Shown: in pieces, positions 1 to 64,000 of the stretch
Numbering within the stretch: the stretch's first letter is position 1
How the letters are laid out: each line of letters opens with the position of its first letter
Assembly: GCF_012272825.1 (NCBI RefSeq)
Contig: NZ_JAAWWS010000156.1
Coordinates: forward strand, 139,588 to 203,587
From: Wenzhouxiangella sp. XN79A
GTDB lineage: Bacteria > Pseudomonadota > Gammaproteobacteria > Xanthomonadales > Wenzhouxiangellaceae
Direction of reading: 5' to 3'
Length of the DNA stretch: 64,000 nt
The notes under the pieces: generated by a model
Databases searched by the model: none
Seen by the model: the letters and a program-made list of their open reading frames with translations, nothing else
What the model was told of the DNA's origin: nothing
Made by a program: the position numbers and the translations under genes

Positions 1-608
1 CGCAAGCGGCCTCCAACAGGCCTTCGTTCGGGCGTTGCGCTGGCTTCGCCTGTTGGAGGGCGCTTGCGCGCGAACCGGTCGGGCCACCCTTCGCCTGCAA
101 GCAGCCTCCAACAGGCCTTCGGTCGGGCGTTGCGCTGGCTTCGCCTGTTGGAGGGCGCTTGCGCGCGAACCGCCCCGGCCACCCTTCGCCCGCAAGCGGC
201 CTCCAACAGGCCTTCGGTCGGGCGTTGCGCTGGCTTCGCCTGTTGGAGGGCGCTTGCGCGCGAACCGGTCGGGCCGCCCTTCGCCCGCAAGCGGCCTCCA
301 ACAGGCCTTCGTTCGGGCGTTACGCTGGCTTCGCCTGTTGGAGGGCGCTTGCTCGCGAACCGGTCGGGCCACCCTTCGCCCGCAAGCGGCCTCCAACAGG
401 CCTTCGTTCGGGCGTTGCGCTGGCTTCGCCTGTTGGAGGGCGCTTGCGCGCGAACCGGTCGGGCCACCCTTCGCCCGCAAGCGGCCTCCAACAGGCCTTC
501 GATCCGGCACCGGCGCTGATTCACCTGTTGGAGGGCGCTTGCGCGCGAACCGGTCGGGCCGCCCTTCGCCCGCAAGCGGCCTCCAACAGACCTTCGATCC
601 GGCCCCGG
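1..608. repeat. 95-bp tandem REP/BIME-like array
   Basis: A unit of 95 bp recurs with the same phase at 1, 96, 191, 286, 381, 476 and 571, so at least 6.4 copies are present and the array runs off the left edge. Each unit holds two facing arms, CGCAAGCGGCCTCCAACAGG and CCTGTTGGAGGGCGCTTGCG, which are near-perfect reverse complements and would form a long hairpin. Arm sequence and layout resemble the REP elements of pseudomonads and xanthomonads. Units differ by a few substitutions only. The array stops 11 bases from the typA stop codon. No RAYT transposase is visible in the window. Reading frames through the array are by-products of the period and are not called as genes. Confidence 0.9.
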
Positions 609-619
609 CAGTGGGCTCG

Positions 620-2446
620 TCAGTCGCCGCTTCGGCTGGCCCGCTTGCGCTCGTGCTCCTTCAGCAGGCGCTTGCGGATGCGGATGTGCTCGGGCGTGAC
701 TTCCAGCAGCTCGTCGTCGGCCAGAAACTCCAGCGCCTGCTCCAGGCTCATCTTGACCGGCGGGGTCAGCAACAGGGCATCGTCCTTGCCGGCCGCTCGC
801 ACGTTCGACAGTTTCTTGGTCTTCAGCGGGTTCACGACCAGGTCGTTGTCCCGGCTGTGCAGCCCGATGACCTGGCCCTCGTAGAGCTCTTCACCGGGAC
901 CGACGAACAGCTTGCCGCGATCCTGCAGATTGAACAGCGCATAGGCATTGGTCGTGCCCTGGTCCATGCTGATCAGGGTGCCGTTGATGCGCTGGCCGAT
1001 CCGGTCGGTGGCCGGGCCCCAGTGGTCGAACACGCGGAAGAACAGGCCCGTGCCGGCGGTCATCGTGCGATAGGCGCTCTGGAAGCCGATCAGGCCGCGC
1101 GCCGGCGCGATGTAGTCCAGCCGCACCCGGCCCCTGCCGTCCGGCGTCATGTTCTCGAGCTGCGCCTTGCGCTCGCCCATCGCCTGCATCACCGCGCCCT
1201 GGTACTGCTCGTCGAGGTCGAGCACGACCTGCTCCCAGGGCTCCTGGGTCTGGCCGTCGATCTGGCGCTTGCGAACGCGCGGACGCGAGACCGCCAGCTC
1301 GTAGCCCTCGCGGCGCATCGTCTCGATCAGCACCGAAAGATGCAGCTCGCCGCGGCCGGCCACGTCGAACTGGTCGGGATCGGCGGTGTCGCTGACCTGC
1401 AGCGCCACGTTGTGACTGGCCTCCTGGAACAGCCGCGAGCGGATCTGGCGGCTGGTCAGGAACTTGCCGTCCTGGCCGGCGAACGGCGAATCGTTGACCT
1501 GGAAAGTCATGTGGATGGTCGGCTCGTCGACCGTCAGCGGCGGCAGCCCCTCGACCGTGTTCGGGTCGCACAGCGTGTCGGAAATCCCGATGTCGCCGAT
1601 GCCCGAGATCGCTACGATGTCGCCGGCGGCGGCCGACTCGATTTCCTCGCGCTTCAGGCCCGAGTAGCCCAGCACCTGCATCACCCGGCCGCTGCGCACC
1701 TTGCCCTCGCGGTCGACGATCTTCACCGCCTGGTTCGTCGCCACCCGGCCGCGCTTGATCCGGCCCACGCCGATCAGGCCGACGTAGCTGGAGTAGCCGA
1801 GGCTGGAGATCTGCATCTGGAACGGCCCGTCGGGGTCGACGTCCGGCGCCGGCACGTGCTGGATCAGCGCCTCGAACAGCGGCGTCATGTCGCCGTCGCG
1901 GGCCTCGGAATCCAGGTTGGCGTAGCCGTTCAGCGCCGAGGCGTAGATGACCGGGAAGTCCAGCTGCTCGTCGGTCGCGCCCAGCTTGTCGAACAGCTCG
2001 AAGGTCTGGTCCACCACCCAGTCCGGGCGCGCGCCCGGGCGGTCGACCTTGTTGACCACCACCAGCGGCTTGAAGCCCATCGCGAAGGCCTTCTGGGTGA
2101 CGAAGCGCGTCTGCGGCATCGGCCCGTCGACCGCGTCGACCAGCAGCAGCACCGAGTCGACCATGGACAGCACGCGCTCGACTTCGCCGCCGAAATCGGC
2201 GTGGCCCGGGGTGTCGACGATGTTGATCCGGTAGTCCTCGTTCGACGGACCGCCGGTCCAGGTCACCGCAGTGTTCTTCGACAGGATCGTGATCCCGCGC
2301 TCGCGCTCCTGGTCGTTCGAGTCCATGACCCGCTCGCCGACCTTCTCGTGGGCGGCGAACTCGCCGGACTGACGCAGCAGTTGATCCACGAGGGTGGTCT
2401 TGCCGTGGTCGACGTGCGCGATGATGGCGACGTTGCGGAGGTTCAT
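620..2446 (-). CDS. typA: Translational GTPase TypA/BipA
   Basis: Ribosome-associated GTPase of the EF-G family, linked to 50S assembly and growth under cold or stress. The 608 residues open with the G1 loop AHVDHGKT (10-17), followed by ERGITI (switch), DTPGHADF (G3) and NKVDRPGAR (G4), a domain II barrel and the TypA-type C-terminal region ending in a basic tail. Length is normal for the family. I place the start at 2446 because MNLRNVAII matches the family N-terminus; an in-frame ATG at 2470 would add eight unlikely residues. A TATAAT on the same strand at 2502-2497 would give a leader of roughly 45 nt. Its 3' end abuts the REP array. Confidence 0.97.
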
Positions 2447-2496
2447 GGGTTCAGGCTCTCGACCGGGCACCCGGTCCGTGATGAAGGCAGCCGGGC

Positions 2497-2502
2497 ATTA
2501 TA
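2497..2502 (-). promoter_or_regulatory. Predicted -10 box of typA (TATAAT)
   Basis: The minus strand reads a consensus TATAAT here, flanked by CCGGGC and GCCCGG arms that make a small palindrome. It lies about 50 bases before the typA start. No convincing -35 hexamer is seen at 16-18 bp spacing, so the assignment rests on the -10 alone. Confidence 0.5.
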
Positions 2503-2619
2503 CGCCCGGGGCGAGCCCGGCGGATTTCCTGCCGAGCCCCGACCCCTGTGCGGCGAACCCCCTGGCCTGCGGGTGGTCCAGGCGCTGCACCGCTCCGACC
2601 GATCCCCCGAGCGCGGGTT

Positions 2620-4308
2620 TCAGCGCGGCAGCTCACCGTTGCTGCAGCCGCCCTGCACGCCGTTGTCGCAGTGGGCCTGCAGGCGCTCGGTCTCGGCCGG
2701 CGTCCAGCCCTCGGGTTCGGTGACCGCGGCCCAGGGTCCGATGTAGTCGCGGGCGTAGTAGGCATGGCCGTGCCCGGGTGGCGAGCCGAACGACAGCGCC
2801 AGGTCGACGGCGAGCTGGAACTGGGTGACCACCGGCATGAAGAAGAAGTGCTCCGACATGTCCTCGGCCGGCGGATCGCGCATCCAGCGCGGCGCGCGCC
2901 ACAGCGAGGCCGGGTCGTAGAACACCACCGGGTCGCTGGAATACTGCAGGAAGACGATCCGCATGCGGCCCCAGTCGGCCTCGGCCTCGGCGGCGCTGGC
3001 GGTGTGCGAGGCGTAGCGGACCAGGGAGCCGTCACCGATCGTCGGCCGCACCCAGGGGCTGCCGGGTATCCGCTGCCGCTGGACGTGGTTCCAGAACGCC
3101 GACGGGAACGGCGGCCCGGCCCAGAACGCACCGCCGATGGGGTCGTCCAGCAGCCGGAACATGTTGGTCGCGTGCATCGACGACCAGGCGCCCAGGCTCA
3201 GGCCGTGCACGTACAGCCGCGGGCGATCGTCCTCCGGCAGGGTCTTCCAGTGGCCGTGCACTGCGTCCTGCAGCGCGGTGGCCTGCTCCAGGCCGGTCTC
3301 GGTCTCGAGGATCAGCGCCAGCGGCGACTGCAGGTAGGAGTACTGCGCGGCCACGGTGGCGATGTCGCCGTCGTGCATGTACTCGACCGGGTCGTGCGAG
3401 CCCGGGTCCATCCAGCCGGTACCGGTCGGGCTGGCGATGATCAGCACCTCGCGCTCGAACCCGCCCTGCCGCTTCAGCTCGGCCAGGGCGAGTTCGGCGC
3501 GCGCCCGCGGCGTCTCGCCGTTGGCGCGGCCGACGTAGACCCGGATCGGATCGAGCGCCGGCCGGCCGGTGAACGCAGCGATCGCCGCGGCGTCGGGGCC
3601 GGAGGTGATGAACTCGCGCCCGGGCGCGCCGATCAGGCGCCAGTCGACGAGCGACTCGGCGCTGCCGGTCATGCGCGGATCGTCCGGCGCCGGCGGCGCC
3701 TCGTCGAACAGCGCCTGGGCCGTTTCGTAGCTCTCGTCGAGGCCGGCGATCACCCGATCGAGGATGCCGTCGCGGGTCACGACCAAAAGGATCACCGCCA
3801 CCGCCACCAGGCCCAGCACGTTGGCGCGACGCGGCGGCATCACGCGGTAGAAGCCGCCGCGGACCCAGCGGAACAGCCCGGCCACCAGCCGCCCGAGCGC
3901 GAACGCGCCGGCGAAGGTCACCAGCGCCACCAGGCCGATCCGGACGAGGCGCAGCGCGTCGGCCGGCGCCATGCCCATCTTCTCGCGCAAGTCGTTCTGC
4001 CAGGCCAGGCTGGAGCCGAGCACCCAGAGGAAGAAGCCGATGACCGCGATCGCGCAGATCCCGGTCAGGATCCGGGCCGGCCGGCCGGACAGGCGCGGCA
4101 GGTCGGCCGCCCGCCACAGCAGCGCGACGACCTGTCCGAGCAGGTAGCCCAGGGCCGTGACCAACCCGCCGAGCACGCCCTGGATCTCCGGCCCGCGCGG
4201 AATCAGCGAAGGCGTCAGCGAGGCGGCGAAGAACAGCAGGCCCAGCAGCAGGGACGGCACGGACACGGGGCCGACGACCCTCGACAGCACAACGCGGAAT
4301 CGGCGCAT
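2620..4308 (-). CDS. Membrane-anchored alpha/beta-hydrolase (Abhydrolase_9 type)
   Basis: The 562-residue protein has an N-terminal third rich in hydrophobic helices (about residues 10-210; the first begins SVPSLLLGLLFFAA) and a C-terminal globular region from about 230. The C-terminal part has the nucleophile elbow HGLSLGAWSS, a WAGPPFPS segment and the DPVVFYDPASLW stretch, which match the two-part Abhydrolase_9_N / Abhydrolase_9 family of uncharacterised bacterial membrane hydrolases. Substrate is unknown; the domain after the helices would sit on one face of the inner membrane. It is transcribed towards typA with 173 bases between them. Family assignment is from remembered motif layout and was not searched. 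Confidence 0.75.
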   Translation of the reverse strand: MRRFRVVLSRVVGPVSVPSLLLGLLFFAASLTPSLIPRGPEIQGVLGGLVTALGYLLGQVVALLWRAADLPRLSGRPARILTGICAIAVIGFFLWVLGSSLAWQNDLREKMGMAPADALRLVRIGLVALVTFAGAFALGRLVAGLFRWVRGGFYRVMPPRRANVLGLVAVAVILLVVTRDGILDRVIAGLDESYETAQALFDEAPPAPDDPRMTGSAESLVDWRLIGAPGREFITSGPDAAAIAAFTGRPALDPIRVYVGRANGETPRARAELALAELKRQGGFEREVLIIASPTGTGWMDPGSHDPVEYMHDGDIATVAAQYSYLQSPLALILETETGLEQATALQDAVHGHWKTLPEDDRPRLYVHGLSLGAWSSMHATNMFRLLDDPIGGAFWAGPPFPSAFWNHVQRQRIPGSPWVRPTIGDGSLVRYASHTASAAEAEADWGRMRIVFLQYSSDPVVFYDPASLWRAPRWMRDPPAEDMSEHFFFMPVVTQFQLAVDLALSFGSPPGHGHAYYARDYIGPWAAVTEPEGWTPAETERLQAHCDNGVQGGCSNGELPR

Positions 4309-4464
4309 GGACGACCGCTACCCGGACGAAACGTCCCGGAACGATAGCACCCCGCCCGGCGCCCGGCGAGACCCGCGGCGGGCGGCCTCACGCCCGCATC
4401 GACGAAGGACCGAACACCGGGTCGTATATTCTGCTGCGGGAGTCTCCCCGCGAACGGGTGCAAC

Positions 4465-4716
4465 ATGGACGAACAGGAACTCTCTCGGCTTTCGGACGAT
4501 GAGTTCCGGGCCAGGCGCAAGGAAATGAAGACCGCCGAAATCGCGCACGCGGTGCTGATCGGTTTCATGGTCGGAATCATCGTCTACAGCGTCGCGAAGA
4601 ACACCTGGGGACTGGTGACGCTCATCCCGTTGTTCTTCATCTTCAAGGTCCTGCACAGACCCGAGCGGAACCGGGCACTGAAGAAGGTGCTGGCCGAGCG
4701 GGGCCTGGACCGCTGA
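4465..4716 (+). CDS. Small two-helix membrane protein, unknown function
   Basis: 83 residues: a charged N-terminus (MDEQELSRLSDDEFRARR), two adjacent hydrophobic segments (about 28-44 and 49-61) separated by a short KNTWG turn, and a basic C-terminus. It would be a helical hairpin in the inner membrane. A TATATT at 4425-4430 could be its -10 box. The gene is divergent from the hydrolase at 4308 and convergent with the outer-membrane protein gene ending at 4803. I recognise no named family. Confidence 0.65.
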   Translation: MDEQELSRLSDDEFRARRKEMKTAEIAHAVLIGFMVGIIVYSVAKNTWGLVTLIPLFFIFKVLHRPERNRALKKVLAERGLDR

Positions 4717-4802
4717 CTCCGGCGCCGCCGAGCAATGCACGTCCGGCGTGAAACCGCGTCCGGGACCGCGATGTCGTGGCTCGAGCCCGGGGCGGGCTCC
4801 CG

Positions 4803-5555
4803 TCAGAACCGAAGCTGCACGCCGACCAGCGCCGTATGCAGCCAGGCGAAGCTGTAGACGTCATCGGTATCGGCGCCCCCTTCCAGCCCGCGGTAGCCGG
4901 CGATGATGCGCCATCGATCGTCGAGCGCGTAGCCGAACTTCGCGGCCAGATCGATCGCCCGACCGGGGCCGCCGGCCAGGCCGTCGACATCGAACTCGAA
5001 ATGCCATCGGTCGCTCAGTCGATACTCCCCGGCCAGGTGCAGCAGGGGCACGAGGCCGAGATCGTCGTCGCTGGCCCGCGTCTCGCCCTGGCGCAGCGCG
5101 ATCTCTGCATCGCGCAGCTTGAGCGTCGCGCCGGCCCACAACCTCCAGCCGTTCGCGTCGTAGTACCGGTATCGATAACCGATTCGCCACGAGTCGAAAC
5201 GATAGCGCGCGTCCAGGGTTTCGCCGGCCACGAAGGTTTCACCGTCGAAGCGGGTGTCGGTGTCGAAACGTCCGGTGCCGTCGATCGTCAGCGGCGCCAG
5301 CACCACGCGAAGCCCGTGTCGCTCGTTGATGTTCCAGGTCCCGTTGAGCCGGAACGCCGCCGCAGGCCCCGAACCGAGGACGTCGGTCAGGTCGAACCGG
5401 TCCGCGGTCGCATCGTTGGGAATCTGCACGTCGTTCCGGGTCTGCCAGGTCGGCCCGACTTCGAGCTCGAGCCGGAACGCTTCTGCCTCGCCGAAACTGT
5501 CTGCCGTCAGCGCCACGCACAGCGCGGCCGGAAGCCACAGCGTCTTCCTGGTCAT
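4803..5555 (-). CDS. Predicted outer-membrane beta-barrel protein
   Basis: About 250 residues with an N-terminal signal peptide (MTRKTLWLPAALCVALTA, cleavage near FGEAEA) and alternating amphipathic strands rich in aromatic residues (RYRFDSWRIGYRYRYYD, WRLWAGATLKL). The last residues, LVGVQLRF, end in phenylalanine, the usual outer-membrane insertion signal. An ATG nine bases upstream (5564) is equally possible; longer in-frame starts would destroy the signal peptide. No specific porin family is recognised and the substrate is unknown. The neighbouring 5624 gene is also an exported protein on the same strand, 68 bases upstream. Confidence 0.7.
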   Translation of the reverse strand: MTRKTLWLPAALCVALTADSFGEAEAFRLELEVGPTWQTRNDVQIPNDATADRFDLTDVLGSGPAAAFRLNGTWNINERHGLRVVLAPLTIDGTGRFDTDTRFDGETFVAGETLDARYRFDSWRIGYRYRYYDANGWRLWAGATLKLRDAEIALRQGETRASDDDLGLVPLLHLAGEYRLSDRWHFEFDVDGLAGGPGRAIDLAAKFGYALDDRWRIIAGYRGLEGGADTDDVYSFAWLHTALVGVQLRF

Positions 5556-5623
5556 GGTCTGCATCCGCGGTGAATTCGAGGCGGGAAGTATGCCAGAGCC
5601 CGTTGAACGGACCCGGTGAACGC

Positions 5624-6202
5624 CTACGGCACCTCCCACCCCCACGGCGGCGCGGGCGCTTCGACCGTCGCGGCCAGATCGAAGTCCACCCGGAACACGC
5701 GCCCTGTCCCCAGCCGCTGCAGGTGGTAACTGAACCGCTCCCCGGGCAGAACTTCGATCCGCCAGACGTTCGCGTGGGCCGGTTCAATCAGTTCACGCGT
5801 GTGCTGGTCGGCCGGGAAGACCTGCTGGGTGGCCAGGCCGAGGTTCGTCGTCGTGCCGCCGTACATCGTGATCTCGTCGTCACTGCCGTCCTCGTGCCGG
5901 TGGTCGTGCTTCAGTTCCAGGCGCGGCTCGCCGTCGACGGTCACGCGCGTCAGCACCCAGGTCCGGGAGCGGTCCTCGCCGACGACGAACGGGATGCGGA
6001 TGCGGTCGGGCGTGCATTCGCGGACGTGCATGACCAGTGTCCGGCCGGAAAACGAGTCGTCGCCTTCGGGCGCGGCGATCAGTTCACCGGCATGGGCCTT
6101 GCCGCAGAGGGCCTGGAGGTCGGCCCAGAACGCGTCGAGGGGCCCGGCGATGGCCGGCGCGGTCATGGCGAGGCCGATCGCGATCAGGGAGAAGCGAATC
6201 AT
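5624..6202 (-). CDS. Secreted protein of unknown function
   Basis: 192 residues, starting with a clear signal peptide (MIRFSLIAIGLAMTAPAIAG). The mature part carries an acidic and histidine-rich stretch (KHDHRHEDGSDDE) and ends in PPWGWEVP. A single cysteine pair (LQALCGK and VRECTPD) could form a disulfide in the periplasm. I chose 6202 because the signal peptide begins there; upstream in-frame codons add a non-hydrophobic extension. It lies upstream of, and co-directional with, the beta-barrel gene, so the two may be transcribed together. No family is recognised. Confidence 0.7.
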   Translation of the reverse strand: MIRFSLIAIGLAMTAPAIAGPLDAFWADLQALCGKAHAGELIAAPEGDDSFSGRTLVMHVRECTPDRIRIPFVVGEDRSRTWVLTRVTVDGEPRLELKHDHRHEDGSDDEITMYGGTTTNLGLATQQVFPADQHTRELIEPAHANVWRIEVLPGERFSYHLQRLGTGRVFRVDFDLAATVEAPAPPWGWEVP

Positions 6203-6483
6203 CGGGCGGTTCCGGTGGCGGTCCAGGGGCGCATCGTCGCACAGGTGGCCGAGAAAACATCCGGTTTCCGTTTCTGGAATCAGGAAGCGCACAGGCAGCC
6301 CCGATCCGGCAACGGTGCAGGAGCCGATGCCGGGCCGCTCTCCGATCCGGTGCGTACGGCACGACCTGTACCTTGCCGCTGGCGGGCCGCAGGACGCGCT
6401 GGTACTCTGGCGCCGAGTCGTTGGCTCGACGACCGGCCGCCGCTTCGTCCCGACGACGTCGAGCCGAACCAGGGAGAACGGGA

Positions 6484-8469
6484 ATGACGCTTCTGATCCG
6501 CACCTCGATCCTGGCGCTCTGCGCCGCAGCTTCCGTATCGGTGGAGGCCTCGGGCCGGGTCGACAATTTCAGGCTGCTGGATCAGGACCGCCTGGCCCAC
6601 GAGCTGTACTACTACGAGGACGCTTCGGCCATCGTGCTGATGGTGCAGATGAACGGCTGCCCGATCGTGCGCAATCTGCTGAGCGATTTCCGCGCGCTGC
6701 GCGACGACTACGCCGGGCGCGGGGTCGAGTTCGCGATGATCAACCCGACACTGCAGGACACGCGCGAGGCGATCCGGCAGGAGGCCGACGAGTTCGGCAT
6801 CGACGTGCCGATCCTGGTCGACGAAACGCAGCTGATCGGCGAGGGCCTGGGCATCGACCGCAGTGGCGAAGTGTTCGTCATCGACCCGAAGTCCTGGACG
6901 GTGGCCTACCGCGGCCCGTTGAATGACCGGGTCGGCTACGAGACGCAGCGTAACGATGCGAGCGAGCACTACGTGGCCGATGCGCTCGACCGGGTGCTGG
7001 CCGGCGAGCCGGTCGAACAGGCACGTCGCCGCACGCAGGGCTGCATCATCAACTTCCCGGAACGCCAGCGCCAGGAAGCGCACGCGCAGATCAGCTATTC
7101 CGAGACCATCGCACCGCTTCTGAAGAAGCGCTGCGTGACCTGCCACAGCCCCGGCGGCATCGGCCCCTGGGCGATGACCGGCTACGACATGGTGCGCGGC
7201 TTCGCGCCGATGATCCGCGAAGTCGTGCGCACCCGACGGATGCCGCCATGGGAAGTGGCGACCGACTACCCGGCGCTCCATGGCGACCGGGCGCTGACCG
7301 TCGAGGAGAAACGGACGCTGGTGCACTGGATCGAAGCCGGCGCGCCGCGCGGCGACGGCCCCGATCCGTTGACCGAGGTCGAACCGATTTCCGAAGAATG
7401 GGCGCTGGGCGAACCCGACCTGGTCGTCACCTCGCCCCCGTTCACGCTGCCGGCCACCGGCGTGGTCGACTACCAGTTCCAGGCCATCCCCAACCCGCTG
7501 GACCGCGATGTCTGGGTGCGTGCCGTCAGCATCCACCCGGGCGACCGCAAGGTGGTCCACCACGTGCTGATCGGGACCACCGAAGAGGTCATTCCGGAGG
7601 GCGACGACCGCCGCTTCAACGCCGTGTTCGACAATTATCTTTGGGGCTATGCGCCGGGCGCCGACTACTACGAGTATCCCGAGGGCGCCGGGGTCCTGGT
7701 CCGCAAGGGCGGTCAGATCCACCTGCAGATGCACTACACGACCTATGGCCGCGAGACCGTCGACGAAACCCGGATCGCGCTCTACTTCCACGACGAGCCG
7801 CCGAAGTACCACCTGCGCCAGCAGGTCGTCATGGGCACCGACCTGGCGATCCCGGCTGGCGAGGCACGCCACGAGGAGACCGGCTACTTCGAGTTCGACC
7901 GGGAGGCGGAGATCTACAGCCTGTTCCCCCACGCCCACTTCCGCGGTATCGCCACCGGGTTCGACCTGGTCTATCCGGACGGGCGCCGCGAGGGGCTGCT
8001 GCAGGTGCCGCGCTACGACTTCAACTGGCAGCACACCTATACGCTGGCCGAGCCGGTCATCGTTCCCGCGGGCACGCGCATCGTGCACACCACGATCTAC
8101 GACAACAGCGCCCGCAACCCGGCCAACCCCGACCCGGAGAAGACCGTGACCTGGGGGCTGCAATCGTGGGACGAGATGCTCTACGGCGGGTTCTTCTTCC
8201 GCTGGACCGAGGGCACGGCCGAAAATCCGGCTCACGACGACCTGGCCTTCCGGATCGGCCAGTTCTTCGGCGGCTGGGACGACGATTTCGACGGCGTGCT
8301 GCAGGCTGCGGAAATGCCGGACCGTACGCGCGAAGCGTTCGAGGGCGGTCAGTTGGACCCCTTCAATGTCGACGGTGACGATGGGCTGTCGCCGGCCGAG
8401 TATCGAGCGTTCGTCGAATACCGGCGGCAGCAGCGCGCGGAACAGGAGGCTTCGGCCGCGGGCAACTGA
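6484..8469 (+). CDS. Exported redoxin / cytochrome c / copper monooxygenase / EF-hand fusion
   Basis: 661 residues in four parts. A signal peptide (MTLLIRTSILALCAAAS) leads into a thioredoxin-like domain (about 22-180) with a single cysteine in MNGCPIVRN and the VPILVDETQ strand. A c-type cytochrome follows, with haem motif CVTCH at 217-221. The largest part resembles the copper type II ascorbate-dependent monooxygenase fold, with the expected ligand sets VVHHVL, IHLQMHY and FPHAHFRG. The C-terminus carries two calcium-loop-like segments, DDDFDGVLQAAE and NVDGDDGLSPAE. An AGGGAGA Shine-Dalgarno precedes ATG 6484. It should act in the periplasm. Planctomycete-style cytochrome fusions of this kind are known, but the substrate is not. 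It is convergent with ggt across the REP cluster. Confidence 0.85.
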   Translation: MTLLIRTSILALCAAASVSVEASGRVDNFRLLDQDRLAHELYYYEDASAIVLMVQMNGCPIVRNLLSDFRALRDDYAGRGVEFAMINPTLQDTREAIRQEADEFGIDVPILVDETQLIGEGLGIDRSGEVFVIDPKSWTVAYRGPLNDRVGYETQRNDASEHYVADALDRVLAGEPVEQARRRTQGCIINFPERQRQEAHAQISYSETIAPLLKKRCVTCHSPGGIGPWAMTGYDMVRGFAPMIREVVRTRRMPPWEVATDYPALHGDRALTVEEKRTLVHWIEAGAPRGDGPDPLTEVEPISEEWALGEPDLVVTSPPFTLPATGVVDYQFQAIPNPLDRDVWVRAVSIHPGDRKVVHHVLIGTTEEVIPEGDDRRFNAVFDNYLWGYAPGADYYEYPEGAGVLVRKGGQIHLQMHYTTYGRETVDETRIALYFHDEPPKYHLRQQVVMGTDLAIPAGEARHEETGYFEFDREAEIYSLFPHAHFRGIATGFDLVYPDGRREGLLQVPRYDFNWQHTYTLAEPVIVPAGTRIVHTTIYDNSARNPANPDPEKTVTWGLQSWDEMLYGGFFFRWTEGTAENPAHDDLAFRIGQFFGGWDDDFDGVLQAAEMPDRTREAFEGGQLDPFNVDGDDGLSPAEYRAFVEYRRQQRAEQEASAAGN

Positions 8470-8479
8470 GCGGAACCCG

Positions 8480-9525
8480 CCTCCCACAGGCCTTCGGTCT
8501 GACTCCGGCAATCGTTCCGACTGTGGGCGGGCGCTTGCGCGCGAACCGGCCGGACCACCCTTCGCCTGCAAGCAGCCTCCAACAGCTCTTCGATCGGGTG
8601 GCGGCGCTGGAATCGACTGTTGGAGGGCGCTCGCGCGCGAACCGGTCGGGCCACCCTTCGCCTGCAAGCAGCCTCCAACAGGCCATCGATCCGGCGCCCT
8701 GCCCACCCCGACGGTCGGAGGGCGCTTGCGCGCGAATCGGCCGGAGTTGTAGAAGGGGCTGCGCTCAATTCTCGTGTTGGAGGGCGCTTGCGCGCGAACC
8801 GGCCGGAGTTGTAGAAGGGGCTGCGCTCAATTCTCCTGTTGGAGGGCGCTTGCGCGCGAACCGGCCGGAGTTGTAGAAGGGGCTGCGCTCAATTCTCCTG
8901 TTGGAGGGCGCTTGCGCGCGAACCGGCCGGGCCACCCTTCGCCCGCAAGCAGCCTCCAGCAGGCCTTCGATCCGGCGCCGGCGATGAATTCGACTGTAGG
9001 AGGGCGGATTTCCGCGCGAACCGGTGGGGTGATTCCTTTTCCTGCCCGGGTTCAAAGGGCGATTTCGTCACGAGGTCCCGGGTTCGCCTTCGGCGCCCCG
9101 GGATGACGGAGTTGTAGAAGGGGCTGCGCTCAATTCTCCTGTTGGAGGGCGCTTGCGCGCGAACCGGCCGGAGTTGTAGAAGGGGCTGCGCTCAATTCTC
9201 CTGTTGGAGGGCGCTTGCTCGCGAACCGGCCGAGCCACCCTTCGCCCGCAAGCGGCCTCCAACAGGCCTTCGATCCGGCGCCGGCGATGAATTCGACTGT
9301 AGGAGGGCGGATTTCCGCGCGAACCGGTGGGGTGATTCCTTTTCCTGCCCGGGTTCAAAGGGCGATTTCGTCACGAGGTCCCGGGTTCGCCTTCGGCGCC
9401 CCGGGATGACGGAGTTGTAGAAGGGCTGCGCTCAATTCTCCTGTTGGAGGGCGCTTGCGCGCGAACCGGCCGGGCCACCCTTCGCCCGCAAGCGGCCTCC
9501 AACAGGCCTTCGGTCCGGCACTGAC
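8480..9525. repeat. Second REP-like cluster with nested tandem duplications
   Basis: The same CCTGTTGGAGGGCGCTTGCG arms as in the 1-608 array recur here, first as mixed arm pairs and then as a 62-bp unit (arm plus GGAGTTGTAGAAGGGGCTGC) with starts at 8743, 8805 and 8867. A larger 303-bp period is superimposed: the block starting at 8805 repeats at 9108 and, partly, at 9411. The 303-bp unit includes a different palindromic segment around CCCGGGTTCG...CGCCCCGGGATGACG (about 9076-9107), so two repeat families are interleaved. The cluster fills the gap between the 3' ends of the copper-protein gene and ggt. Confidence 0.88.
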
Positions 9526-9546
9526 CAAACTCCGGCCAGGTTTTTT

Positions 9547-9574
9547 ACTGAAAACTGCTCACTGAAAACTGCTC
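9547..9574. repeat. 14-bp perfect direct repeat, two copies
   Basis: ACTGAAAACTGCTC occurs at 9547-9560 and again, head to tail, at 9561-9574, followed by a third partial ACT. It follows a run of six T (9541-9546). It lies between the REP cluster and the 3' end of ggt. No function is evident. Confidence 0.8.
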
Positions 9575-9646
9575 ACTCCGCTCGCACCGCGAGCGGCCCG
9601 CCACCCCTCGCCCGGCATAGCCGGCCGCTCCCGGTGCCGATCCGGC

Positions 9647-11359
9647 TCAGTAGCCGGCGGCCTGGCCGTCCTTCCGCACTTCCGTGGCGCCGCGGTAGGT
9701 GCCGAACTCCGGGTCGACCATGATCGCCTGGTAGCCGCCGTAGGGGCCCAGCGCATACTGGATCCGGTGGCCTTTCTTCATCAGCGCGCGGACGGTGTCG
9801 TAGGAAAAGCCGGACTCCAGGTTGACGATGCCGCCGTCGGTCATCTGCAGGTTCTGGCCCGTCGGTTCGGTCGAGCCGCGGTGGTGGATGCGCGGCGCGT
9901 CGCCGGCTTCCTGCAGGCCCATGCCGAAATCGACCAGGTTCATGACGATCTGCGCATGGCCCTGCGGCTGCATGCCGCCGCCCATCAGGCCGAAGCTGAC
10001 CCAAGGCTTGCCGTCCTTGGTGATGAAGGCCGGAATGATCGTCGTGAACGGGCGCTTGCCCGGCTCGAAGGCGTTCGGGTGACCTTCCTTCAGCACGAAC
10101 ATCTCGCCGCGGTCCTGCAGGATGAAGCCGAGGCCCGGCGGGGTCATGCCGGAGCCCATGCCGCGGTAGTTCGACTGGATCAGCGAGACCATGTTGCCGT
10201 CCTTGTCCGCCGTCGTGAGATAGATCGTATCGCCGTCGTCGAGGGCGCGCGTGCCCGGCTCGACGGCGCGGGCGGCGCGGTCCATGTCGATCGTCGCGCG
10301 GCGCTCGGCGGCGTAGTCCTCGCTGATCAGCCAGTCGACGTCGACATCGGCGAAGTCCGGGTCGGCGTAGTAGCGGGCGCGGTCCTCGAAGGCCAGCTTC
10401 TTGGCCTCGATGAACAGGTGCACATGCTCCGGCGAGCCGAAGCCGTAGGACGCCATGTCGTAGCCTTCGAGGATGTTGAGGATCTGCAGCGCGGCGATGC
10501 CCTGCCCGTTCGGCGGCAGTTCCCAGACGTCGTATCCACGATAGTTGCTGCTGACCGGCTCGACCCAGTTGCCCTCGTGGGCGGCCATGTCCTCGTAGCT
10601 GAGGAATCCGCCGTTGGCGGCCATGTACTCGCCGATGGTGCGCGCGATGTCACCCTTGTAGAAGGCGTCGCGACCGCCTTCGGCGATCTTCCCGAGCGTA
10701 TCGGCCAGGTACGGGTTGCGCCAGATCTCGCCCTCGCGCGGCGCCCGGCCGTCGATCGTGAACTGCTCGGTGAAGCCCGGGAATTCCGAGAGAATCGGCA
10801 CGGAGCGGTCCCAGTAGTAGGCGATGATCTCGCTGACCGGGAAGCCCTCGCGGGCGTAGTCGATGGCCGGCTGCAGGATCTCGGCCATGGCCATCTCGCC
10901 GAAGCGCTCGTGCAGCGCGAACCAGCCGTCGACGGTGCCCGGCACCGACACCGGCAGCGGGCCGTGGGACGGAATGTCCTCGTAGCCGTTGTCGATGAAC
11001 CACTGCAATGTCAGCGACTGCGGCGAACGGCCGGAGCCGTTGTAGCCGTACAGCCGCTCGCTTTCGGCGTCCCAGACGATGGCGAAGAAATCGCCGCCGA
11101 TGCCGTTGCCGGTCGGCTCCATCAGCCCGATCGCGGCGTTCGCGGCAATCGCCGCGTCGATCGCGTTGCCGCCGTCCTTGAGCACCTGCAGCCCGACCTG
11201 CGTGGCCAGCGGCTGCGAGGTCGCGACCATCCCGTTGGCCGCGATCACGTCCGGCCTGGAGGCATGCGTCGCCCCGACCACGCGGTCATAACTAGCCACC
11301 GGCGGCGTCCAGCCGGCCAGCAGCGCCAGGGCTGCGACGAAAAGCGCTCGAATCAACAT
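9647..11359 (-). CDS. ggt: Gamma-glutamyltransferase, exported
   Basis: Periplasmic N-terminal-nucleophile hydrolase that cleaves the gamma-glutamyl bond of glutathione and related peptides. 570 residues with a signal peptide (MLIRALFVAALALLAGW). Family motifs: GGNAIDAA (63-70), EPTGNGIGGDFF (81-92), the autocatalytic threonine T378 in DDGDTIYLTTADKDGNMVS, and LMGGGMQPQGHAQ in the small subunit. Self-cleavage before T378 would give subunits of about 377 and 193 residues, close to the usual sizes. The gene is monocistronic and convergent with the copper protein. The upstream 390 bases hold an inverted repeat. Confidence 0.95.
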   Translation of the reverse strand: MLIRALFVAALALLAGWTPPVASYDRVVGATHASRPDVIAANGMVATSQPLATQVGLQVLKDGGNAIDAAIAANAAIGLMEPTGNGIGGDFFAIVWDAESERLYGYNGSGRSPQSLTLQWFIDNGYEDIPSHGPLPVSVPGTVDGWFALHERFGEMAMAEILQPAIDYAREGFPVSEIIAYYWDRSVPILSEFPGFTEQFTIDGRAPREGEIWRNPYLADTLGKIAEGGRDAFYKGDIARTIGEYMAANGGFLSYEDMAAHEGNWVEPVSSNYRGYDVWELPPNGQGIAALQILNILEGYDMASYGFGSPEHVHLFIEAKKLAFEDRARYYADPDFADVDVDWLISEDYAAERRATIDMDRAARAVEPGTRALDDGDTIYLTTADKDGNMVSLIQSNYRGMGSGMTPPGLGFILQDRGEMFVLKEGHPNAFEPGKRPFTTIIPAFITKDGKPWVSFGLMGGGMQPQGHAQIVMNLVDFGMGLQEAGDAPRIHHRGSTEPTGQNLQMTDGGIVNLESGFSYDTVRALMKKGHRIQYALGPYGGYQAIMVDPEFGTYRGATEVRKDGQAAGY

Positions 11360-11752
11360 GGGCGAAACTCCGCTCGAATCGTGTGAATTGCATTCGCCGA
11401 GGATACCAAGGGCCTGACCGACGTTTCGTCATCGATCTTCGGAGGACAGGCGCGAAGCGGGGACGGAGCGAAGAACGCAAAGCAGGATGGATCTGCCGGG
11501 CAATCGATTGCGAAACCACCCTTGCGCCAGACCTCGCCTTGGCAAAGTGGTGGTTTCATGCAACGTTCTTTTCCGGAAAACGTCCACTGCTGGTACCACA
11601 GGGCAACTCTTGGCGTTCTTCGGCCCTTTCTCCTCGCTGCGCCCACCATCCAACGGATCGGGCCACCTGCCGTTCCCACAACACCCCGGGCACGGAGCGC
11701 ATGCAAGGGCGCTAAAATAGGCGGCTGATTTTCATTCCCACCGGAGAATTCC
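11360..11752. other. Intergenic region between ggt and mdh with nested inverted repeats
   Basis: 393 bases without a supported gene, between divergent ggt and mdh. Two nested inverted repeats are present: CGAAGAACGCAAAG at 11469-11482 against its reverse complement (one mismatch) at 11609-11622, and GAAACCACC at 11512-11520 against a perfect GGTGGTTTC at 11549-11557. The arms span about 150 bp and could be a small mobile hairpin element (MITE-like) or a structured leader. TAAAAT at 11713-11718 is a possible mdh -10 box; CCGGAGAA is the mdh ribosome binding site. Confidence 0.5.
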
Positions 11753-12727
11753 ATGAAACGTCCCGTTCGCGTGGCCATTACCGGCGCTGCCGGCCAGATC
11801 GGTTACCAGCTCTGCTTCCGCATCGCCGCCGGCGACATGCTCGGCCCGGATCAGCCGGTCATCCTGCAGATGATCGAGATTCCGCCGGCCGTCGACGCGC
11901 TCAAGGGCGTGGCCATGGAGCTCGAGGACGCCGCGCTGCCGCTGCTGGCCGGCATCGAGACGACCACCGACATCAACGAAGGCTTCACCGACACCGACTA
12001 CGCGATCCTGGTCGGCGCCAAGCCGCGCGGGCCCGGCATGGAGCGCGCGGACCTGCTGGCCGAGAACGGCAAGATCTTCGGCCCGCAGGGCAAGGCCCTG
12101 AACGACCATGCCTCGCGCGACGTCAAGGTGCTGGTCGTCGGCAACCCGGCCAACACCAATGCCTTGATCGCCCAGGCCAATGCGCCGGACCTGCCGGCCG
12201 AGAACTTCACCGCGATGACCCGGCTCGACCACAACCGGGCGCTGGCCCAGCTGGCCGGCAAGACCGGCACCCACCACACCCGGATCCGCAACATGACGAT
12301 CTGGGGCAACCACAGCTCGACCCAGTACCCGGACCTGCACCACGCGCTGGTCGACGGGAAGGACGCGCTGGACCAGGTCGAGCAGGACTGGTACGAGAAC
12401 GACTTCATCCCGACGGTGCAGCAGCGCGGCGCGGCGATCATCAAGGCGCGCGGCGCCTCCAGCGCGGCCTCGGCGGCCTCCTCGGCAATCGACCACATCC
12501 GCGACTGGGCGCTGGGCACCAGCGATTCCTGGGTGTCGATGGCGGTACCGTCCGACGGCAGCTACGGCATCGAAAAGGGCGTGATCTACTCGTTTCCCTG
12601 CACCTGCGAGGCCGGCCGCTGGAAGATCGTCCAGGGCCTGGAAATCAACGAGTTCTCGCGTGCCCGCATGGACGCCTCCGACGCCGAACTGCGCGAAGAG
12701 CGCGAGGCCGTGAGTGCGCTGCTCTGA
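11753..12727 (+). CDS. mdh: Malate dehydrogenase (NAD-dependent)
   Basis: Cytoplasmic TCA-cycle enzyme, malate + NAD to oxaloacetate. 324 residues: nucleotide-binding loop [10 protein letters not shown] (10-19), [12 protein letters not shown], substrate-binding MTRLDHNRA and the catalytic histidine in [11 protein letters not shown]. Length and motifs match the cytosolic-type MDH group common in proteobacteria. CCGGAGAA lies just before ATG 11753. A perfect 15-bp hairpin follows at 12761. The gene stands alone and converges on sodC. Confidence 0.97.
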
Positions 12728-12760
12728 TCCAAAGCGGCGATCCCTTCGCTGTCTGCAGAC

Positions 12761-12794
12761 GCAAAGAACCCCGCGGCCACGCGGGGTTCTTTGC
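12761..12794. terminator. Bidirectional terminator between mdh and sodC
   Basis: A perfect 15-bp stem (12761-12775 and 12780-12794) with loop GCCA. The arms include AAAGAA and TTCTTT, so both strands get a T-containing exit; it would serve both converging genes. Confidence 0.88.
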
Positions 12795-12891
12795 ATTTCA
12801 GCCGCCGAAGCGTCCGGCCCGTGCCGTGCACTTCGGCTGCGATCCGAACGATGGCAACCGGCATCGGCTTCAAGCGATTGCCGCCGGATCG

Positions 12892-13422
12892 TCAGCCCTC
12901 GCCCAGCACGGCACAGGCAATCCGCGCGCCGGCGCCGCCGATCGGCTGGCTGATGTGATCGTCGGGGCCTTCGTGGATGACCAGCGCCGAGCCGTCGTCG
13001 TCGAGCAGGTCCTCACCGGTCGAGCCGTCCAGGCTGACCCGGGCGTTGAAGAACTCGGCCCAGGCATAGCCGCTGTCGTGGACGTAGAAGTTCGGGAAGT
13101 CGCCGGCACCTGGTCCGTCGGGATTGAGCAGGCCGTGCGGCACGCCGTCGGGGTTGACGTGGCTGCCGGAGGCCTTGAAGCCTTCGGCGTGGTCGTGGCA
13201 GGTGCCGGTGCGATGCAGGTGGATCGCCTTCGGACCTTCCGGCAGGCCTTCGAGCTCGATCCGGACCAGCACGCCGTGCGGCCCCTGGGTCAGCGTCGCG
13301 CTGCCGATCCGCTCACCGGCGTTGTCGATGAAGCCGGCGTCGACGACGTGCTCGTCGGCCTGGGCCAGGCCGGCTGCGGCCAGCAGCGCGGCGGCCAGCA
13401 GGGTTCGATTCGGTCGGTTCAT
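12892..13422 (-). CDS. sodC: Cu/Zn superoxide dismutase, periplasmic
   Basis: Dismutates superoxide in the periplasm. 176 residues with signal peptide MNRPNRTLLAAALLAAAGLAQA. Metal and disulfide signature: AIHLHRTGTC (copper histidines and a cysteine), SGSHVNPDG and PHG (bridging and zinc ligands), LVIHEGPDDH (copper histidine) and GGAGARIACAVL (second cysteine). All canonical ligands can be read. It may share a transcript with the peroxiredoxin-like gene ending at 13524, 101 bases upstream, which would make an oxidative-defence pair; that is inference. Confidence 0.95.
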   Translation of the reverse strand: MNRPNRTLLAAALLAAAGLAQADEHVVDAGFIDNAGERIGSATLTQGPHGVLVRIELEGLPEGPKAIHLHRTGTCHDHAEGFKASGSHVNPDGVPHGLLNPDGPGAGDFPNFYVHDSGYAWAEFFNARVSLDGSTGEDLLDDDGSALVIHEGPDDHISQPIGGAGARIACAVLGEG

Positions 13423-13523
13423 GGTTCGGGGCTCCGGGTACGGAAAGGCTGAAGGCTAACAGACCCGACGCGAATTCGGCGGTGCCGTGCTCGACGACGG
13501 CACCGATGACCCCGTGGACGATC

Positions 13524-14189
13524 TCATCGACGACCGCGCTGGAGTCGGCGATGCGCACCGTCGGCGTAGGCACGCGCGGCGGCCAGCAGCACCTCCGGCG
13601 CCAGGCGCACCGAATAGTCCGGGTTGACGTAGGCGAACTGGATGATGCCGTCGGTACCGACCAGGAAGGTTGCCGGAGCCGGCAGGCCGCCGTGATCGGC
13701 ACCCGAGCGATCGGCCAGGTCCACGCCGAAGCCGGCATAGCGCTCCAGCGTGTCGTCGTCGAGCCGGAACGCGATGCCGAAGGCCCGCGCCGCCGCCAGC
13801 TCTGGATCGGACAGCAGACGATAGCCGGACGCTTCGGTCTCGCCCTCGGCCAGCATCTCGGGCCGGTCCGGCGAGACGAACCAGACCTCGAAGCCCAGCT
13901 CGCGCAGCTCGGCCTCGGCGGTGCGCAATTCGGCCAGGTGCAGGTTGCAGTAGGGGCACCAACCGCCGCGGTAGAACGTCAGCACCACCGGCGCGCCGTG
14001 CCGGCCGGGCGTGAAATCGATGGTCGCGCCGTCGGTCGCGGTCAGGGCCAGCGCCGGGGCCTGCATGCCGGGCAGCAGCGGCCGGACCGACTCGGCGTCG
14101 GAATGGAAGGCGGTGCGGTCGTCGGCGTGGGCCGGCGTGACGGCGGCCAGCACAAGGGCCAGCAGGACGTTCGATACGAGGGTCTTCAT
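13524..14189 (-). CDS. Exported peroxiredoxin-like (AhpC/TSA) protein with CPYC motif
   Basis: 221 residues. A signal peptide (MKTLVSNVLLALVLAAVTPAHA) is followed by a thioredoxin fold whose redox motif is GGWCPYCNLHLAEL (C78, C81). Later landmarks are VWFVSPDRPEML and the cis-proline strand GGLPAPATFLVG. It belongs to the AhpC/TSA group often called peroxiredoxin-like. A CPYC pair suggests thiol reduction or disulfide exchange in the periplasm instead of, or as well as, peroxide removal; the activity is not settled by sequence. It lies between sodC and the DAHP synthase gene on the same strand. A reverse-palindromic GGTCCG/CGGACC hairpin sits upstream near 14214. Confidence 0.8.
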   Translation of the reverse strand: MKTLVSNVLLALVLAAVTPAHADDRTAFHSDAESVRPLLPGMQAPALALTATDGATIDFTPGRHGAPVVLTFYRGGWCPYCNLHLAELRTAEAELRELGFEVWFVSPDRPEMLAEGETEASGYRLLSDPELAAARAFGIAFRLDDDTLERYAGFGVDLADRSGADHGGLPAPATFLVGTDGIIQFAYVNPDYSVRLAPEVLLAAARAYADGAHRRLQRGRR

Positions 14190-14272
14190 CGGAACTCTCC
14201 GGAGTCGGTGGACGGTCCGGAGAGCGGACCGGGCCGGGCCCGGTTCGCTTTCAGCGCAACGCGCCGGTCGCC

Positions 14273-15658
14273 TCAGCCGCGCAGCCGCTGGTGCTTGGCC
14301 ACGATCAGCATCGACAGCTCGAGCGCCTGTTCGTAGTTCAGGCGCGGGTCCACGGTGGTCTTGTAGGCCCGCTTCAGGTCGTGCTCGCCCAGCTCGCGGG
14401 CGCCGCCGATGCACTCGGTGACGTTCTCGCCGGTCAGTTCCAGGTGCACCCCGCCCAGCCTCGAACCACAGGCAGCGTGGATGTCGAAGGCCTGCTCGAG
14501 CTCGGCCTGGATGTTGGCGAAGCGCCGGGTCTTGTAGCCCGACTCGGTCTTCTCGGTGTTGCCGTGCATCGGATCGGCGATCCACAGTACCGGTGAGCCG
14601 GTGGCCTTGACCGCCTCGATCAGAGACGGCAGCGTGTCGGCCACCTTGCCGGCGCCCATGCGATGAATCAGCACCAGGCGGCCCGGCTCGTCGTCGGGGT
14701 TCAGCGTGCGGATCAGCGACTTCAGCCAGTCCGCCGACATGCCCGGCCCGACCTTGATGCCGATCGGGTTGCGGATGCCGCGGAACATTTCCACGTGCGC
14801 GCCGTCGGCGGCCGCGGTGCGCATACCGATCCACGGGAAGTGGGTCGACAGGTTGAACCAGCCCCACTGGCGCGGCACCTGCCGGGTCAGGGCCTGCTCG
14901 TAGTGCAGGTGCAGGGCCTCGTGCGAGGTGAAGAAATCGACCCGACGCACGCTGCCCGGGGTCTGGCCGGTGACGGTTTCCATGAACCGGACCGAGTGGC
15001 CGATCGAGTCGGCGATGCGGTGGAACTGCTCGGCCAGCGGCGAGTGCTCGACCCAGCCCAGGTCCCAGTATTCGGGGTGGTGCAGGTCGGCGAAGCCGCC
15101 GTCGACCAGCGCCCGGACGAAGTTCATCGACATCGCCGAGCGGGCGTAGGCCTTGATCATGCGCTCGGGGTCGGGCCGGCGCGCCTCGGCCTCGAAGGCC
15201 GGGGCATTGACGATGTCGCCGCGGTAGCTCGGCAGCCTCACATCGCCGCGCACTTCGAAATCGTCGGAACGCGGCTTGGCGTACTGGCCGGCGAAGCGGC
15301 CGACCCGGACCACCGGCATCTCCATGCCGTGGACCATGACCAGCGACATCTGCAGCAGAACCTTCAGCCGGTTGGTGATGATCTCCGGCGCGCACTCATC
15401 GAAGACCTCGGCGCAGTCGCCGCCCTGCAGGAAGAACCGCTTGCCGGCCTGGGCCTCGGCGATCTGTTCCTTCAGGTTCAGGATCTCCCAGGAGGTGACC
15501 AGCGGCGGCAGCGTCGCGAGACGGGCCTGCGCGTCGGCCAGCGCTTCGCCGTCGTCGTACTTCGCCTGCTGCAGCGCCTCGAACTTCTGCCACGAGTCCC
15601 GCGACCAGTCCCTGGCCGGGGTGATCGATTTCAGGTTCGTCTTCAGGGTGTCGCTCAT
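14273..15658 (-). CDS. Class II (plant-type) DAHP synthase
   Basis: First step of aromatic amino-acid synthesis: phosphoenolpyruvate + erythrose 4-phosphate to DAHP, in the cytoplasm. 461 residues from MSDTLKTNLKS. Class II signatures: FFLQGGDCAEVF, PVVRVGRFAGQYAKPRS, the MSMNFVRAL strand, LVLIHRMGAGKV, WIADPMHGNT and GGVHLELTGENVTEC. Class II enzymes occur in Xanthomonas-like and other bacteria instead of, or beside, the AroG type. Its ATG overlaps the dsbB stop codon as ATGA, so translation is probably coupled to dsbB. Confidence 0.95.
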   Translation of the reverse strand: MSDTLKTNLKSITPARDWSRDSWQKFEALQQAKYDDGEALADAQARLATLPPLVTSWEILNLKEQIAEAQAGKRFFLQGGDCAEVFDECAPEIITNRLKVLLQMSLVMVHGMEMPVVRVGRFAGQYAKPRSDDFEVRGDVRLPSYRGDIVNAPAFEAEARRPDPERMIKAYARSAMSMNFVRALVDGGFADLHHPEYWDLGWVEHSPLAEQFHRIADSIGHSVRFMETVTGQTPGSVRRVDFFTSHEALHLHYEQALTRQVPRQWGWFNLSTHFPWIGMRTAAADGAHVEMFRGIRNPIGIKVGPGMSADWLKSLIRTLNPDDEPGRLVLIHRMGAGKVADTLPSLIEAVKATGSPVLWIADPMHGNTEKTESGYKTRRFANIQAELEQAFDIHAACGSRLGGVHLELTGENVTECIGGARELGEHDLKRAYKTTVDPRLNYEQALELSMLIVAKHQRLRG

Positions 15659-16164
15659 TGCTTGTTCACTCGGGCCACGGCCACGATCAGGAATACCGTC
15701 AGGGCAACATACCAGATGAGCGTCCACCACGGCATCGACAGGCCGAGGAAGGACCAGCTGATCTCGGCGCAGTCGCCGGAGCCAGCGAAGGCCGAGCGCA
15801 GCGCTTCGCCCAGGCCGAACATCTGCATGTTGTATTCGAAGCCGCCGCCGCAGTCCGGCACCTGGTCGGGCGGCAGGTTCTGGATCCAGATGTGTCGAAT
15901 GGCCGTCACCGCGCCCCAGACGCTACCGAGGCCGACGCCGGCCGTCCAGACCCAGCGCATCGCGCCGCGCGCGCCGTGGATCAGACCGATCAACGCGAAC
16001 AGCGCCATGACCATGAAGGCGAAGCGTTGCAGATAGCACATCGGACAGGGATCCAGGTACATCACGTACTGGGCGTAGTAGGCGAAACCGAGCAGCCCGG
16101 CGCAGGCAAGGAAGACCCCGGCAAAGCCGGCTCGGGGGTGTTCGAGGAGTTCGAGAATCTTCAT
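15655..16164 (-). CDS. dsbB: Disulfide bond formation protein DsbB
   Basis: Inner-membrane quinone reductase that reoxidises DsbA. From MKILELLEHPR the protein has 169 residues with four predicted helices. The first redox pair is C40-C43 in DPCPMCYLQR and the second is C105 and C132 (VPDCGGG and GSGDCAE), as expected. The quinone-side arginine follows in the YLQR motif. ATG at 16170 is an alternative start two residues upstream. The stop overlaps the DAHP synthase start by four bases. The gene is divergent from hutH. Confidence 0.93.
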   Translation of the reverse strand: MKILELLEHPRAGFAGVFLACAGLLGFAYYAQYVMYLDPCPMCYLQRFAFMVMALFALIGLIHGARGAMRWVWTAGVGLGSVWGAVTAIRHIWIQNLPPDQVPDCGGGFEYNMQMFGLGEALRSAFAGSGDCAEISWSFLGLSMPWWTLIWYVALTVFLIVAVARVNKQ

Positions 16165-16289
16165 GCGCATAGTCTGCCATGTCGGGTGCATCGGGGGCGT
16201 TCGACCGCAGCAGGCGATCGCGGTTCACGGCCGTGATGCGCGAGCCGGTATGCGATCATCGGCGCGGGAGATCGAAAGGAATCGAGATC

Positions 16290-17804
<1,515 letters not shown>

Positions 17805-17817
17805 CCCGACGGGCGGT

Positions 17818-18243
17818 TCAGTCGTCGGCCGGGGCTTCGGTGACCGTCATCTCCACGAACAGCCGGGCGGTTTCCGGCGTGGCGATCTCGATGTCGGGCT
17901 CGACCACCGAAAAGCTGCCGGTGGCACCGCGTCGTACACCGAGCATCGAGTCGGTCAGGAAGATCCATTCCTCGCCGATGCGCTCGGAGATCCCGACCCG
18001 GACCCAGATCGCGTCGCTGGCCGCGCCCTCCTCGGCCATCGGCGGCTCGACCACCACGCTCATCCGCCAGGCCACGTCGCCCTGTTCGACTTCGATCGAG
18101 GCCGCCCGGTCGGCTTCGACCAGCAGGCGAGGCGAGCCGCTGAGCTCGCCGTCGATCCAGACCCGGGACTCGACCAGGTACTCGGTGGCGACCGCCGGCA
18201 GTGCGGCGGTCAGCAGGATCAGTAGCGGTACCCAACGAAGCAT
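17818..18243 (-). CDS. Small exported protein of unknown function
   Basis: 141 residues from MLRWVPLLILLTAALPAVA, a clear signal peptide; a GGAGGG site lies seven bases before ATG 18243, which decides this start over the in-frame ATG at 18258. The mature part is predicted beta-rich (EYLVESRVWIDGELSGSPRL) and ends acidic (EAPADD). No cysteine or motif is recognised. It converges with hutH (13 bases apart) and follows secF on the same strand after 59 bases. Confidence 0.75.
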   Translation of the reverse strand: MLRWVPLLILLTAALPAVATEYLVESRVWIDGELSGSPRLLVEADRAASIEVEQGDVAWRMSVVVEPPMAEEGAASDAIWVRVGISERIGEEWIFLTDSMLGVRRGATGSFSVVEPDIEIATPETARLFVEMTVTEAPADD

Positions 18244-18302
18244 GTGACGTCCCTCCATCGATGACTCCGGACCCGATTATGCCGCGACCGACGGCTCCGC
18301 AC

Positions 18303-19268
18303 TCAGTTGTTGCGGAACCGCGCCGGCAGCACTTCCGTGTCGGGCTGGTCTTCGCCTTCCTTGACCACCGGCATCAGGTCCTGCTTCGAAACGCCGAGCA
18401 GGATGGCGGCGTTGCTGGCCACGAAGATCGACGAGTAGGTCCCGACGATCACGCCGACGATCAGCGTGTAGGCGAAGGCATGGATGATCTCGCCGCCGAA
18501 GTAGAACAGCGCGATCAGCACCAGCAGCGTGGTCATCGAGGTCATCACCGTGCGCGACAGCATCTGGTTGATCGACAGGTTGGTCAGCTCGATCGCCGTG
18601 CCCTTGCGCTTGATCCGGAAGTTCTCGCGCAGCCGGTCGTAGACCACGATCGTGTCGTTCAGCGAATAGCCGACCACGGCCAGCAGGGCCGCGACCACGG
18701 TCAGGTCGAAGTTGATCCGGAACAGCGAGATCATGCCGACCACGATCAGCACGTCGTGGACCAGCGCGGCCACGGCCCCGACGGCGAAGCGCCACTGGAA
18801 GCGGAACGAGACGTACAGCAGGATCCCGGCCAGCGCATACAGCATGGCCAGGCCGCCCTGCTCGGCCAGCTCCTCACCGACCTGCGGGCCGACGAACTCG
18901 ACCCGGCGCATCTCGATGCCCGCGGCCGATTCCGACAGCGCATCCAGGACCTGGGTCGAGATGTCGGCGCCCGCTTCGGCGGCCTGGTCGGCCGGCAGGC
19001 GCACGACGATGTCGCGCGAGGTGCCGAAGGTCTGGACGGTGTAGTCGGTGTAGCCGGCCAGGTCCAGCGCGCCGCGCACGTCGCCCAGGTCGGGCGCTTC
19101 GGGGTAGTTGACCTCGATCAGCGTACCGCCGGTGAAGTCCAGGCCGAACTCCAGCCCGCGCGTGACCAGCGAGCCGATGCTGACCAGGATCAGCACCGCG
19201 GAGAACAGCAGCGCGATTTTGCGCCGGCCCATGAAGTCGATCTTCGTGTCGTTGCGAATGATATCCAT
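18303..19268 (-). CDS. secF: Protein translocase subunit SecF
   Basis: Inner-membrane partner of SecD, which uses the proton gradient to complete export through SecYEG. 321 residues, six helices, with the FGLDFTGGTLIEV start of the periplasmic domain and the conserved SLNDTIVVYDRLREN motif of helix 4. GAGGAT precedes ATG 19268. It follows secD after a 10-base gap, in the usual yajC-secD-secF order. Confidence 0.97.
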   Translation of the reverse strand: MDIIRNDTKIDFMGRRKIALLFSAVLILVSIGSLVTRGLEFGLDFTGGTLIEVNYPEAPDLGDVRGALDLAGYTDYTVQTFGTSRDIVVRLPADQAAEAGADISTQVLDALSESAAGIEMRRVEFVGPQVGEELAEQGGLAMLYALAGILLYVSFRFQWRFAVGAVAALVHDVLIVVGMISLFRINFDLTVVAALLAVVGYSLNDTIVVYDRLRENFRIKRKGTAIELTNLSINQMLSRTVMTSMTTLLVLIALFYFGGEIIHAFAYTLIVGVIVGTYSSIFVASNAAILLGVSKQDLMPVVKEGEDQPDTEVLPARFRNN

Positions 19269-19278
19269 CGTCGAATCC

Positions 19279-21138
19279 TCAGATCGAGAGCGCGGCCAGC
19301 TTCTTCTTGCGGCCGTAGATCAGGTTGACCACACCGCGGGTTCCGAAGATGGCGGTGAACATCGACGTCACGATGCCGATCGACAGCGTGACCGCGAAGC
19401 CCTTGACCGGGCCGGTGCCGAACATGAACAGCACCAGTGCCGCGATCAGCGTGGTGACGTTGGCGTCGGCGATCGTCGAGAAGGCCTTTTCGTAGCCGGC
19501 CCGGATCGAGGACTGCGGCGAGTTGCCGAGCCTCAGTTCTTCCTTGATGCGCTCGAAGATCAGCACGTTGGCATCGACCGCCATGCCGACGGTCAGCACG
19601 ATGCCGGCGATGCCGGGCAGCGTCAGCGTGGCGCCGAGCATCGACAGCATGGCGACGATCAGGACCAGGTTGACGGTCAGGGCCAGGTTGGCGACCAGGC
19701 CGAACACGCGGTAATAGATCGCCATCAGCACCAGCACCAGGCAGAAGCCGATGATCACCGAGCGGAAGCCCTGGTCGATGTTGTCGCGGCCCAGGCTCGG
19801 GCCGACCGTACGCTCCTCGATGATCTCGACCGGCGCGGCCAGCGCGCCGGCGCGCAGCAGCAGCGCGAGCTGGCTGGCTTCGCGGGCGCCGTCCAGGCCG
19901 GTGGTCTGGAAACGACGGCCGAAGGGTTCACGGACCACGGCCACCGAGATCACCTCCTGGACCTCGCGCATTTCGCGGACTTCCTCGCCGTCGACGATGC
20001 GGGTCTCGGGGCGGCGCTCGATGAACACGACGGCCATCCGGTTGCCGACGTTCTCGGTCGTGAAGTTCAGCATCCGGCGCGCAGCACCACCATCGAGCGT
20101 CACCGACACCATGGGTGAGCCGGAGGTCTGATCGAAACCGGCGGCGGCGTTCAGCAGCTCATCGCCGGTCGCGATCTTGCTGCGAGACAACAGGATCGGA
20201 GTGCCTTCGCGATCGAAGAACAGCTGCGATCGCGGTGGAATCCGCCCGGTCCGCTGCGCCTCGAAGGGGTCGTTCTCCTCGTCCACGGCGCGGTATTCCA
20301 GCGTGGCCGTCGCACCCAGGATGCGCTTGGCCTCGGCCGTGTCCTGCACGCCGGGCAGCTGGACGACGATGCGGTCGGCGCCCTGCTGCTGGATGATCGG
20401 TTCGGCCACGCCGAGCTCGTTGACGCGGTTGCGCAGCGTGGTGATGTTCTGCTGCAGCGCGGTCTGCTGCATTTCGACCATCACCTCCGGCAGCACGGTT
20501 GCGCGGATGTTGAAGGTCTCGACGCCGTCGGCCGCCTCGAGTTCCAGCTCCGGCAGCTCGCCGGTGATCTGGGCCAGGGCCTCGTCGCGGTCTTCCGGCG
20601 TGCGCAGCTCGGCGACCAGGGTCTCGCCCTCGCGGCGCACCGAGCGGTAGCGGATGCGCTCGTCGCGCAGCAGGTTGCGGATGTCGTCGACGAAGGCTTC
20701 CAGCCGCGCGCTGCGGGCGGCGTCCATATCGACTTCCATCAGGAAGTGCACGCCGCCCTGCAGGTCCAGGCCCAGCACCATCGGCTCGGCGCCGAGCGCC
20801 TCGAGCCAGCCGGGCGTGGCCGGGGCCAGGTTCAGCGCGACCACGTAGGCGTCACCGAGCCCTTCACGCAGCGCATCGGCGGCACGCAGCTGCTGTTCCG
20901 GGTCGCCGAAGCGCAACAGCAGGCGCTCCGGTTCGAAGGTGGTGTCGCGCGGGGCGATCTCCTGTTCGCCGAGCACATCGGCGGCGACCTCGGTCAGGGC
21001 CGGATCGAGCTCGAAGCCGCGCGCCGACGAAACCTGCACCGACGGGTCGTCGCCGAACAGGTTGGGCGCGGCATAGATCGCGCCGATCACCAGCACGGCG
21101 ATCAACACCAGGTATTTCCAAGCGGGGTAACGATTCAT
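19279..21138 (-). CDS. secD: Protein translocase subunit SecD
   Basis: 619 residues. One N-terminal helix, the P1 periplasmic domain (from LGLDLQGGVHFLMEV), then six C-terminal helices with GMAVDANVLIFERIKEE, the functional aspartate motif of the family. Works with SecF and YajC at SecYEG. The gene is 84 bases downstream of yajC. No tgt or queA is found upstream of yajC, where many gammaproteobacteria have them. Confidence 0.97.
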   Translation of the reverse strand: MNRYPAWKYLVLIAVLVIGAIYAAPNLFGDDPSVQVSSARGFELDPALTEVAADVLGEQEIAPRDTTFEPERLLLRFGDPEQQLRAADALREGLGDAYVVALNLAPATPGWLEALGAEPMVLGLDLQGGVHFLMEVDMDAARSARLEAFVDDIRNLLRDERIRYRSVRREGETLVAELRTPEDRDEALAQITGELPELELEAADGVETFNIRATVLPEVMVEMQQTALQQNITTLRNRVNELGVAEPIIQQQGADRIVVQLPGVQDTAEAKRILGATATLEYRAVDEENDPFEAQRTGRIPPRSQLFFDREGTPILLSRSKIATGDELLNAAAGFDQTSGSPMVSVTLDGGAARRMLNFTTENVGNRMAVVFIERRPETRIVDGEEVREMREVQEVISVAVVREPFGRRFQTTGLDGAREASQLALLLRAGALAAPVEIIEERTVGPSLGRDNIDQGFRSVIIGFCLVLVLMAIYYRVFGLVANLALTVNLVLIVAMLSMLGATLTLPGIAGIVLTVGMAVDANVLIFERIKEELRLGNSPQSSIRAGYEKAFSTIADANVTTLIAALVLFMFGTGPVKGFAVTLSIGIVTSMFTAIFGTRGVVNLIYGRKKKLAALSI

Positions 21139-21222
21139 CGTGGAACGAGTCCTGAACTGATGGCGAGGACCGGGCCGGCGCGACGGCGCGGCGGCGATCC
21201 GGTCAATACAGCGGGTGCGCGC

Positions 21223-21567
21223 TCAGGGCGCGGCATCGAAGGTGCCCTTGGGCACGACCTGGCTGACCGAGGCCCGCTGGAGCTTCACCGAGGTTCCGCT
21301 GGCCAGTTCGACGGCGATGAAGCTGTCGCCGACCTCGGTGATCTTGCCGAGCAGGCCGCCGGCGGTGACGATCTCGTCGCCGACCGCCAGGCTCGAGACC
21401 AGCTCGCGGTGCTGCTTGTTGCGCTTCATCTGCGGCCGGATGATCAACAGCCAGAAGATGACGATGATGAACACCAGCGGCAGCAGCGAGCCGAGCAGAC
21501 TGGGCTGCTCGCCGGCCGCCTGGGCCATTGCCGATGGAATCAGGAATTCGGACAGGGTTTCCAGCAT
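21223..21567 (-). CDS. yajC: Sec translocon accessory subunit YajC
   Basis: 114 residues with one hydrophobic helix ([18 protein letters not shown]) followed by the [20 protein letters not shown] region typical of YajC, which copurifies with SecDF. TTAGGAGT lies before ATG 21567. It opens the yajC-secD-secF operon. Confidence 0.95.
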
Positions 21568-21886
21568 GGCGGCGGGACTCCTAATGGTCGACGGATTCTC
21601 TCGTGGTCGCTCGCCGGGCTCGATGCAGCGGCTCGGCAGGGCGGAAAGCGCCGGATTATCCCATATCGAATCGGTGGCTGCCGATCATGTGGCCAATCCT
21701 CCGACCAATCGTCTGGCCGGTCGGATGGCCGACGGTCCGGCAGCCCGGCGGGCCGGTCGCGTTTCGAAGAATGGGGACGATCGGCGACGAATCCCAGCCC
21801 GGACAACCGCGCGCCACCGGCTGCAGGGCGGCCGATGGCGCGGGATCCGGACGGCCGCAGCGGGTCGGCGGCAGGGGCTGCGCCCC
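21568..21886. other. Intergenic region upstream of yajC
   Basis: 319 bases with no supported gene. A minus-strand GATAAT at 21660-21655 may be the yajC -10 box. A 7-bp inverted repeat TCCGACC...GGTCGGA lies at about 21699-21725 within degenerate TGGCCGA-type repetitions (21690-21740). The dcaP 3' end lies at its right side. Confidence 0.45.
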
Positions 21887-23263
21887 TCAGAACGCGTACT
21901 TGCCCGAGAACTGGAGGCGATTCATCGAGCCGGACAGGCCGCTCTCGATCTCGCGCTCGGCGAGGATGTACTCGATGCCGAAGGTCAGCGGCGGTTTCGG
22001 GCTGTAGAGCAGGTTGACATGGCCGCTCCAGGCGCTTTGGCTGACCGCCTCGCCGGTCAGCGCGACCGGGTTGTCGACCTGGATGTAGCTCAATACCGCG
22101 GTCGAGCGCCAGCGCTCGTTCCACCAGTGCCGGTAGGCGGCGAAGCCACCGGTCGAGGAAATCGCCTCGAGGTCGCCGGCCGCGTCGAGCACCGCGCCGT
22201 TGGCGAAGTTGATGCCGACGTAGCGGCCCTGGCCGTCGCCGTGGTTGATCATCCAGCGCAGGTCGTTGCGGCCGAAGTTCAGCTTGCCCGACAGGCTCAG
22301 GCCCCAGCCGAGCGTCGAATCGTCGATGCCGCTGGCCGGGTCCTCGTAGTTCAGCTGGCGCAGCAGGCCGCCGAGCTGGACGTGGCCCCAGTCGCCGGTC
22401 CAGGTGTAGCGCGCAGCGAGATCGGGCACCAGGCCGTCGTCGGTGACGATCCGCCCGCCTCCGCCGAACGGCGTGACGGTGGTCTCCGGGTTCTCGAGGG
22501 CAACCGCGAAGTTGCCGTTCTGGTAGCGGATCTGGGTCTGGCGGACGAAACTGGTGCCGTCGGCCGGACCGATGAAATCGAGCACCTCGGGCAGCGTGGC
22601 GACGTCCATGTAGGTCGACCAGGTCTGCCCGACCAGCCACTCGTTCCAGGTCAGGAAGGCATGCCGCATGCGCGGCTCGTAGGAATTGCTGACCCGCTCG
22701 TCGCCGTCGGGCGTGACCAGGAAGTCCATTTCGATGTAGGCGCCGAGCCGATGATCCTCGTCGATCTGCCAGCGGCTGCCGGCGTGGATCCGGCTCTGGC
22801 GGGCGTGGAAGTCCAGGTCGCTGCTCTCGTCGAGGCCGCCGACCGGGATGGTGCCGGGAATGTAGAAGTCCCGGCCGATCGACCCGGCGGCCAGGTCGCC
22901 GTCGGAGTAGCGCGAAGCGATCACGTCGGCCTTGACGTAGCCGCCCCAGTAGAACGACGGGCCGTCGGCCTTCTCCTCGGCCGCGGCGACCAGCGGATCG
23001 ATCTTCTCGACGATCTCGCGGACCTGCTGGCGGGTGGCGACGGTCTCGGCGCGGACCTCTTCGATCTCGGGCGCGATGACCGGCGCGCGGCGGGTCTCGA
23101 CCAGCTGCTGGACCAGCGCTTCGAGTTCGGCGACGCGCGCTTCGAGCTCGGCCACGCGGTCGGCTTCGGCCAGCGCCGGCGTGGCGCAGAAGATCGCCAC
23201 GAACAGGCTCAGTCGCCAGCCGGCGCGGCGCGGTGGGGTCGGTCGGGTCGGGTTCGAGTGCAT
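21887..23263 (-). CDS. DcaP-like outer-membrane porin
   Basis: 458 residues: a signal peptide after a basic N-terminus ([18 protein letters not shown]), an N-terminal coiled coil of heptad pattern ([20 protein letters not shown]), then a beta barrel ending FSGKYAF with a terminal phenylalanine. The coiled coil plus barrel layout and the [13 protein letters not shown] entry strand match the trimeric DcaP-like porins used for small carboxylates. AGGGAG precedes ATG 23263. The gene is divergent from acs, and a diverged copy of the acs/symporter box points at it (23363-23352). A role in outer-membrane entry of acetate or related acids is inferred from that context. Confidence 0.8.
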
Positions 23264-23351
23264 GTCGGCTTCTCCCTGGCCGCGCTGCGCGGCATGTTCG
23301 ATCACGGGGTTCGGGAGCGATCATGCGCGGCCGTGTCGAAGGCCCGCAATT

Positions 23352-23363
23352 CGCCTTTGGTCG
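23352..23363 (-). promoter_or_regulatory. Diverged CrbR-type box facing dcaP
   Basis: Minus strand CGACCAAAGGCG, 11 of 12 bases like the acs and symporter boxes. A CATGAT hexamer stands 26 bp downstream (23325-23320), the same geometry within one base. It is inverted relative to the acs box 30 bp away. Confidence 0.45.
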
Positions 23364-23393
23364 AATGCAGCGGCGGCCCGGGCCACGGGCGTG

Positions 23394-23436
23394 CGACCAA
23401 AGTCGTAGCGCCCCGGCCGGGTTTCGTCTTTACTTG
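23394..23436 (+). promoter_or_regulatory. acs promoter: CGACCAAAGTCG box and -10 hexamer
   Basis: CGACCAAAGTCG (23394-23405) has palindromic CGAC/GTCG ends. Exactly 25 bp later stands TACTTG (23431-23436). The same 12-mer with the same 25-bp spacing to TACATT precedes the symporter operon, which argues for a shared activator site near -43. The acs start codon is at 23501. Confidence 0.6.
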
Positions 23437-23500
23437 CCGGGCCGGCTTGATGGACACTGGAACAACGCTGAACCGATGTTCGAGACCAAGGAGCCGAACC

Positions 23501-25465
<1,965 letters not shown>

Positions 25466-25514
25466 ACGGCTGCAACCGGCCCGGGCACGCCTCGTGTCCA
25501 GGCGTCGAAGCCGC

Positions 25515-25520
25515 TATCAT
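25515..25520 (+). promoter_or_regulatory. Possible -10 box giving a leaderless crbR transcript
   Basis: TATCAT lies six bases before ATG 25527, and no Shine-Dalgarno is seen between them. If used as a -10 box, transcription would begin at or next to the start codon. The gap from acs is only 61 bases, so read-through from acs is the alternative. Confidence 0.35.
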
Positions 25521-25526
25521 CCGGCC

Positions 25527-26195
25527 ATGGAGTCGATTTCCGCCGGATCCGAAGAGCGCCTCGTCGTCGTCGACGACCATCCCTTGTTCCGCGATGCGCT
25601 GAGCGCCGCGCTGGGCCGTCATCGGCCAGCGTGCCGGATCGAGGCCCTGGCCAGCTTCGATGCGCTGCAGCAACGCCTGGGCCGCGACGCCGAGTTGGAC
25701 CTGATCCTGCTCGACCTCCACCTGCCCGACAGCCACGGCTTGTCGGGACTGGCCTGGCTGCGCGGCCATCACCCGGAGCTTCCGGTGCTGATGATCTCGG
25801 CCCACGACGACCCGGACATCGTCCAGCGCGCGCTCGCCGACGGCGCGGCCGGCTTCCTGTCGAAGTCCGCCGATGCCGAAACGCTGAGCCATGCCATCGA
25901 CCAGGTGCTGGCCGGCGAGACCTGGGTCCCCGACGGCTTCGATCCGGCGTCCAGTGAAAGCGAAGAATCGGCCCTGGCCCAGCGCGTCGGCGAACTGACC
26001 CCGCAGCAGTACCGGATCCTGTGCATGCTCGGCGACGGCCTGCTGAACAAGCAGATCGCCTGGGAGCTCGACATCACCGAAGCCACCGTCAAGGCCCACA
26101 TGACCGCGATCATGCGGAAACTGGCTGTGAACAACCGGACCCAGGCGGTGACGCTGTTCAATCGGCTGGCCGTGCGGAAGCAGGACGTGGACTGA
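25527..26195 (+). CDS. CrbR-type response regulator (REC-LuxR HTH)
   Basis: 222 residues. The receiver domain (10-130) has the acidic pair D16-D17, phosphoacceptor D63 in LILLDLHLPD and K113. A LuxR/NarL HTH (about 156-215) reads ELTPQQYRILCMLGDG, NKQIAWELDITEATVKAHM and NNRTQAVTLF. With the neighbouring symporter-domain kinase it corresponds to the CrbS/CrbR (MxtR/ErdR) acetate-switch pair of gammaproteobacteria, where the regulator activates acs and a symporter operon. The proposed target box is present before both here. Start chosen at 25527; an upstream ATG at 25494 adds eleven basic residues. Confidence 0.87.
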   Translation: MESISAGSEERLVVVDDHPLFRDALSAALGRHRPACRIEALASFDALQQRLGRDAELDLILLDLHLPDSHGLSGLAWLRGHHPELPVLMISAHDDPDIVQRALADGAAGFLSKSADAETLSHAIDQVLAGETWVPDGFDPASSESEESALAQRVGELTPQQYRILCMLGDGLLNKQIAWELDITEATVKAHMTAIMRKLAVNNRTQAVTLFNRLAVRKQDVD

Positions 26196-26196
26196 C

Positions 26197-26413
<217 letters not shown>

Positions 26414-26418
26414 GTTCA

Positions 26419-29400
26419 TCATCTCCTCAGAAGATGCTTCATCACCGCCCGTAGCGCGGCCGGTTTGACCGGTTTGAACAGCCGTCGGTCGCCGCGCTCG
26501 GCGATGGCCTGGCCCAGCGCTTCGTCGCGGTCGGCGGTGACGACGAGCACCGGGACGCGGCGCCCGATGGCGTCGCGCACCGCGTCGCTGACGTCGAGTC
26601 CGTTCTCGCCGCGGCCCAGGTGGTGGTCGGCGATGATCAGGTCGGGCGGCGGGTCGCAGGCCGTCAGCGCCTCGCGGCTGCGGCTGGCGGTCGCCACGCT
26701 GCAGCCCCAGCGCTCGAGCATGGCGCGCATGCCGTCGAGGATGTCCGGGTCGTCGTCGATGCACAGCACCCGGAGCCCGTCGAAATCGGTACCGGTCGGC
26801 GCCGCGACCGCAGCCGGCGGCTCGGCGGCGACCGCGGCGGCGGCGACCGCGGCGGCGTCGACCCGGCCGACCACCGGCACTTCGACGGCGAACACGGTAC
26901 CGCGGCCGGTCGCCGAGCGCAGCGTCAGCGGCGCATCGAGCATGCGGCTGATCCGCCGGCAGATCGACAGCCCCAGCCCGAGGCCCTGGTCGTAGGGATC
27001 GGACGGCTCGGGCTGGCTGGCGTCCTCGATCCGCTCGAATTCCTCGAAGATCCGGGCCTGCTCGTGCTCGGGAATGCCCGGCCCGGTGTCCCAGACCTCG
27101 ATGACGACCCGCGGCGCATCCGGCCCGCCGCGCAGCCGCGCGCCGACCAGCACGCCGCCGTCGCGGGTATAGCGCAGCGCGTTGCCGACCAGGTTGAACA
27201 GCACCCGCTGCAGCAACCGGGCGTCGGAGCGGACCCGGTACCGGCCCGGCCGGACCCGCAACTTCAGGCCGCGCCGCTGGGCCAGCGCGCCGAACTGGCG
27301 TTCGACCCGGTCGAACAGCGACTGCAGCGGGAACGAGGTCCAGTTCGGCTTGAGCGCACCCTGGTCCAGGCGGCTGATGTCGAGCAGCGACGACAGCAGC
27401 TCCTCGGCCACGCCGAGGCTGTGGTCGACCCGTCGGACGAGTCGGGCTTCGTCGGCGGGCAGGCGGTCGGCCGACTGCTTCAGCGACGAGGAGAACAACC
27501 GCGCCGCGTTGAGCGGCTGCAGCAGGTCGTGGCTGGCTGCGGCCAGGAACTTCGTCTTGCCGTGATTGGCCGCCTCGGCGTCGCGCTTGGCCTCGCTCAG
27601 GGCCTCCATCGCGGCGTTGAGCTCGGCGGTCCGGTCGGCCACCTGCTGTTCCATGGTCGCGTAGGCCCGCTTCAGCGCCGCCTCGCTGGCCTTGTAGGGC
27701 GTGATGTCGGTGTAGGTCGTCACGTAGCCGCGTTTCGGCATCGGGTTGCCGCGGATCTCGATCACGCGGCCGTCGGGGTGGCGGCGTTCGAACACGTAGG
27801 GCGTGCCGCGGCGCATGTGGTACAGCCGCCGGTCGACGGCCGCGTCGATGTCGCCGGGCGCGGCAGCGGTCCAGCGCTCGAGGTTGTAGCGGATCAGCTC
27901 CTCGACCGGCCGGCCGATGTGGACCATGCCCGGCGGATAGTCGAGCAACTCGACGTAGGCCTGGTTCCAGCTGACCAGCCGGAGGTCGCCGTCGACCACG
28001 CTGACGCCCTGGCTGATGTGATCGAGCGTGGCCTCGAGCAGGTCGCGATTGAACTGGATCGCGCTGGAGGTCTGCTCGAGCAGCGCCAGCGCCTCGCCCC
28101 GGGCCATGCCGCGGCGGCGGAGACCTGCGGCCAGCACGGTGCGGGCCGAGGCCGAGCCGATGCAGCCGGCCAGCAATCGTTCGGTGAAGCCCATCAGCTC
28201 GCTGCCGGCCGGGGCATCGTCGGGCAGCGGATGTTCGCCGCCCAGCGCACCGGCGAAGGCCAGGTCGACGCGCTCGCGGCCGATGAAGCCGCCGGCCAGG
28301 CGGCGCAGGTCGCCGACCGTCAGCGCGCGCGAACCCTCGCGCCCGGCCAGCAGCATCGGCAGGATCGGCCGGTGCCGGCGCACCCAGACCGAGATCCCGA
28401 CCAGCGCGGCCAGGTTCAGGCCCAGGCCGATCAGCGTGGCGGTGTTCAGCCCCGGCTGCAGCCACGCCGGCCAGGCCGGGACGATCGACGGCAGAAAGGT
28501 CAGAAGCAGCCAGGCGCCGAGCCCGAGCACCAGGCCGGCGATCGCGCCTTCGCGGCTTGCGCGGCGCCAGTACACGCCCAGCACCAGGGCCGGGGCGAAC
28601 TGGATCACCGCAGCGAACGAGACCAGGCCGATCGCGGCCAGCCGGTCGGTGGACTGCAGCACCAGGTAATAGATCCAGGCCGCCAGCGCCAGCACCAGGA
28701 TGGTCAGCCAGCGGCTGATCAGCAGCAGCCGGCCGAAATCACGGCCGTGATGCAGCCGAAGGCGCAGCAGCAGCGGCAGCACCAGGTCGTTGGAGACCAT
28801 CGTGGCCAGCGCGACGGTGGCCACGATGACCATGCCGGTGGCGGCCGAGAACCCGCCGAGGAACGACAGCAGGGTCAGCGCCTCGTGACCGGCGGCCATC
28901 GGCAGCGACAGCACGAACAGGTCGGCGTTGGCCTCCGCGCCGCCGAAGCGATCCAGTCCGGCCAGCGCGATCGGCACGACCAGCAGCGTGAACACCAGCA
29001 GGTAGAGCGGAAACAGCCAGCGCGCGGTGGCCAGGTCCTCTGGCCGTTCGTTCTCGATGAAGGCGACCTGGAACTGCCGCGGCAGGCAGAGGATCGCCGC
29101 GCCGGCCAGCAGGGTCTGGACCCAGAACCCGGCCGGCAGCGATTCCGGCAGGAAGCGTTCGCGCCATTCGGCATTGGCGGCCAGCGCTTCGTTCATTCCG
29201 CCGAGCCCGCCGAACACCGCATACAGCGCCCAGAGCCCGACCGCGCCGAACGCGACCAGCTTGACCAGCGACTCGAAGGCCACCGCCAGCACCATGCCGC
29301 GGTGGTGCTCGCTGGCCTCGAGCCGGCGCACGCCGAACAGGATCGAGAACAGGCCCAGCGCCAGCGCCAGCAGCAGGGCCAGCGACGATTCCGACAGCCC

Positions 29401-29853
29401 GGCCGGCTCCTCGGCGATCGCGACCAGGCCCATGGTCACCGCCTTGAGCTGCAGCGCGATGTACGGGATCGAACCCAGCACCGCGGCCAGCGTGACCAGT
29501 GCCGCCAACGGCCGCGACTTGCCGTAACGAAACGAGATGAAATCGGCGATCGAGGTCAGGCGGTGGTCGCGGGTCAGCGAAAGAATGCGCTTCATCAGGT
29601 CGTGCGCGAACAGCACGATGAGAATCGGCCCGAGGTAGATGGCGGCGAACAGCCAGCCGTTCTCGACCGCGCTGCCGACCGCACCGAAGAAGGTCCAGGA
29701 GGTGCAGTAGACGGCCAGCGACAGCGAGTAGATCGCCGCGCGCGTCCGCGGCCCGATCCGCCCGGCCGGCAGCCGGTCACCGAACCACGCGATCGCGAAC
29801 AGCAAGCCGACATAGGCCAGCGAGACCAGGGCGATGAACGGCGCGGAAAACAT
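26419..29853 (-). CDS. CrbS-type hybrid histidine kinase with a sodium-solute symporter sensor domain
   Basis: 1144 residues. Residues 1-500 form a transporter-like region of about 13 helices of the Na+/solute symporter family. A PAS domain follows (about 605-720, DHISQGVSVVDGDLRLVSWN), then a coiled coil, HisKA with H775 in AAASHDLLQPLNAARL, an HATPase domain with LGLGLSICRRI, and a C-terminal receiver (about 1025-1144, DLIIADHHLGRGENG). This is the layout of CrbS/MxtR kinases that sense carboxylates. It converges on its likely regulator across the heptamer repeats and is divergent from the symporter operon it probably controls. Whether the transporter part moves substrate is unknown. Confidence 0.92.
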   Translation of the reverse strand: MFSAPFIALVSLAYVGLLFAIAWFGDRLPAGRIGPRTRAAIYSLSLAVYCTSWTFFGAVGSAVENGWLFAAIYLGPILIVLFAHDLMKRILSLTRDHRLTSIADFISFRYGKSRPLAALVTLAAVLGSIPYIALQLKAVTMGLVAIAEEPAGLSESSLALLLALALGLFSILFGVRRLEASEHHRGMVLAVAFESLVKLVAFGAVGLWALYAVFGGLGGMNEALAANAEWRERFLPESLPAGFWVQTLLAGAAILCLPRQFQVAFIENERPEDLATARWLFPLYLLVFTLLVVPIALAGLDRFGGAEANADLFVLSLPMAAGHEALTLLSFLGGFSAATGMVIVATVALATMVSNDLVLPLLLRLRLHHGRDFGRLLLISRWLTILVLALAAWIYYLVLQSTDRLAAIGLVSFAAVIQFAPALVLGVYWRRASREGAIAGLVLGLGAWLLLTFLPSIVPAWPAWLQPGLNTATLIGLGLNLAALVGISVWVRRHRPILPMLLAGREGSRALTVGDLRRLAGGFIGRERVDLAFAGALGGEHPLPDDAPAGSELMGFTERLLAGCIGSASARTVLAAGLRRRGMARGEALALLEQTSSAIQFNRDLLEATLDHISQGVSVVDGDLRLVSWNQAYVELLDYPPGMVHIGRPVEELIRYNLERWTAAAPGDIDAAVDRRLYHMRRGTPYVFERRHPDGRVIEIRGNPMPKRGYVTTYTDITPYKASEAALKRAYATMEQQVADRTAELNAAMEALSEAKRDAEAANHGKTKFLAAASHDLLQPLNAARLFSSSLKQSADRLPADEARLVRRVDHSLGVAEELLSSLLDISRLDQGALKPNWTSFPLQSLFDRVERQFGALAQRRGLKLRVRPGRYRVRSDARLLQRVLFNLVGNALRYTRDGGVLVGARLRGGPDAPRVVIEVWDTGPGIPEHEQARIFEEFERIEDASQPEPSDPYDQGLGLGLSICRRISRMLDAPLTLRSATGRGTVFAVEVPVVGRVDAAAVAAAAVAAEPPAAVAAPTGTDFDGLRVLCIDDDPDILDGMRAMLERWGCSVATASRSREALTACDPPPDLIIADHHLGRGENGLDVSDAVRDAIGRRVPVLVVTADRDEALGQAIAERGDRRLFKPVKPAALRAVMKHLLRR

Positions 29854-29942
29854 CGTCGGTGCGGGGTCCTCGAGCCGGCCGCTGTCCGCCGGCGGACCGG
29901 CCGTTGCCGATCATCATAGCAGCGCGCTCCGGGCCGGGGAGT

Positions 29943-29985
29943 CGACCAAAGTCGAAGGGCAATCCATCGGGCCCGTTGCTACATT
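29943..29985 (+). promoter_or_regulatory. Symporter-operon promoter: CGACCAAAGTCG box and -10 hexamer
   Basis: CGACCAAAGTCG at 29943-29954, then exactly 25 bp, then TACATT at 29980-29985; the start codon of the small subunit is at 30021. The 12-mer is identical to the one before acs and the spacing is the same. No good -35 hexamer is needed if an activator binds the box. Confidence 0.62.
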
Positions 29986-30020
29986 GCCGGCGTACTGTCA
30001 TCGCCGATGGAGACAACGAC

Positions 30021-30281
<261 letters not shown>

Positions 30282-30291
30282 GGAGACGACC

Positions 30292-32055
30292 ATGTCCCTG
30301 CAACTCATGACCTATCTCGTCGTCGGCTTCACCTTCGTCGTCTACATCGGAATCGCGGTGTGGTCGCGCGCCAGCACCACCGGCGACTTCTACGTCGCCG
30401 GCAAGGGCGTCCACCCGATCGCCAACGGCATGGCCACGGCGGCCGACTGGATGTCGGCGGCTTCGTTCATCTCGATGGCCGGCCTGATCGCCTTTCTCGG
30501 CTACGACGGCTCGGTCTACCTGATGGGCTGGACCGGCGGCTACGTGCTGCTGGCCCTGCTGCTCGCGCCCTACCTTCGCAAGTACGGCAAGTTCACGGTG
30601 CCGGCGTTCATCGGCGACCGGTACTACTCGAAGTCGGCCCGGATCGTGGCGGTGATCTGCCTGATCTTCATCTCCTTCACCTACGTGGCCGGCCAGATGC
30701 GCGGGGTCGGCATCGTGTTCTCGCGCTTCCTCGAGGTCGACATCCTGACCGGGCTGCTGATCGGCATGGGCATCGTGTTCATCTACGCCGTGCTCGGCGG
30801 CATGAAGGGCATCACCTACACCCAGGTGGCGCAGTACTGCGTGCTGATCTTCGCCTACACGGTGCCGGCGGTGTTCATCTCGTTCCAGCTGACCGGCAAT
30901 CCGCTGCCGCAGCTCGGCCTGGGCAGCCAGGTCAGCGGCGAGTCGGTGTACATGCTCGAACGACTCAACCAGGTGATCCAGGACCTCGGCTTCGGCGCCT
31001 ATACCGACGGCAGCAAGTCGATGATCGACGTGTTCTGCATCACCCTGGCGCTGATGGTCGGCACCGCCGGCCTGCCGCACGTGATCGTGCGCTTCTTCAC
31101 CGTGCCGAAAGTGTCCGACGCGCGGCGCTCGGCGGGCTGGGCGCTGCTGTTCATCGCCATCCTCTACACCACCGCACCGGCGGTCGGCGCCATGGCGCGC
31201 CTGAACCTGGTCGAAACGATCTGGCCGGGCGGCTCGCCCGAGACCGCGGCGCTGGCCTACGACGAACGGCCCGACTGGTTCAGGACCTGGGAGCAGACCG
31301 GCCTGCTGGGCTTTGAGGACAAGAACGGCGATGGGCGCATCCAGTACTACAACGACGCCAACCCCGACTATGCGCCGATCGCCGAGGCCCGCGGCTGGGA
31401 AGGCAACGAGCTGAGCGTGGACCGCGACATCATCGTGCTGGCCAACCCCGAGATCGCCAACCTGCCCGACTGGGTGATCGCGCTGATCGCCGCCGGCGGC
31501 ATCGCCGCGGCACTGTCGACCGCGGCCGGGTTGCTGCTGGTCATTTCCTCGGCGGTCTCGCACGACCTGGTCAAGAGCATCTTCGTACCGAACATGAGCG
31601 ACAAGGGCGAGCTGATGACCGGGCGGATCGCCGCGGCGGTGGCGATCTGCGTGGCCGGCTACCTGGGCTACAACCCACCGGGCTTCGTCGCCCAGGTGGT
31701 TGCCTTCGCGTTCGGCCTGGCCGCGGCCTCGCTGTTCCCGGCGATCATCATGGGCATCTTCTCGACCCGGATCAATCGCGAAGGCGCGATCGCCGGGATG
31801 CTCTCCGGCCTGCTGTTCACCTTCGGCTACATCCTGTACTTCAAGGGCGTGTTCTTCGAGCCGCTGGCCGAGAACGTTCCGGAGAACTGGCTGTTCGGGA
31901 TCTCGCCGGAAGGCATCGGCGTGGTCGGCATGCTGCTCAACTTCGGCGTCGCATTCGTGGTCAGCCGCCTGACCGCGGCGCCCCCGGCCCACATCCGGGA
32001 GATGATCGAGGACATCCGCGTGCCGCGCGGTGCCGGCGGCGCGCACAGCCACTGA
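30292..32055 (+). CDS. Na+/solute symporter large subunit (acetate-type, VC_2705 group)
   Basis: 587 residues with about 13 helices of the sodium-solute symporter family. Family landmarks: ADWMSAASFISMAG, SFTYVAGQMRGVG, GGMKGITYTQVAQY and AAALSTAAGLLLVISSAVSHD. It should import acetate or another short carboxylate with Na+ in the inner membrane, together with the DUF4212 subunit. An unusual soluble loop at about 335-380 carries an EF-hand-like sequence DKNGDGRIQYYN (from D343). The promoter box before the small subunit is shared with acs. A terminator-like hairpin follows at 32105. Confidence 0.92.
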   Translation: MSLQLMTYLVVGFTFVVYIGIAVWSRASTTGDFYVAGKGVHPIANGMATAADWMSAASFISMAGLIAFLGYDGSVYLMGWTGGYVLLALLLAPYLRKYGKFTVPAFIGDRYYSKSARIVAVICLIFISFTYVAGQMRGVGIVFSRFLEVDILTGLLIGMGIVFIYAVLGGMKGITYTQVAQYCVLIFAYTVPAVFISFQLTGNPLPQLGLGSQVSGESVYMLERLNQVIQDLGFGAYTDGSKSMIDVFCITLALMVGTAGLPHVIVRFFTVPKVSDARRSAGWALLFIAILYTTAPAVGAMARLNLVETIWPGGSPETAALAYDERPDWFRTWEQTGLLGFEDKNGDGRIQYYNDANPDYAPIAEARGWEGNELSVDRDIIVLANPEIANLPDWVIALIAAGGIAAALSTAAGLLLVISSAVSHDLVKSIFVPNMSDKGELMTGRIAAAVAICVAGYLGYNPPGFVAQVVAFAFGLAAASLFPAIIMGIFSTRINREGAIAGMLSGLLFTFGYILYFKGVFFEPLAENVPENWLFGISPEGIGVVGMLLNFGVAFVVSRLTAAPPAHIREMIEDIRVPRGAGGAHSH

Positions 32056-32104
32056 CCGGTCGCGCGGATCCCCGAACCGGTTCGTCCCGCGGACCGGTCC
32101 CTTT

Positions 32105-32145
32105 ACCGGCGGCCAGGGAGTCCCTTGTGCCGCCGGTCCTTTTTT
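32105..32145 (+). terminator. Rho-independent terminator inside the symporter operon
   Basis: A perfect 9-bp stem ACCGGCGGC / GCCGCCGGT (32105-32113 and 32129-32137), then CC and six T. It lies between the symporter gene and the next co-directional gene, whose start is only 17 bases away. A second imperfect hairpin with GACCGGTC arms is just upstream (about 32055-32098). It may limit read-through. Confidence 0.8.
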
Positions 32146-32161
32146 GCGGAGAATCGATGCC

Positions 32162-33997
32162 ATGACCGATCTGCCCGACGATCTGACCCGTTTCCTGGCC
32201 GGCGTGGCGCCGTTCGAGAACCACCCCGACGCCATCGCACCGGCCGCGCGGGCAATCGAGATCCGCTACCTGCGCGAAGGCCAGGCGGCCAGGCCGGACA
32301 GCGGCACGACGTTTCCGGAAGACCCGTGGAGCCTGTACATCGTGCGCTCCGGCGCAGTGGCGCTCTGCGACAGCGACGGCCGGGTGCTGGAACGGCGAGG
32401 CGAAGGCGAGCTGTTCGGCCACCCGATCCGCTTCGGGCAGCAGGCCGCGCCCTACACCGTGCAGGCGGTCGAGGACTGCCTGCTCTGGCAGCTGTCGGCG
32501 GTCGCGGTCCGCGCGCTGGCCGAGCGGGTCCCGGAGCTCGAGGCCTTCCTGTCGTCCGACCCCGGCGCCCGACTCAGGCGGGTCGAGGCGCTGCGCACCC
32601 GGCGCGAGCGGCTGGCCGATCTCGGGCTCCGCTCCCCGGTGTCGATCGGCCCCGATGCGCCGGTGGCCGAGGCCGCCGCGCGGATGGCCGAACACCAGGT
32701 CAGCTGCCTGCCGGTGGTGGTCGACGACCGCATCGTCGGCATCCTGACCGACCGTGACCTGCGCGGCCGGGTCGTGGCCGTCCGGCTCGACCCGGACAGC
32801 CCGGTCGAAGCGGTGATGACCACGGAACCGGTCTGCGTCGACCAGGAACTGAAGATCGAGGCCGCCCTGGTCGAGATGATCCGGCGCGGCATCCACCACA
32901 TGCCGGTCCTGGCCGATGGCCGGTTGGCCGGCGTGGTGTCGGCCGGCGACCTGATGCGGACCCAGTCGCCGCACCCGCTCCGGCTGGTCCGCGACCTGGC
33001 CCGGGCGAGCGATGCCGACGCCGTGGCGCGGATCGCCCGCAGCGGACCTGCGCTGCTGGCCGGCCTGGTCGAGGCCGGCACCGACGTCACGCAGCTGGGC
33101 CGGATGGCCGGCCTGATCACCGATGCCACCACCCGTCGCCTGATCGAACTGGCCGAGGCCGAGCTCGGTCCGGCGCCGGTGCGCTATGCGTGGCTGGCGT
33201 TCGGCTCGCAGGCCCGGCTGGAACAGGGCCTGATCAGCGACCAGGACAACGGGCTGCTGCTCGACGATGCGCTCGACGCCGACGGCGAAGCCTGGTTCCT
33301 GGAGCTGGCCGAACGGGTCTGCAACGGTCTCGACGCGGCCGGCTATGTGTTCTGCCCCGGCGGCGTCATGGCCAAGGGGCGCTGGCGGATGACGCGGCAC
33401 CGATGGCGCGAAACCTTCTCCGGCTGGATGGCCGAGCCCGACCCGAAGTCGGTCATGCACTGCAGCATCTTCTTCGACCTGCGCGCCGTCCACGGCGATG
33501 TCGAGCTGGCCGAATCGCTGCGCCGCGACGTACTGGAGCAGGCACGATCCAGCGAGATCTTCCGCCGCTTCCTGGCCGCCGGCTCGGTGACGCACCGCCC
33601 GCCGATCGGCGTGTTCCGCCAGTTCGTGCAGGAGACCGGCGGCGATGCATCGAAGGGCCTGAACCTGAAGAAGCGCGGGGTGATCCCGATCGTCGACCTG
33701 GCCCGCGTCCACGCGCTGGAAGGCGCACTGCCCGAAGTCCACAGCGAAGAGCGGCTGCGCGCGGCCGCCAAGGCCGAGGTGATCACCGAGCGCGATGCCG
33801 ACGACCTGGTCCACGCGCTGCGCTTCATTGCCGACATCCGGCTGCGCCACCAGGTCGAGCGTCTGCGCGCCGGCGAGAAACCCGATCACCTGGTCGCTCC
33901 GGACGCGCTGTCCGGCCTGCATCGTCGCTACCTGCGCTCGGCATTCGGCATCGTTCGCGAGGCCCAGCAGGCGCTGGCCCAGCGCTACGTGCTGTGA
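32162..33997 (+). CDS. cNMP-binding / CBS / DUF294 nucleotidyltransferase-like protein
   Basis: 611 residues. An N-terminal cyclic-nucleotide-binding-type fold (about 15-145, YIVRSGAVALCD and GELFGHPIRF), two CBS motifs (about 165-270, HQVSCLPVVVDDRIVGILTDRDL), then a nucleotidyltransferase-like domain with the GSQARLEQGLISDQDNG signature (GS plus acidic residues) and a C-terminal DUF294 helical part. It resembles the GlnD-like signalling proteins that accompany acetate symporters. Cytoplasmic. GCGGAG precedes ATG 32162. Its last codons overlap the next gene. Ligand is not known. Confidence 0.87.
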   Translation: MTDLPDDLTRFLAGVAPFENHPDAIAPAARAIEIRYLREGQAARPDSGTTFPEDPWSLYIVRSGAVALCDSDGRVLERRGEGELFGHPIRFGQQAAPYTVQAVEDCLLWQLSAVAVRALAERVPELEAFLSSDPGARLRRVEALRTRRERLADLGLRSPVSIGPDAPVAEAAARMAEHQVSCLPVVVDDRIVGILTDRDLRGRVVAVRLDPDSPVEAVMTTEPVCVDQELKIEAALVEMIRRGIHHMPVLADGRLAGVVSAGDLMRTQSPHPLRLVRDLARASDADAVARIARSGPALLAGLVEAGTDVTQLGRMAGLITDATTRRLIELAEAELGPAPVRYAWLAFGSQARLEQGLISDQDNGLLLDDALDADGEAWFLELAERVCNGLDAAGYVFCPGGVMAKGRWRMTRHRWRETFSGWMAEPDPKSVMHCSIFFDLRAVHGDVELAESLRRDVLEQARSSEIFRRFLAAGSVTHRPPIGVFRQFVQETGGDASKGLNLKKRGVIPIVDLARVHALEGALPEVHSEERLRAAAKAEVITERDADDLVHALRFIADIRLRHQVERLRAGEKPDHLVAPDALSGLHRRYLRSAFGIVREAQQALAQRYVL

Positions 33998-34695
33998 GGC
34001 TCTGGGCGCGACGCGACTGGCGCCGCCTCGAGCGCGAGCGCGCCGCGGCGCGTGCTGCCGGCGGCCCGGCAGAGCTGGCCGCCGCCCTGCCCGACCCGGA
34101 CCTGCCTCTGAGCGAGGCGCCACTGCTGGCGCTGGACCTGGAGATGACCGGACTGGACGCGGGGAAGGACCGGATCGTCAGCATCGGCTGGGCGCCGATC
34201 GACCGCGGCCGGCTGCGCCCCGGCGGCGGCGGCCACCTGCTGGTCCGCGCCGACAGCGCCGACGAGCACGAGGCCGGTGTCGGTGACTCGGCCACCATCC
34301 ACGGGATCCGCGACTGCGACCGGACGCCCGGGCTGGCGCTGGAGGTCGCGCTGGCCCGATTGTTCGAAGCCCTGGCCGGCCGCATTCCGCTGGTCCACCA
34401 CGCCGCGCTGGATCACGCCTTCATCGATCGCGCCTGCCGGCGCCGCTGGGGTCACGGCTGGCCGACGCCGATGCTCGACACGCTGGCCTGGGAGAGGCGA
34501 ATGCGCCAGCGCAGCGGCGACGACGACGCCGCACCCGGCAGCTTGAACCTGGACGCCCTGCGTCGACGCTACGAGCTGCCGCGCCGCAGCGCACACGATG
34601 CCCTGGCCGACGCGATCAGCTGCGGCGAACTGGCGCTGGTGATGATGGCGCGATCGCCGGGCCGGCTGATCGACCTGTGCCGGCGAATGCACTGA
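33994..34695 (+). CDS. DnaQ-like 3'-5' exonuclease (DEDDh)
   Basis: 233 residues starting at a GTG that overlaps the previous stop codon as GTGA. DEDD motifs: LLALDLEMTGLD (Asp and Glu of ExoI), LVHHAALDHAFID (ExoII) and SAHDALADAISC (ExoIII with the h-type histidine). No polymerase is adjacent. A DnaQ-type exonuclease in this position next to the DUF294 protein is a recurrent partner in such symporter loci. The substrate, DNA or a small nucleotide, cannot be told from sequence. Confidence 0.88.
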   Translation: MRLWARRDWRRLERERAAARAAGGPAELAAALPDPDLPLSEAPLLALDLEMTGLDAGKDRIVSIGWAPIDRGRLRPGGGGHLLVRADSADEHEAGVGDSATIHGIRDCDRTPGLALEVALARLFEALAGRIPLVHHAALDHAFIDRACRRRWGHGWPTPMLDTLAWERRMRQRSGDDDAAPGSLNLDALRRRYELPRRSAHDALADAISCGELALVMMARSPGRLIDLCRRMH

Positions 34696-34719
34696 GCCCG
34701 GCCCGGTCGGGCGGGCCCG

Positions 34720-35640
34720 TCAGACCTCGACGCGACCCGGGCCTTCGTCCGACCCTGGCACCGGCTCGTCCCCGCCGGTGCCGCTCGAGCCGCCCCCGGA
34801 CGGCGGCTGGCCACCGTCGGACCCGGCCGGAAACAGCTGGCGGAACGCGCGCCACTGGGCCGCGGCCATCAGCAGCTGGACGAACAGCGAGACCAGCACC
34901 GACAGCAGCTGGCCGACGAAATCGCCGGCCGGACCGAAGGCCAGCGCCAGCAGCCCGGCCGTGAGCAGAAAGACGAAGCCCAGCGCGAAGAACAGGCCGA
35001 GCACGACCAGCGCGAAGCCGAGGAAGGCCCGCCAGTTGACCAGCACGGCGCGGAGGCTCCACAGCAGCGCGGCCATGACCGGCCAGTTCCAGAAGAACAC
35101 CAGCGGCACGGCGAAGTACAGCCCGCCCAGCACCAGCCCGATGACCACCGCACCCAGCGCCAGGCCGCCGAACAGGTTGACGCCCTCGAACAGCGCGAAC
35201 AGCCGGTCCGGATCGCTCTCCATGGCCTGCGGATCGTTCATCAGCGCGCTCAGGGCCTGAAGGTCCATCTGCGGCGCCAGCCAGGCGCCGAGCGTCATCA
35301 CCGCGCCCAACACGCCGAGCAGCAGGAACCCGCCGAGCACCAGCAAGCGGCTGCGCACCCTCGCCTCCCGGAAGCCGTCGAACAGCTGGTCGGGCCGACC
35401 GGCCGCGCCCTCGTCGAGCCGGCGGAAGATGCCGAGCATGCCGGCGGTCAGCGCCGGTGAGATCAGGACCAGCAGCGGCACGCCGATGACCGGCACCGCC
35501 TGCAGCAGCGTGATGACGACCAGCCAGGCCGCCACCCGCATCATCAATCCGCCGTCGCGGGCCAGCAGGTCGGCCCCACCGGTCAGCCAGCGGACACCGT
35601 CGGCGAAGTCGGCACGAAGGATTCGGGGTTCGGTGCTCAT
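34720..35640 (-). CDS. BPSS1780-type membrane protein
   Basis: 306 residues with an N-terminal cytoplasmic stretch (RADFADGVRWLTGGADLLARD), about six helices and a C-terminal tail of glycine, serine and proline (GGGSSGTGGDEPVPG). The first part and the helix order resemble the BPSS1780 family of proteobacterial membrane proteins, whose function is unknown. The start overlaps the upstream gene's stop as ATGA, so the two are translationally coupled. It converges with the exonuclease gene, 24 bases away. Confidence 0.75.
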   Translation of the reverse strand: MSTEPRILRADFADGVRWLTGGADLLARDGGLMMRVAAWLVVITLLQAVPVIGVPLLVLISPALTAGMLGIFRRLDEGAAGRPDQLFDGFREARVRSRLLVLGGFLLLGVLGAVMTLGAWLAPQMDLQALSALMNDPQAMESDPDRLFALFEGVNLFGGLALGAVVIGLVLGGLYFAVPLVFFWNWPVMAALLWSLRAVLVNWRAFLGFALVVLGLFFALGFVFLLTAGLLALAFGPAGDFVGQLLSVLVSLFVQLLMAAAQWRAFRQLFPAGSDGGQPPSGGGSSGTGGDEPVPGSDEGPGRVEV

Positions 35641-36347
35641 GCGCGGGTCTCCTCGTTGCGACGGTCGATGCGATGACCCAGCCACGCGCCCAGGGCCTGG
35701 GTGGCCAGGGCGAGCAGCAGGGACAGGACCAGCCCGCCGGCCACCGCCGCGATATCGGCGGCACTCCAGCCGGCGGTCCAGGTCTCGACCAGGCGGAACA
35801 CGTCGTCGGATCGCCAGGCCGCCAGCGGTCGGCCGGCGGCCTCGGCGAACAGCCGGGACACGATGATCGAGGCCGATTCGTAATAGTCGCCGGTCAGCGA
35901 GATCAGCGGCGCGGCCACCACCGGCAGCAGCGCGCCGGCTGCCAGCATCGCGCCCGGGCCGGGCGCGGCGACATCCAGCGCGCGACGCCACAGCCAGAAG
36001 CCGGGAAACACCGTCAGCAGGTAGGGCATCAGCACGCAGGCCTGGTAGATCCAGTCCGACCCGCGGGTATCGAAGCCGGTCAGCTGGCCGGCGTAGTCGG
36101 AACCGCTGACGACGAACGGAAAGACCCGGGCCAGCACATCACCGCCGTACAGGGGGCTGAGCTCGAGCCGACTGACTTCGCCGCCGGCCAGCAGGCAGCC
36201 GGCCACGTGCAGCAGCTCGTGCACCGGCACATAGACCCACCAGCCGAGCAGCAGGCCGAGCATGACCCAGGCCAGCGAGGCCGGGCCGGGCAGGCGCTCC
36301 AGAAAGCGCAGCAGGGCCCGAACGTCAGCCCGAAGCGCCCGCATCAT
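35637..36347 (-). CDS. Membrane protein with HExxH motif, possible M50-like protease
   Basis: 236 residues, about five helices. A zinc-protease-like motif HELLH (43-47) lies in the first helix (WWVYVPVHELLHVAGCLLAGG), followed by a GCLLAGGEVS segment, as in site-2 proteases. The usual LDG partner motif of M50 is not seen; GDYYESASI near 150 could supply acidic ligands. Catalysis is therefore only possible, not shown. The 5' end overlaps the LOG gene by 23 bases and the 3' end overlaps the BPSS1780 gene, so the three form one tight operon. Confidence 0.65.
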   Translation of the reverse strand: MMRALRADVRALLRFLERLPGPASLAWVMLGLLLGWWVYVPVHELLHVAGCLLAGGEVSRLELSPLYGGDVLARVFPFVVSGSDYAGQLTGFDTRGSDWIYQACVLMPYLLTVFPGFWLWRRALDVAAPGPGAMLAAGALLPVVAAPLISLTGDYYESASIIVSRLFAEAAGRPLAAWRSDDVFRLVETWTAGWSAADIAAVAGGLVLSLLLALATQALGAWLGHRIDRRNEETRA

Positions 36348-36948
36348 CGACGTCGACCGAAGCGAACTTCAGCGCGTCCGCGCTCCAGGGTTCCAGGGTC
36401 TCCAGCGCGTCCGGCACGTCCTCGGCCCGCTCCACGGTGTGCCACAGGTCGAGGTGGGCCTGGCTCATGAACTTCTCGCGCACGCTGTGCTCGAGGAACT
36501 CGATGAGCTTGTCGTAGTAGCCGTCGGCATTGACCAGCACGATCGGGCCGAAATACTGGCCGAGGCGCTTGAGCGTCATCGCCTCGAACACTTCCTCGAA
36601 GGTGCCGCAGCCGCCCGGCAGGGTGACCACCGCGGCGCTGTCGATCAGCATCTTCTCCTTGCGAATCCGCATGCTCGGCACCACGTCCATGGAGGTGAGC
36701 CCGGGGTGGCCCTTTTCCAGCGTGGTCAGGAATTCCGGAATCACGCCGTGGACCTCGCCGCCGGCCTCCAGCGCGGCGTCGGCCATCGCACCCATCAGTC
36801 CGGTGCCGCCGCCCCCGTAGACGATCGGGTGACCGGCTTCGGCCAGGGCACGGCCGAGGCGGGCGGCCACTTCGAAGTACTTCGACGACAGTGCGTGGCT
36901 GGAAGCCGCGTAGACTGTCACGCGTTTTCTGGAGGATGACTCGGACAC
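36325..36948 (-). CDS. LOG-family (TIGR00730) Rossmann-fold nucleotide hydrolase
   Basis: 207 residues from GTG 36948 (VSESSSRKRVTVYAA), the only initiator placed sensibly before the first beta strand. Motifs: YGGGGTGLMGAMA and the signature PGGCGTFEEVFE with the catalytic glutamate. Family members cleave cytokinin-type or purine nucleoside monophosphates to base plus ribose 5-phosphate. Cytoplasmic. The start is 18 bases from the divergent cytochrome gene. A minus-strand TACAAT at 36996-36991 is a good -10 candidate. It heads the three-gene membrane-protein operon. Confidence 0.88.
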   Translation of the reverse strand: MSESSSRKRVTVYAASSHALSSKYFEVAARLGRALAEAGHPIVYGGGGTGLMGAMADAALEAGGEVHGVIPEFLTTLEKGHPGLTSMDVVPSMRIRKEKMLIDSAAVVTLPGGCGTFEEVFEAMTLKRLGQYFGPIVLVNADGYYDKLIEFLEHSVREKFMSQAHLDLWHTVERAEDVPDALETLEPWSADALKFASVDVDDAGASG

Positions 36949-36966
36949 CGGATGATGTTTCCTGCA

Positions 36967-37452
36967 ATGAAGAAGAATCGACGAGCCCGCTATTGTAGAC
37001 GCGCCGCAGCGCTGTCCGTGGTGCTGCTGTTCACCACGGCCTGCGCGCCGGATCCCGACGAGCTGGTCGAGGGCCAGGAGCCCTACCTGCGCTTCTGCGC
37101 CTCCTGCCACGGCAACGAGGGCGGCGGCAAGCCGCCGGCGTTTCCGCCGATCGCAGGATCGGAATGGCTGGACCTGGGCCCCGACGCGATCGCCCTGGTC
37201 GTGCTCGGCGGCTTGAGCGGCGAGATCGAGGTCGCCGGTCGCACCTATCGAGGCTACATGCCGCCGATGCGCCAGCTGTCCGACCAGGAAATCGCCGGGC
37301 TGCTCGGCTACATCGGTCGGGCCTGGACCGATTGGGAGAGGCTGCCCGAACCGGCTCGCATCGCCGAACTGCGTCCGCTGGTCGCCGGCAACCGGCCGAC
37401 CCAGGGGCTGGACGGCCTCGAGGCGCTGCTCGAACAGGTGCCGGCCGAATGA
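36967..37452 (+). CDS. Cytochrome c lipoprotein
   Basis: 161 residues. A basic N-terminus (MKKNRRARYCRR) and hydrophobic stretch end in LLFTTAC, a plausible though weak lipobox. One haem site, CASCH, follows in YLRFCASCHGNEGGG, with the distal methionine likely in GYMPPMRQLSD. It looks like a small class I cytochrome held to a membrane on the periplasmic side. ATG 36967 is preferred over 36952. The stop overlaps the rhomboid start as ATGA, so expression is coupled. Confidence 0.83.
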   Translation: MKKNRRARYCRRAAALSVVLLFTTACAPDPDELVEGQEPYLRFCASCHGNEGGGKPPAFPPIAGSEWLDLGPDAIALVVLGGLSGEIEVAGRTYRGYMPPMRQLSDQEIAGLLGYIGRAWTDWERLPEPARIAELRPLVAGNRPTQGLDGLEALLEQVPAE

Positions 37453-38096
37453 TTCCCCGCCGCGTATCCAATCCGCCGGCCAGCCTGGCCCTCCTCGGCA
37501 TCACCGTGGTGGCCTGGCTGCTGCAGAGCATGAACCCGGTCGAAAGCCTGCGCCTGCTGGCGCTGTGGCCGGTCGCCACGCCCGAGCTGATCCGGTTTTC
37601 CGACACCGGCATCATCGAAACCGGCTTCGCGCCGTGGCAGCTGCTGACCTATGGCTTCCTGCACGGCGGGCTGGGCCACCTGTTCTTCAACATGTTCGCG
37701 CTGTACATGTTCGGGCTGCCGATCGAGCAGGCCTGGGGCACCAGGCGGTTCGTGATCTTCTACCTGGTCTGCATCATCGGCGCCGGGCTGGTCCAGCTGC
37801 TGACCGCGGCGATCAGCGGCGACATCTACCCGACCATCGGCGCCTCCGGGGGGGTGTTCGGGCTGCTGCTGGCGTTCGGGATGATGTATCCGAACCAGCG
37901 GATCATGCTGCTGATCCCGCCGGTGCCGATCAAGGCCAAGTGGTTCGTGATCGGCTACGGCGCGCTGACCCTGTTCTTCGGCGTCACCGGCACGATGGCC
38001 GGCGTGGCCCACTTCGCCCATCTCGGCGGCATGCTGTTCGGCCTGGCGCTGATCCTGTACTGGGGCCGGCAGGACTACCGCCAGCGCTATCGCTGA
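37449..38096 (+). CDS. Rhomboid intramembrane serine protease
   Basis: 215 residues, six helices. Active site: serine S133 in GASGGVFG, histidine H191 in AHFAHLGG, and the HxxxN oxyanion motif H77 to N81 in GHLFFNM. It cleaves transmembrane segments within the inner membrane. The substrate is unknown; coupling to the cytochrome lipoprotein suggests shared expression rather than a proven link. A strong hairpin follows before the converging DUF4097 gene. Confidence 0.95.
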   Translation: MIPRRVSNPPASLALLGITVVAWLLQSMNPVESLRLLALWPVATPELIRFSDTGIIETGFAPWQLLTYGFLHGGLGHLFFNMFALYMFGLPIEQAWGTRRFVIFYLVCIIGAGLVQLLTAAISGDIYPTIGASGGVFGLLLAFGMMYPNQRIMLLIPPVPIKAKWFVIGYGALTLFFGVTGTMAGVAHFAHLGGMLFGLALILYWGRQDYRQRYR

Positions 38097-38112
38097 GGCC
38101 GGGATCCGGGAC

Positions 38113-38146
38113 GCTCGTGCCCGCCGGAGGACCGGCGGACACGAGC
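38113..38146. terminator. Hairpin between converging rhomboid and DUF4097 genes
   Basis: A 15-bp stem with one mismatch (38113-38127 against 38132-38146), loop AGGA. There is no clear T-run, so it may act as an mRNA 3'-end structure rather than a classic intrinsic terminator. Confidence 0.6.
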
Positions 38147-38169
38147 CGGTTTCGCGCAGGGGCGTCGCC

Positions 38170-39081
38170 TCAGCCGCCGGACTCGCGCAGCCGGAATTCG
38201 CCGGAGAAGGTGCTGGCACGCACCCGCACGCTGCCGTCGCCCAGGCGCACCGTCATGCCGCTGTCGCTGAACTGCTCGATGTCGGAACGAAAGCCGTTGT
38301 CCAGGTCGCCGGAGAAGGTCTCGGCCTCGAGATCGACGGGCGTTCCGCCGGGCAGGGCCAGGTCGATCTCGCCGGAATGCGCCTGCACGTCGATCGTTGC
38401 GCGATCCAGCGGCCGCAGGGTCAGCTCGAGATCGCCGGACACCGTTTCGGCGCTGAACTCGGAAATCTCCAGGCCGTCGATCCCCGTATCGCCGCTGACC
38501 GTCGCGGCCCGAACCCGCCCGACCAGTCCGCTGGCTTCGATATCGCCGCTGACCGATCGGATGGAGCTGCTTTCCAGTCCGCCGCCATCGATCTCCATGT
38601 CGCCGCTGACGGTCTCGGCCAGCAGGCGCCCGACGGCGTTCCCGCGCAGCACCAGGTCGCCGCTGACCGCGCTCACGTCGAGACGCGGCCCGCGCAGGCC
38701 GCGGACCTCGAGATCGGCGCTGACCACGCCGGCGGTCAGGTCGGCGCCGGTCGGCACGACGAGCTCCAGCACCGTGTCGGGGCCGCTGGAGAAGCGCCAG
38801 CCGCGGTCGCGGTCGTCGTTCATTTCGACCTCGATCGTCCAGCGCGACGGATCGCCCTCGATGGTCACGGCCTCGACGCCCTTGCCGGTCCTGCCCGTGA
38901 CTTCCAGCCGCTCGCCTTCGCGACCGACGATCGTGAACTCGCCGGTGACGCCGCTGAACTCGATGACCGCGTCCGGCAGGGCTTCGCGCACTTCGTTCAC
39001 CTCGGCAGCCCGCGCCGGCAAGGCGGCCAGCGGAATCAGCAGCGCGAGCGCCGCGCCGCAGGTCCAGGAAATGGTCTTCAT
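38170..39081 (-). CDS. DUF4097-type beta-repeat exported protein
   Basis: 303 residues: signal peptide (MKTISWTCGAALALLIPLAALPARA) and then a repetitive beta-strand domain with recurring VSGDLE / TVSGDIE / TFSGEF blocks every 20-30 residues, the mark of DUF4097 adhesin-like helices. Its start overlaps the preceding gene's stop as ATGA. It is the last gene of the ECF sigma/anti-sigma operon and may act at the cell surface or as an envelope-state reporter. Confidence 0.85.
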   Translation of the reverse strand: MKTISWTCGAALALLIPLAALPARAAEVNEVREALPDAVIEFSGVTGEFTIVGREGERLEVTGRTGKGVEAVTIEGDPSRWTIEVEMNDDRDRGWRFSSGPDTVLELVVPTGADLTAGVVSADLEVRGLRGPRLDVSAVSGDLVLRGNAVGRLLAETVSGDMEIDGGGLESSSIRSVSGDIEASGLVGRVRAATVSGDTGIDGLEISEFSAETVSGDLELTLRPLDRATIDVQAHSGEIDLALPGGTPVDLEAETFSGDLDNGFRSDIEQFSDSGMTVRLGDGSVRVRASTFSGEFRLRESGG

Positions 39082-39566
39082 AGGGTCATCCTCGTTTGGG
39101 GGGAATGGGCCAGGCCCGCGTGGATCAGTCGCGCCTGCCGCAGGCGGGCTTCGGCCAGGAAGTCCAGCAGCAGGCGGTTGTCGGGATCGCGCCCGAGGGC
39201 GGCTTCCAGCTCGTCGATCGCGACCTGGTTGTCGGCCCAGGCCTCGGTCCACGGCCGCTCGTCGAGCCAGTCGGCGGTGACGACCGGGGCCGCGCGGCGC
39301 ATCGCTTCGACCTCCGCCTGGACCAGCTGCAGGGCACGCTCCGACCCGGTCGAAGAACGCTCGCGGTCCGGCTGCAGCGCAACGATCGCGAGCGCCAGCA
39401 CCACGGCCGCCGCCGCGGCCCACGGCCAGCCGGCACGCCGTACCGGGCGGATCCGCTCGGCGATGCCGGTCCAGACCCGTTGGCGGGGTTCCGCGCTGCG
39501 GGTCAGCGCCGCGATGCGCGCATCCAGTGCCGCGTCGGCGTCGTGCTTCGAATCGGGCGAGGTCAT
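39078..39566 (-). CDS. Probable membrane anti-sigma factor
   Basis: 162 residues: a cytoplasmic N-terminus (about 1-43), one helix (GWPWAAAAAVVLALAIVAL, 46-64) and a periplasmic C-terminal part with an alpha-helical ending. There is no zinc-finger cysteine signature, so identity as an anti-sigma factor rests on topology and on its place directly after the ECF gene, with four-base overlaps on both sides. Confidence 0.68.
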   Translation of the reverse strand: MTSPDSKHDADAALDARIAALTRSAEPRQRVWTGIAERIRPVRRAGWPWAAAAAVVLALAIVALQPDRERSSTGSERALQLVQAEVEAMRRAAPVVTADWLDERPWTEAWADNQVAIDELEAALGRDPDNRLLLDFLAEARLRQARLIHAGLAHSPQTRMTL

Positions 39567-40090
39567 GTGAGCTTCTCCTTGAGAATCGTACGGGCCCGGT
39601 GCAGCTGGGCCTTCGAGGTGCCGACCTCGACGGCCATACGCTCGGCGATCTCGGCATGCCCCAGGTCGCAGAGATGGAACAGCACGAAGACCTGGCGGGC
39701 GCGGTCCGGAAGCGTCGCGATCGCCCGCTCCAGGTCGAGGTCGGCGCCCGGCCACGGCGGTTCCGGTGCGGCCGCATCCGGCGCCTCCGAAGCCACCCGG
39801 AAGCCGGCGCGGCGCCGATCGGACAGCGCGACGTTGATCGCCAGACGCTGGATCCAGGCCGGGAACGCGGCCGGATCCTTCAGCTGGTCGAGCCGACCCC
39901 AGGCCTGGACGAACGCGTCCTGCAGCCAGTCTTCGGCACGGCCGCGGTCGCCGCCGGCCAGCCGCCACAGCGCCGGAAACAGGCCGGTTGCATGCGCCCG
40001 GTACAGCCGCTCGAACGCGTCGCGATCGCCGCGTGCCGCAGCGGTCACGTCGGCTCGGGAACTCCGGGCAGGGGCGATCGGCACATCCAT
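39563..40090 (-). CDS. ECF-family RNA polymerase sigma factor
   Basis: 175 residues. Region 2 (ERLYRAHATGLFPALWRLAG ... AEDWLQDAFVQAW) and region 4 (ATLPDRARQVFVLFHLCDLGHAEIAERM ... TSKAQLHRARTILKEKL) are both clear. There is no region 1 or 3, as expected of ECF factors. It begins a three-gene operon with the anti-sigma and DUF4097 genes and probably activates its own promoter. The trigger is unknown. Confidence 0.92.
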   Translation of the reverse strand: MDVPIAPARSSRADVTAAARGDRDAFERLYRAHATGLFPALWRLAGGDRGRAEDWLQDAFVQAWGRLDQLKDPAAFPAWIQRLAINVALSDRRRAGFRVASEAPDAAAPEPPWPGADLDLERAIATLPDRARQVFVLFHLCDLGHAEIAERMAVEVGTSKAQLHRARTILKEKLT

Positions 40091-40098
40091 ACCCTCAA

Positions 40099-40125
40099 GG
40101 ATGCGCCAACGCGGCGAAAGGTTGG
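40099..40125 (-). promoter_or_regulatory. Possible autoregulated ECF promoter
   Basis: Minus strand CCAACC (40125-40120) and GCATCC (40104-40099), 15 bp apart, before the sigma gene start at 40090. Many ECF promoters have an AAC-containing -35 element, so this fits self-activation. Evidence is one site only. Confidence 0.35.
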
Positions 40126-40135
40126 AATGCCGAAC

Positions 40136-41074
<939 letters not shown>

Positions 41075-41090
41075 TCAGGGACTAGGGAAA

Positions 41091-41187
41091 AGGGGAAAGG
41101 GACGAGTGGCAGGGGGCTGGAGGGGCGGTACGGGTCGGTCGGTGCAGAACGGCGCCGCCGTCCACTCGCCCCTCGTCCCTTTCCCCT
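41091..41187. repeat. 16-bp perfect inverted repeat between hemF and topA
   Basis: AGGGGAAAGGGACGAG at 41091-41106 is matched by its exact reverse complement at 41172-41187. A 65-base loop separates the arms. It could be a transcription-termination hairpin after topA or a repeat-derived element. Confidence 0.7.
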
Positions 41188-41198
41188 CGTCCCTGCAT

Positions 41199-43628
41199 TC
41201 AAGCCTTCTTCTTCGCCGTTTTCTTCTTTTTCGAAGCCTTTTTCTTCGACGCCTTCTTCTTCGACGTCTTCTTCGACGTCTTCTTCGACGTCTTCTTCTT
41301 CGACGTCTTCTTCGAGGCCGATTTCTTGCCGGCCTTCTTCTTGCCGAAGCGGCCGCGCTTGCCCTTCGGCGGGGCTTCGGCCAGCATCTTCTGGCATTCC
41401 TCGAGGGTCAGATCGGCCGCCTCGACATCCTTCGGCACGCTGGCGTTGCGCTTGCCGTCGGTGACGAAGGGCCCGTAGCGGCCCTTGAGGATCTCGATGC
41501 CCTCGGCCTCGAAGGTCTTGATGTTGCGTTCCTTGAGCATCTGCTTGTGCTCGGCCACCAGCTCGAGCGCCTGCTCCAGCGTGACGTCGAGCGGGTCGAC
41601 GTCCTTGAGCGAGACGAAGTTGCGCTGGCCGTACCGGATGTACGGACCGAACCGACCGATGTTGGCCTGGACCGGCTCGCCTTCGGGGGTTTCGCCGAGC
41701 TTGCGCGGCAGTTTGAACAGCTCCAGCGCCTCGTCCAGCGTGATGGTTTCCATCTTCTGGCCCGGCCGCAGGCCGGCGAACTGCGGCTTCTCTTCGTCCT
41801 CGGCCTGGCCGATCTGGGCGAACGGTCCGTAGCGGCCCAGCCGGACGATCACCGGCTTGCCGGTCTTCGGATCGGTGCCGAGCTCGCGGGCCTGCTGCGC
41901 TTCCTGCCGGCTGACCGACTCTTCCTTTTCGTGCACGCGATCGATGAACGGCTGCCAGAACTCCTTGAGCAGCGGCACCCAGTCGTGCTCACCGCGCGAG
42001 ATCGCATCGAGTTCGTCTTCCAGCCGGGCGGTGAAGTCGTAGTCGACGTACTGCTCGAAATGCTGGGTCAGGAACTTCCCGACCACCCGGCCGGTGGCGG
42101 TCGGGGTAAAGCGGCGGTTCTCGAGCTCGACGTACTCACGGTCCTTCAGCGTCTGGATGATCGAGGCATAGGTCGACGGGCGACCGATTCCGTGATCTTC
42201 CAGCGCCTTGACCAGGCTGGCCTCGGAAAAGCGCGGCGGCGGCTCGGTGAAGTGCTGCTCGGGCCGGATGGCCTGCAGCGGCACCCTGTCGCCTTCTTCC
42301 AGCGGCGGCAGCCGGTTGTCCTTTTCCGATTGGGCGTCGGCGTAGACCTTCAGGAAGCCGGGGCTGACCAGCGTCGAGCCGTTGGCCCGGAAGGTCGCCG
42401 CGCCGACGTCGAACTCGGCGGCCACCGTATCGTAGAGCGCCGGCACCATCTGGCTGGCGACGGCCCGGTTCCAGATCAGCTGGTACAGGCGGTACTGATC
42501 TTCGCTGAGATAGTTCTTGAGCTTGATCGGCGTCAGCGACGCCGAGGTCGGGCGGATGGCCTCGTGGGCCTCCTGCGCGTTCTTGCTCTTCGACTGGTAG
42601 AAATTCGGTTTGTCCGGCAGCGTCTCGGCCCCGTATTCCCGCTCGATCACCTGGCGGATCTCGTTGATCGCATCGCCGGCCAGCGCGACCGAGTCGGTTC
42701 GCATGTAGGTAATCAGGCCCTGCTGACCCTGGCCGATGTCGATGCCCTCGTAGAGCTGCTGGGCAATCCGCATCGTGCGCTGGGTGGTGTAGCGCAGCCG
42801 ACGCGCGGCTTCCTGCTGCAGCGTCGAGGTGATGAACGGCGGCTGGGCCCGGCGGCGGCGCTGACGCTTGTTGATGCGCGCGACCTCGAAGGCGCCGGCG
42901 GCGGCTTCCTCGATCTGCTTCCGGACGGCCTCGGCGCGGGTCGCGTCGGTGATGTCGAACTGCTGGAGCTTCTCGCCGTCGAGCTGGACCAGGTTGGCCT
43001 GGAACGCGGACGCCTCGTCGGCGCCGAGGTCTGCCTCGATCGTCCAGTATTCCTGCGGATCGAACTTTTCGATCTCTTCCTCGCGCTCGACGATCATGCG
43101 CAGCGCCGGCGACTGCACCCGGCCGGCCGAAAGACCGCGTCGCACCTTCTTCCAGAGCAGGGGCGAGAGGTTGAAACCGACCAGGTAGTCCAGCGCCCGA
43201 CGGGCCTGCTGGGCATCGACCAGCGAGCCGGCCAGGCCGCGCGGATTGTCCATCGCGTGCTCGATGGCTTTCTTGGTGATCTCGCTGAACACCACGCGCT
43301 GGACCGGCGTGTCGCTGTTGACGCCCTTGTCCTTGAGAATCTCGGCGATGTGCCAGGAAATCGCCTCCCCTTCGCGGTCGAGGTCGGTGGCGAGGTAGAT
43401 GGCTTCGGCCTTCTTCGCGGCCTTGACGATCCGGTCGACGTGCTTCTTGTTGCGGTCGATGATCTCGTACTTCATCGAGAAATCGTGCTCGGGGTCGACC
43501 GCGCCCTCGCGCGGGACCAGATCGCGGACATGACCGTAGGAGGCCAGGACTTCGTAGTCCTTGCCGAGGTACTTGTTGATGGTCGTGGCCTTGGCCGGCG
43601 ACTCCACGATGAGCAGGTTCTTCGCCAT
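41199..43628 (-). CDS. topA: DNA topoisomerase I
   Basis: Type IA topoisomerase, relaxes negative supercoils. 809 residues: Toprim LIVESPAKATTINKYLG, the catalytic tyrosine in GLITYMRTDSVAL, then C-terminal RYGPFAQIGQ, RFGPYIRYGQ and RYGPFVTDGK repeats in place of zinc fingers, and a lysine-rich tail of about 45 residues (repeated KKTSKK and KKASKK units). The tail and repeats resemble the xanthomonad/actinobacterial form rather than the E. coli form. The tail is encoded by near-identical 12-base units (about 41215-41335). Confidence 0.97.
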   Translation of the reverse strand: MAKNLLIVESPAKATTINKYLGKDYEVLASYGHVRDLVPREGAVDPEHDFSMKYEIIDRNKKHVDRIVKAAKKAEAIYLATDLDREGEAISWHIAEILKDKGVNSDTPVQRVVFSEITKKAIEHAMDNPRGLAGSLVDAQQARRALDYLVGFNLSPLLWKKVRRGLSAGRVQSPALRMIVEREEEIEKFDPQEYWTIEADLGADEASAFQANLVQLDGEKLQQFDITDATRAEAVRKQIEEAAAGAFEVARINKRQRRRRAQPPFITSTLQQEAARRLRYTTQRTMRIAQQLYEGIDIGQGQQGLITYMRTDSVALAGDAINEIRQVIEREYGAETLPDKPNFYQSKSKNAQEAHEAIRPTSASLTPIKLKNYLSEDQYRLYQLIWNRAVASQMVPALYDTVAAEFDVGAATFRANGSTLVSPGFLKVYADAQSEKDNRLPPLEEGDRVPLQAIRPEQHFTEPPPRFSEASLVKALEDHGIGRPSTYASIIQTLKDREYVELENRRFTPTATGRVVGKFLTQHFEQYVDYDFTARLEDELDAISRGEHDWVPLLKEFWQPFIDRVHEKEESVSRQEAQQARELGTDPKTGKPVIVRLGRYGPFAQIGQAEDEEKPQFAGLRPGQKMETITLDEALELFKLPRKLGETPEGEPVQANIGRFGPYIRYGQRNFVSLKDVDPLDVTLEQALELVAEHKQMLKERNIKTFEAEGIEILKGRYGPFVTDGKRNASVPKDVEAADLTLEECQKMLAEAPPKGKRGRFGKKKAGKKSASKKTSKKKTSKKTSKKTSKKKASKKKASKKKKTAKKKA

Positions 43629-43701
43629 AGGATTGGGTACGAGCCGGGGCCGCGACTCCGGAAACGATCCGGCCGTCGCAGCGTTGCAGGGCAGAGCGCG
43701 G

Positions 43702-44178
43702 TCAGTGTCGGTACTGGCCGTCCTCCTCGAACATCATGTCTTCCATCCACGCGTAGTTCGCTTCCTGGCCGGGCTGATTGAACAGCACCATCAGAACCAC
43801 CCATTTCAGGTCTTCCAGGCCGATGCCGTCGGCGTCCAGCGCCATCAGCCGATCCAGCACCAGTTCACGGCGCGTGGCATCGAGCACGCCGGCATGCTCC
43901 AGGTCGATCAGGAAGCCGCGCGCGTCGACGTCGATGCGGCGGGTCTCCTCCGGCGAGAACAGCCGGATCGAACCGGCCGGCTGAAGCTGCACGTCCTCGA
44001 GCTGGCGCTGCTCGGCCAGACCGTCGAGCCAACGGAAGGCCCGGTCGATCTCGCCGGTCGAAAAACCGGCCTGTTCCAGCGATTCGCTGAGCGAGTCGCG
44101 GTCGGGTTCGCTCTCGGGCTCGTCGTAGATGTAGTTCTCGAACAGATACATCAGCAGGTCGAGCACGTTTTCCTTCAT
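43702..44178 (-). CDS. smg: Smg (DUF494) protein
   Basis: 158 residues, almost entirely helical, with MKENVLDLLMYLFENYI and the FNQPGQEANYAWMEDMMFE C-terminus of the Smg/DUF494 family. The gene typically lies beside dprA and topA, as here. The start overlaps dprA's stop by four bases. Function is not established. Confidence 0.92.
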   Translation of the reverse strand: MKENVLDLLMYLFENYIYDEPESEPDRDSLSESLEQAGFSTGEIDRAFRWLDGLAEQRQLEDVQLQPAGSIRLFSPEETRRIDVDARGFLIDLEHAGVLDATRRELVLDRLMALDADGIGLEDLKWVVLMVLFNQPGQEANYAWMEDMMFEEDGQYRH

Positions 44179-45332
44179 GAGTTCCTTTCCGTATCGGTTG
44201 CGGTGCGGCTGTACCGCCCGCCCCCATGCGCTTGAACCCGGCCGTCGAGCTCGAGCGTCATCAGGATGGACGATACCGCCGAAGTCGTCAATTCGCTGCG
44301 CTGGATGATGGTGTCCACCGCGGTCGGGTCATGGCCCATCGCGTCCAGCACGGCCCGGACGTCCGGCGCATCGCCGTCAGCGGCCGGACGAGCATCGACC
44401 CGATCGTCCCCTGCCGCATCCTCGAGCAGCTCGCGCAGCGAGCCGGCCAGCTCCCCGGCCAGCGGCGCCAGCGCTTCGAGCACTTCGTCCGGTTCCTCGA
44501 CCAGCCGCGCACCGTCCCGGATCAGGCGGTGACAGCCGCGCGCCACCGGGTTGTGGATCGAGCCGGGAATCGCGAACACCTCGCGCCCCTGCTCACCGGC
44601 CAGGCGGGCGGTGATCAGCGAACCGGAGCGCAGCCCGGCCTCGACCACGACGCAGCCCAGCGCCATACCGCTGATGATGCGATTGCGAGCCGGGAAATGA
44701 CCGGGCCGGGGACCGACGCCGGGAGCGAATGGGGTAACCACGCAGCCATTATCCACGATTTCGTGAGCAAGGTCCCGGTGACGTGCCGGATAGACGCGGT
44801 CCGGGCCCGTGCCGGCCACTGCGATGGTCCGGCCGCCGGTCTTGATCGCGGCGCGGTGGGCCGCCGCGTCGATGCCGGCGGCCAGTCCGCTGGTCACGAC
44901 CAGGCCGGCCGAGGCCAGGCGCCCGGCAAAGCGCGCCGCGATGTCGAGCCCGCCGGCGGTCGCGTTGCGACTGCCGACGATCGCGACCTGCGGAGCGACC
45001 AGGGTCTCGGGATCGCCATTGACGAACAGCGCCGCCGGGCCGTCGCCGGTGCGCTTCAGCAGCGGCGGGTAGAGCGGGTCGTCCCAGGCGACGAGGTGGT
45101 GGTTCGGCGCGTCCAGCCAGGCTTCGGACGCGGCCAGGCGCTGCTCGTCGGGATCGGACAGCGCGCGGACCAGCGAATCGGACAGGTCGAGATCGCGCAG
45201 GAACGAACGCGAACGACCCGGCAGCGTGGCCGGGTCGATGTCGCGTTCGATCAGCGCCTGCAGACCGGTGGCGCCCAGCCCGGGCGCCTGGTGCACGATC
45301 AGCCAGGCCCGTCGTCGTTCATCGGCCGTCAT
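44175..45332 (-). CDS. dprA: DNA processing protein DprA
   Basis: Loads RecA on incoming single-stranded DNA during natural transformation. 385 residues: N-terminal helical part, then the Rossmann-like core with VAIVGSRNATAGG, TSGLAAGIDAAAHRAAI, ARNRIISGMALGCVVVEA and GREVFAIPGSIHNPVARG, and a C-terminal winged-helix part. Four-base overlap with smg. The LysM protein gene lies 33 bases upstream on the same strand. Confidence 0.96.
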   Translation of the reverse strand: MTADERRRAWLIVHQAPGLGATGLQALIERDIDPATLPGRSRSFLRDLDLSDSLVRALSDPDEQRLAASEAWLDAPNHHLVAWDDPLYPPLLKRTGDGPAALFVNGDPETLVAPQVAIVGSRNATAGGLDIAARFAGRLASAGLVVTSGLAAGIDAAAHRAAIKTGGRTIAVAGTGPDRVYPARHRDLAHEIVDNGCVVTPFAPGVGPRPGHFPARNRIISGMALGCVVVEAGLRSGSLITARLAGEQGREVFAIPGSIHNPVARGCHRLIRDGARLVEEPDEVLEALAPLAGELAGSLRELLEDAAGDDRVDARPAADGDAPDVRAVLDAMGHDPTAVDTIIQRSELTTSAVSSILMTLELDGRVQAHGGGRYSRTATDTERNS

Positions 45333-45365
45333 CCGCCGGACAATGCGCCCCGCCCCCGCAGACGC

Positions 45366-46565
45366 TCAGAGCCGTCGATCGGGGTGGGCGATCCGGTCGC
45401 CGCTGCTCACCGCGCGCTTGCCGTCCATGACCAGCGCGTAGCTGACCTCCTCGAAGGCGCGGAACACCATCATCACGCCGACGTACTGCTCGGGCAGGTC
45501 GACCGAACGCTTCAGGTCGCCGGCCGGCGCCGGGCGGCCGCGCAGGCCGCGATTGAAGCCGTCTTCGACGCTCTGGCCCGGCCGGAACGCCGAGAAGGTG
45601 ACGCCCGGCTCGACGCCGTCGTTGCGGCCCAGGTCCAGCGTGACGATCTGGTAGTGACCGACCCCGTACTCGCCGCCGAAGGTGCCGATGACGCGGGCGC
45701 CGTCGGGAATGGCCTGCTCCGGCGGACGCGGGTAGAAGGTCAGGTCGTACAGGTACGGGTCCAGCGGCAGCAGGTAGTCGCCGGCGCGCACGTCGAGCTC
45801 GGCGTCGATGATCTCGACGGTGGCCGGATCGCCGTTCTTCGCCAGCCGCACCCGGGCGACTTCCCACAGGCCGTAGCCGACCACATCGCCGCGCTGACCG
45901 AAGCGGCTGAACGGGTTCCAGCCGCCGCGCGCACCCACTTCGACCGGTCGCTGGTCGCTCGGAACGGCGCCGCGGTTGTTGCGCAGCTGGTTCTGCCGGA
46001 TCGCGCTGCCTTGGTCGGCATCGACCCGCTCGAACTGCGAGGTCAGGCGAGCCAGCATGTACTCGCTGTTGAGCGGTGCGTCCGGCAGGTTGCGCACGTA
46101 GCTGTAGTCCGGCGGGGCCGCGACGTAGCGCTCGTCCTGGTTGGCAACGACGTAGGGCAACGCGGCCAGCTCGTCCGGCCCGAGCACGCGCGGGCGGGTC
46201 AGATAGGGCTCGATCGCGCCGAGCGGAACCGTGGTGATCGGGCCGGTCACGGCCTCGCGTCGGATCTCGGGCCCGAGCCTGCGGGTGCCGTCGGCGTTGA
46301 TGACCAGTCGGGGCTGGCCGTCGACGTAGATCAGCGACAGCCGGTCGCCCGGATAGATCAGGTGTGGATTCTCGATCTGCGGATTGGCCTGCCAGATGGC
46401 CGGCCACTGCCACGGCCGGGTCAGGAACCGGCCGGCGATATCCCACAAGGTATCCCCCTCCTGCACGACGTATTCGCCCGGATGATCCTCCCGGATTTCG
46501 ACGTCCTGGGCCACCAGCGGCAGGGCCACCAGCAGCGCGATCATCGTGATACACAGCTTCTTCAT
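45366..46565 (-). CDS. LysM-domain exported protein
   Basis: 399 residues. Signal peptide MKKLCITMIALLVALPLVAQ, then one LysM domain (about 30-78: YVVQEGDTLWDIAGRFL ... IYPGDRLSLIY) for peptidoglycan binding, and a long C-terminal part without a recognised domain. LysM proteins of this size next to dprA are common in gammaproteobacteria. GGGAGGAATTC precedes ATG. It probably acts at the periplasmic wall. Confidence 0.9.
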   Translation of the reverse strand: MKKLCITMIALLVALPLVAQDVEIREDHPGEYVVQEGDTLWDIAGRFLTRPWQWPAIWQANPQIENPHLIYPGDRLSLIYVDGQPRLVINADGTRRLGPEIRREAVTGPITTVPLGAIEPYLTRPRVLGPDELAALPYVVANQDERYVAAPPDYSYVRNLPDAPLNSEYMLARLTSQFERVDADQGSAIRQNQLRNNRGAVPSDQRPVEVGARGGWNPFSRFGQRGDVVGYGLWEVARVRLAKNGDPATVEIIDAELDVRAGDYLLPLDPYLYDLTFYPRPPEQAIPDGARVIGTFGGEYGVGHYQIVTLDLGRNDGVEPGVTFSAFRPGQSVEDGFNRGLRGRPAPAGDLKRSVDLPEQYVGVMMVFRAFEEVSYALVMDGKRAVSSGDRIAHPDRRL

Positions 46566-46637
46566 TGAATTCCTCCCGGATACGCCGACACGCGATCAGC
46601 CCCGCATCATTGCGGTTCTTGGTCACCTTCCTGCGCT

Positions 46638-46643
46638 ATCATA
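46638..46643 (-). promoter_or_regulatory. Candidate -10 box for the LysM-dprA-smg operon
   Basis: Minus-strand TATGAT about 75 bases before the LysM start. The plus strand of the same bases reads TATCAT, usable towards def. No clear -35 hexamers. Confidence 0.35.
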
Positions 46644-46713
46644 CTCATAAGCGGGGGATTTTCCACCCTCCGATTCATTGTAATTCTGAGCCTTAAGTCA
46701 CATTGTTCATGTC

Positions 46714-47241
46714 ATGAGCCAGTTGACCATCCTCCAGTTTCCCGATCCGCGCCTGCGCACCGTGGCCCGCCCGCTCGACGCGGTCGACGACGAAATCCGC
46801 CAGCTGGCCGACGACATGCTCGAGACGATGTACGCCGCGCGCGGCATCGGACTGGCCGCGACCCAGGTGGATCATCACGTCCGGATGCTGGTCATGGACG
46901 TCAGCGACTCGCGCGACGAGCCGCAGGTGCTGATCAACCCCGAGATCGTCGATCGCAGCGGCAGCCAGATCTGCGAGGAAGGCTGCCTCTCGGTCCCCGG
47001 CGAGTATGCCGAAGTCGAGCGCGCCGAGGCGATCCGTGTGCGCGCGCTCGATCGCGACGGACAGCCCTACGAGCTGGAAGCCGACGGCCTGATGGCGGTC
47101 TGCATCCAGCACGAGATCGACCACCTCGACGGCAAGGTCTTCATCGATTACCTCAAGCCGATGAAGCGCCGGATGATCGAACGCCGCATGAAGAAACAGC
47201 TGCGCCAGGCGAAACGCGAACCGGCCTCGCAGGCGCTCTGA
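46714..47241 (+). CDS. def: Peptide deformylase
   Basis: Removes the formyl group from nascent N-terminal methionine. 175 residues with the three family motifs: [16 protein letters not shown] and QHEIDHLDG (metal-binding Cys and two His). No Shine-Dalgarno is seen before ATG 46714. First gene of a long operon-like run (def-fmt-rsmB-DUF4390-ntrY-ntrX-trkA-trkH). Confidence 0.97.
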
Positions 47242-47248
47242 CCCGCGC

Positions 47249-48184
47249 ATGAGCCGCGCCCGACTGGTCTTTGCCGGCACCCCGGCGTTCGCCGTGCCGG
47301 CGCTGGACGTGGCCCTGGCCGACGCCGACGTGCTGGCGGTACTGACCCAGCCCGATCGGCCCGCCGGCCGCGGACGCAGTCTCCGGCCCGGCCCGGTCAA
47401 GCAGCACGCGCTGGCCGCCGGCGTCCCGGTCCTGCAGCCCGAACGACTGACCGGCGAGGCCGACCGCGCCGCGCTGCTCGAACTCGAGCCCGACCTGCTG
47501 GTCACCGCCGCCTACGGCCTGCTGCTGCCGCCGACCGTGCTCGACTGGCCGCGCGAGGGCTGCTGGAACCTGCACGCCTCGCTGCTGCCGCGCTGGCGCG
47601 GGGCCAGCCCGATCCAGCAGGCGATCCGCGCCGGCGATCACCGCAGCGGCATCTCGCTGATGCAGATGGACCCCGGCCTCGACACCGGCCCGGTCCGGCT
47701 GCACGCCGCCGTGGCGATCGAACCGGAGGACACCGCCGCCGACCTGCACGACCGGCTGGCCGTGCTGGCCGCCGAGGTGCTGCGCGAGGCGCTGGCCCGG
47801 CGCGCCGACGGCACACTGCCGGCGCCGATCGCCCAGGACGAGACGCGCGCCACCCACGCACCGCGCATCCGCAAGGACGACGCGCGCATCGACTGGACCG
47901 CCGATGCCGCCTCGATCGCTCGCCACATCCACGCCTACAACCCCTGGCCGGTCGCCTTCACCGAGCTGGTCGACCAGCCGGTCCGGATCTTCCGCGCCCG
48001 GCCGATCGAGCTCGACGTCGGCGACACAGCGCCCGGCCAGCTGCTCACCGGCCGCGGCGTCCCGGACGAGCTGCGCGTGGCCTGCGGCCGCGGCGCGCTG
48101 TCGATTCTCGAACTGCAGGCCCCCGGCAAACGCCGCATGACGGCCAGCGACTGGCTCAACGCCCGCCCCGAGTGGCGCGGCTGA
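47249..48184 (+). CDS. fmt: Methionyl-tRNA formyltransferase
   Basis: Formylates initiator Met-tRNA. 311 residues: VFAGTPAFAVPAL, the catalytic NLHASLLPRWRGASPI loop and the SLMQMDPGLDTGPV segment, then the C-terminal OB-like domain. Seven bases after def, the usual pairing. Confidence 0.97.
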   Translation: MSRARLVFAGTPAFAVPALDVALADADVLAVLTQPDRPAGRGRSLRPGPVKQHALAAGVPVLQPERLTGEADRAALLELEPDLLVTAAYGLLLPPTVLDWPREGCWNLHASLLPRWRGASPIQQAIRAGDHRSGISLMQMDPGLDTGPVRLHAAVAIEPEDTAADLHDRLAVLAAEVLREALARRADGTLPAPIAQDETRATHAPRIRKDDARIDWTADAASIARHIHAYNPWPVAFTELVDQPVRIFRARPIELDVGDTAPGQLLTGRGVPDELRVACGRGALSILELQAPGKRRMTASDWLNARPEWRG

Positions 48185-48194
48185 GGGCGGCGCG

Positions 48195-49511
48195 ATGGCG
48201 GCGACCGGTGCGCGACCCCGACTGGCCGCGGCGCATGCGCTGACCGAGGTGCTCGACCGCGGCCGCGCGCTGACCGACGCGCTGGACGGCCTCGGCGACC
48301 GGCTCGACGCCTCCCGCGACCGCGCCCAGGTCCGCCGACTGTGCAACCGGGTGCTGCGCAACTGGCCGGCGCTGGATGCGCGCGTGCGGGCGCGGCTGCG
48401 CAAGCCGCTGGCCCGCCGCAATCGCTGGATCCACTTCCTGCTGGCGATCGCCGTGGACGAACTCGACGACGCACGCGAACCGGCGCCGGCGGTGGTCCAC
48501 GCCGCGGTCGAAGCGGTGCGCGCGGGCGGCGCCGCGCCGATGGCCGGCCTGGTCAATGCCGTGCTGCGCACCGAGCTGCGCGCGCCGCCCGGCCCGGAGC
48601 CGGGCGACGACGACGTGCTGCGCTACGGGATGCCCGGCTGGCTGGCGCGACGGATCCGGACCGACTGGCCGGACGACGCCGATGCGATCCTGGCGGCCGG
48701 CAATCGACCGCCGCCGACCTGGCTGCGGGTCAACCGGCGGCGAACCACCGTCGAGGCCGCACGCGCGGCGCTGGAAGCGGCCGGCCTGCCCTGCACCGTC
48801 GATGCCCGGCTGCCCGACGCGATCCGACTCGAGCGGCCCGCGGCGATCGGCCAGCTGCCCGGGTTTCGCGAAGGTCACCTGTCGGTCCAGGACGCCGGCG
48901 CCCAGGTCGCCGTCGACCTGCTCGACCTGGCCGCCGGCCAGCGCGTGCTGGATGCCTGCGCCGCGCCGGGCGGCAAGGCCGCCCACATCCTCGAGCGCGC
49001 CGATGTCGAGCTGCTCGCGATCGACCGCGACGCGGCCCGCACCCGGCGCATCGAGACCGGCTGGGCCCGGCTGGGCCTGAGCGGCCGGGCTGCCGTGGCC
49101 GACGCCGCACGACCCGACCCGTGGTGGGACGGTCGGCCGTTCGACCGCATCCTGGTCGATGCGCCGTGCTCGGCCACCGGCGTGCTGCGCCGCCACCCCG
49201 ACGTCCGCTGGCTGCGGCGCGAGGCCGACATCGAGGCCAACGCGGCGATCCAGGACGCGATCCTCGAGGCGCTGTGGTCGCTGCTGAGGCCGGGCGGTTT
49301 GCTTGTCTACGCCACCTGTTCGATACTGCACGCGGAGAACCGAGACCGGGGCCGCAAGTTCCTTGAACGTCAATCCGATGCCGAGCCCGTCGCCTTCGAA
49401 CTGCCCGAGACTCGGGCCGTCGACCCGGGTCGCCAGATCCTGCCGGGCAGCCTGGATCGTGATGGCTTCTATTACCTTGTTCTGCGCCGGCTGCCGGCCG
49501 ACGGGGCCTGA
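48195..49511 (+). CDS. rsmB: 16S rRNA (cytosine-967) methyltransferase RsmB
   Basis: 438 residues. N-terminal NusB-like domain, then SAM-dependent methyltransferase: DACAAPGGKAAHILE, VDAPCSATGVLRRHPDVRW (catalytic-type cysteine region) and the ATCSI motif with the second cysteine. GAGGGCGG precedes ATG. The 3' end overlaps the next gene by 50 bases. Confidence 0.96.
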   Translation: MAATGARPRLAAAHALTEVLDRGRALTDALDGLGDRLDASRDRAQVRRLCNRVLRNWPALDARVRARLRKPLARRNRWIHFLLAIAVDELDDAREPAPAVVHAAVEAVRAGGAAPMAGLVNAVLRTELRAPPGPEPGDDDVLRYGMPGWLARRIRTDWPDDADAILAAGNRPPPTWLRVNRRRTTVEAARAALEAAGLPCTVDARLPDAIRLERPAAIGQLPGFREGHLSVQDAGAQVAVDLLDLAAGQRVLDACAAPGGKAAHILERADVELLAIDRDAARTRRIETGWARLGLSGRAAVADAARPDPWWDGRPFDRILVDAPCSATGVLRRHPDVRWLRREADIEANAAIQDAILEALWSLLRPGGLLVYATCSILHAENRDRGRKFLERQSDAEPVAFELPETRAVDPGRQILPGSLDRDGFYYLVLRRLPADGA

Positions 49512-49995
49512 CGGCGGGACGCTGCAGCTCGACCCGGTCGTGCGCTGGGTCGGCGAGCAGCTGGTCGTCGAGACCGGCGTGAACTTCCAGCCCAGCCCGG
49601 CCATCCGCGAGGCGCTGGAGCACGGCGTCGAGCTGCAGATCGATCTCGAAGTGCGACTCGGCCGCCGCTACGGGCCGATCGCCCGCGAACTGGAGACCCG
49701 GACCGTTGCGCTGCAGATCCGCTACCTGCCGCTGCTCGAACAGTGGCAGCTCCAGGAAGGCGCGACGACCCGGACCTTTCCGCGTTTCTGGCTGCTGCGC
49801 GAGGCGTTGGCCGAGCCGCGCGTGCTGCCCACCGGGCTGACCGCAGCGGCTGCCCCCGAGCGTCCCCTGCAGCTGCAGATCCGGGCCCGGATCAACCGCG
49901 ACGCGCTGCCGCCGCCGATGCACCTGCCCACCCTGTTCTCCGCCCAGTGGCACCCGGGCGGCAGCTGGCATACATGGCACTTCGGACCTTCCTGA
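49462..49995 (+). CDS. DUF4390 protein, probable lipoprotein
   Basis: 177 residues from ATG 49462, overlapping rsmB. The N-terminus MASITLFCAGC could be a very short lipoprotein signal; a GTG one codon upstream is possible. The rest (LQLDPVVRWVGEQLVVETGVNF ... LEVRLGRRYGPIARELETRT) matches the DUF4390 family, which sits before ntrYX in many beta- and gammaproteobacteria. Role unknown. Overlaps the kinase gene by 22 bases. Confidence 0.75.
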   Translation: MASITLFCAGCRPTGPDGGTLQLDPVVRWVGEQLVVETGVNFQPSPAIREALEHGVELQIDLEVRLGRRYGPIARELETRTVALQIRYLPLLEQWQLQEGATTRTFPRFWLLREALAEPRVLPTGLTAAAAPERPLQLQIRARINRDALPPPMHLPTLFSAQWHPGGSWHTWHFGPS

Positions 49996-52127
49996 AACGG
50001 CTTCTTCGCGCCCTGCCGCTGGCGGCCTTCGCCGGGCTGCTGCTGTCGGCGTTGTTCCTGGTCGCCAACGTCGAACAGGAATCGGGCCAGCTCGGCCGGA
50101 TGAGCCTGTGGATCTTTCTGGTCACCGGCATCGCGCTGCTGGTGCTGCTGGCGGCGATCGCGACCCGGCTGGTGCGGCTGGTCCGCGACGTGCGCCAGGG
50201 CCGCCCCGGGGCGCGGCTTCGGGCCCGGCTGGTCTCGATCTTCACCGCACTGGCGCTGCCGCCGGTGGTCATCGTCTGGCTGTTCTCCACCGAGTTCCTG
50301 ACCGAGACCATCGCCGGCTGGCTCGACGCCGGCACCGAGGCCGCGCTGGCCGACTCGATCGAGCTCGGCCAGCTGTTCCTCGACCTGCGCACCCGCGAGG
50401 CGCGCGACCGGATGCGCCGGATCGCCGACGGCCTGCCGCCGGGCGGCGACGAGGAGCGGCGGCTGGACTACCTGTTCCGGCAGGTGTCCTCGGCCGGACC
50501 GGCCGAGCTGACCCTGCTCGACCCGTCCGGCCAGGTCGAGGCGCTGGTGCACATCGATCCATCGCGCATCGTCGCCGACCTGCCGTCGTCCTTCGCCCTG
50601 TCGCAGGCCGGGCGCGGCCAGACCTGGGCGGCCGCCGAACCGAGCGAGAACGGGCTGCAGATCCGGGTGCTGCTGCCGGTCGAGGGGGCGCTGGGCGAGG
50701 CGCACGCGCTGCAGGGCATCTTCCCGCTGCCCGACGAGTTCGCCGCCCTGGCCGGTCGGATCGAGCAGGCCTACTTCCGACAGGAAAACGTGGCCTTCCT
50801 GCGTCAGCGGCTGCAGCAGAGCTTCGTGCTGATCCTGTCGCTGGTCCTGGCGATGACCGCCCTGCTGGCGATTCTGATGGCCTTCAATGCCGCCAAGCGG
50901 GTCGTGCGGCCGATCCGAGAGCTGGCCGACGCCACCGAACTGATGCGCCGCGGCGAGTTTCCCGAAACGCTGGCGGTGCCCAGCCGCGACGAGCTGGGCT
51001 TCCTGGTCGAATCGTTCAATGAAATGGCCACCGAACTGGAGGCCGCCCAGCGCGAACTGAACACCGAGCGGGCCTACCTGCAGGCGGTGCTCGGCCGGCT
51101 GTCGGCCGGCGTGCTGGCCTTCGATGCCGGGCGTCGGCTCAAGGCCATGAACGAAAGCGCCGGGGCCATCCTGGGCCTGGACCTGGCCGAGGTCCTCGGC
51201 CTGACCCCGACCGAACTGGCCGAAGGCCGGCCGGCGCTGGCGGCGATGTTCGACGAGGTCGACCGCCGGATCGACCAGGGCGGCGCGGCGTGGCGACGGG
51301 AAATCAAGCTGGAGCGGGCCGATACCGCGCTGGCGCTGGTCTGCCGAGGTTCGGTGCTGCCCGGCGACGGCGAGCGTCCAGCCGGCCACGTGGTGGTCTT
51401 CGACGACGTCACCGAACTCGATCAGGCCCAGCGCCAGGCGGCCTGGGCCGAACTGGCCCAGCGCCTGGCGCACGAGGTCAAGAATCCGCTGACGCCGATC
51501 CGGCTGGCCGCCGAGCGCCTGCAGCTGCGCCTGGAACCGGCGCTGGACGACGCCCACCGTCCGGTCCTCGACCGGGCCACGCGCACCATCATCCACCAGG
51601 TCGACGCGCTGCGCGAGCTGGTCGATGCCTTCGGCGACTACACCCGGCCGGGCGTGGTCCGGCGCGAGCCGCTCGACATCGAGGCGCTCATCCGCGACGT
51701 CGTCGAGCTGTGGACCGCCGGCGACAGCGGGGTGACCGTGGTGCTGGCGCTGGAGGCCGGCGAGGTCCGCCCGCTGGGCGATCCCGGCCAGTTCCGGCAG
51801 ATCCTGAACAACCTGATCCAGAACGCCCGCGAAGCCCATCCCGACGGCGCGCCACGGCTGACCATCCGGACCGACCTCGGCAGCCACGACGACCGGGACT
51901 GGCTGGTGCTGGAACTGCGCGACGACGGCCCCGGCTTCGATCCGACGCTGCTCGACCGCGTGTTCGAACCCTACGCCTCGACCAAGCCGCGCGGCACCGG
52001 GCTGGGCCTGGCCATCGTCCATCGCATCGTCGATGCCATGGGTGGCCGGATCCGGGCCGACAATCCGCCCGGCGGCGGCGCCCGGCTGACCCTGGAGCTG
52101 CCGGTGCCTGCGCCTGCCGCAAAGTGA
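49974..52127 (+). CDS. ntrY: NtrY-type membrane histidine kinase
   Basis: 717 residues. Several N-terminal helices and a periplasmic part, a helix at about 278-300, a HAMP segment (AAKRVVRPIRELADATELM), a PAS domain, HisKA with H500 in RLAHEVKNPLTPIRL, and an HATPase with NLIQNAREA and GTGLGLAIVHRI. The helix count and HisKA sequence match NtrY. It is paired with the ntrX-like regulator 49 bases on, and further with trkAH. Confidence 0.93.
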   Translation: MALRTFLKRLLRALPLAAFAGLLLSALFLVANVEQESGQLGRMSLWIFLVTGIALLVLLAAIATRLVRLVRDVRQGRPGARLRARLVSIFTALALPPVVIVWLFSTEFLTETIAGWLDAGTEAALADSIELGQLFLDLRTREARDRMRRIADGLPPGGDEERRLDYLFRQVSSAGPAELTLLDPSGQVEALVHIDPSRIVADLPSSFALSQAGRGQTWAAAEPSENGLQIRVLLPVEGALGEAHALQGIFPLPDEFAALAGRIEQAYFRQENVAFLRQRLQQSFVLILSLVLAMTALLAILMAFNAAKRVVRPIRELADATELMRRGEFPETLAVPSRDELGFLVESFNEMATELEAAQRELNTERAYLQAVLGRLSAGVLAFDAGRRLKAMNESAGAILGLDLAEVLGLTPTELAEGRPALAAMFDEVDRRIDQGGAAWRREIKLERADTALALVCRGSVLPGDGERPAGHVVVFDDVTELDQAQRQAAWAELAQRLAHEVKNPLTPIRLAAERLQLRLEPALDDAHRPVLDRATRTIIHQVDALRELVDAFGDYTRPGVVRREPLDIEALIRDVVELWTAGDSGVTVVLALEAGEVRPLGDPGQFRQILNNLIQNAREAHPDGAPRLTIRTDLGSHDDRDWLVLELRDDGPGFDPTLLDRVFEPYASTKPRGTGLGLAIVHRIVDAMGGRIRADNPPGGGARLTLELPVPAPAAK

Positions 52128-52176
52128 TCTGCGCTATCCTTGGCGCGGTTTCAAGACCCCGCCGTCCACCCGCCCG

Positions 52177-53478
52177 ATGCCCGAACGCATACTGATCGTA
52201 GATGACGAGCCGGACATCCGGGAGCTGATCGGCGAGATCCTCGACGATGAAGGCTTCCAGACCGACCTGGCCGGCGACGCCGACCAGGCGCGCCGCTGCC
52301 TGGCCGAACACCCGGTCGACCTGGTCCTGCTCGACGTCTGGATGCCGGGCTGCGACGGCGTGACCCTGCTGAAGGACTGGCGCGAGCGCGGCGAGCTGCT
52401 CTGCCCGGTGGTCATGATCTCCGGCCACGGCTCGGTCGAGGCCGCGGTCGAGGCCACCCGCCACGGCGCGTTCGATTTCATCGAAAAGCCGGTCTCGATG
52501 GCCCGCCTGCTGGCCACGATCAAGCGCGCCCTGAGCGAGGGCCGGCGCGAATCGCCGATCGGCGCGACCGGCGACGAATCCGACGGCCTGGAGCCGATCG
52601 GTCGCAGCGCCGGCATCGAGCGGGTCCGCAGCGCGATCGCCGAGGTCTGCGCCGGGGCGCCCGGCCACCTGCTGATCGAAGGCGAGCCCGGCACCGGCTG
52701 CACGACCCTGGCCCGCTGGGTGCACGCCCAGGCCGGCGGTGGGCGCTTCGCGCACGCGGTCTGCGACCCGGCCGGCGACCGGCTGGCCGTCTGGACCGAC
52801 GCGCTCGACCGCGACGATCCGCCCCGCACCGTCTACCTCGACCGCCTGCACCAGCTCGACGAGGCCGGCATCGAGCGTCTCGGCGACCTGCTTGCCGCGG
52901 TCGAGAGCCGGGGCGGCCGCGCGGTGCGCGTGATCGCCTCCCGGCTGCCCGGCGCCGGCGCACCGCCGGCGGCCCTGCTGGCCAAGCTGGGTCCGTATCG
53001 AGCCCGGCTGCCGGCGCTCAGCGAGCGCGCCGAGGACATTCCCGACCTGGTCCGGCTGCTGGCCGAACGGCTGCCGGCCGAGGACGGCCTGACCTACCGG
53101 CCCATCCCGCTGCCGGCCCAGAACCGGCTGCGCCAGCACGACTGGCCCGGCAACCTGGCCGAGCTGGTCGACGTGATCCGCGGCCTGCTCGACGGCCGCG
53201 ACAGCCCGGTCGACGTCGACGACGTCGAAGCCGCGCTGGCCCGGGCGGCCCGCAACGAGGCCAGCGGCGCCACGCTGACCGACTCGCCGCTGTTCCAGCT
53301 GCCGCTGCGCGAAGCCCGCGAAGCCTTCGAACGCCAGTACCTGATCGCCCGCCTGCGCCAGGTCGGCGGCAGCGTCGGGCAGCTGGCCGACGCGGTGGAA
53401 ATGGAACGCACCCACCTCTATCGCAAGCTCAAGCAGCTCGGCATCGACCCGAAGAAGATCCAGGAGGACGACGCATGA
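52177..53478 (+). CDS. ntrX: NtrX-like response regulator with degenerate AAA+ domain
   Basis: 433 residues. The receiver (1-120) is intact, with D53 in LVLLDVWMPG and K104. The central domain (about 140-370) keeps the AAA+ fold but Walker A reads GEPGTGCTT (169-177; the lysine is C175), Walker B reads TVYLDRLH with arginine in place of glutamate, and no GAFTGA loop is found. The C-terminal Fis-type HTH is intact (about 378-430). Sigma-54 activation is therefore unlikely; it may bind DNA without ATP hydrolysis. The last codons carry the AGGAGG of the next small ORF. Confidence 0.9.
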   Translation: MPERILIVDDEPDIRELIGEILDDEGFQTDLAGDADQARRCLAEHPVDLVLLDVWMPGCDGVTLLKDWRERGELLCPVVMISGHGSVEAAVEATRHGAFDFIEKPVSMARLLATIKRALSEGRRESPIGATGDESDGLEPIGRSAGIERVRSAIAEVCAGAPGHLLIEGEPGTGCTTLARWVHAQAGGGRFAHAVCDPAGDRLAVWTDALDRDDPPRTVYLDRLHQLDEAGIERLGDLLAAVESRGGRAVRVIASRLPGAGAPPAALLAKLGPYRARLPALSERAEDIPDLVRLLAERLPAEDGLTYRPIPLPAQNRLRQHDWPGNLAELVDVIRGLLDGRDSPVDVDDVEAALARAARNEASGATLTDSPLFQLPLREAREAFERQYLIARLRQVGGSVGQLADAVEMERTHLYRKLKQLGIDPKKIQEDDA

Positions 53479-53531
53479 TCCTGTCCGAACCGCGCCCGAC
53501 CGAAGACCGCGCCGCAACGGGACGCAGCTGA
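53475..53531 (+). CDS. 18-residue coupling ORF between ntrX and trkA
   Basis: Starts as ATGA on the ntrX stop and ends as TGATG on the trkA start. A perfect AGGAGG lies seven bases upstream (53462-53467), whereas trkA itself has no Shine-Dalgarno. It reads MILSEPRPTEDRAATGRS. The most likely role is to deliver ribosomes to trkA by reinitiation; a real peptide function is not shown. Confidence 0.55.
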   Translation: MILSEPRPTEDRAATGRS

Positions 53532-54907
53532 TGCGCATCATCATTCTCGGCGCCGGCCAGGTCGGCTCCGGCATGGCCTACTCGCTGTCGCGCGAGGAAA
53601 ACGACATCTCGGTCGTCGATACCGACCCCGAGCGGCTGCGCGAGCTGCAGGAAAAGCTCGATATCCGGACCGTGCTCGGCCACGCCGCGCACCCGGAAAC
53701 CCTGATCCGGGCCGGCATCGAGGACGCCGACCTGCTGATCGCGCTGACCAACTCCGACGAGACCAACATGGTCGCCTGCCAGGTCGCCTATTCGCTGTTC
53801 AACACGCCGACCAAGGTGGCCCGGGTCCGCGCCGCCGACTACCTCTCGCATCCCGAACTGTTCACCCGCGAGCATGCGCCGATCGACGTGCTGATCAGCC
53901 CCGAGAAGCTGGTCACCGACCACATCCAGCGCCTGATCGAATACCCCGGCGCGCTGCAGGTGCTGGACTTCGCCGACGGCCGCGCGCAGCTGGTCGCGAC
54001 CCGCGCCATCCGCGAGGGCAAGCTGGTCGGACGGGCGCTGAAGAGCCTGCCCGAAGAACTGCCGCCCGGCGTCGACGCCCGGGTCGCGGCGATCTTCCGA
54101 CGCGACGAGGCGATCATGCCGGAAGGCGACACCGTCATCGAAGTCGACGACATGGTGTTCTTCCTTGCCCCCACCCACAAGATCCGCGACGTCATGGGCA
54201 CCTTCGGCGCGACCTCCGGCCCGGCCCGACGCGTGCTGCTGGCCGGCGGCGGCAACATCGGTGCCGCGCTGGCCCGGCGGCTGGAGCGCGACCACCACGT
54301 CAAACTGATCGAGCGCGATCCGAAGCGCGCCGAGCGGATCGCCGAGGACGTCGACACCACCATCGTGCTGGTCGGCGACGCGGCCAACGAGGACCTGCTG
54401 CGCGAGGAAGGCATCGACGAAATGGACGTCTACTGCGCGCTGACCAATGACGACGAGGCCAACATCCTGTCGTCGATGCTGGCCAAGCGGATGGGTGCGA
54501 AGAAGGTCATCACCCTGATCAATCGCCCGGCCTACGTCGACCTGGTCGAGTCCGACCGGATCGACGTGGCCGTCAGCCCCCAGCAGATCACGATCGGCGC
54601 GCTGCTGACGCTGATGCGCAAGGGCCACATGGTCCGGGTCCACTCGCTGCGGCGCGGCGCGGCCGAGGCGATCGAAGTGGTCGCCCACGGCGACCCCGGC
54701 CGGTCGCGGATCGTCGGCCGCGAGATCGGCTCGATCCCGCTCCCCGAATCGACCTCGATCGGCGCCATCGTGCGCGGCGACGAGGTGGTCATCGCCCACC
54801 ACGACGTGGTCATCGAGCCGGAGGACCACGTCATCCTGTTCGTCGCCGACAAGCGCGAGGTCGCCGAGGTCGAGCGGCTGTTCGCGGTCGAAGCCGTGTT
54901 CGTCTGA
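53531..54907 (+). CDS. trkA: Trk system K+ uptake regulator TrkA
   Basis: 458 residues with two RCK (TrkA_N) modules: MRIIILGAGQVGSGMAYSLS and RRVLLAGGGNIGAALARRL, each with the GxGxxG nucleotide fold, and two TrkA_C parts. Cytoplasmic NAD(H)/ATP-gated partner of TrkH. It shares one base with trkH (TGATG). Confidence 0.97.
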   Translation: MRIIILGAGQVGSGMAYSLSREENDISVVDTDPERLRELQEKLDIRTVLGHAAHPETLIRAGIEDADLLIALTNSDETNMVACQVAYSLFNTPTKVARVRAADYLSHPELFTREHAPIDVLISPEKLVTDHIQRLIEYPGALQVLDFADGRAQLVATRAIREGKLVGRALKSLPEELPPGVDARVAAIFRRDEAIMPEGDTVIEVDDMVFFLAPTHKIRDVMGTFGATSGPARRVLLAGGGNIGAALARRLERDHHVKLIERDPKRAERIAEDVDTTIVLVGDAANEDLLREEGIDEMDVYCALTNDDEANILSSMLAKRMGAKKVITLINRPAYVDLVESDRIDVAVSPQQITIGALLTLMRKGHMVRVHSLRRGAAEAIEVVAHGDPGRSRIVGREIGSIPLPESTSIGAIVRGDEVVIAHHDVVIEPEDHVILFVADKREVAEVERLFAVEAVFV

Positions 54908-56355
54908 TGCGCAGCTACGCGCCGGTCCTGCGGGTCGTCGGGCTGCTGCTGATGTTCCTGTCGGCCGGCTTCGTGCCGCCGCTGGTCTTCGCCCTGGCCA
55001 GCAACGACGGCGGCGCCGTGCCGTTCCTGATCAGCCTGGTCACCGTCGCGCTGATCGGTGCGCTGCTGTACGTGCCGCTGCGGACCAACCGCCGCGAGCT
55101 GCGGGTGGCCGACGGCTTCCTGGTCGTCGTCGCCTGCTGGGGCGCGGTGGCGCTGGCCGGCGCGCTGCCGCTGTACCTGGTGCTGGACATCGGCCTGGCC
55201 GACGCGGTGTTCGAGTCGACCTCGGGCATCACCACCACCGGCGCCACCGTGCTGTCGGGGCTCGACGACATGCCGATCTCGATCCTCTGGTACCGCCAGC
55301 AGCTGCAGTGGATGGGCGGACTGGGCATCATCGTCCTGGCCGTGGCGATCCTGCCGATGCTCCGGATCGGCGGAATGGAGATCTACAAGGCCGAAGTCAC
55401 CGGCCCGGTCAAGGAAAACCGGCTCACCCCGCGCATCGCCGAGACCGCCAAGGCGCTGTGGCTGATCTACATCGGCCTGACCCTGGTCTGTACGCTGGCG
55501 CTGTGGGCGGCCGGCATGACCTTCTTCGACGCCATCACCCACGCCTTCACGACCATTTCCACGGCCGGGTTCTCGACCCACGACGCCTCGGTGGCCGAGT
55601 TCGACAGCGCGCTGATCGAGTGGCTGCTGGTGCTGTTCATGTTCGTTGCCTCGATGAACTTCGCGCTGCACTTCCTGGCGCTGCGGCGGGCCACCGCCCA
55701 GGTCTACTTCAACGACCCGGAGCTGAAGCTGTTCGGCATCCTGCTGCTCGGCATCTCGATCCTGATCACCGTGCTGCTGTGGCGCCAGGGCGTCTACGGC
55801 GACGTCTGGGAATCGCTGCGCTACGCCGTGTTCCATGCCGTGTCCTACACCACCACCACCGGCTTCACGACCGCCGACGTGTATCTGTGGCCCGGCACGC
55901 TGCCGCTGCTGATGATCCTGATTTCGGGGCTGGGCGGCTGCGCCGGCTCGACCACCGGCGGGTTCAAGATCGTGCGCGTCTACCTGGTGTCCAAGCAGGG
56001 CCTGCGCGAACTCAAGCGGCTGATCCACCCGCGCTCCGTGGTGCCGCTGAAGTTCGGCAGCCGCACCCTGAAGCCGGAGGTCGCCAACGCGGTCTGGGGC
56101 TTCGTGTCGCTGTACATCGTCTGCATCGTCATCCTGACCCTGATCGTCTCGAGCCTGGAAGAGGACCTGGTCACCTCGGTGTCGGTGGTGTTCTCGGCGA
56201 TGAACAACCTGGGCCCGGCGCTCGGCGAGGCCGGCGCCAACTGGGGCGGGCTGACCGATGCGACCAAGTGGCTGATGAGCTTCGCCATGCTGCTCGGCCG
56301 ACTCGAGATCTTCACCGTGCTGGTCCTGCTGACACCGACCTACTGGAAACACTGA
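54907..56355 (+). CDS. trkH: K+ transporter TrkH
   Basis: 482 residues, inner membrane. Four pore loops: STSGITTTGATVLSG, TISTAGFSTHDAS, TTTTGFTTADVY and SAMNNLGPALG, as in TrkH/KtrB. Directly follows trkA and should form the K+ channel of the Trk system. Confidence 0.97.
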   Translation: MRSYAPVLRVVGLLLMFLSAGFVPPLVFALASNDGGAVPFLISLVTVALIGALLYVPLRTNRRELRVADGFLVVVACWGAVALAGALPLYLVLDIGLADAVFESTSGITTTGATVLSGLDDMPISILWYRQQLQWMGGLGIIVLAVAILPMLRIGGMEIYKAEVTGPVKENRLTPRIAETAKALWLIYIGLTLVCTLALWAAGMTFFDAITHAFTTISTAGFSTHDASVAEFDSALIEWLLVLFMFVASMNFALHFLALRRATAQVYFNDPELKLFGILLLGISILITVLLWRQGVYGDVWESLRYAVFHAVSYTTTTGFTTADVYLWPGTLPLLMILISGLGGCAGSTTGGFKIVRVYLVSKQGLRELKRLIHPRSVVPLKFGSRTLKPEVANAVWGFVSLYIVCIVILTLIVSSLEEDLVTSVSVVFSAMNNLGPALGEAGANWGGLTDATKWLMSFAMLLGRLEIFTVLVLLTPTYWKH

Positions 56356-56386
56356 GCAGGCACTGAACAATCGGCCTGCGCGGCGG

Positions 56387-56392
56387 TATGCT
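56387..56392 (+). promoter_or_regulatory. Possible leaderless -10 box of metX
   Basis: TATGCT lies seven bases before ATG 56400, similar in layout to the crbR case. It overlaps an alternative start at 56388. Confidence 0.3.
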
Positions 56393-56399
56393 TGTCGCC

Positions 56400-57485
56400 A
56401 TGGGACCGGCCACCAACTACTACGTGCACCGCCACACCTTCGGGCTGTACCGAGGCGGGCGGTTGTCCAGCCTGCAGCTGGGCTGGGAAAGCTGGGGCAC
56501 GCTGAACGCCGAGCGCAGCAACGCGGTGCTGCTGTTCACCGGGCTGTCGCCGGGCGCGCACGCCGCGTCCAGCGAGCGCGACCCCGATCCGGGCTGGTGG
56601 GAGGACATGATCGGCCCCGGCAAGCCGATCGACACCGACCGCTACTTCGTGCTCTGCGTCAACTCGCTGGGCTCGTGCAAGGGCTCGACCGGCCCGGCCA
56701 GCATCAACCCCGAGACCGGTCGGCCATGGCGCCTGCGCTTTCCCGAACTGACCATCGACGACGTGGCCCGCGCCGCGCGGCTGGTCGTCGATCACCTCGG
56801 CATCGACCACCTGGCCGCCGTCGTCGGCCCGTCCATGGGCGGCCTGACCGCGCTGGCCTGGATCAAGCATTTTCCGAACTCCACCGACCGGCTGGCGCTG
56901 ATCTCGACGGCCTGTTCGGCCACGCCCTTCGCGATCGCCATCCGCTCGCTGCAGCGCGAGGCCATCGTCACCGACCGCAACTTCCGCGAAGGCCACTACA
57001 CGGAAGACGACTGGCCGGAAGTCGGCATGCGCATCGCCCGCAAGCTGGGCATGATCAGCTACCGCTCGGCCAGCGAGTGGCAGGACCGCTTCGGCCGCCG
57101 GCACCAGGACTACTTCCCGGCCACCCAGTTCGGCATGCGCTTCGAGGTCGAGTCGTACCTGGAATCGCACGCGCGGAAGTTCGTCGGCAGCTTCGACCCC
57201 TGCTGCTACCTGTACCTGTCGCGCGCCATGGACCTGTTCGACGCCTGCGACACCGACCACGGCCTGCGCGCCCTGTTCAAGCGCAGCTTCACCGGCAAGG
57301 CGCTGGTGCTGGGCGTGGAATCCGACCTGCTGTTCCCGCTCTGGCAGCAGCAGGACCTGGCCGCGGCGCTGGAGGCCGAGGAGGCCGACGTGGCCTTCCA
57401 GGCCCTGCCCTCGGCCAAGGGACACGATGCCTTTCTGGTAGACTTCGACCAGTTCGGCCCACCGATCGCGACCTGGCTGGAATAA
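56400..57485 (+). CDS. metX: MetX-family O-acyltransferase (homoserine or serine)
   Basis: 361 residues of the alpha/beta-hydrolase MetX family: nucleophile S145 in GPSMGGLTA, NSLGSCKGSTGPASINP, and the C-terminal acid and histidine region (GVESDLLFPLWQQ and KGHDAFLVDF). The family includes homoserine acetyl/succinyltransferases (methionine) and, in Xanthomonas-type bacteria, L-serine O-succinyltransferase (cysteine). The oxyanion-side NSLGSC segment and the adjacent cysteine dioxygenase make the serine option worth testing. ATG 56388 is an alternative start. Confidence 0.88.
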   Translation: MGPATNYYVHRHTFGLYRGGRLSSLQLGWESWGTLNAERSNAVLLFTGLSPGAHAASSERDPDPGWWEDMIGPGKPIDTDRYFVLCVNSLGSCKGSTGPASINPETGRPWRLRFPELTIDDVARAARLVVDHLGIDHLAAVVGPSMGGLTALAWIKHFPNSTDRLALISTACSATPFAIAIRSLQREAIVTDRNFREGHYTEDDWPEVGMRIARKLGMISYRSASEWQDRFGRRHQDYFPATQFGMRFEVESYLESHARKFVGSFDPCCYLYLSRAMDLFDACDTDHGLRALFKRSFTGKALVLGVESDLLFPLWQQQDLAAALEAEEADVAFQALPSAKGHDAFLVDFDQFGPPIATWLE

Positions 57486-57490
57486 CCCAA

Positions 57491-58072
57491 GTGACTGAAA
57501 TGACGCTGGAATTCGACGGCAAGCAGGAACTGATCGACCGCCTCGACGGGGTCATGGACGGCGACTGCGCCCGAACCATCACCGACTGCGTACGCAACGT
57601 GCTGTGCCAGCTGGTCGAAGCCCGCGCGCTGGACCTTCCCGACTGCGTGTTCGAATGCCCGGGCAACAGCTACGGCCGCCGCCTGATCCACAAGGACGAC
57701 CGCCGCGGCTACACGGTCATGGCCATGACCTGGGGCCCCGGCCAGGCCACGCCGATCCACGACCACAGCGGCATGTGGTGCGTCGAGGCCGTCTGGCAGG
57801 GCGAGATCGAGGTCGTCCAGTACGAACTGACCGAAACGCGCGGCGACCGCTTCCGCCTCGAGCCCCGCACCACCATGCGCGCCGGCGTCGGCAGCGCCGG
57901 CAGCCTGATCCCGCCGCACGAATACCACACGATCGCCAACCCGTCGGCCGACCGCACCGCCGTGACCATCCACATCTACGCCGGCGAAATGACCGAATGC
58001 TGCGTGTTCGCCCCGCTCCAGGACGACTGGTACGAACGCTGCAAGCGCGAACTGCACCTCGACGCGGCCTGA
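57491..58072 (+). CDS. Cysteine dioxygenase (type I, cupin)
   Basis: 193 residues from GTG 57491 (or 190 from ATG 57500). Cupin iron ligands H90 and H92 in ATPIHDHSGMWC and H146 in HEYHTIAN. C97 and Y163 sit at the spacing of the Cys-Tyr cross-link of mammalian CDO, and an arginine follows Tyr61 as in the substrate site. It should oxidise cysteine to cysteine sulfinate. Five bases after metX, so probably co-expressed. Confidence 0.88.
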   Translation: MTEMTLEFDGKQELIDRLDGVMDGDCARTITDCVRNVLCQLVEARALDLPDCVFECPGNSYGRRLIHKDDRRGYTVMAMTWGPGQATPIHDHSGMWCVEAVWQGEIEVVQYELTETRGDRFRLEPRTTMRAGVGSAGSLIPPHEYHTIANPSADRTAVTIHIYAGEMTECCVFAPLQDDWYERCKRELHLDAA

Positions 58073-58097
58073 CGGCGCGCCGCCCCGGCGGTACAAT
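58069..58097 (+). promoter_or_regulatory. Promoter of tRNA-Leu
   Basis: CTGACG, 17-bp spacer, TACAAT, then 20 bases to the tRNA 5' end. The -35 overlaps the cysteine dioxygenase stop codon. Confidence 0.7.
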
Positions 58098-58117
58098 CAG
58101 CGCGCATCAACACCCCT

Positions 58118-58204
58118 GCCGGGGTGGTGGAATTGGTAGACACGCCGGACTCAAAATCCGGTTCTGGAAACAGAGTGAGGGTTCAAGTCCCTCCCCCGGC
58201 ACCA
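58118..58204 (+). tRNA. tRNA-Leu (anticodon CAA)
   Basis: 87 bases including the encoded CCA. Acceptor stem GCCGGGG with CCCCGGC, discriminator A, a long variable arm of the class II type and GGTTCAAGTCC T-loop. The anticodon loop CTCAAAA gives CAA, reading UUG. Confidence 0.95.
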
Positions 58205-58344
58205 TTTCAGTTCTCCCCCCACTTGGAAGTCGACTCCAGATGGACCACGGAGAGCAGTACCCTCCTCCGCGATTTGTCTACTGCCCGATCTATCGAGAGG
58301 GGTCGGCGCCTCCGAAACCACAGCTCCTCTTTTGAGGATGCGCC

Positions 58345-58370
58345 AGAGCCGTCTTGGGGCTCTCGTTTTT
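58345..58370 (+). terminator. Rho-independent terminator after tRNA-Leu
   Basis: AGAGCC (58345-58350), 7-base loop, GGCTCT (58358-58363), CG, then five T. Lies between the tRNA gene and the converging restriction operon. Confidence 0.75.
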
Positions 58371-58400
58371 GCCCGATCAGAAAGGCAGGAATAAGCTGGA

Positions 58401-59111
58401 CTACTGCTGTTCGTGCGAAAGGGGCAGCGCGTTGAGTTCGTTTCTTGACTCCCGCCAGTTCGGATAGTGCCTGTCGAGTAGACCGACAAATCGGTCATTG
58501 TGTGTGGATTCGATCAAGTGGGCCATCTCGTGCACGATGATGTACTCGAGAAGGTCTTTCGGCTTCTTCACGAGCTCGGTGTTCAGACGAATCGTGCGGC
58601 TCGTCGTGTTGCAACTGCCCCATTTTGTCTTCATGCGCTGAATGAAGTAGCGGCGAACCTCGACGCCGAGCCTGGGCTCCCAGCAACGGATCAAGGGGGG
58701 GATCGCTTCGTGCAATAGCTGCCGATGCCAAGCGTGAATGACTTCGGCGCGCCTGTCCCGGTCTGACCCGGGCCTGACCGTCAGATGAATCCGCTTGTGA
58801 TCCAGCCTTACGCCGGGGCGCTGTTGCTTTTCATCGACGGAAAGCAGGTAGCGCCGCCCCCAGAGATAGTGGCTTTCTCGCTCGACGTACTGACGTGGCG
58901 CTTCGCGGGCCTGATTCTTGAGCGCTTCCTGTTGATCTCGTATCCAGCCGAGTTTCGCGATTGCGTAGGCTCTGGCGACCTCGAGACGGGTGTCGCTCGG
59001 AGCCACCAGTGTGACCCGGCCATCCGGCGGGTGAACCGACAGATGCACGTTCCTGACCGGCTTTCGTGTGACGGCGATGGTGATCTCACCCAGCACGATG
59101 CGTTCGGTCAC
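58401..59111 (-). CDS. YgjP-like (SprT/M48-type) metallopeptidase
   Basis: 236 residues from GTG 59111, overlapping the hsdR stop as GTGA. Zinc motif HEMAH (194-198) and third histidine in ESTHNDRF (204), preceded by the [11 protein letters not shown] signature of the DUF45/YgjP group. It is coupled to hsdR, a frequent partnership in type I restriction loci. Its substrate is unknown. Confidence 0.85.
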
Positions 59112-62100
59112 GGATAGCCTGCCTGTTTCTTGACCAGCTCGAAGACCGCCTGCGTGGCCTCCCGATTTCTGTTCAGGATCGGGAACAGGGCATTGAGCAC
59201 CTGCCGTTCGCGCGCATCGTCGCCACGCCATCCAGCCGGCGCTTCCTCGCGCATGGCCTGGTCTATGGCCAGTGCCAGCGAGATGTTCGGATCTGCGTAT
59301 TCCTGTTCGTCATCCTGCATCAGAGTTGGCGGTTGCGTCTGGGCCAGAATCTGAGGCAGGTTGTTGTAAATGACGATGGCCGGCTGGTTCCCTGCAAGCG
59401 CGGCAGGAACGTCTTCGGTCGCGTGGCCTGCCCGCATTTTTCGGATCAGAGACTCGGCCCGTCCAAGAAACTCCTCGTAGGACGCGACGCCTTTTCGCCA
59501 ATCCGAGATCAAGTCCTCCAGCAACCTGGACAGCTTTTCGTAGAACCGCGGGTCGGTGAGCTGCTCGCGGATGATGGTCTTTCGAACATTGTTGATGATG
59601 CCCTCGGCCACGGCGTTCTTCGACAGCTTGCCCTTCTGGTTCAGCTTTTTCGCGATGGCATCGTGGATCCCGGTCTCGATGATGAGTTCCACCAGCGAAT
59701 AGCGATCGACGCCCCCCAGGTTGCTGGCTGGGTCGGCCTGGATATAAGTGTTGATGAGGTGGCGCATGTCCGCCTCGTAGGGCTTGATGTCCAGCTCCTC
59801 GCCCGAATGCCGCTTGATGGCGGCGCGCACCTCGGTAAAGAAGGCGACCTCGTCCTGCAACCGGTCAATGTCCGGCGCCGAGTAGCCGGCCGCTTCCAGG
59901 TCCTGCGAAATCGCCGCATAGGCGCGCACAAAGCTGACAACCGCCTTGTAGAACGACACCCGCAACACCTCGGTTTCTCCGAGCGCTTCCGGCGTGCCGG
60001 CCTTGCCGCAGAAATAGTGGAGATAATGCTCGATCTCTCGCGGCGGCGGCACGGGCTCGCAGAGATACTTCAGCGCCTCACGAGTGGTATCGAGCTTCTT
60101 GCGGCCTTCCTTCAGCCAGTTCTTCAGCTCGACATTGTTCCCGGCCGCGCCGCCGTCGTCCAGATCCAGCTCGTCGGAGCTGTAGACCGCGATAGCCTGC
60201 TGCACGTCGCCAAAGAGCTGCTTGAAGTCGACAATGTATCCGTAGTCCTTGTCGTCCCCATCCAGCCGGTTGGTGCGGCAGATCGCCTGGAACAGGTTGT
60301 GGTCGCGTAGCTCATTGTCCAGATAGATGTAGCTGCATGAGGGCGCGTCGAAGCCGGTCAGCAACTTGCTCACCACGATCAGAAGCTTGGTGTTCGCCGG
60401 CTCATCGATAAAGCAGCGCTTCATCTCGGCCTCGTACTGTGTCGTGCGCTGGCCGTCTTTCAGCACGTACTGCGTATAGGTGTCGAATTTGTAGCGTTCG
60501 TCGCTGTCGCTGGGCTCGCGGGAGATCGCGTTGTGGTTGGGCTCGAAGGAGGTAATGATGCCGCAGTACTTGCCGAACGACGTGCCCTGAAACAGCCGGA
60601 AGTAGTGGCAGGCGTCGTAGATCGAGGCCGCAACCAGAATCGCCGTCCCGCGGTCATTGTTCAGGCGCGGCTTGAGGCTGAAATCCTCGATGATGGCGGC
60701 AACGATTCGCTGCTTGCGCTCAGCCGCACTCATCAACTCTTCCAGTGTGGCCCAGCGCTTGCGTAGCACCGCTTTCTGGTAATTGTTGAGGTTTCGCGTC
60801 TTGCGCTCGAACCAGGCATCGATGGCCTGCTGCGAGGTCAGGCGCTGGGGCACATCGCGGGCCTCATACTTCAAATCCAGCACCACGCCATCGGCGACGG
60901 CTTGCGGGAATTTGTAGGTGTGGATGTAGGTGCCGAACACCTCGCGGGTGGTTTGCTTGTCCTTGCGCAGCAGCGGCGTACCGGTAAAGCCGATGAAGAT
61001 GGCCTCGCTCAGCCACCGCTTCATCTGCCGGTTCATGCGGCCGCCCTGGGTTCGGTGGCATTCATCGACGAACACGTAGAAGCGCCCGTGGACCGGCGGC
61101 GGGTCGCCCTGCAGGTCGCCGGGGTCGAACTTGTGCACCAGGGCGCAGAGTAGTCGCGGAGTCGTCGCGCCCAGCATGTCCACGAACTGGGCACGCGAGG
61201 TAATGCGCGGCGACGGGCCATCCTCGCCCACCACGCCGGCATTGCGCATCACACCGACGATCTGCTTGTCCAGCTCATCGCGGTCGGTGATCACCAGAAC
61301 ACGCGCGGCCGGATCATGCTCCATGATCCACTTGGCGAGCAGCACCATGACGATGCTCTTGCCGCTGCCCTGGGTGTGCCAGATCACCCCGCCTTCGTGC
61401 CTGGCGATGCGTTCCTGGGCGGCCTTGACGCCGAAATACTGGTGCGGCCGGGGCACCTTTTTTTGCCCGGCGTCGAAGATCACGAAGTTACGGATCAGGT
61501 CCAGCAGGCGCGCCTTGCGGCACATCTGCGCCAGCGGCTTGTCCAGCAATACGCCCGCCGAGGTCTCACCGCCGCCGTCCTCGTCCTTCCACTGGACGAA
61601 GAACTGCTCCGGCGTGCCGGTGGTGCCGTAGCGCAGGCCCTGGGAATCGCTGCCGGCCAGCAGCAGCTGCACGGTGCTGAAGAAGCGCTCATTGAAGATC
61701 GGCTCCTGGTTGGTGATGAGCTGGCGCACGCCGTCGGCCACCTCCACCGAACTGCGCTTGAGCTCGATCACTGCCACCGCGATACCGTTGAGATACAGCA
61801 CCAGGTCGGGCCGGCGCTCGTGCCCGCCCTTGAGCGTGACTTCCTCGGCCACCGCGAAGTCGTTGCGCTCCGGGCGCTCCCAATCGATCAGATGCACATC
61901 CTCGTGCGGCTGGCCGGGCGAGAGCAGCACCTTGACCGGGTAGCGCAGCAGGTTGTAGGTGCGCAGGTTGGCCTGGTAGAGGGTCACACCGGTGACGTCC
62001 GCGGCAGCCTCCAGCTTTTGCAGGCCGGCCGAGATATGTGCCTCGGAATAGCCGCGCGCGCGCAGATTGGCGCGCAGAAGCTGCTGCTCGATAGGCCGAT

Positions 62101-62224
62101 TGTTTTCGCGTTGGTGCCAGTCGTCCAGGTAGCGATAACCCAGCCCACCTTCCGCCTCCGGGCGGGTGAACAGTTCGACCACGCGGTTCTGCGTCAGTCG
62201 TTCTGGGCGGGCTCGGCTGACCAT
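59108..62224 (-). CDS. hsdR: Type I restriction enzyme R subunit
   Basis: 1038 residues. Nuclease PD-Ex[10 protein letters not shown] (139-140) and VIELKRS (154-156). Helicase motifs: TQGSGKS Walker A (284-290), DECHRTQGG (387-390), [11 protein letters not shown] and the later SF2 motifs ([20 protein letters not shown]). It translocates and cleaves DNA with HsdM and HsdS, which are not in the window. Base composition is less GC-rich than the core. Confidence 0.95.
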
Positions 62225-62228
62225 GTGG

Positions 62229-63743
62229 CTACTCCTTCTGGTCCTGGCCGGTCTTCAGCAGCGCCTGGCCGGCCGCAGTCAGTCGGTACTTTTGCAGGCG
62301 GCTGTTGGGCTTGTCCGGGATCGTGTACTCCACCAGTCCCTGCGCCAGTGCAGGCTCAATGTAGTGCTCACGCACATGAGTACGGTCCTTGAGCTTGAGA
62401 TGCTCCCGGATACCTGAATTCGACAACTCCCCATGCTCTGCCAGCAGTACCAGCAGCTGCTCCACTGGTGGGGTGACTGGTGGGGTGACTGGTGGGGTGA
62501 CTGGTGGGGTGACTGGTGGGGTGACTGGTGGGGTGACTTCCCCGGCGTCCTCCCCGGTAGCCTTGGTAGCGTCGGCGTCAGCCGCCCACTCCGCCTCCGG
62601 CCGCCAGGCCACGGCGCTGAACTGATTGCCCGCCGGATCATCCACCAGATCGATCTGCGGCCAGGCTTCCAGGGCACGCGGAATGCCGCTGCCCATGCCG
62701 CGATACGGCAGGATATGGCTGGCGTGTTCGGTCAGCGTAGGGTTGCGGCGAATGGTCTTGCCCTGGCGGATATCCTCCGGGCTGAGGCTGTCCGGCAGGT
62801 TGCCGGGGCTGACGATCTCCACCCGGTCGACAAACACCATCACGCGGATCGAGGCACTGGTGAAATAGTCCCGGTGGATCAGGGCATTCACCAGCAGTTC
62901 TTCCAGCGCAACTTCAGGTATTTCCAGCTCCCCCGGCGTATTGAAACCCCGCCCGCGCTGCACATGGTGCAGATTGCGCTTGATAAAGGCGAAAGCACCC
63001 CGGAACTGCTCCAGCAGGGTGCCCTTGATGTCTTCGCTGTCCAGGTAGCGGGTGTCGTGAAGCACCTTGCCGGGGAAAGCCACGGCCTTGACCTCGAAGG
63101 CCGGACGCCAGCGCTGCGGGTTGCGGCCGAACAGCATGACGCCGGAAAGATTCAGCTCCTGACCATCACCGAGGCCCAGGTTTTGCATCAGCTGCTCCCG
63201 CGTCAGGCCGGAATACTCGCTGGTCTGACCATAGCGCCGCTCAAAGTAGACGCTGAACGCCTTGTCGTCGATATCGTCCGTCGAACTCCCCGCCACCGGC
63301 ACCACATCGGCATACACCAGCGCGGAACGCTGGAACATCCGCTGCATTTCCTCGCGGGAGGTTACATGGCGCTTGTCCGCCCCCTGCTTGACCCAGATGC
63401 GACCCTGATTGTCGAGGTACGGCTTGGCCAGCCCATCGGGCACCTCCACCACCATGACAATGCCCTGGTTGGTTTGCACGTTTTCGGTGAGCGGATGCAC
63501 CGGCGGGCGCACATGCTGGGAGGCGGCATTGCTCAATAGCTGATTCAGGCGCCGAACATCGGCGGCGGCCAGGCCCGCGATGCTGCCATCGTCATCGACG
63601 CCCAGAAACAGCCAGCCCCCGCCACTGTTGGCAAAGGCGGCCAGTTCAGCGGCAAGGCCGTCGGCATTGGTGGCGTTGCGCTTGAACTGGTAGTGGCTGT
63701 CTTCGCCGCGGGCGAGCTGACTGGTGAGTTCTGAAGGGGTCAT
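62229..63743 (-). CDS. AlbA_2 / ATP-binding regulator-like protein
   Basis: 504 residues: an N-terminal AlbA_2 (Schlafen-like) domain ([40 protein letters not shown]), an HATPase-like part with [15 protein letters not shown], and a C-terminal winged-helix tail after six VTPP repeats. Such proteins recur near type I restriction loci. Four bases before hsdR. Role, regulator or defence helper, is not known. Confidence 0.82.
62464..62535. repeat. Six perfect 12-bp in-frame repeats (VTPP)
   Basis: Plus-strand unit ACTGGTGGGGTG, six perfect copies and a partial seventh. It encodes VTPP six times between the ATPase part and the winged helix. Copy-number change would alter linker length without frameshift. 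Confidence 0.92.
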
Positions 63744-63838
63744 GCCGGTCCCGTTGCTCCCTCGAGCGCCTCACTCCATTGACCAACCAAGTCAATCGGC
63801 GAATGGATTGTCAACGCTACAAAGAGCAACTGACTCAT
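63740..63838 (-). CDS. 32-residue ORF coupled between two RM-region genes
   Basis: Starts at 63838 on the upstream stop as TGATG and ends on the AlbA_2 gene start as ATGA. Reads MSQLLFVALTIHSPI followed by [17 protein letters not shown]. The double overlap suggests a translated link; no family is recognised. Confidence 0.45.
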   Translation of the reverse strand: MSQLLFVALTIHSPIDLVGQWSEALEGATGPA

Positions 63839-63999
63839 CAATCGGCCTCCCGCTTCGAGTTGGTTTCGTACAGCGTTTCGGTAATCGCGCCCCGGAAAAG
63901 CTCTTCATTGAGGAACTGAAGAAGCTTCTTGGCCTCGGGCCTTTCTGCTGGGAACACAATGCGTCCATTACGAACCTGAATTATGATTTCGTACCCGGC
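63838..63999 (-). CDS. Partial gene at the right edge, unknown function
   Basis: The last 53 codons run in from beyond the window and include EIIIQVRNGRIVFPAERP and AKKLLQFLNEELFRGAI before the stop. The N-terminus is missing, so the family cannot be named. It is the upstream member of the restriction-region operon. Confidence 0.6.
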   Translation of the reverse strand, partial: AGYEIIIQVRNGRIVFPAERPEAKKLLQFLNEELFRGAITETLYETNSKREAD

Positions 64000-64000
64000 C

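Follow-up and report, generated by a model that had tools for sequence, protein, structure and literature searches.

Decay of the ATPase site of NtrX in Wenzhouxiangella sp. XN79A and in its beta- and gamma-proteobacterial relatives

The gene order rsmB-plrP-kinase-regulator-trkA-trkH is known around PlrSR, a Bordetella member of the NtrYX family (PMC13001219). In the available part of that paper, the DUF4390 protein PlrP is a proposed third component of NtrYX systems, the H-box of PlrS (HEIKN, akin to the HEVKN found here) is given as typical of kinases that double as phosphatases, and the introduction states that NtrX of beta-proteobacteria lack the AAA+ domain. The accessible text of a comparative study counts NtrX among the sigma-54 activators and infers nitrogen regulation from it (PMC12194929). 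Within the wider NtrC family, contact with sigma-54 is listed as lost by the homologues TyrR, DhaR, HupR and VpsR (available sections of PMC3162934). Moreover, Caulobacter NtrC is without GAFTGA and requires its ATPase residues, and Caulobacter NtrX has already been described as GAFTGA-less (available sections of PMC10274813). Here we compare the NtrYX locus of Wenzhouxiangella sp. XN79A with these systems.

The ntrX locus and the motifs of its product

The window (the whole stretch of DNA analysed, 64,000 nucleotides) comes from an assembly of 3.75 Mb in 171 contigs (G000) and contains an ntrX gene with an ntrY-type kinase gene immediately upstream (Table 1). The true start of ntrY is probably the ATG near 49974. 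Its product carries HAMP, PAS_4, HisKA and HATPase_c domains above the Pfam cut-offs, whilst the NtrY_N model reaches 18.7 bits, under the cut-off of 23.2. Since a homologue of PlrP is encoded upstream, this NtrYX system is probably of the three-component type.

Table 1. Features of the ntrX locus, in positions of the window
Feature	Position	Strand	Basis or remark
rsmB, conserved neighbour upstream	48195..49511	+	PF01189, PF22458, PF01029
DUF4390 gene, PlrP homologue	49303..49995	+	PF14334, 75 bits against a cut-off of 27
ntrY sensor kinase, H-box HEVKN and ATPase boxes present	49743..52127 (ORF start as listed)	+	
GCTATCCT, putative -10 element of an ntrX promoter between ntrY and ntrX	52133..52140	+	44 nt before ntrX
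ntrX response regulator (receiver, pseudo-AAA+, Fis-type HTH)	52177..53478	+	ORF, 433 aa
ntrX start and stop codons	ATG 52177, stop 53476-53478	+	ORF
Asp53 codon, receiver phospho-acceptor, kept	52333..52335	+	Asp in 254/254 orthologue rows
Degenerate Walker A GEPGTGCT	52681..52704	+	Cys175 codon 52699-52701 in place of Lys
Degenerate Walker B, Asp222-Arg223 instead of Asp-Glu	52840..52845	+	Alignment
Lid motif WPGNLAEL, Ala328 in place of the sensor II Arg	53143..53166	+	Alignment
C-terminal Fis-type HTH region, kept	53290..53451	+	HTH_8 at residues 381-421
trkA, neighbour downstream	53531..54907	+	NCBIfam TrkA, 692 bits; synteny
trkH	54907..56355	+	PF02386

Four Pfam models score above cut-off on the NtrX protein: Response_reg, Sigma54_activ_2, AAA_lid_14 and HTH_8 (26.1 bits, cut-off 22). 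The full sigma-54 activator model PF00158 falls short (14.6 against 20.2 bits), whereas the shorter PF14532 passes (26.6 bits, cut-off 25). NtrX is the top NCBIfam match at 259 bits. The narrow NtrX equivalog NF051870 requires 600, so the protein cannot be filed there; in the broad sense it has the domains of NtrX, namely a receiver, a GAFTGA-less sigma54-type AAA+ domain and a Fis-type HTH. The nearest NtrX in named records are those of a Wenzhouxiangellaceae bacterium (53% identity) and an uncultured proteobacterium (51%).

A sequence-only reading had reported that the Walker A lysine, the Walker B glutamate and GAFTGA are missing from this protein whilst D53 and the HTH are intact, and each of these observations was borne out. 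Walker A reads GEPGTGCTT with Cys175 at the lysine position, Walker B reads YLDRL with Arg223 at the glutamate position and Asp222 kept, and a search of the protein for a GAFTGA-like string found none. We identified further losses, of the arginine that we take to be sensor II (GNLAEL for GNxREL) and of the FREDLYYRL stretch, including its arginine residues, which act in trans. Only 46 residues lie between the column of the Walker A Lys and that of the Walker B Asp; the five outgroup rows with GAFTGA have 64, and ATPase-intact NtrX a median of 59. The receiver residues D9, D10, D53, S82 and K104 are all present. The marks of a sigma-54 bEBP (GAFTGA in loop 1, Walker A Lys together with Walker B Asp-Glu, and a PF00158 match) are therefore not found in this NtrX.

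Aligning the protein with NtrX of relatives had been proposed as a check. The NtrX of another, independent genome of the genus (G004) is 76% identical and carries the identical Cys and Arg substitutions; in two more (G001, G005) the Walker A Lys is replaced by Arg, and the Walker B Glu by Pro or His. Sequencing error is therefore a very unlikely source of the motif losses.

Sigma-54 control as such has not been lost from the genome, since it contains rpoN and four strong PF00158 domains, three of which have all motifs with a GAFTGA-like loop (L001-L003). The fourth (L004:1501-1992, on G000:C14) reads GERGTGK, LDE and GAFTDA instead of GAFTGA; the GAFTDA variant is also found in VfmH of Dickeya, according to the available text of PMC10714721.

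The middle domain is predicted to have an AAA+ fold. AlphaFold modelled the protein with a pLDDT of 85.9 and a pTM of 0.56, and the six top Foldseek matches of this model are Brucella NtrX chains (32-33% identity). By VIA-align, Brucella NtrX and NtrC4 (3dzd) tie, with Z scores of 23.0 and 23.8. Domain placement is unreliable at the pTM values obtained (0.56 and 0.53), and whole-chain matches to three-domain structures have an rmsd of about 15-17.

Distribution and history of the ATPase-site residues

NtrX sequences were drawn from 61 related genomes, from named genome contigs and from a class-wide draw in which 238/369 genomes had an NtrX-type C-terminal match at E 1e-35; part of the latter was taken (30 loci from each of two scans, plus 80 regions). 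The beta-proteobacterial sample came from the order of Chitinimonas taiwanensis, presumably Burkholderiales, where 58/80 genomes matched at E 1e-32, giving 60 matches. We read 60 beta proteins, comprising 59 of these 60 matches and L292 from another beta genome; the sixtieth match (G441) coincides in position with G380, which was read as L249 and has Met for Lys. Walker columns were defined by MAFFT alignments. The first alignment held 214 rows (203 beta/gamma NtrX, 6 alpha NtrX and 5 GAFTGA-bearing homologues), and the final set, after adding beta rows and removing duplicates, 254 beta/gamma rows.

No GAFTGA-like string was found in any beta/gamma NtrX, either in the first alignment (0/203) or in the final set (0/254), and it is also absent from the 6 alpha NtrX rows and from Brucella NtrX. 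The loss of GAFTGA is thus old and NtrX-wide, as the Caulobacter protein also indicates. The proposal that the protein has left sigma-54 control fares accordingly: a working sigma-54 activator is very unlikely without the motifs, but leaving was not this gene's own step. Only the loss of the ATPase residues is recent, as one of about 21 such losses.

The ATPase residues themselves vary widely. Of the 203 rows of the first alignment, 50 combine Lys, Asp and Glu; Lys is missing from 48, Asp from 117 and Glu from 107, the last count scoring as changed the 77/203 rows with a conservative Glu to Asp replacement. In the 254-row set Lys is missing from 100 rows and the three residues occur together in 49. 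All three are intact in 5/5 outgroup rows and 5/6 alpha rows, the sixth alpha row being without Asp. As a control, 49 other NtrC-family proteins from the same scan were examined, with Lys in 49/49, Glu in 49/49 and Asp in 48/49, and so in these alignments motif loss is not general to the superfamily. Ten of these 49 have no GAFTGA-like string, yet keep Lys and Glu. Together with Caulobacter NtrC, which needs its ATPase residues (PMC10274813, available sections), they argue that loss of GAFTGA alone does not entail independence from ATP. In one NtrX-like protein (L254, from G283, a genome of about 1.6 Mb) the P-loop region is unrecognisable, perhaps a further stage of decay.

Trees were built with FastTree on the receiver and lid/HTH columns, omitting the AAA+ core, and the loss counts depend on these trees. 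They were rooted on the five GAFTGA-bearing homologues, so the separation of NtrX from those rows is partly by construction; with this root, the window protein falls among other NtrX, the family clades around L008 having support of 91-99. The Walker A Lys column requires 19 changes on the 214-row tree and 21 on the 236-row tree, and on both losses alone suffice. Of the 21 loss groups in the 236-row tree, 13 consist of a single row; the beta rows fall together in one Lys-less clade of 35 (support 100) and the window genus in another of 4 (support 99). With 29 later beta rows added (265 tips) the minimum is 22 changes, against 32 if regain is disallowed. This difference is due to a single protein, L346, and loss without regain, which holds on the two smaller trees, therefore fails on the largest. 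Walker B Glu requires 43-46 changes, or 22 if Asp is allowed.

Two associations with Lys loss were rejected. The L1 region is short in 48/72 Lys-less rows versus 10/164 Lys-bearing rows, but an independent-pair sign test gave a median p of 0.375 and shared ancestry may explain the association. The same test linking loss of Lys to loss of Glu gave a median p of 1.

The remainder of the protein is under clear constraint. D53, S82 and K104 are invariant in 254/254 rows, and D9 and D10 are Asp in all 252 rows that are not gapped at these positions. Among the 74 rows of a 227-row set that are without the Walker A Lys, 42% retain the Walker B Glu and 27% the sensor II Arg, and a FREDLYYRL position that is Arg in 86% of intact rows is mostly Asp (54%). 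The same Lys-less rows retain G169 (92%), G172 (97%), L281 (97%), D287 (97%), W323 (99%) and N326 (99%), with G325 also within 92-99%; these seven positions likely hold the fold. For the closest pair of genes dN/dS is 0.22 in the receiver, 0.58 in the AAA core, 0.53 in the lid and 0.18 in the HTH, from which we conclude that the gene is under constraint, with a looser middle. In a wider pair (G000/G005) the values are 0.45, 0.85 (AAA), 0.65 and 0.14, higher except in the HTH. A fast AAA core was ruled out as a mark of ATPase loss, since pairs bearing Lys behave alike, with a dN 1.7-4x that of the receiver.

The beta-proteobacterial NtrX deserve separate mention. The Walker A Lys is absent from 59/60 of them. 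Their lengths are 413-433 aa in 58 cases and 505 and 509 aa in the other two, which argues that they still hold the middle domain. Pfam found Sigma54_activ_2 (PF14532) and AAA_lid_14 in 22/22 rows of a mixed alignment that includes five beta proteins. Moreover, the model of one beta protein (L082; pLDDT 85.6) matches AAA+ domains of sigma-54 activators, and superposes on FlrC (6luf) over 212 residues with an rmsd of 2.6 and a Z score of 21.6. Length, Pfam matches and this fold model together argue that in the beta relatives sampled the domain is degenerate rather than absent; what the introduction of PMC13001219 words as a missing domain looks like a dead one.

The sole Lys at the Walker A column among the 60 beta NtrX is that of L346 (from G465), a protein nested within the beta clade of Lys-less rows. 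This Lys may reflect reversion at a site that is degenerate in other respects, or a matter of alignment.

The trkAH neighbourhood and a putative ntrX promoter

The trkAH genes next door had been suggested as a target of NtrX on the grounds of adjacency. We counted the synteny in loci with at least 500 nt downstream of ntrX. At the order level trkA is the next gene in 38/45 Lys-bearing and 6/6 Lys-less loci, in other gamma loci in 40/51 and 9/13, and in beta and alpha loci in 8/37 and 4/6, respectively. The trkAH neighbourhood is ordinary synteny that does not track loss of the lysine, and adjacency thus gives no ground for the suggestion; co-transcription is the simpler reading.

A candidate internal promoter lies between ntrY and ntrX and resembles that reported upstream of plrR. 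The pattern G[CGT]TAT[ACG][AC]T, chosen after inspecting the sequences, occurs 39-53 nt before ntrX in 16/32 family loci where shuffles give an expectation of 0.23, and in 0/480 50-mers of ntrY coding sequence. A CTTG-N9-CAAG inverted repeat at 52139 was considered as an NtrX site and rejected: one occurrence in the window is about the chance expectation for eight fixed bases in 64 kb, and the repeat is not kept in the sister species.

Proposed mode of action, rival explanations and related systems

Taken together, we hold it probable (about 0.8) that the window NtrX is a DNA-binding regulator switched by phosphorylation and independent of ATP, built on a pseudo-AAA+ scaffold, in which GAFTGA was lost early and the ATPase site decayed later. 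It would be the regulator of a PlrP-NtrY-NtrX-type system of beta/gamma-proteobacteria. NtrY would phosphorylate Asp53, altering the dimer or oligomer state of NtrX, and the Fis-type HTH would then activate or repress housekeeping-sigma promoters by binding DNA close to them. We infer that the middle domain serves as a scaffold between receiver and HTH, or in dimer formation, keeping the AAA+ fold without binding or hydrolysing ATP and without contacting sigma-54, though ATP might be bound without the Walker A Lys. GAFTGA would have been lost at or near the origin of NtrX; the ATPase site would then have become dispensable and decayed repeatedly, one such decay falling in the common ancestor of those four members of the genus that have NtrX. 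The DNA-binding regulator of the sequence-only reading is supported, in that a phospho-switched role fits the intact receiver and HTH.

We weighed three rival explanations. If the gene were a pseudogene in early decay, with the whole gene losing function, the relaxed AAA core and lid (dN/dS 0.53-0.58 in the closest pair) would be expected, as would the low identity of NtrX to G004/G005/G001 (76/55/53%) next to that of TrkA (96/90/85%) and NtrY (81/64/60%). Against this, the frame is open and full-length in four species of the genus, receiver and HTH have dN/dS of about 0.2 in that same pair, and the switch residues are invariant. Nor do the genus members without an NtrX match help it, as these assemblies are incomplete (G002 85%, G003 83%): G003 has ntrY and trkA fragments on separate contigs and G002 is without all three genes, as in an assembly gap. 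Incomplete assembly thus explains the apparent loss of the whole system, and we regard a pseudogene as very improbable.

The vacated pocket could instead bind a nucleotide as a signal without hydrolysis, be it ATP with low affinity or a second messenger, for example c-di-GMP. Lys-less rows keep the P-loop glycines G169 (92%), G172 (97%) and G174 (85%) and the Arg after Walker A (84%), an Arg that is among those VfmH needs for c-di-GMP (PMC10714721, available text), and the fold matches include structures titled c-di-GMP-bound FleQ and VpsR with c-di-GMP binding. The same glycines and Arg are however found in ATPase-intact rows and so may be ancestral; we hold this explanation unlikely. Least credible is continued partnership with sigma-54, as an inactive or modulating subunit in mixed hexamers with an intact bEBP. 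The genome does offer rpoN and four strong PF00158 domains as partners, but the L1 loop, the Walker B Glu and the FREDLYYRL Arg positions are gone from this NtrX, and the GAFTGA count of 0/254 extends the objection to all beta/gamma NtrX read here.

Returning to the ATP-independent regulator, the wider pattern suggests that in NtrX an AAA+ ATPase activator has turned repeatedly, in nature, into a transcription factor that works without ATP: after the loss of GAFTGA the Lys would have been lost about 21 separate times in beta/gamma, in beta at the root or close to it, and have apparently come back once (L346), with the fold and phospho-switch constrained throughout. We lean towards this reading, slightly less so since the Lys return in L346 was found. 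If true, Bordetella PlrR and Neisseria NtrX would count as pseudo-AAA+ regulators and not as domain-less proteins, and the printed statement that beta NtrX are without an AAA+ domain would be corrected. The usual label of sigma-54 activator probably does not fit the window NtrX, and the beta/gamma NtrX read here argue against its use in PMC12194929, whose group, in the text available, is Acidithiobacillia. Moreover, a family in which receiver and HTH stay constant while the ATPase site ranges through intermediates from complete to absent would allow a test of the role left to an AAA+ domain without ATPase activity. As far as the literature searched shows, the extent and repetition of ATPase-site decay, and a beta domain that is dead and not missing, seem to be new.

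Lastly, we compared the locus with known systems. TyrR, DhaR, HupR, VpsR and the NtrC of R. capsulatus and Caulobacter are GAFTGA-less members of the NtrC family proposed or shown to act at housekeeping promoters, and the available sections of the two sources do not describe repeated loss of the ATPase site within one such family (PMC3162934, PMC10274813). According to the latter, R. capsulatus NtrC requires ATP binding and Caulobacter NtrC its ATPase residues, whereas the window NtrX is without the key residues; among those named, VpsR alone is reported there to act without ATP, and it is a precedent for the mode of action proposed here. Brucella abortus NtrX (5m7n, 5m7o, 5m7p), the top PDB sequence match of the window protein (1.8e-60), has three domains in the same order and is likewise GAFTGA-less. 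In contrast to the window NtrX, it has the Walker A Lys and the Walker B Asp-Glu as well as a longer L1 region, and its structures are titled with ATP and with ADP. PlrR/NtrX of the beta-proteobacterial PlrSR systems has the same gene cluster as the window (PMC13001219, available part). The beta relatives that we read share with the window NtrX a degenerate ATPase site, and on the tree their loss of Lys is an event separate from that in the window genus.
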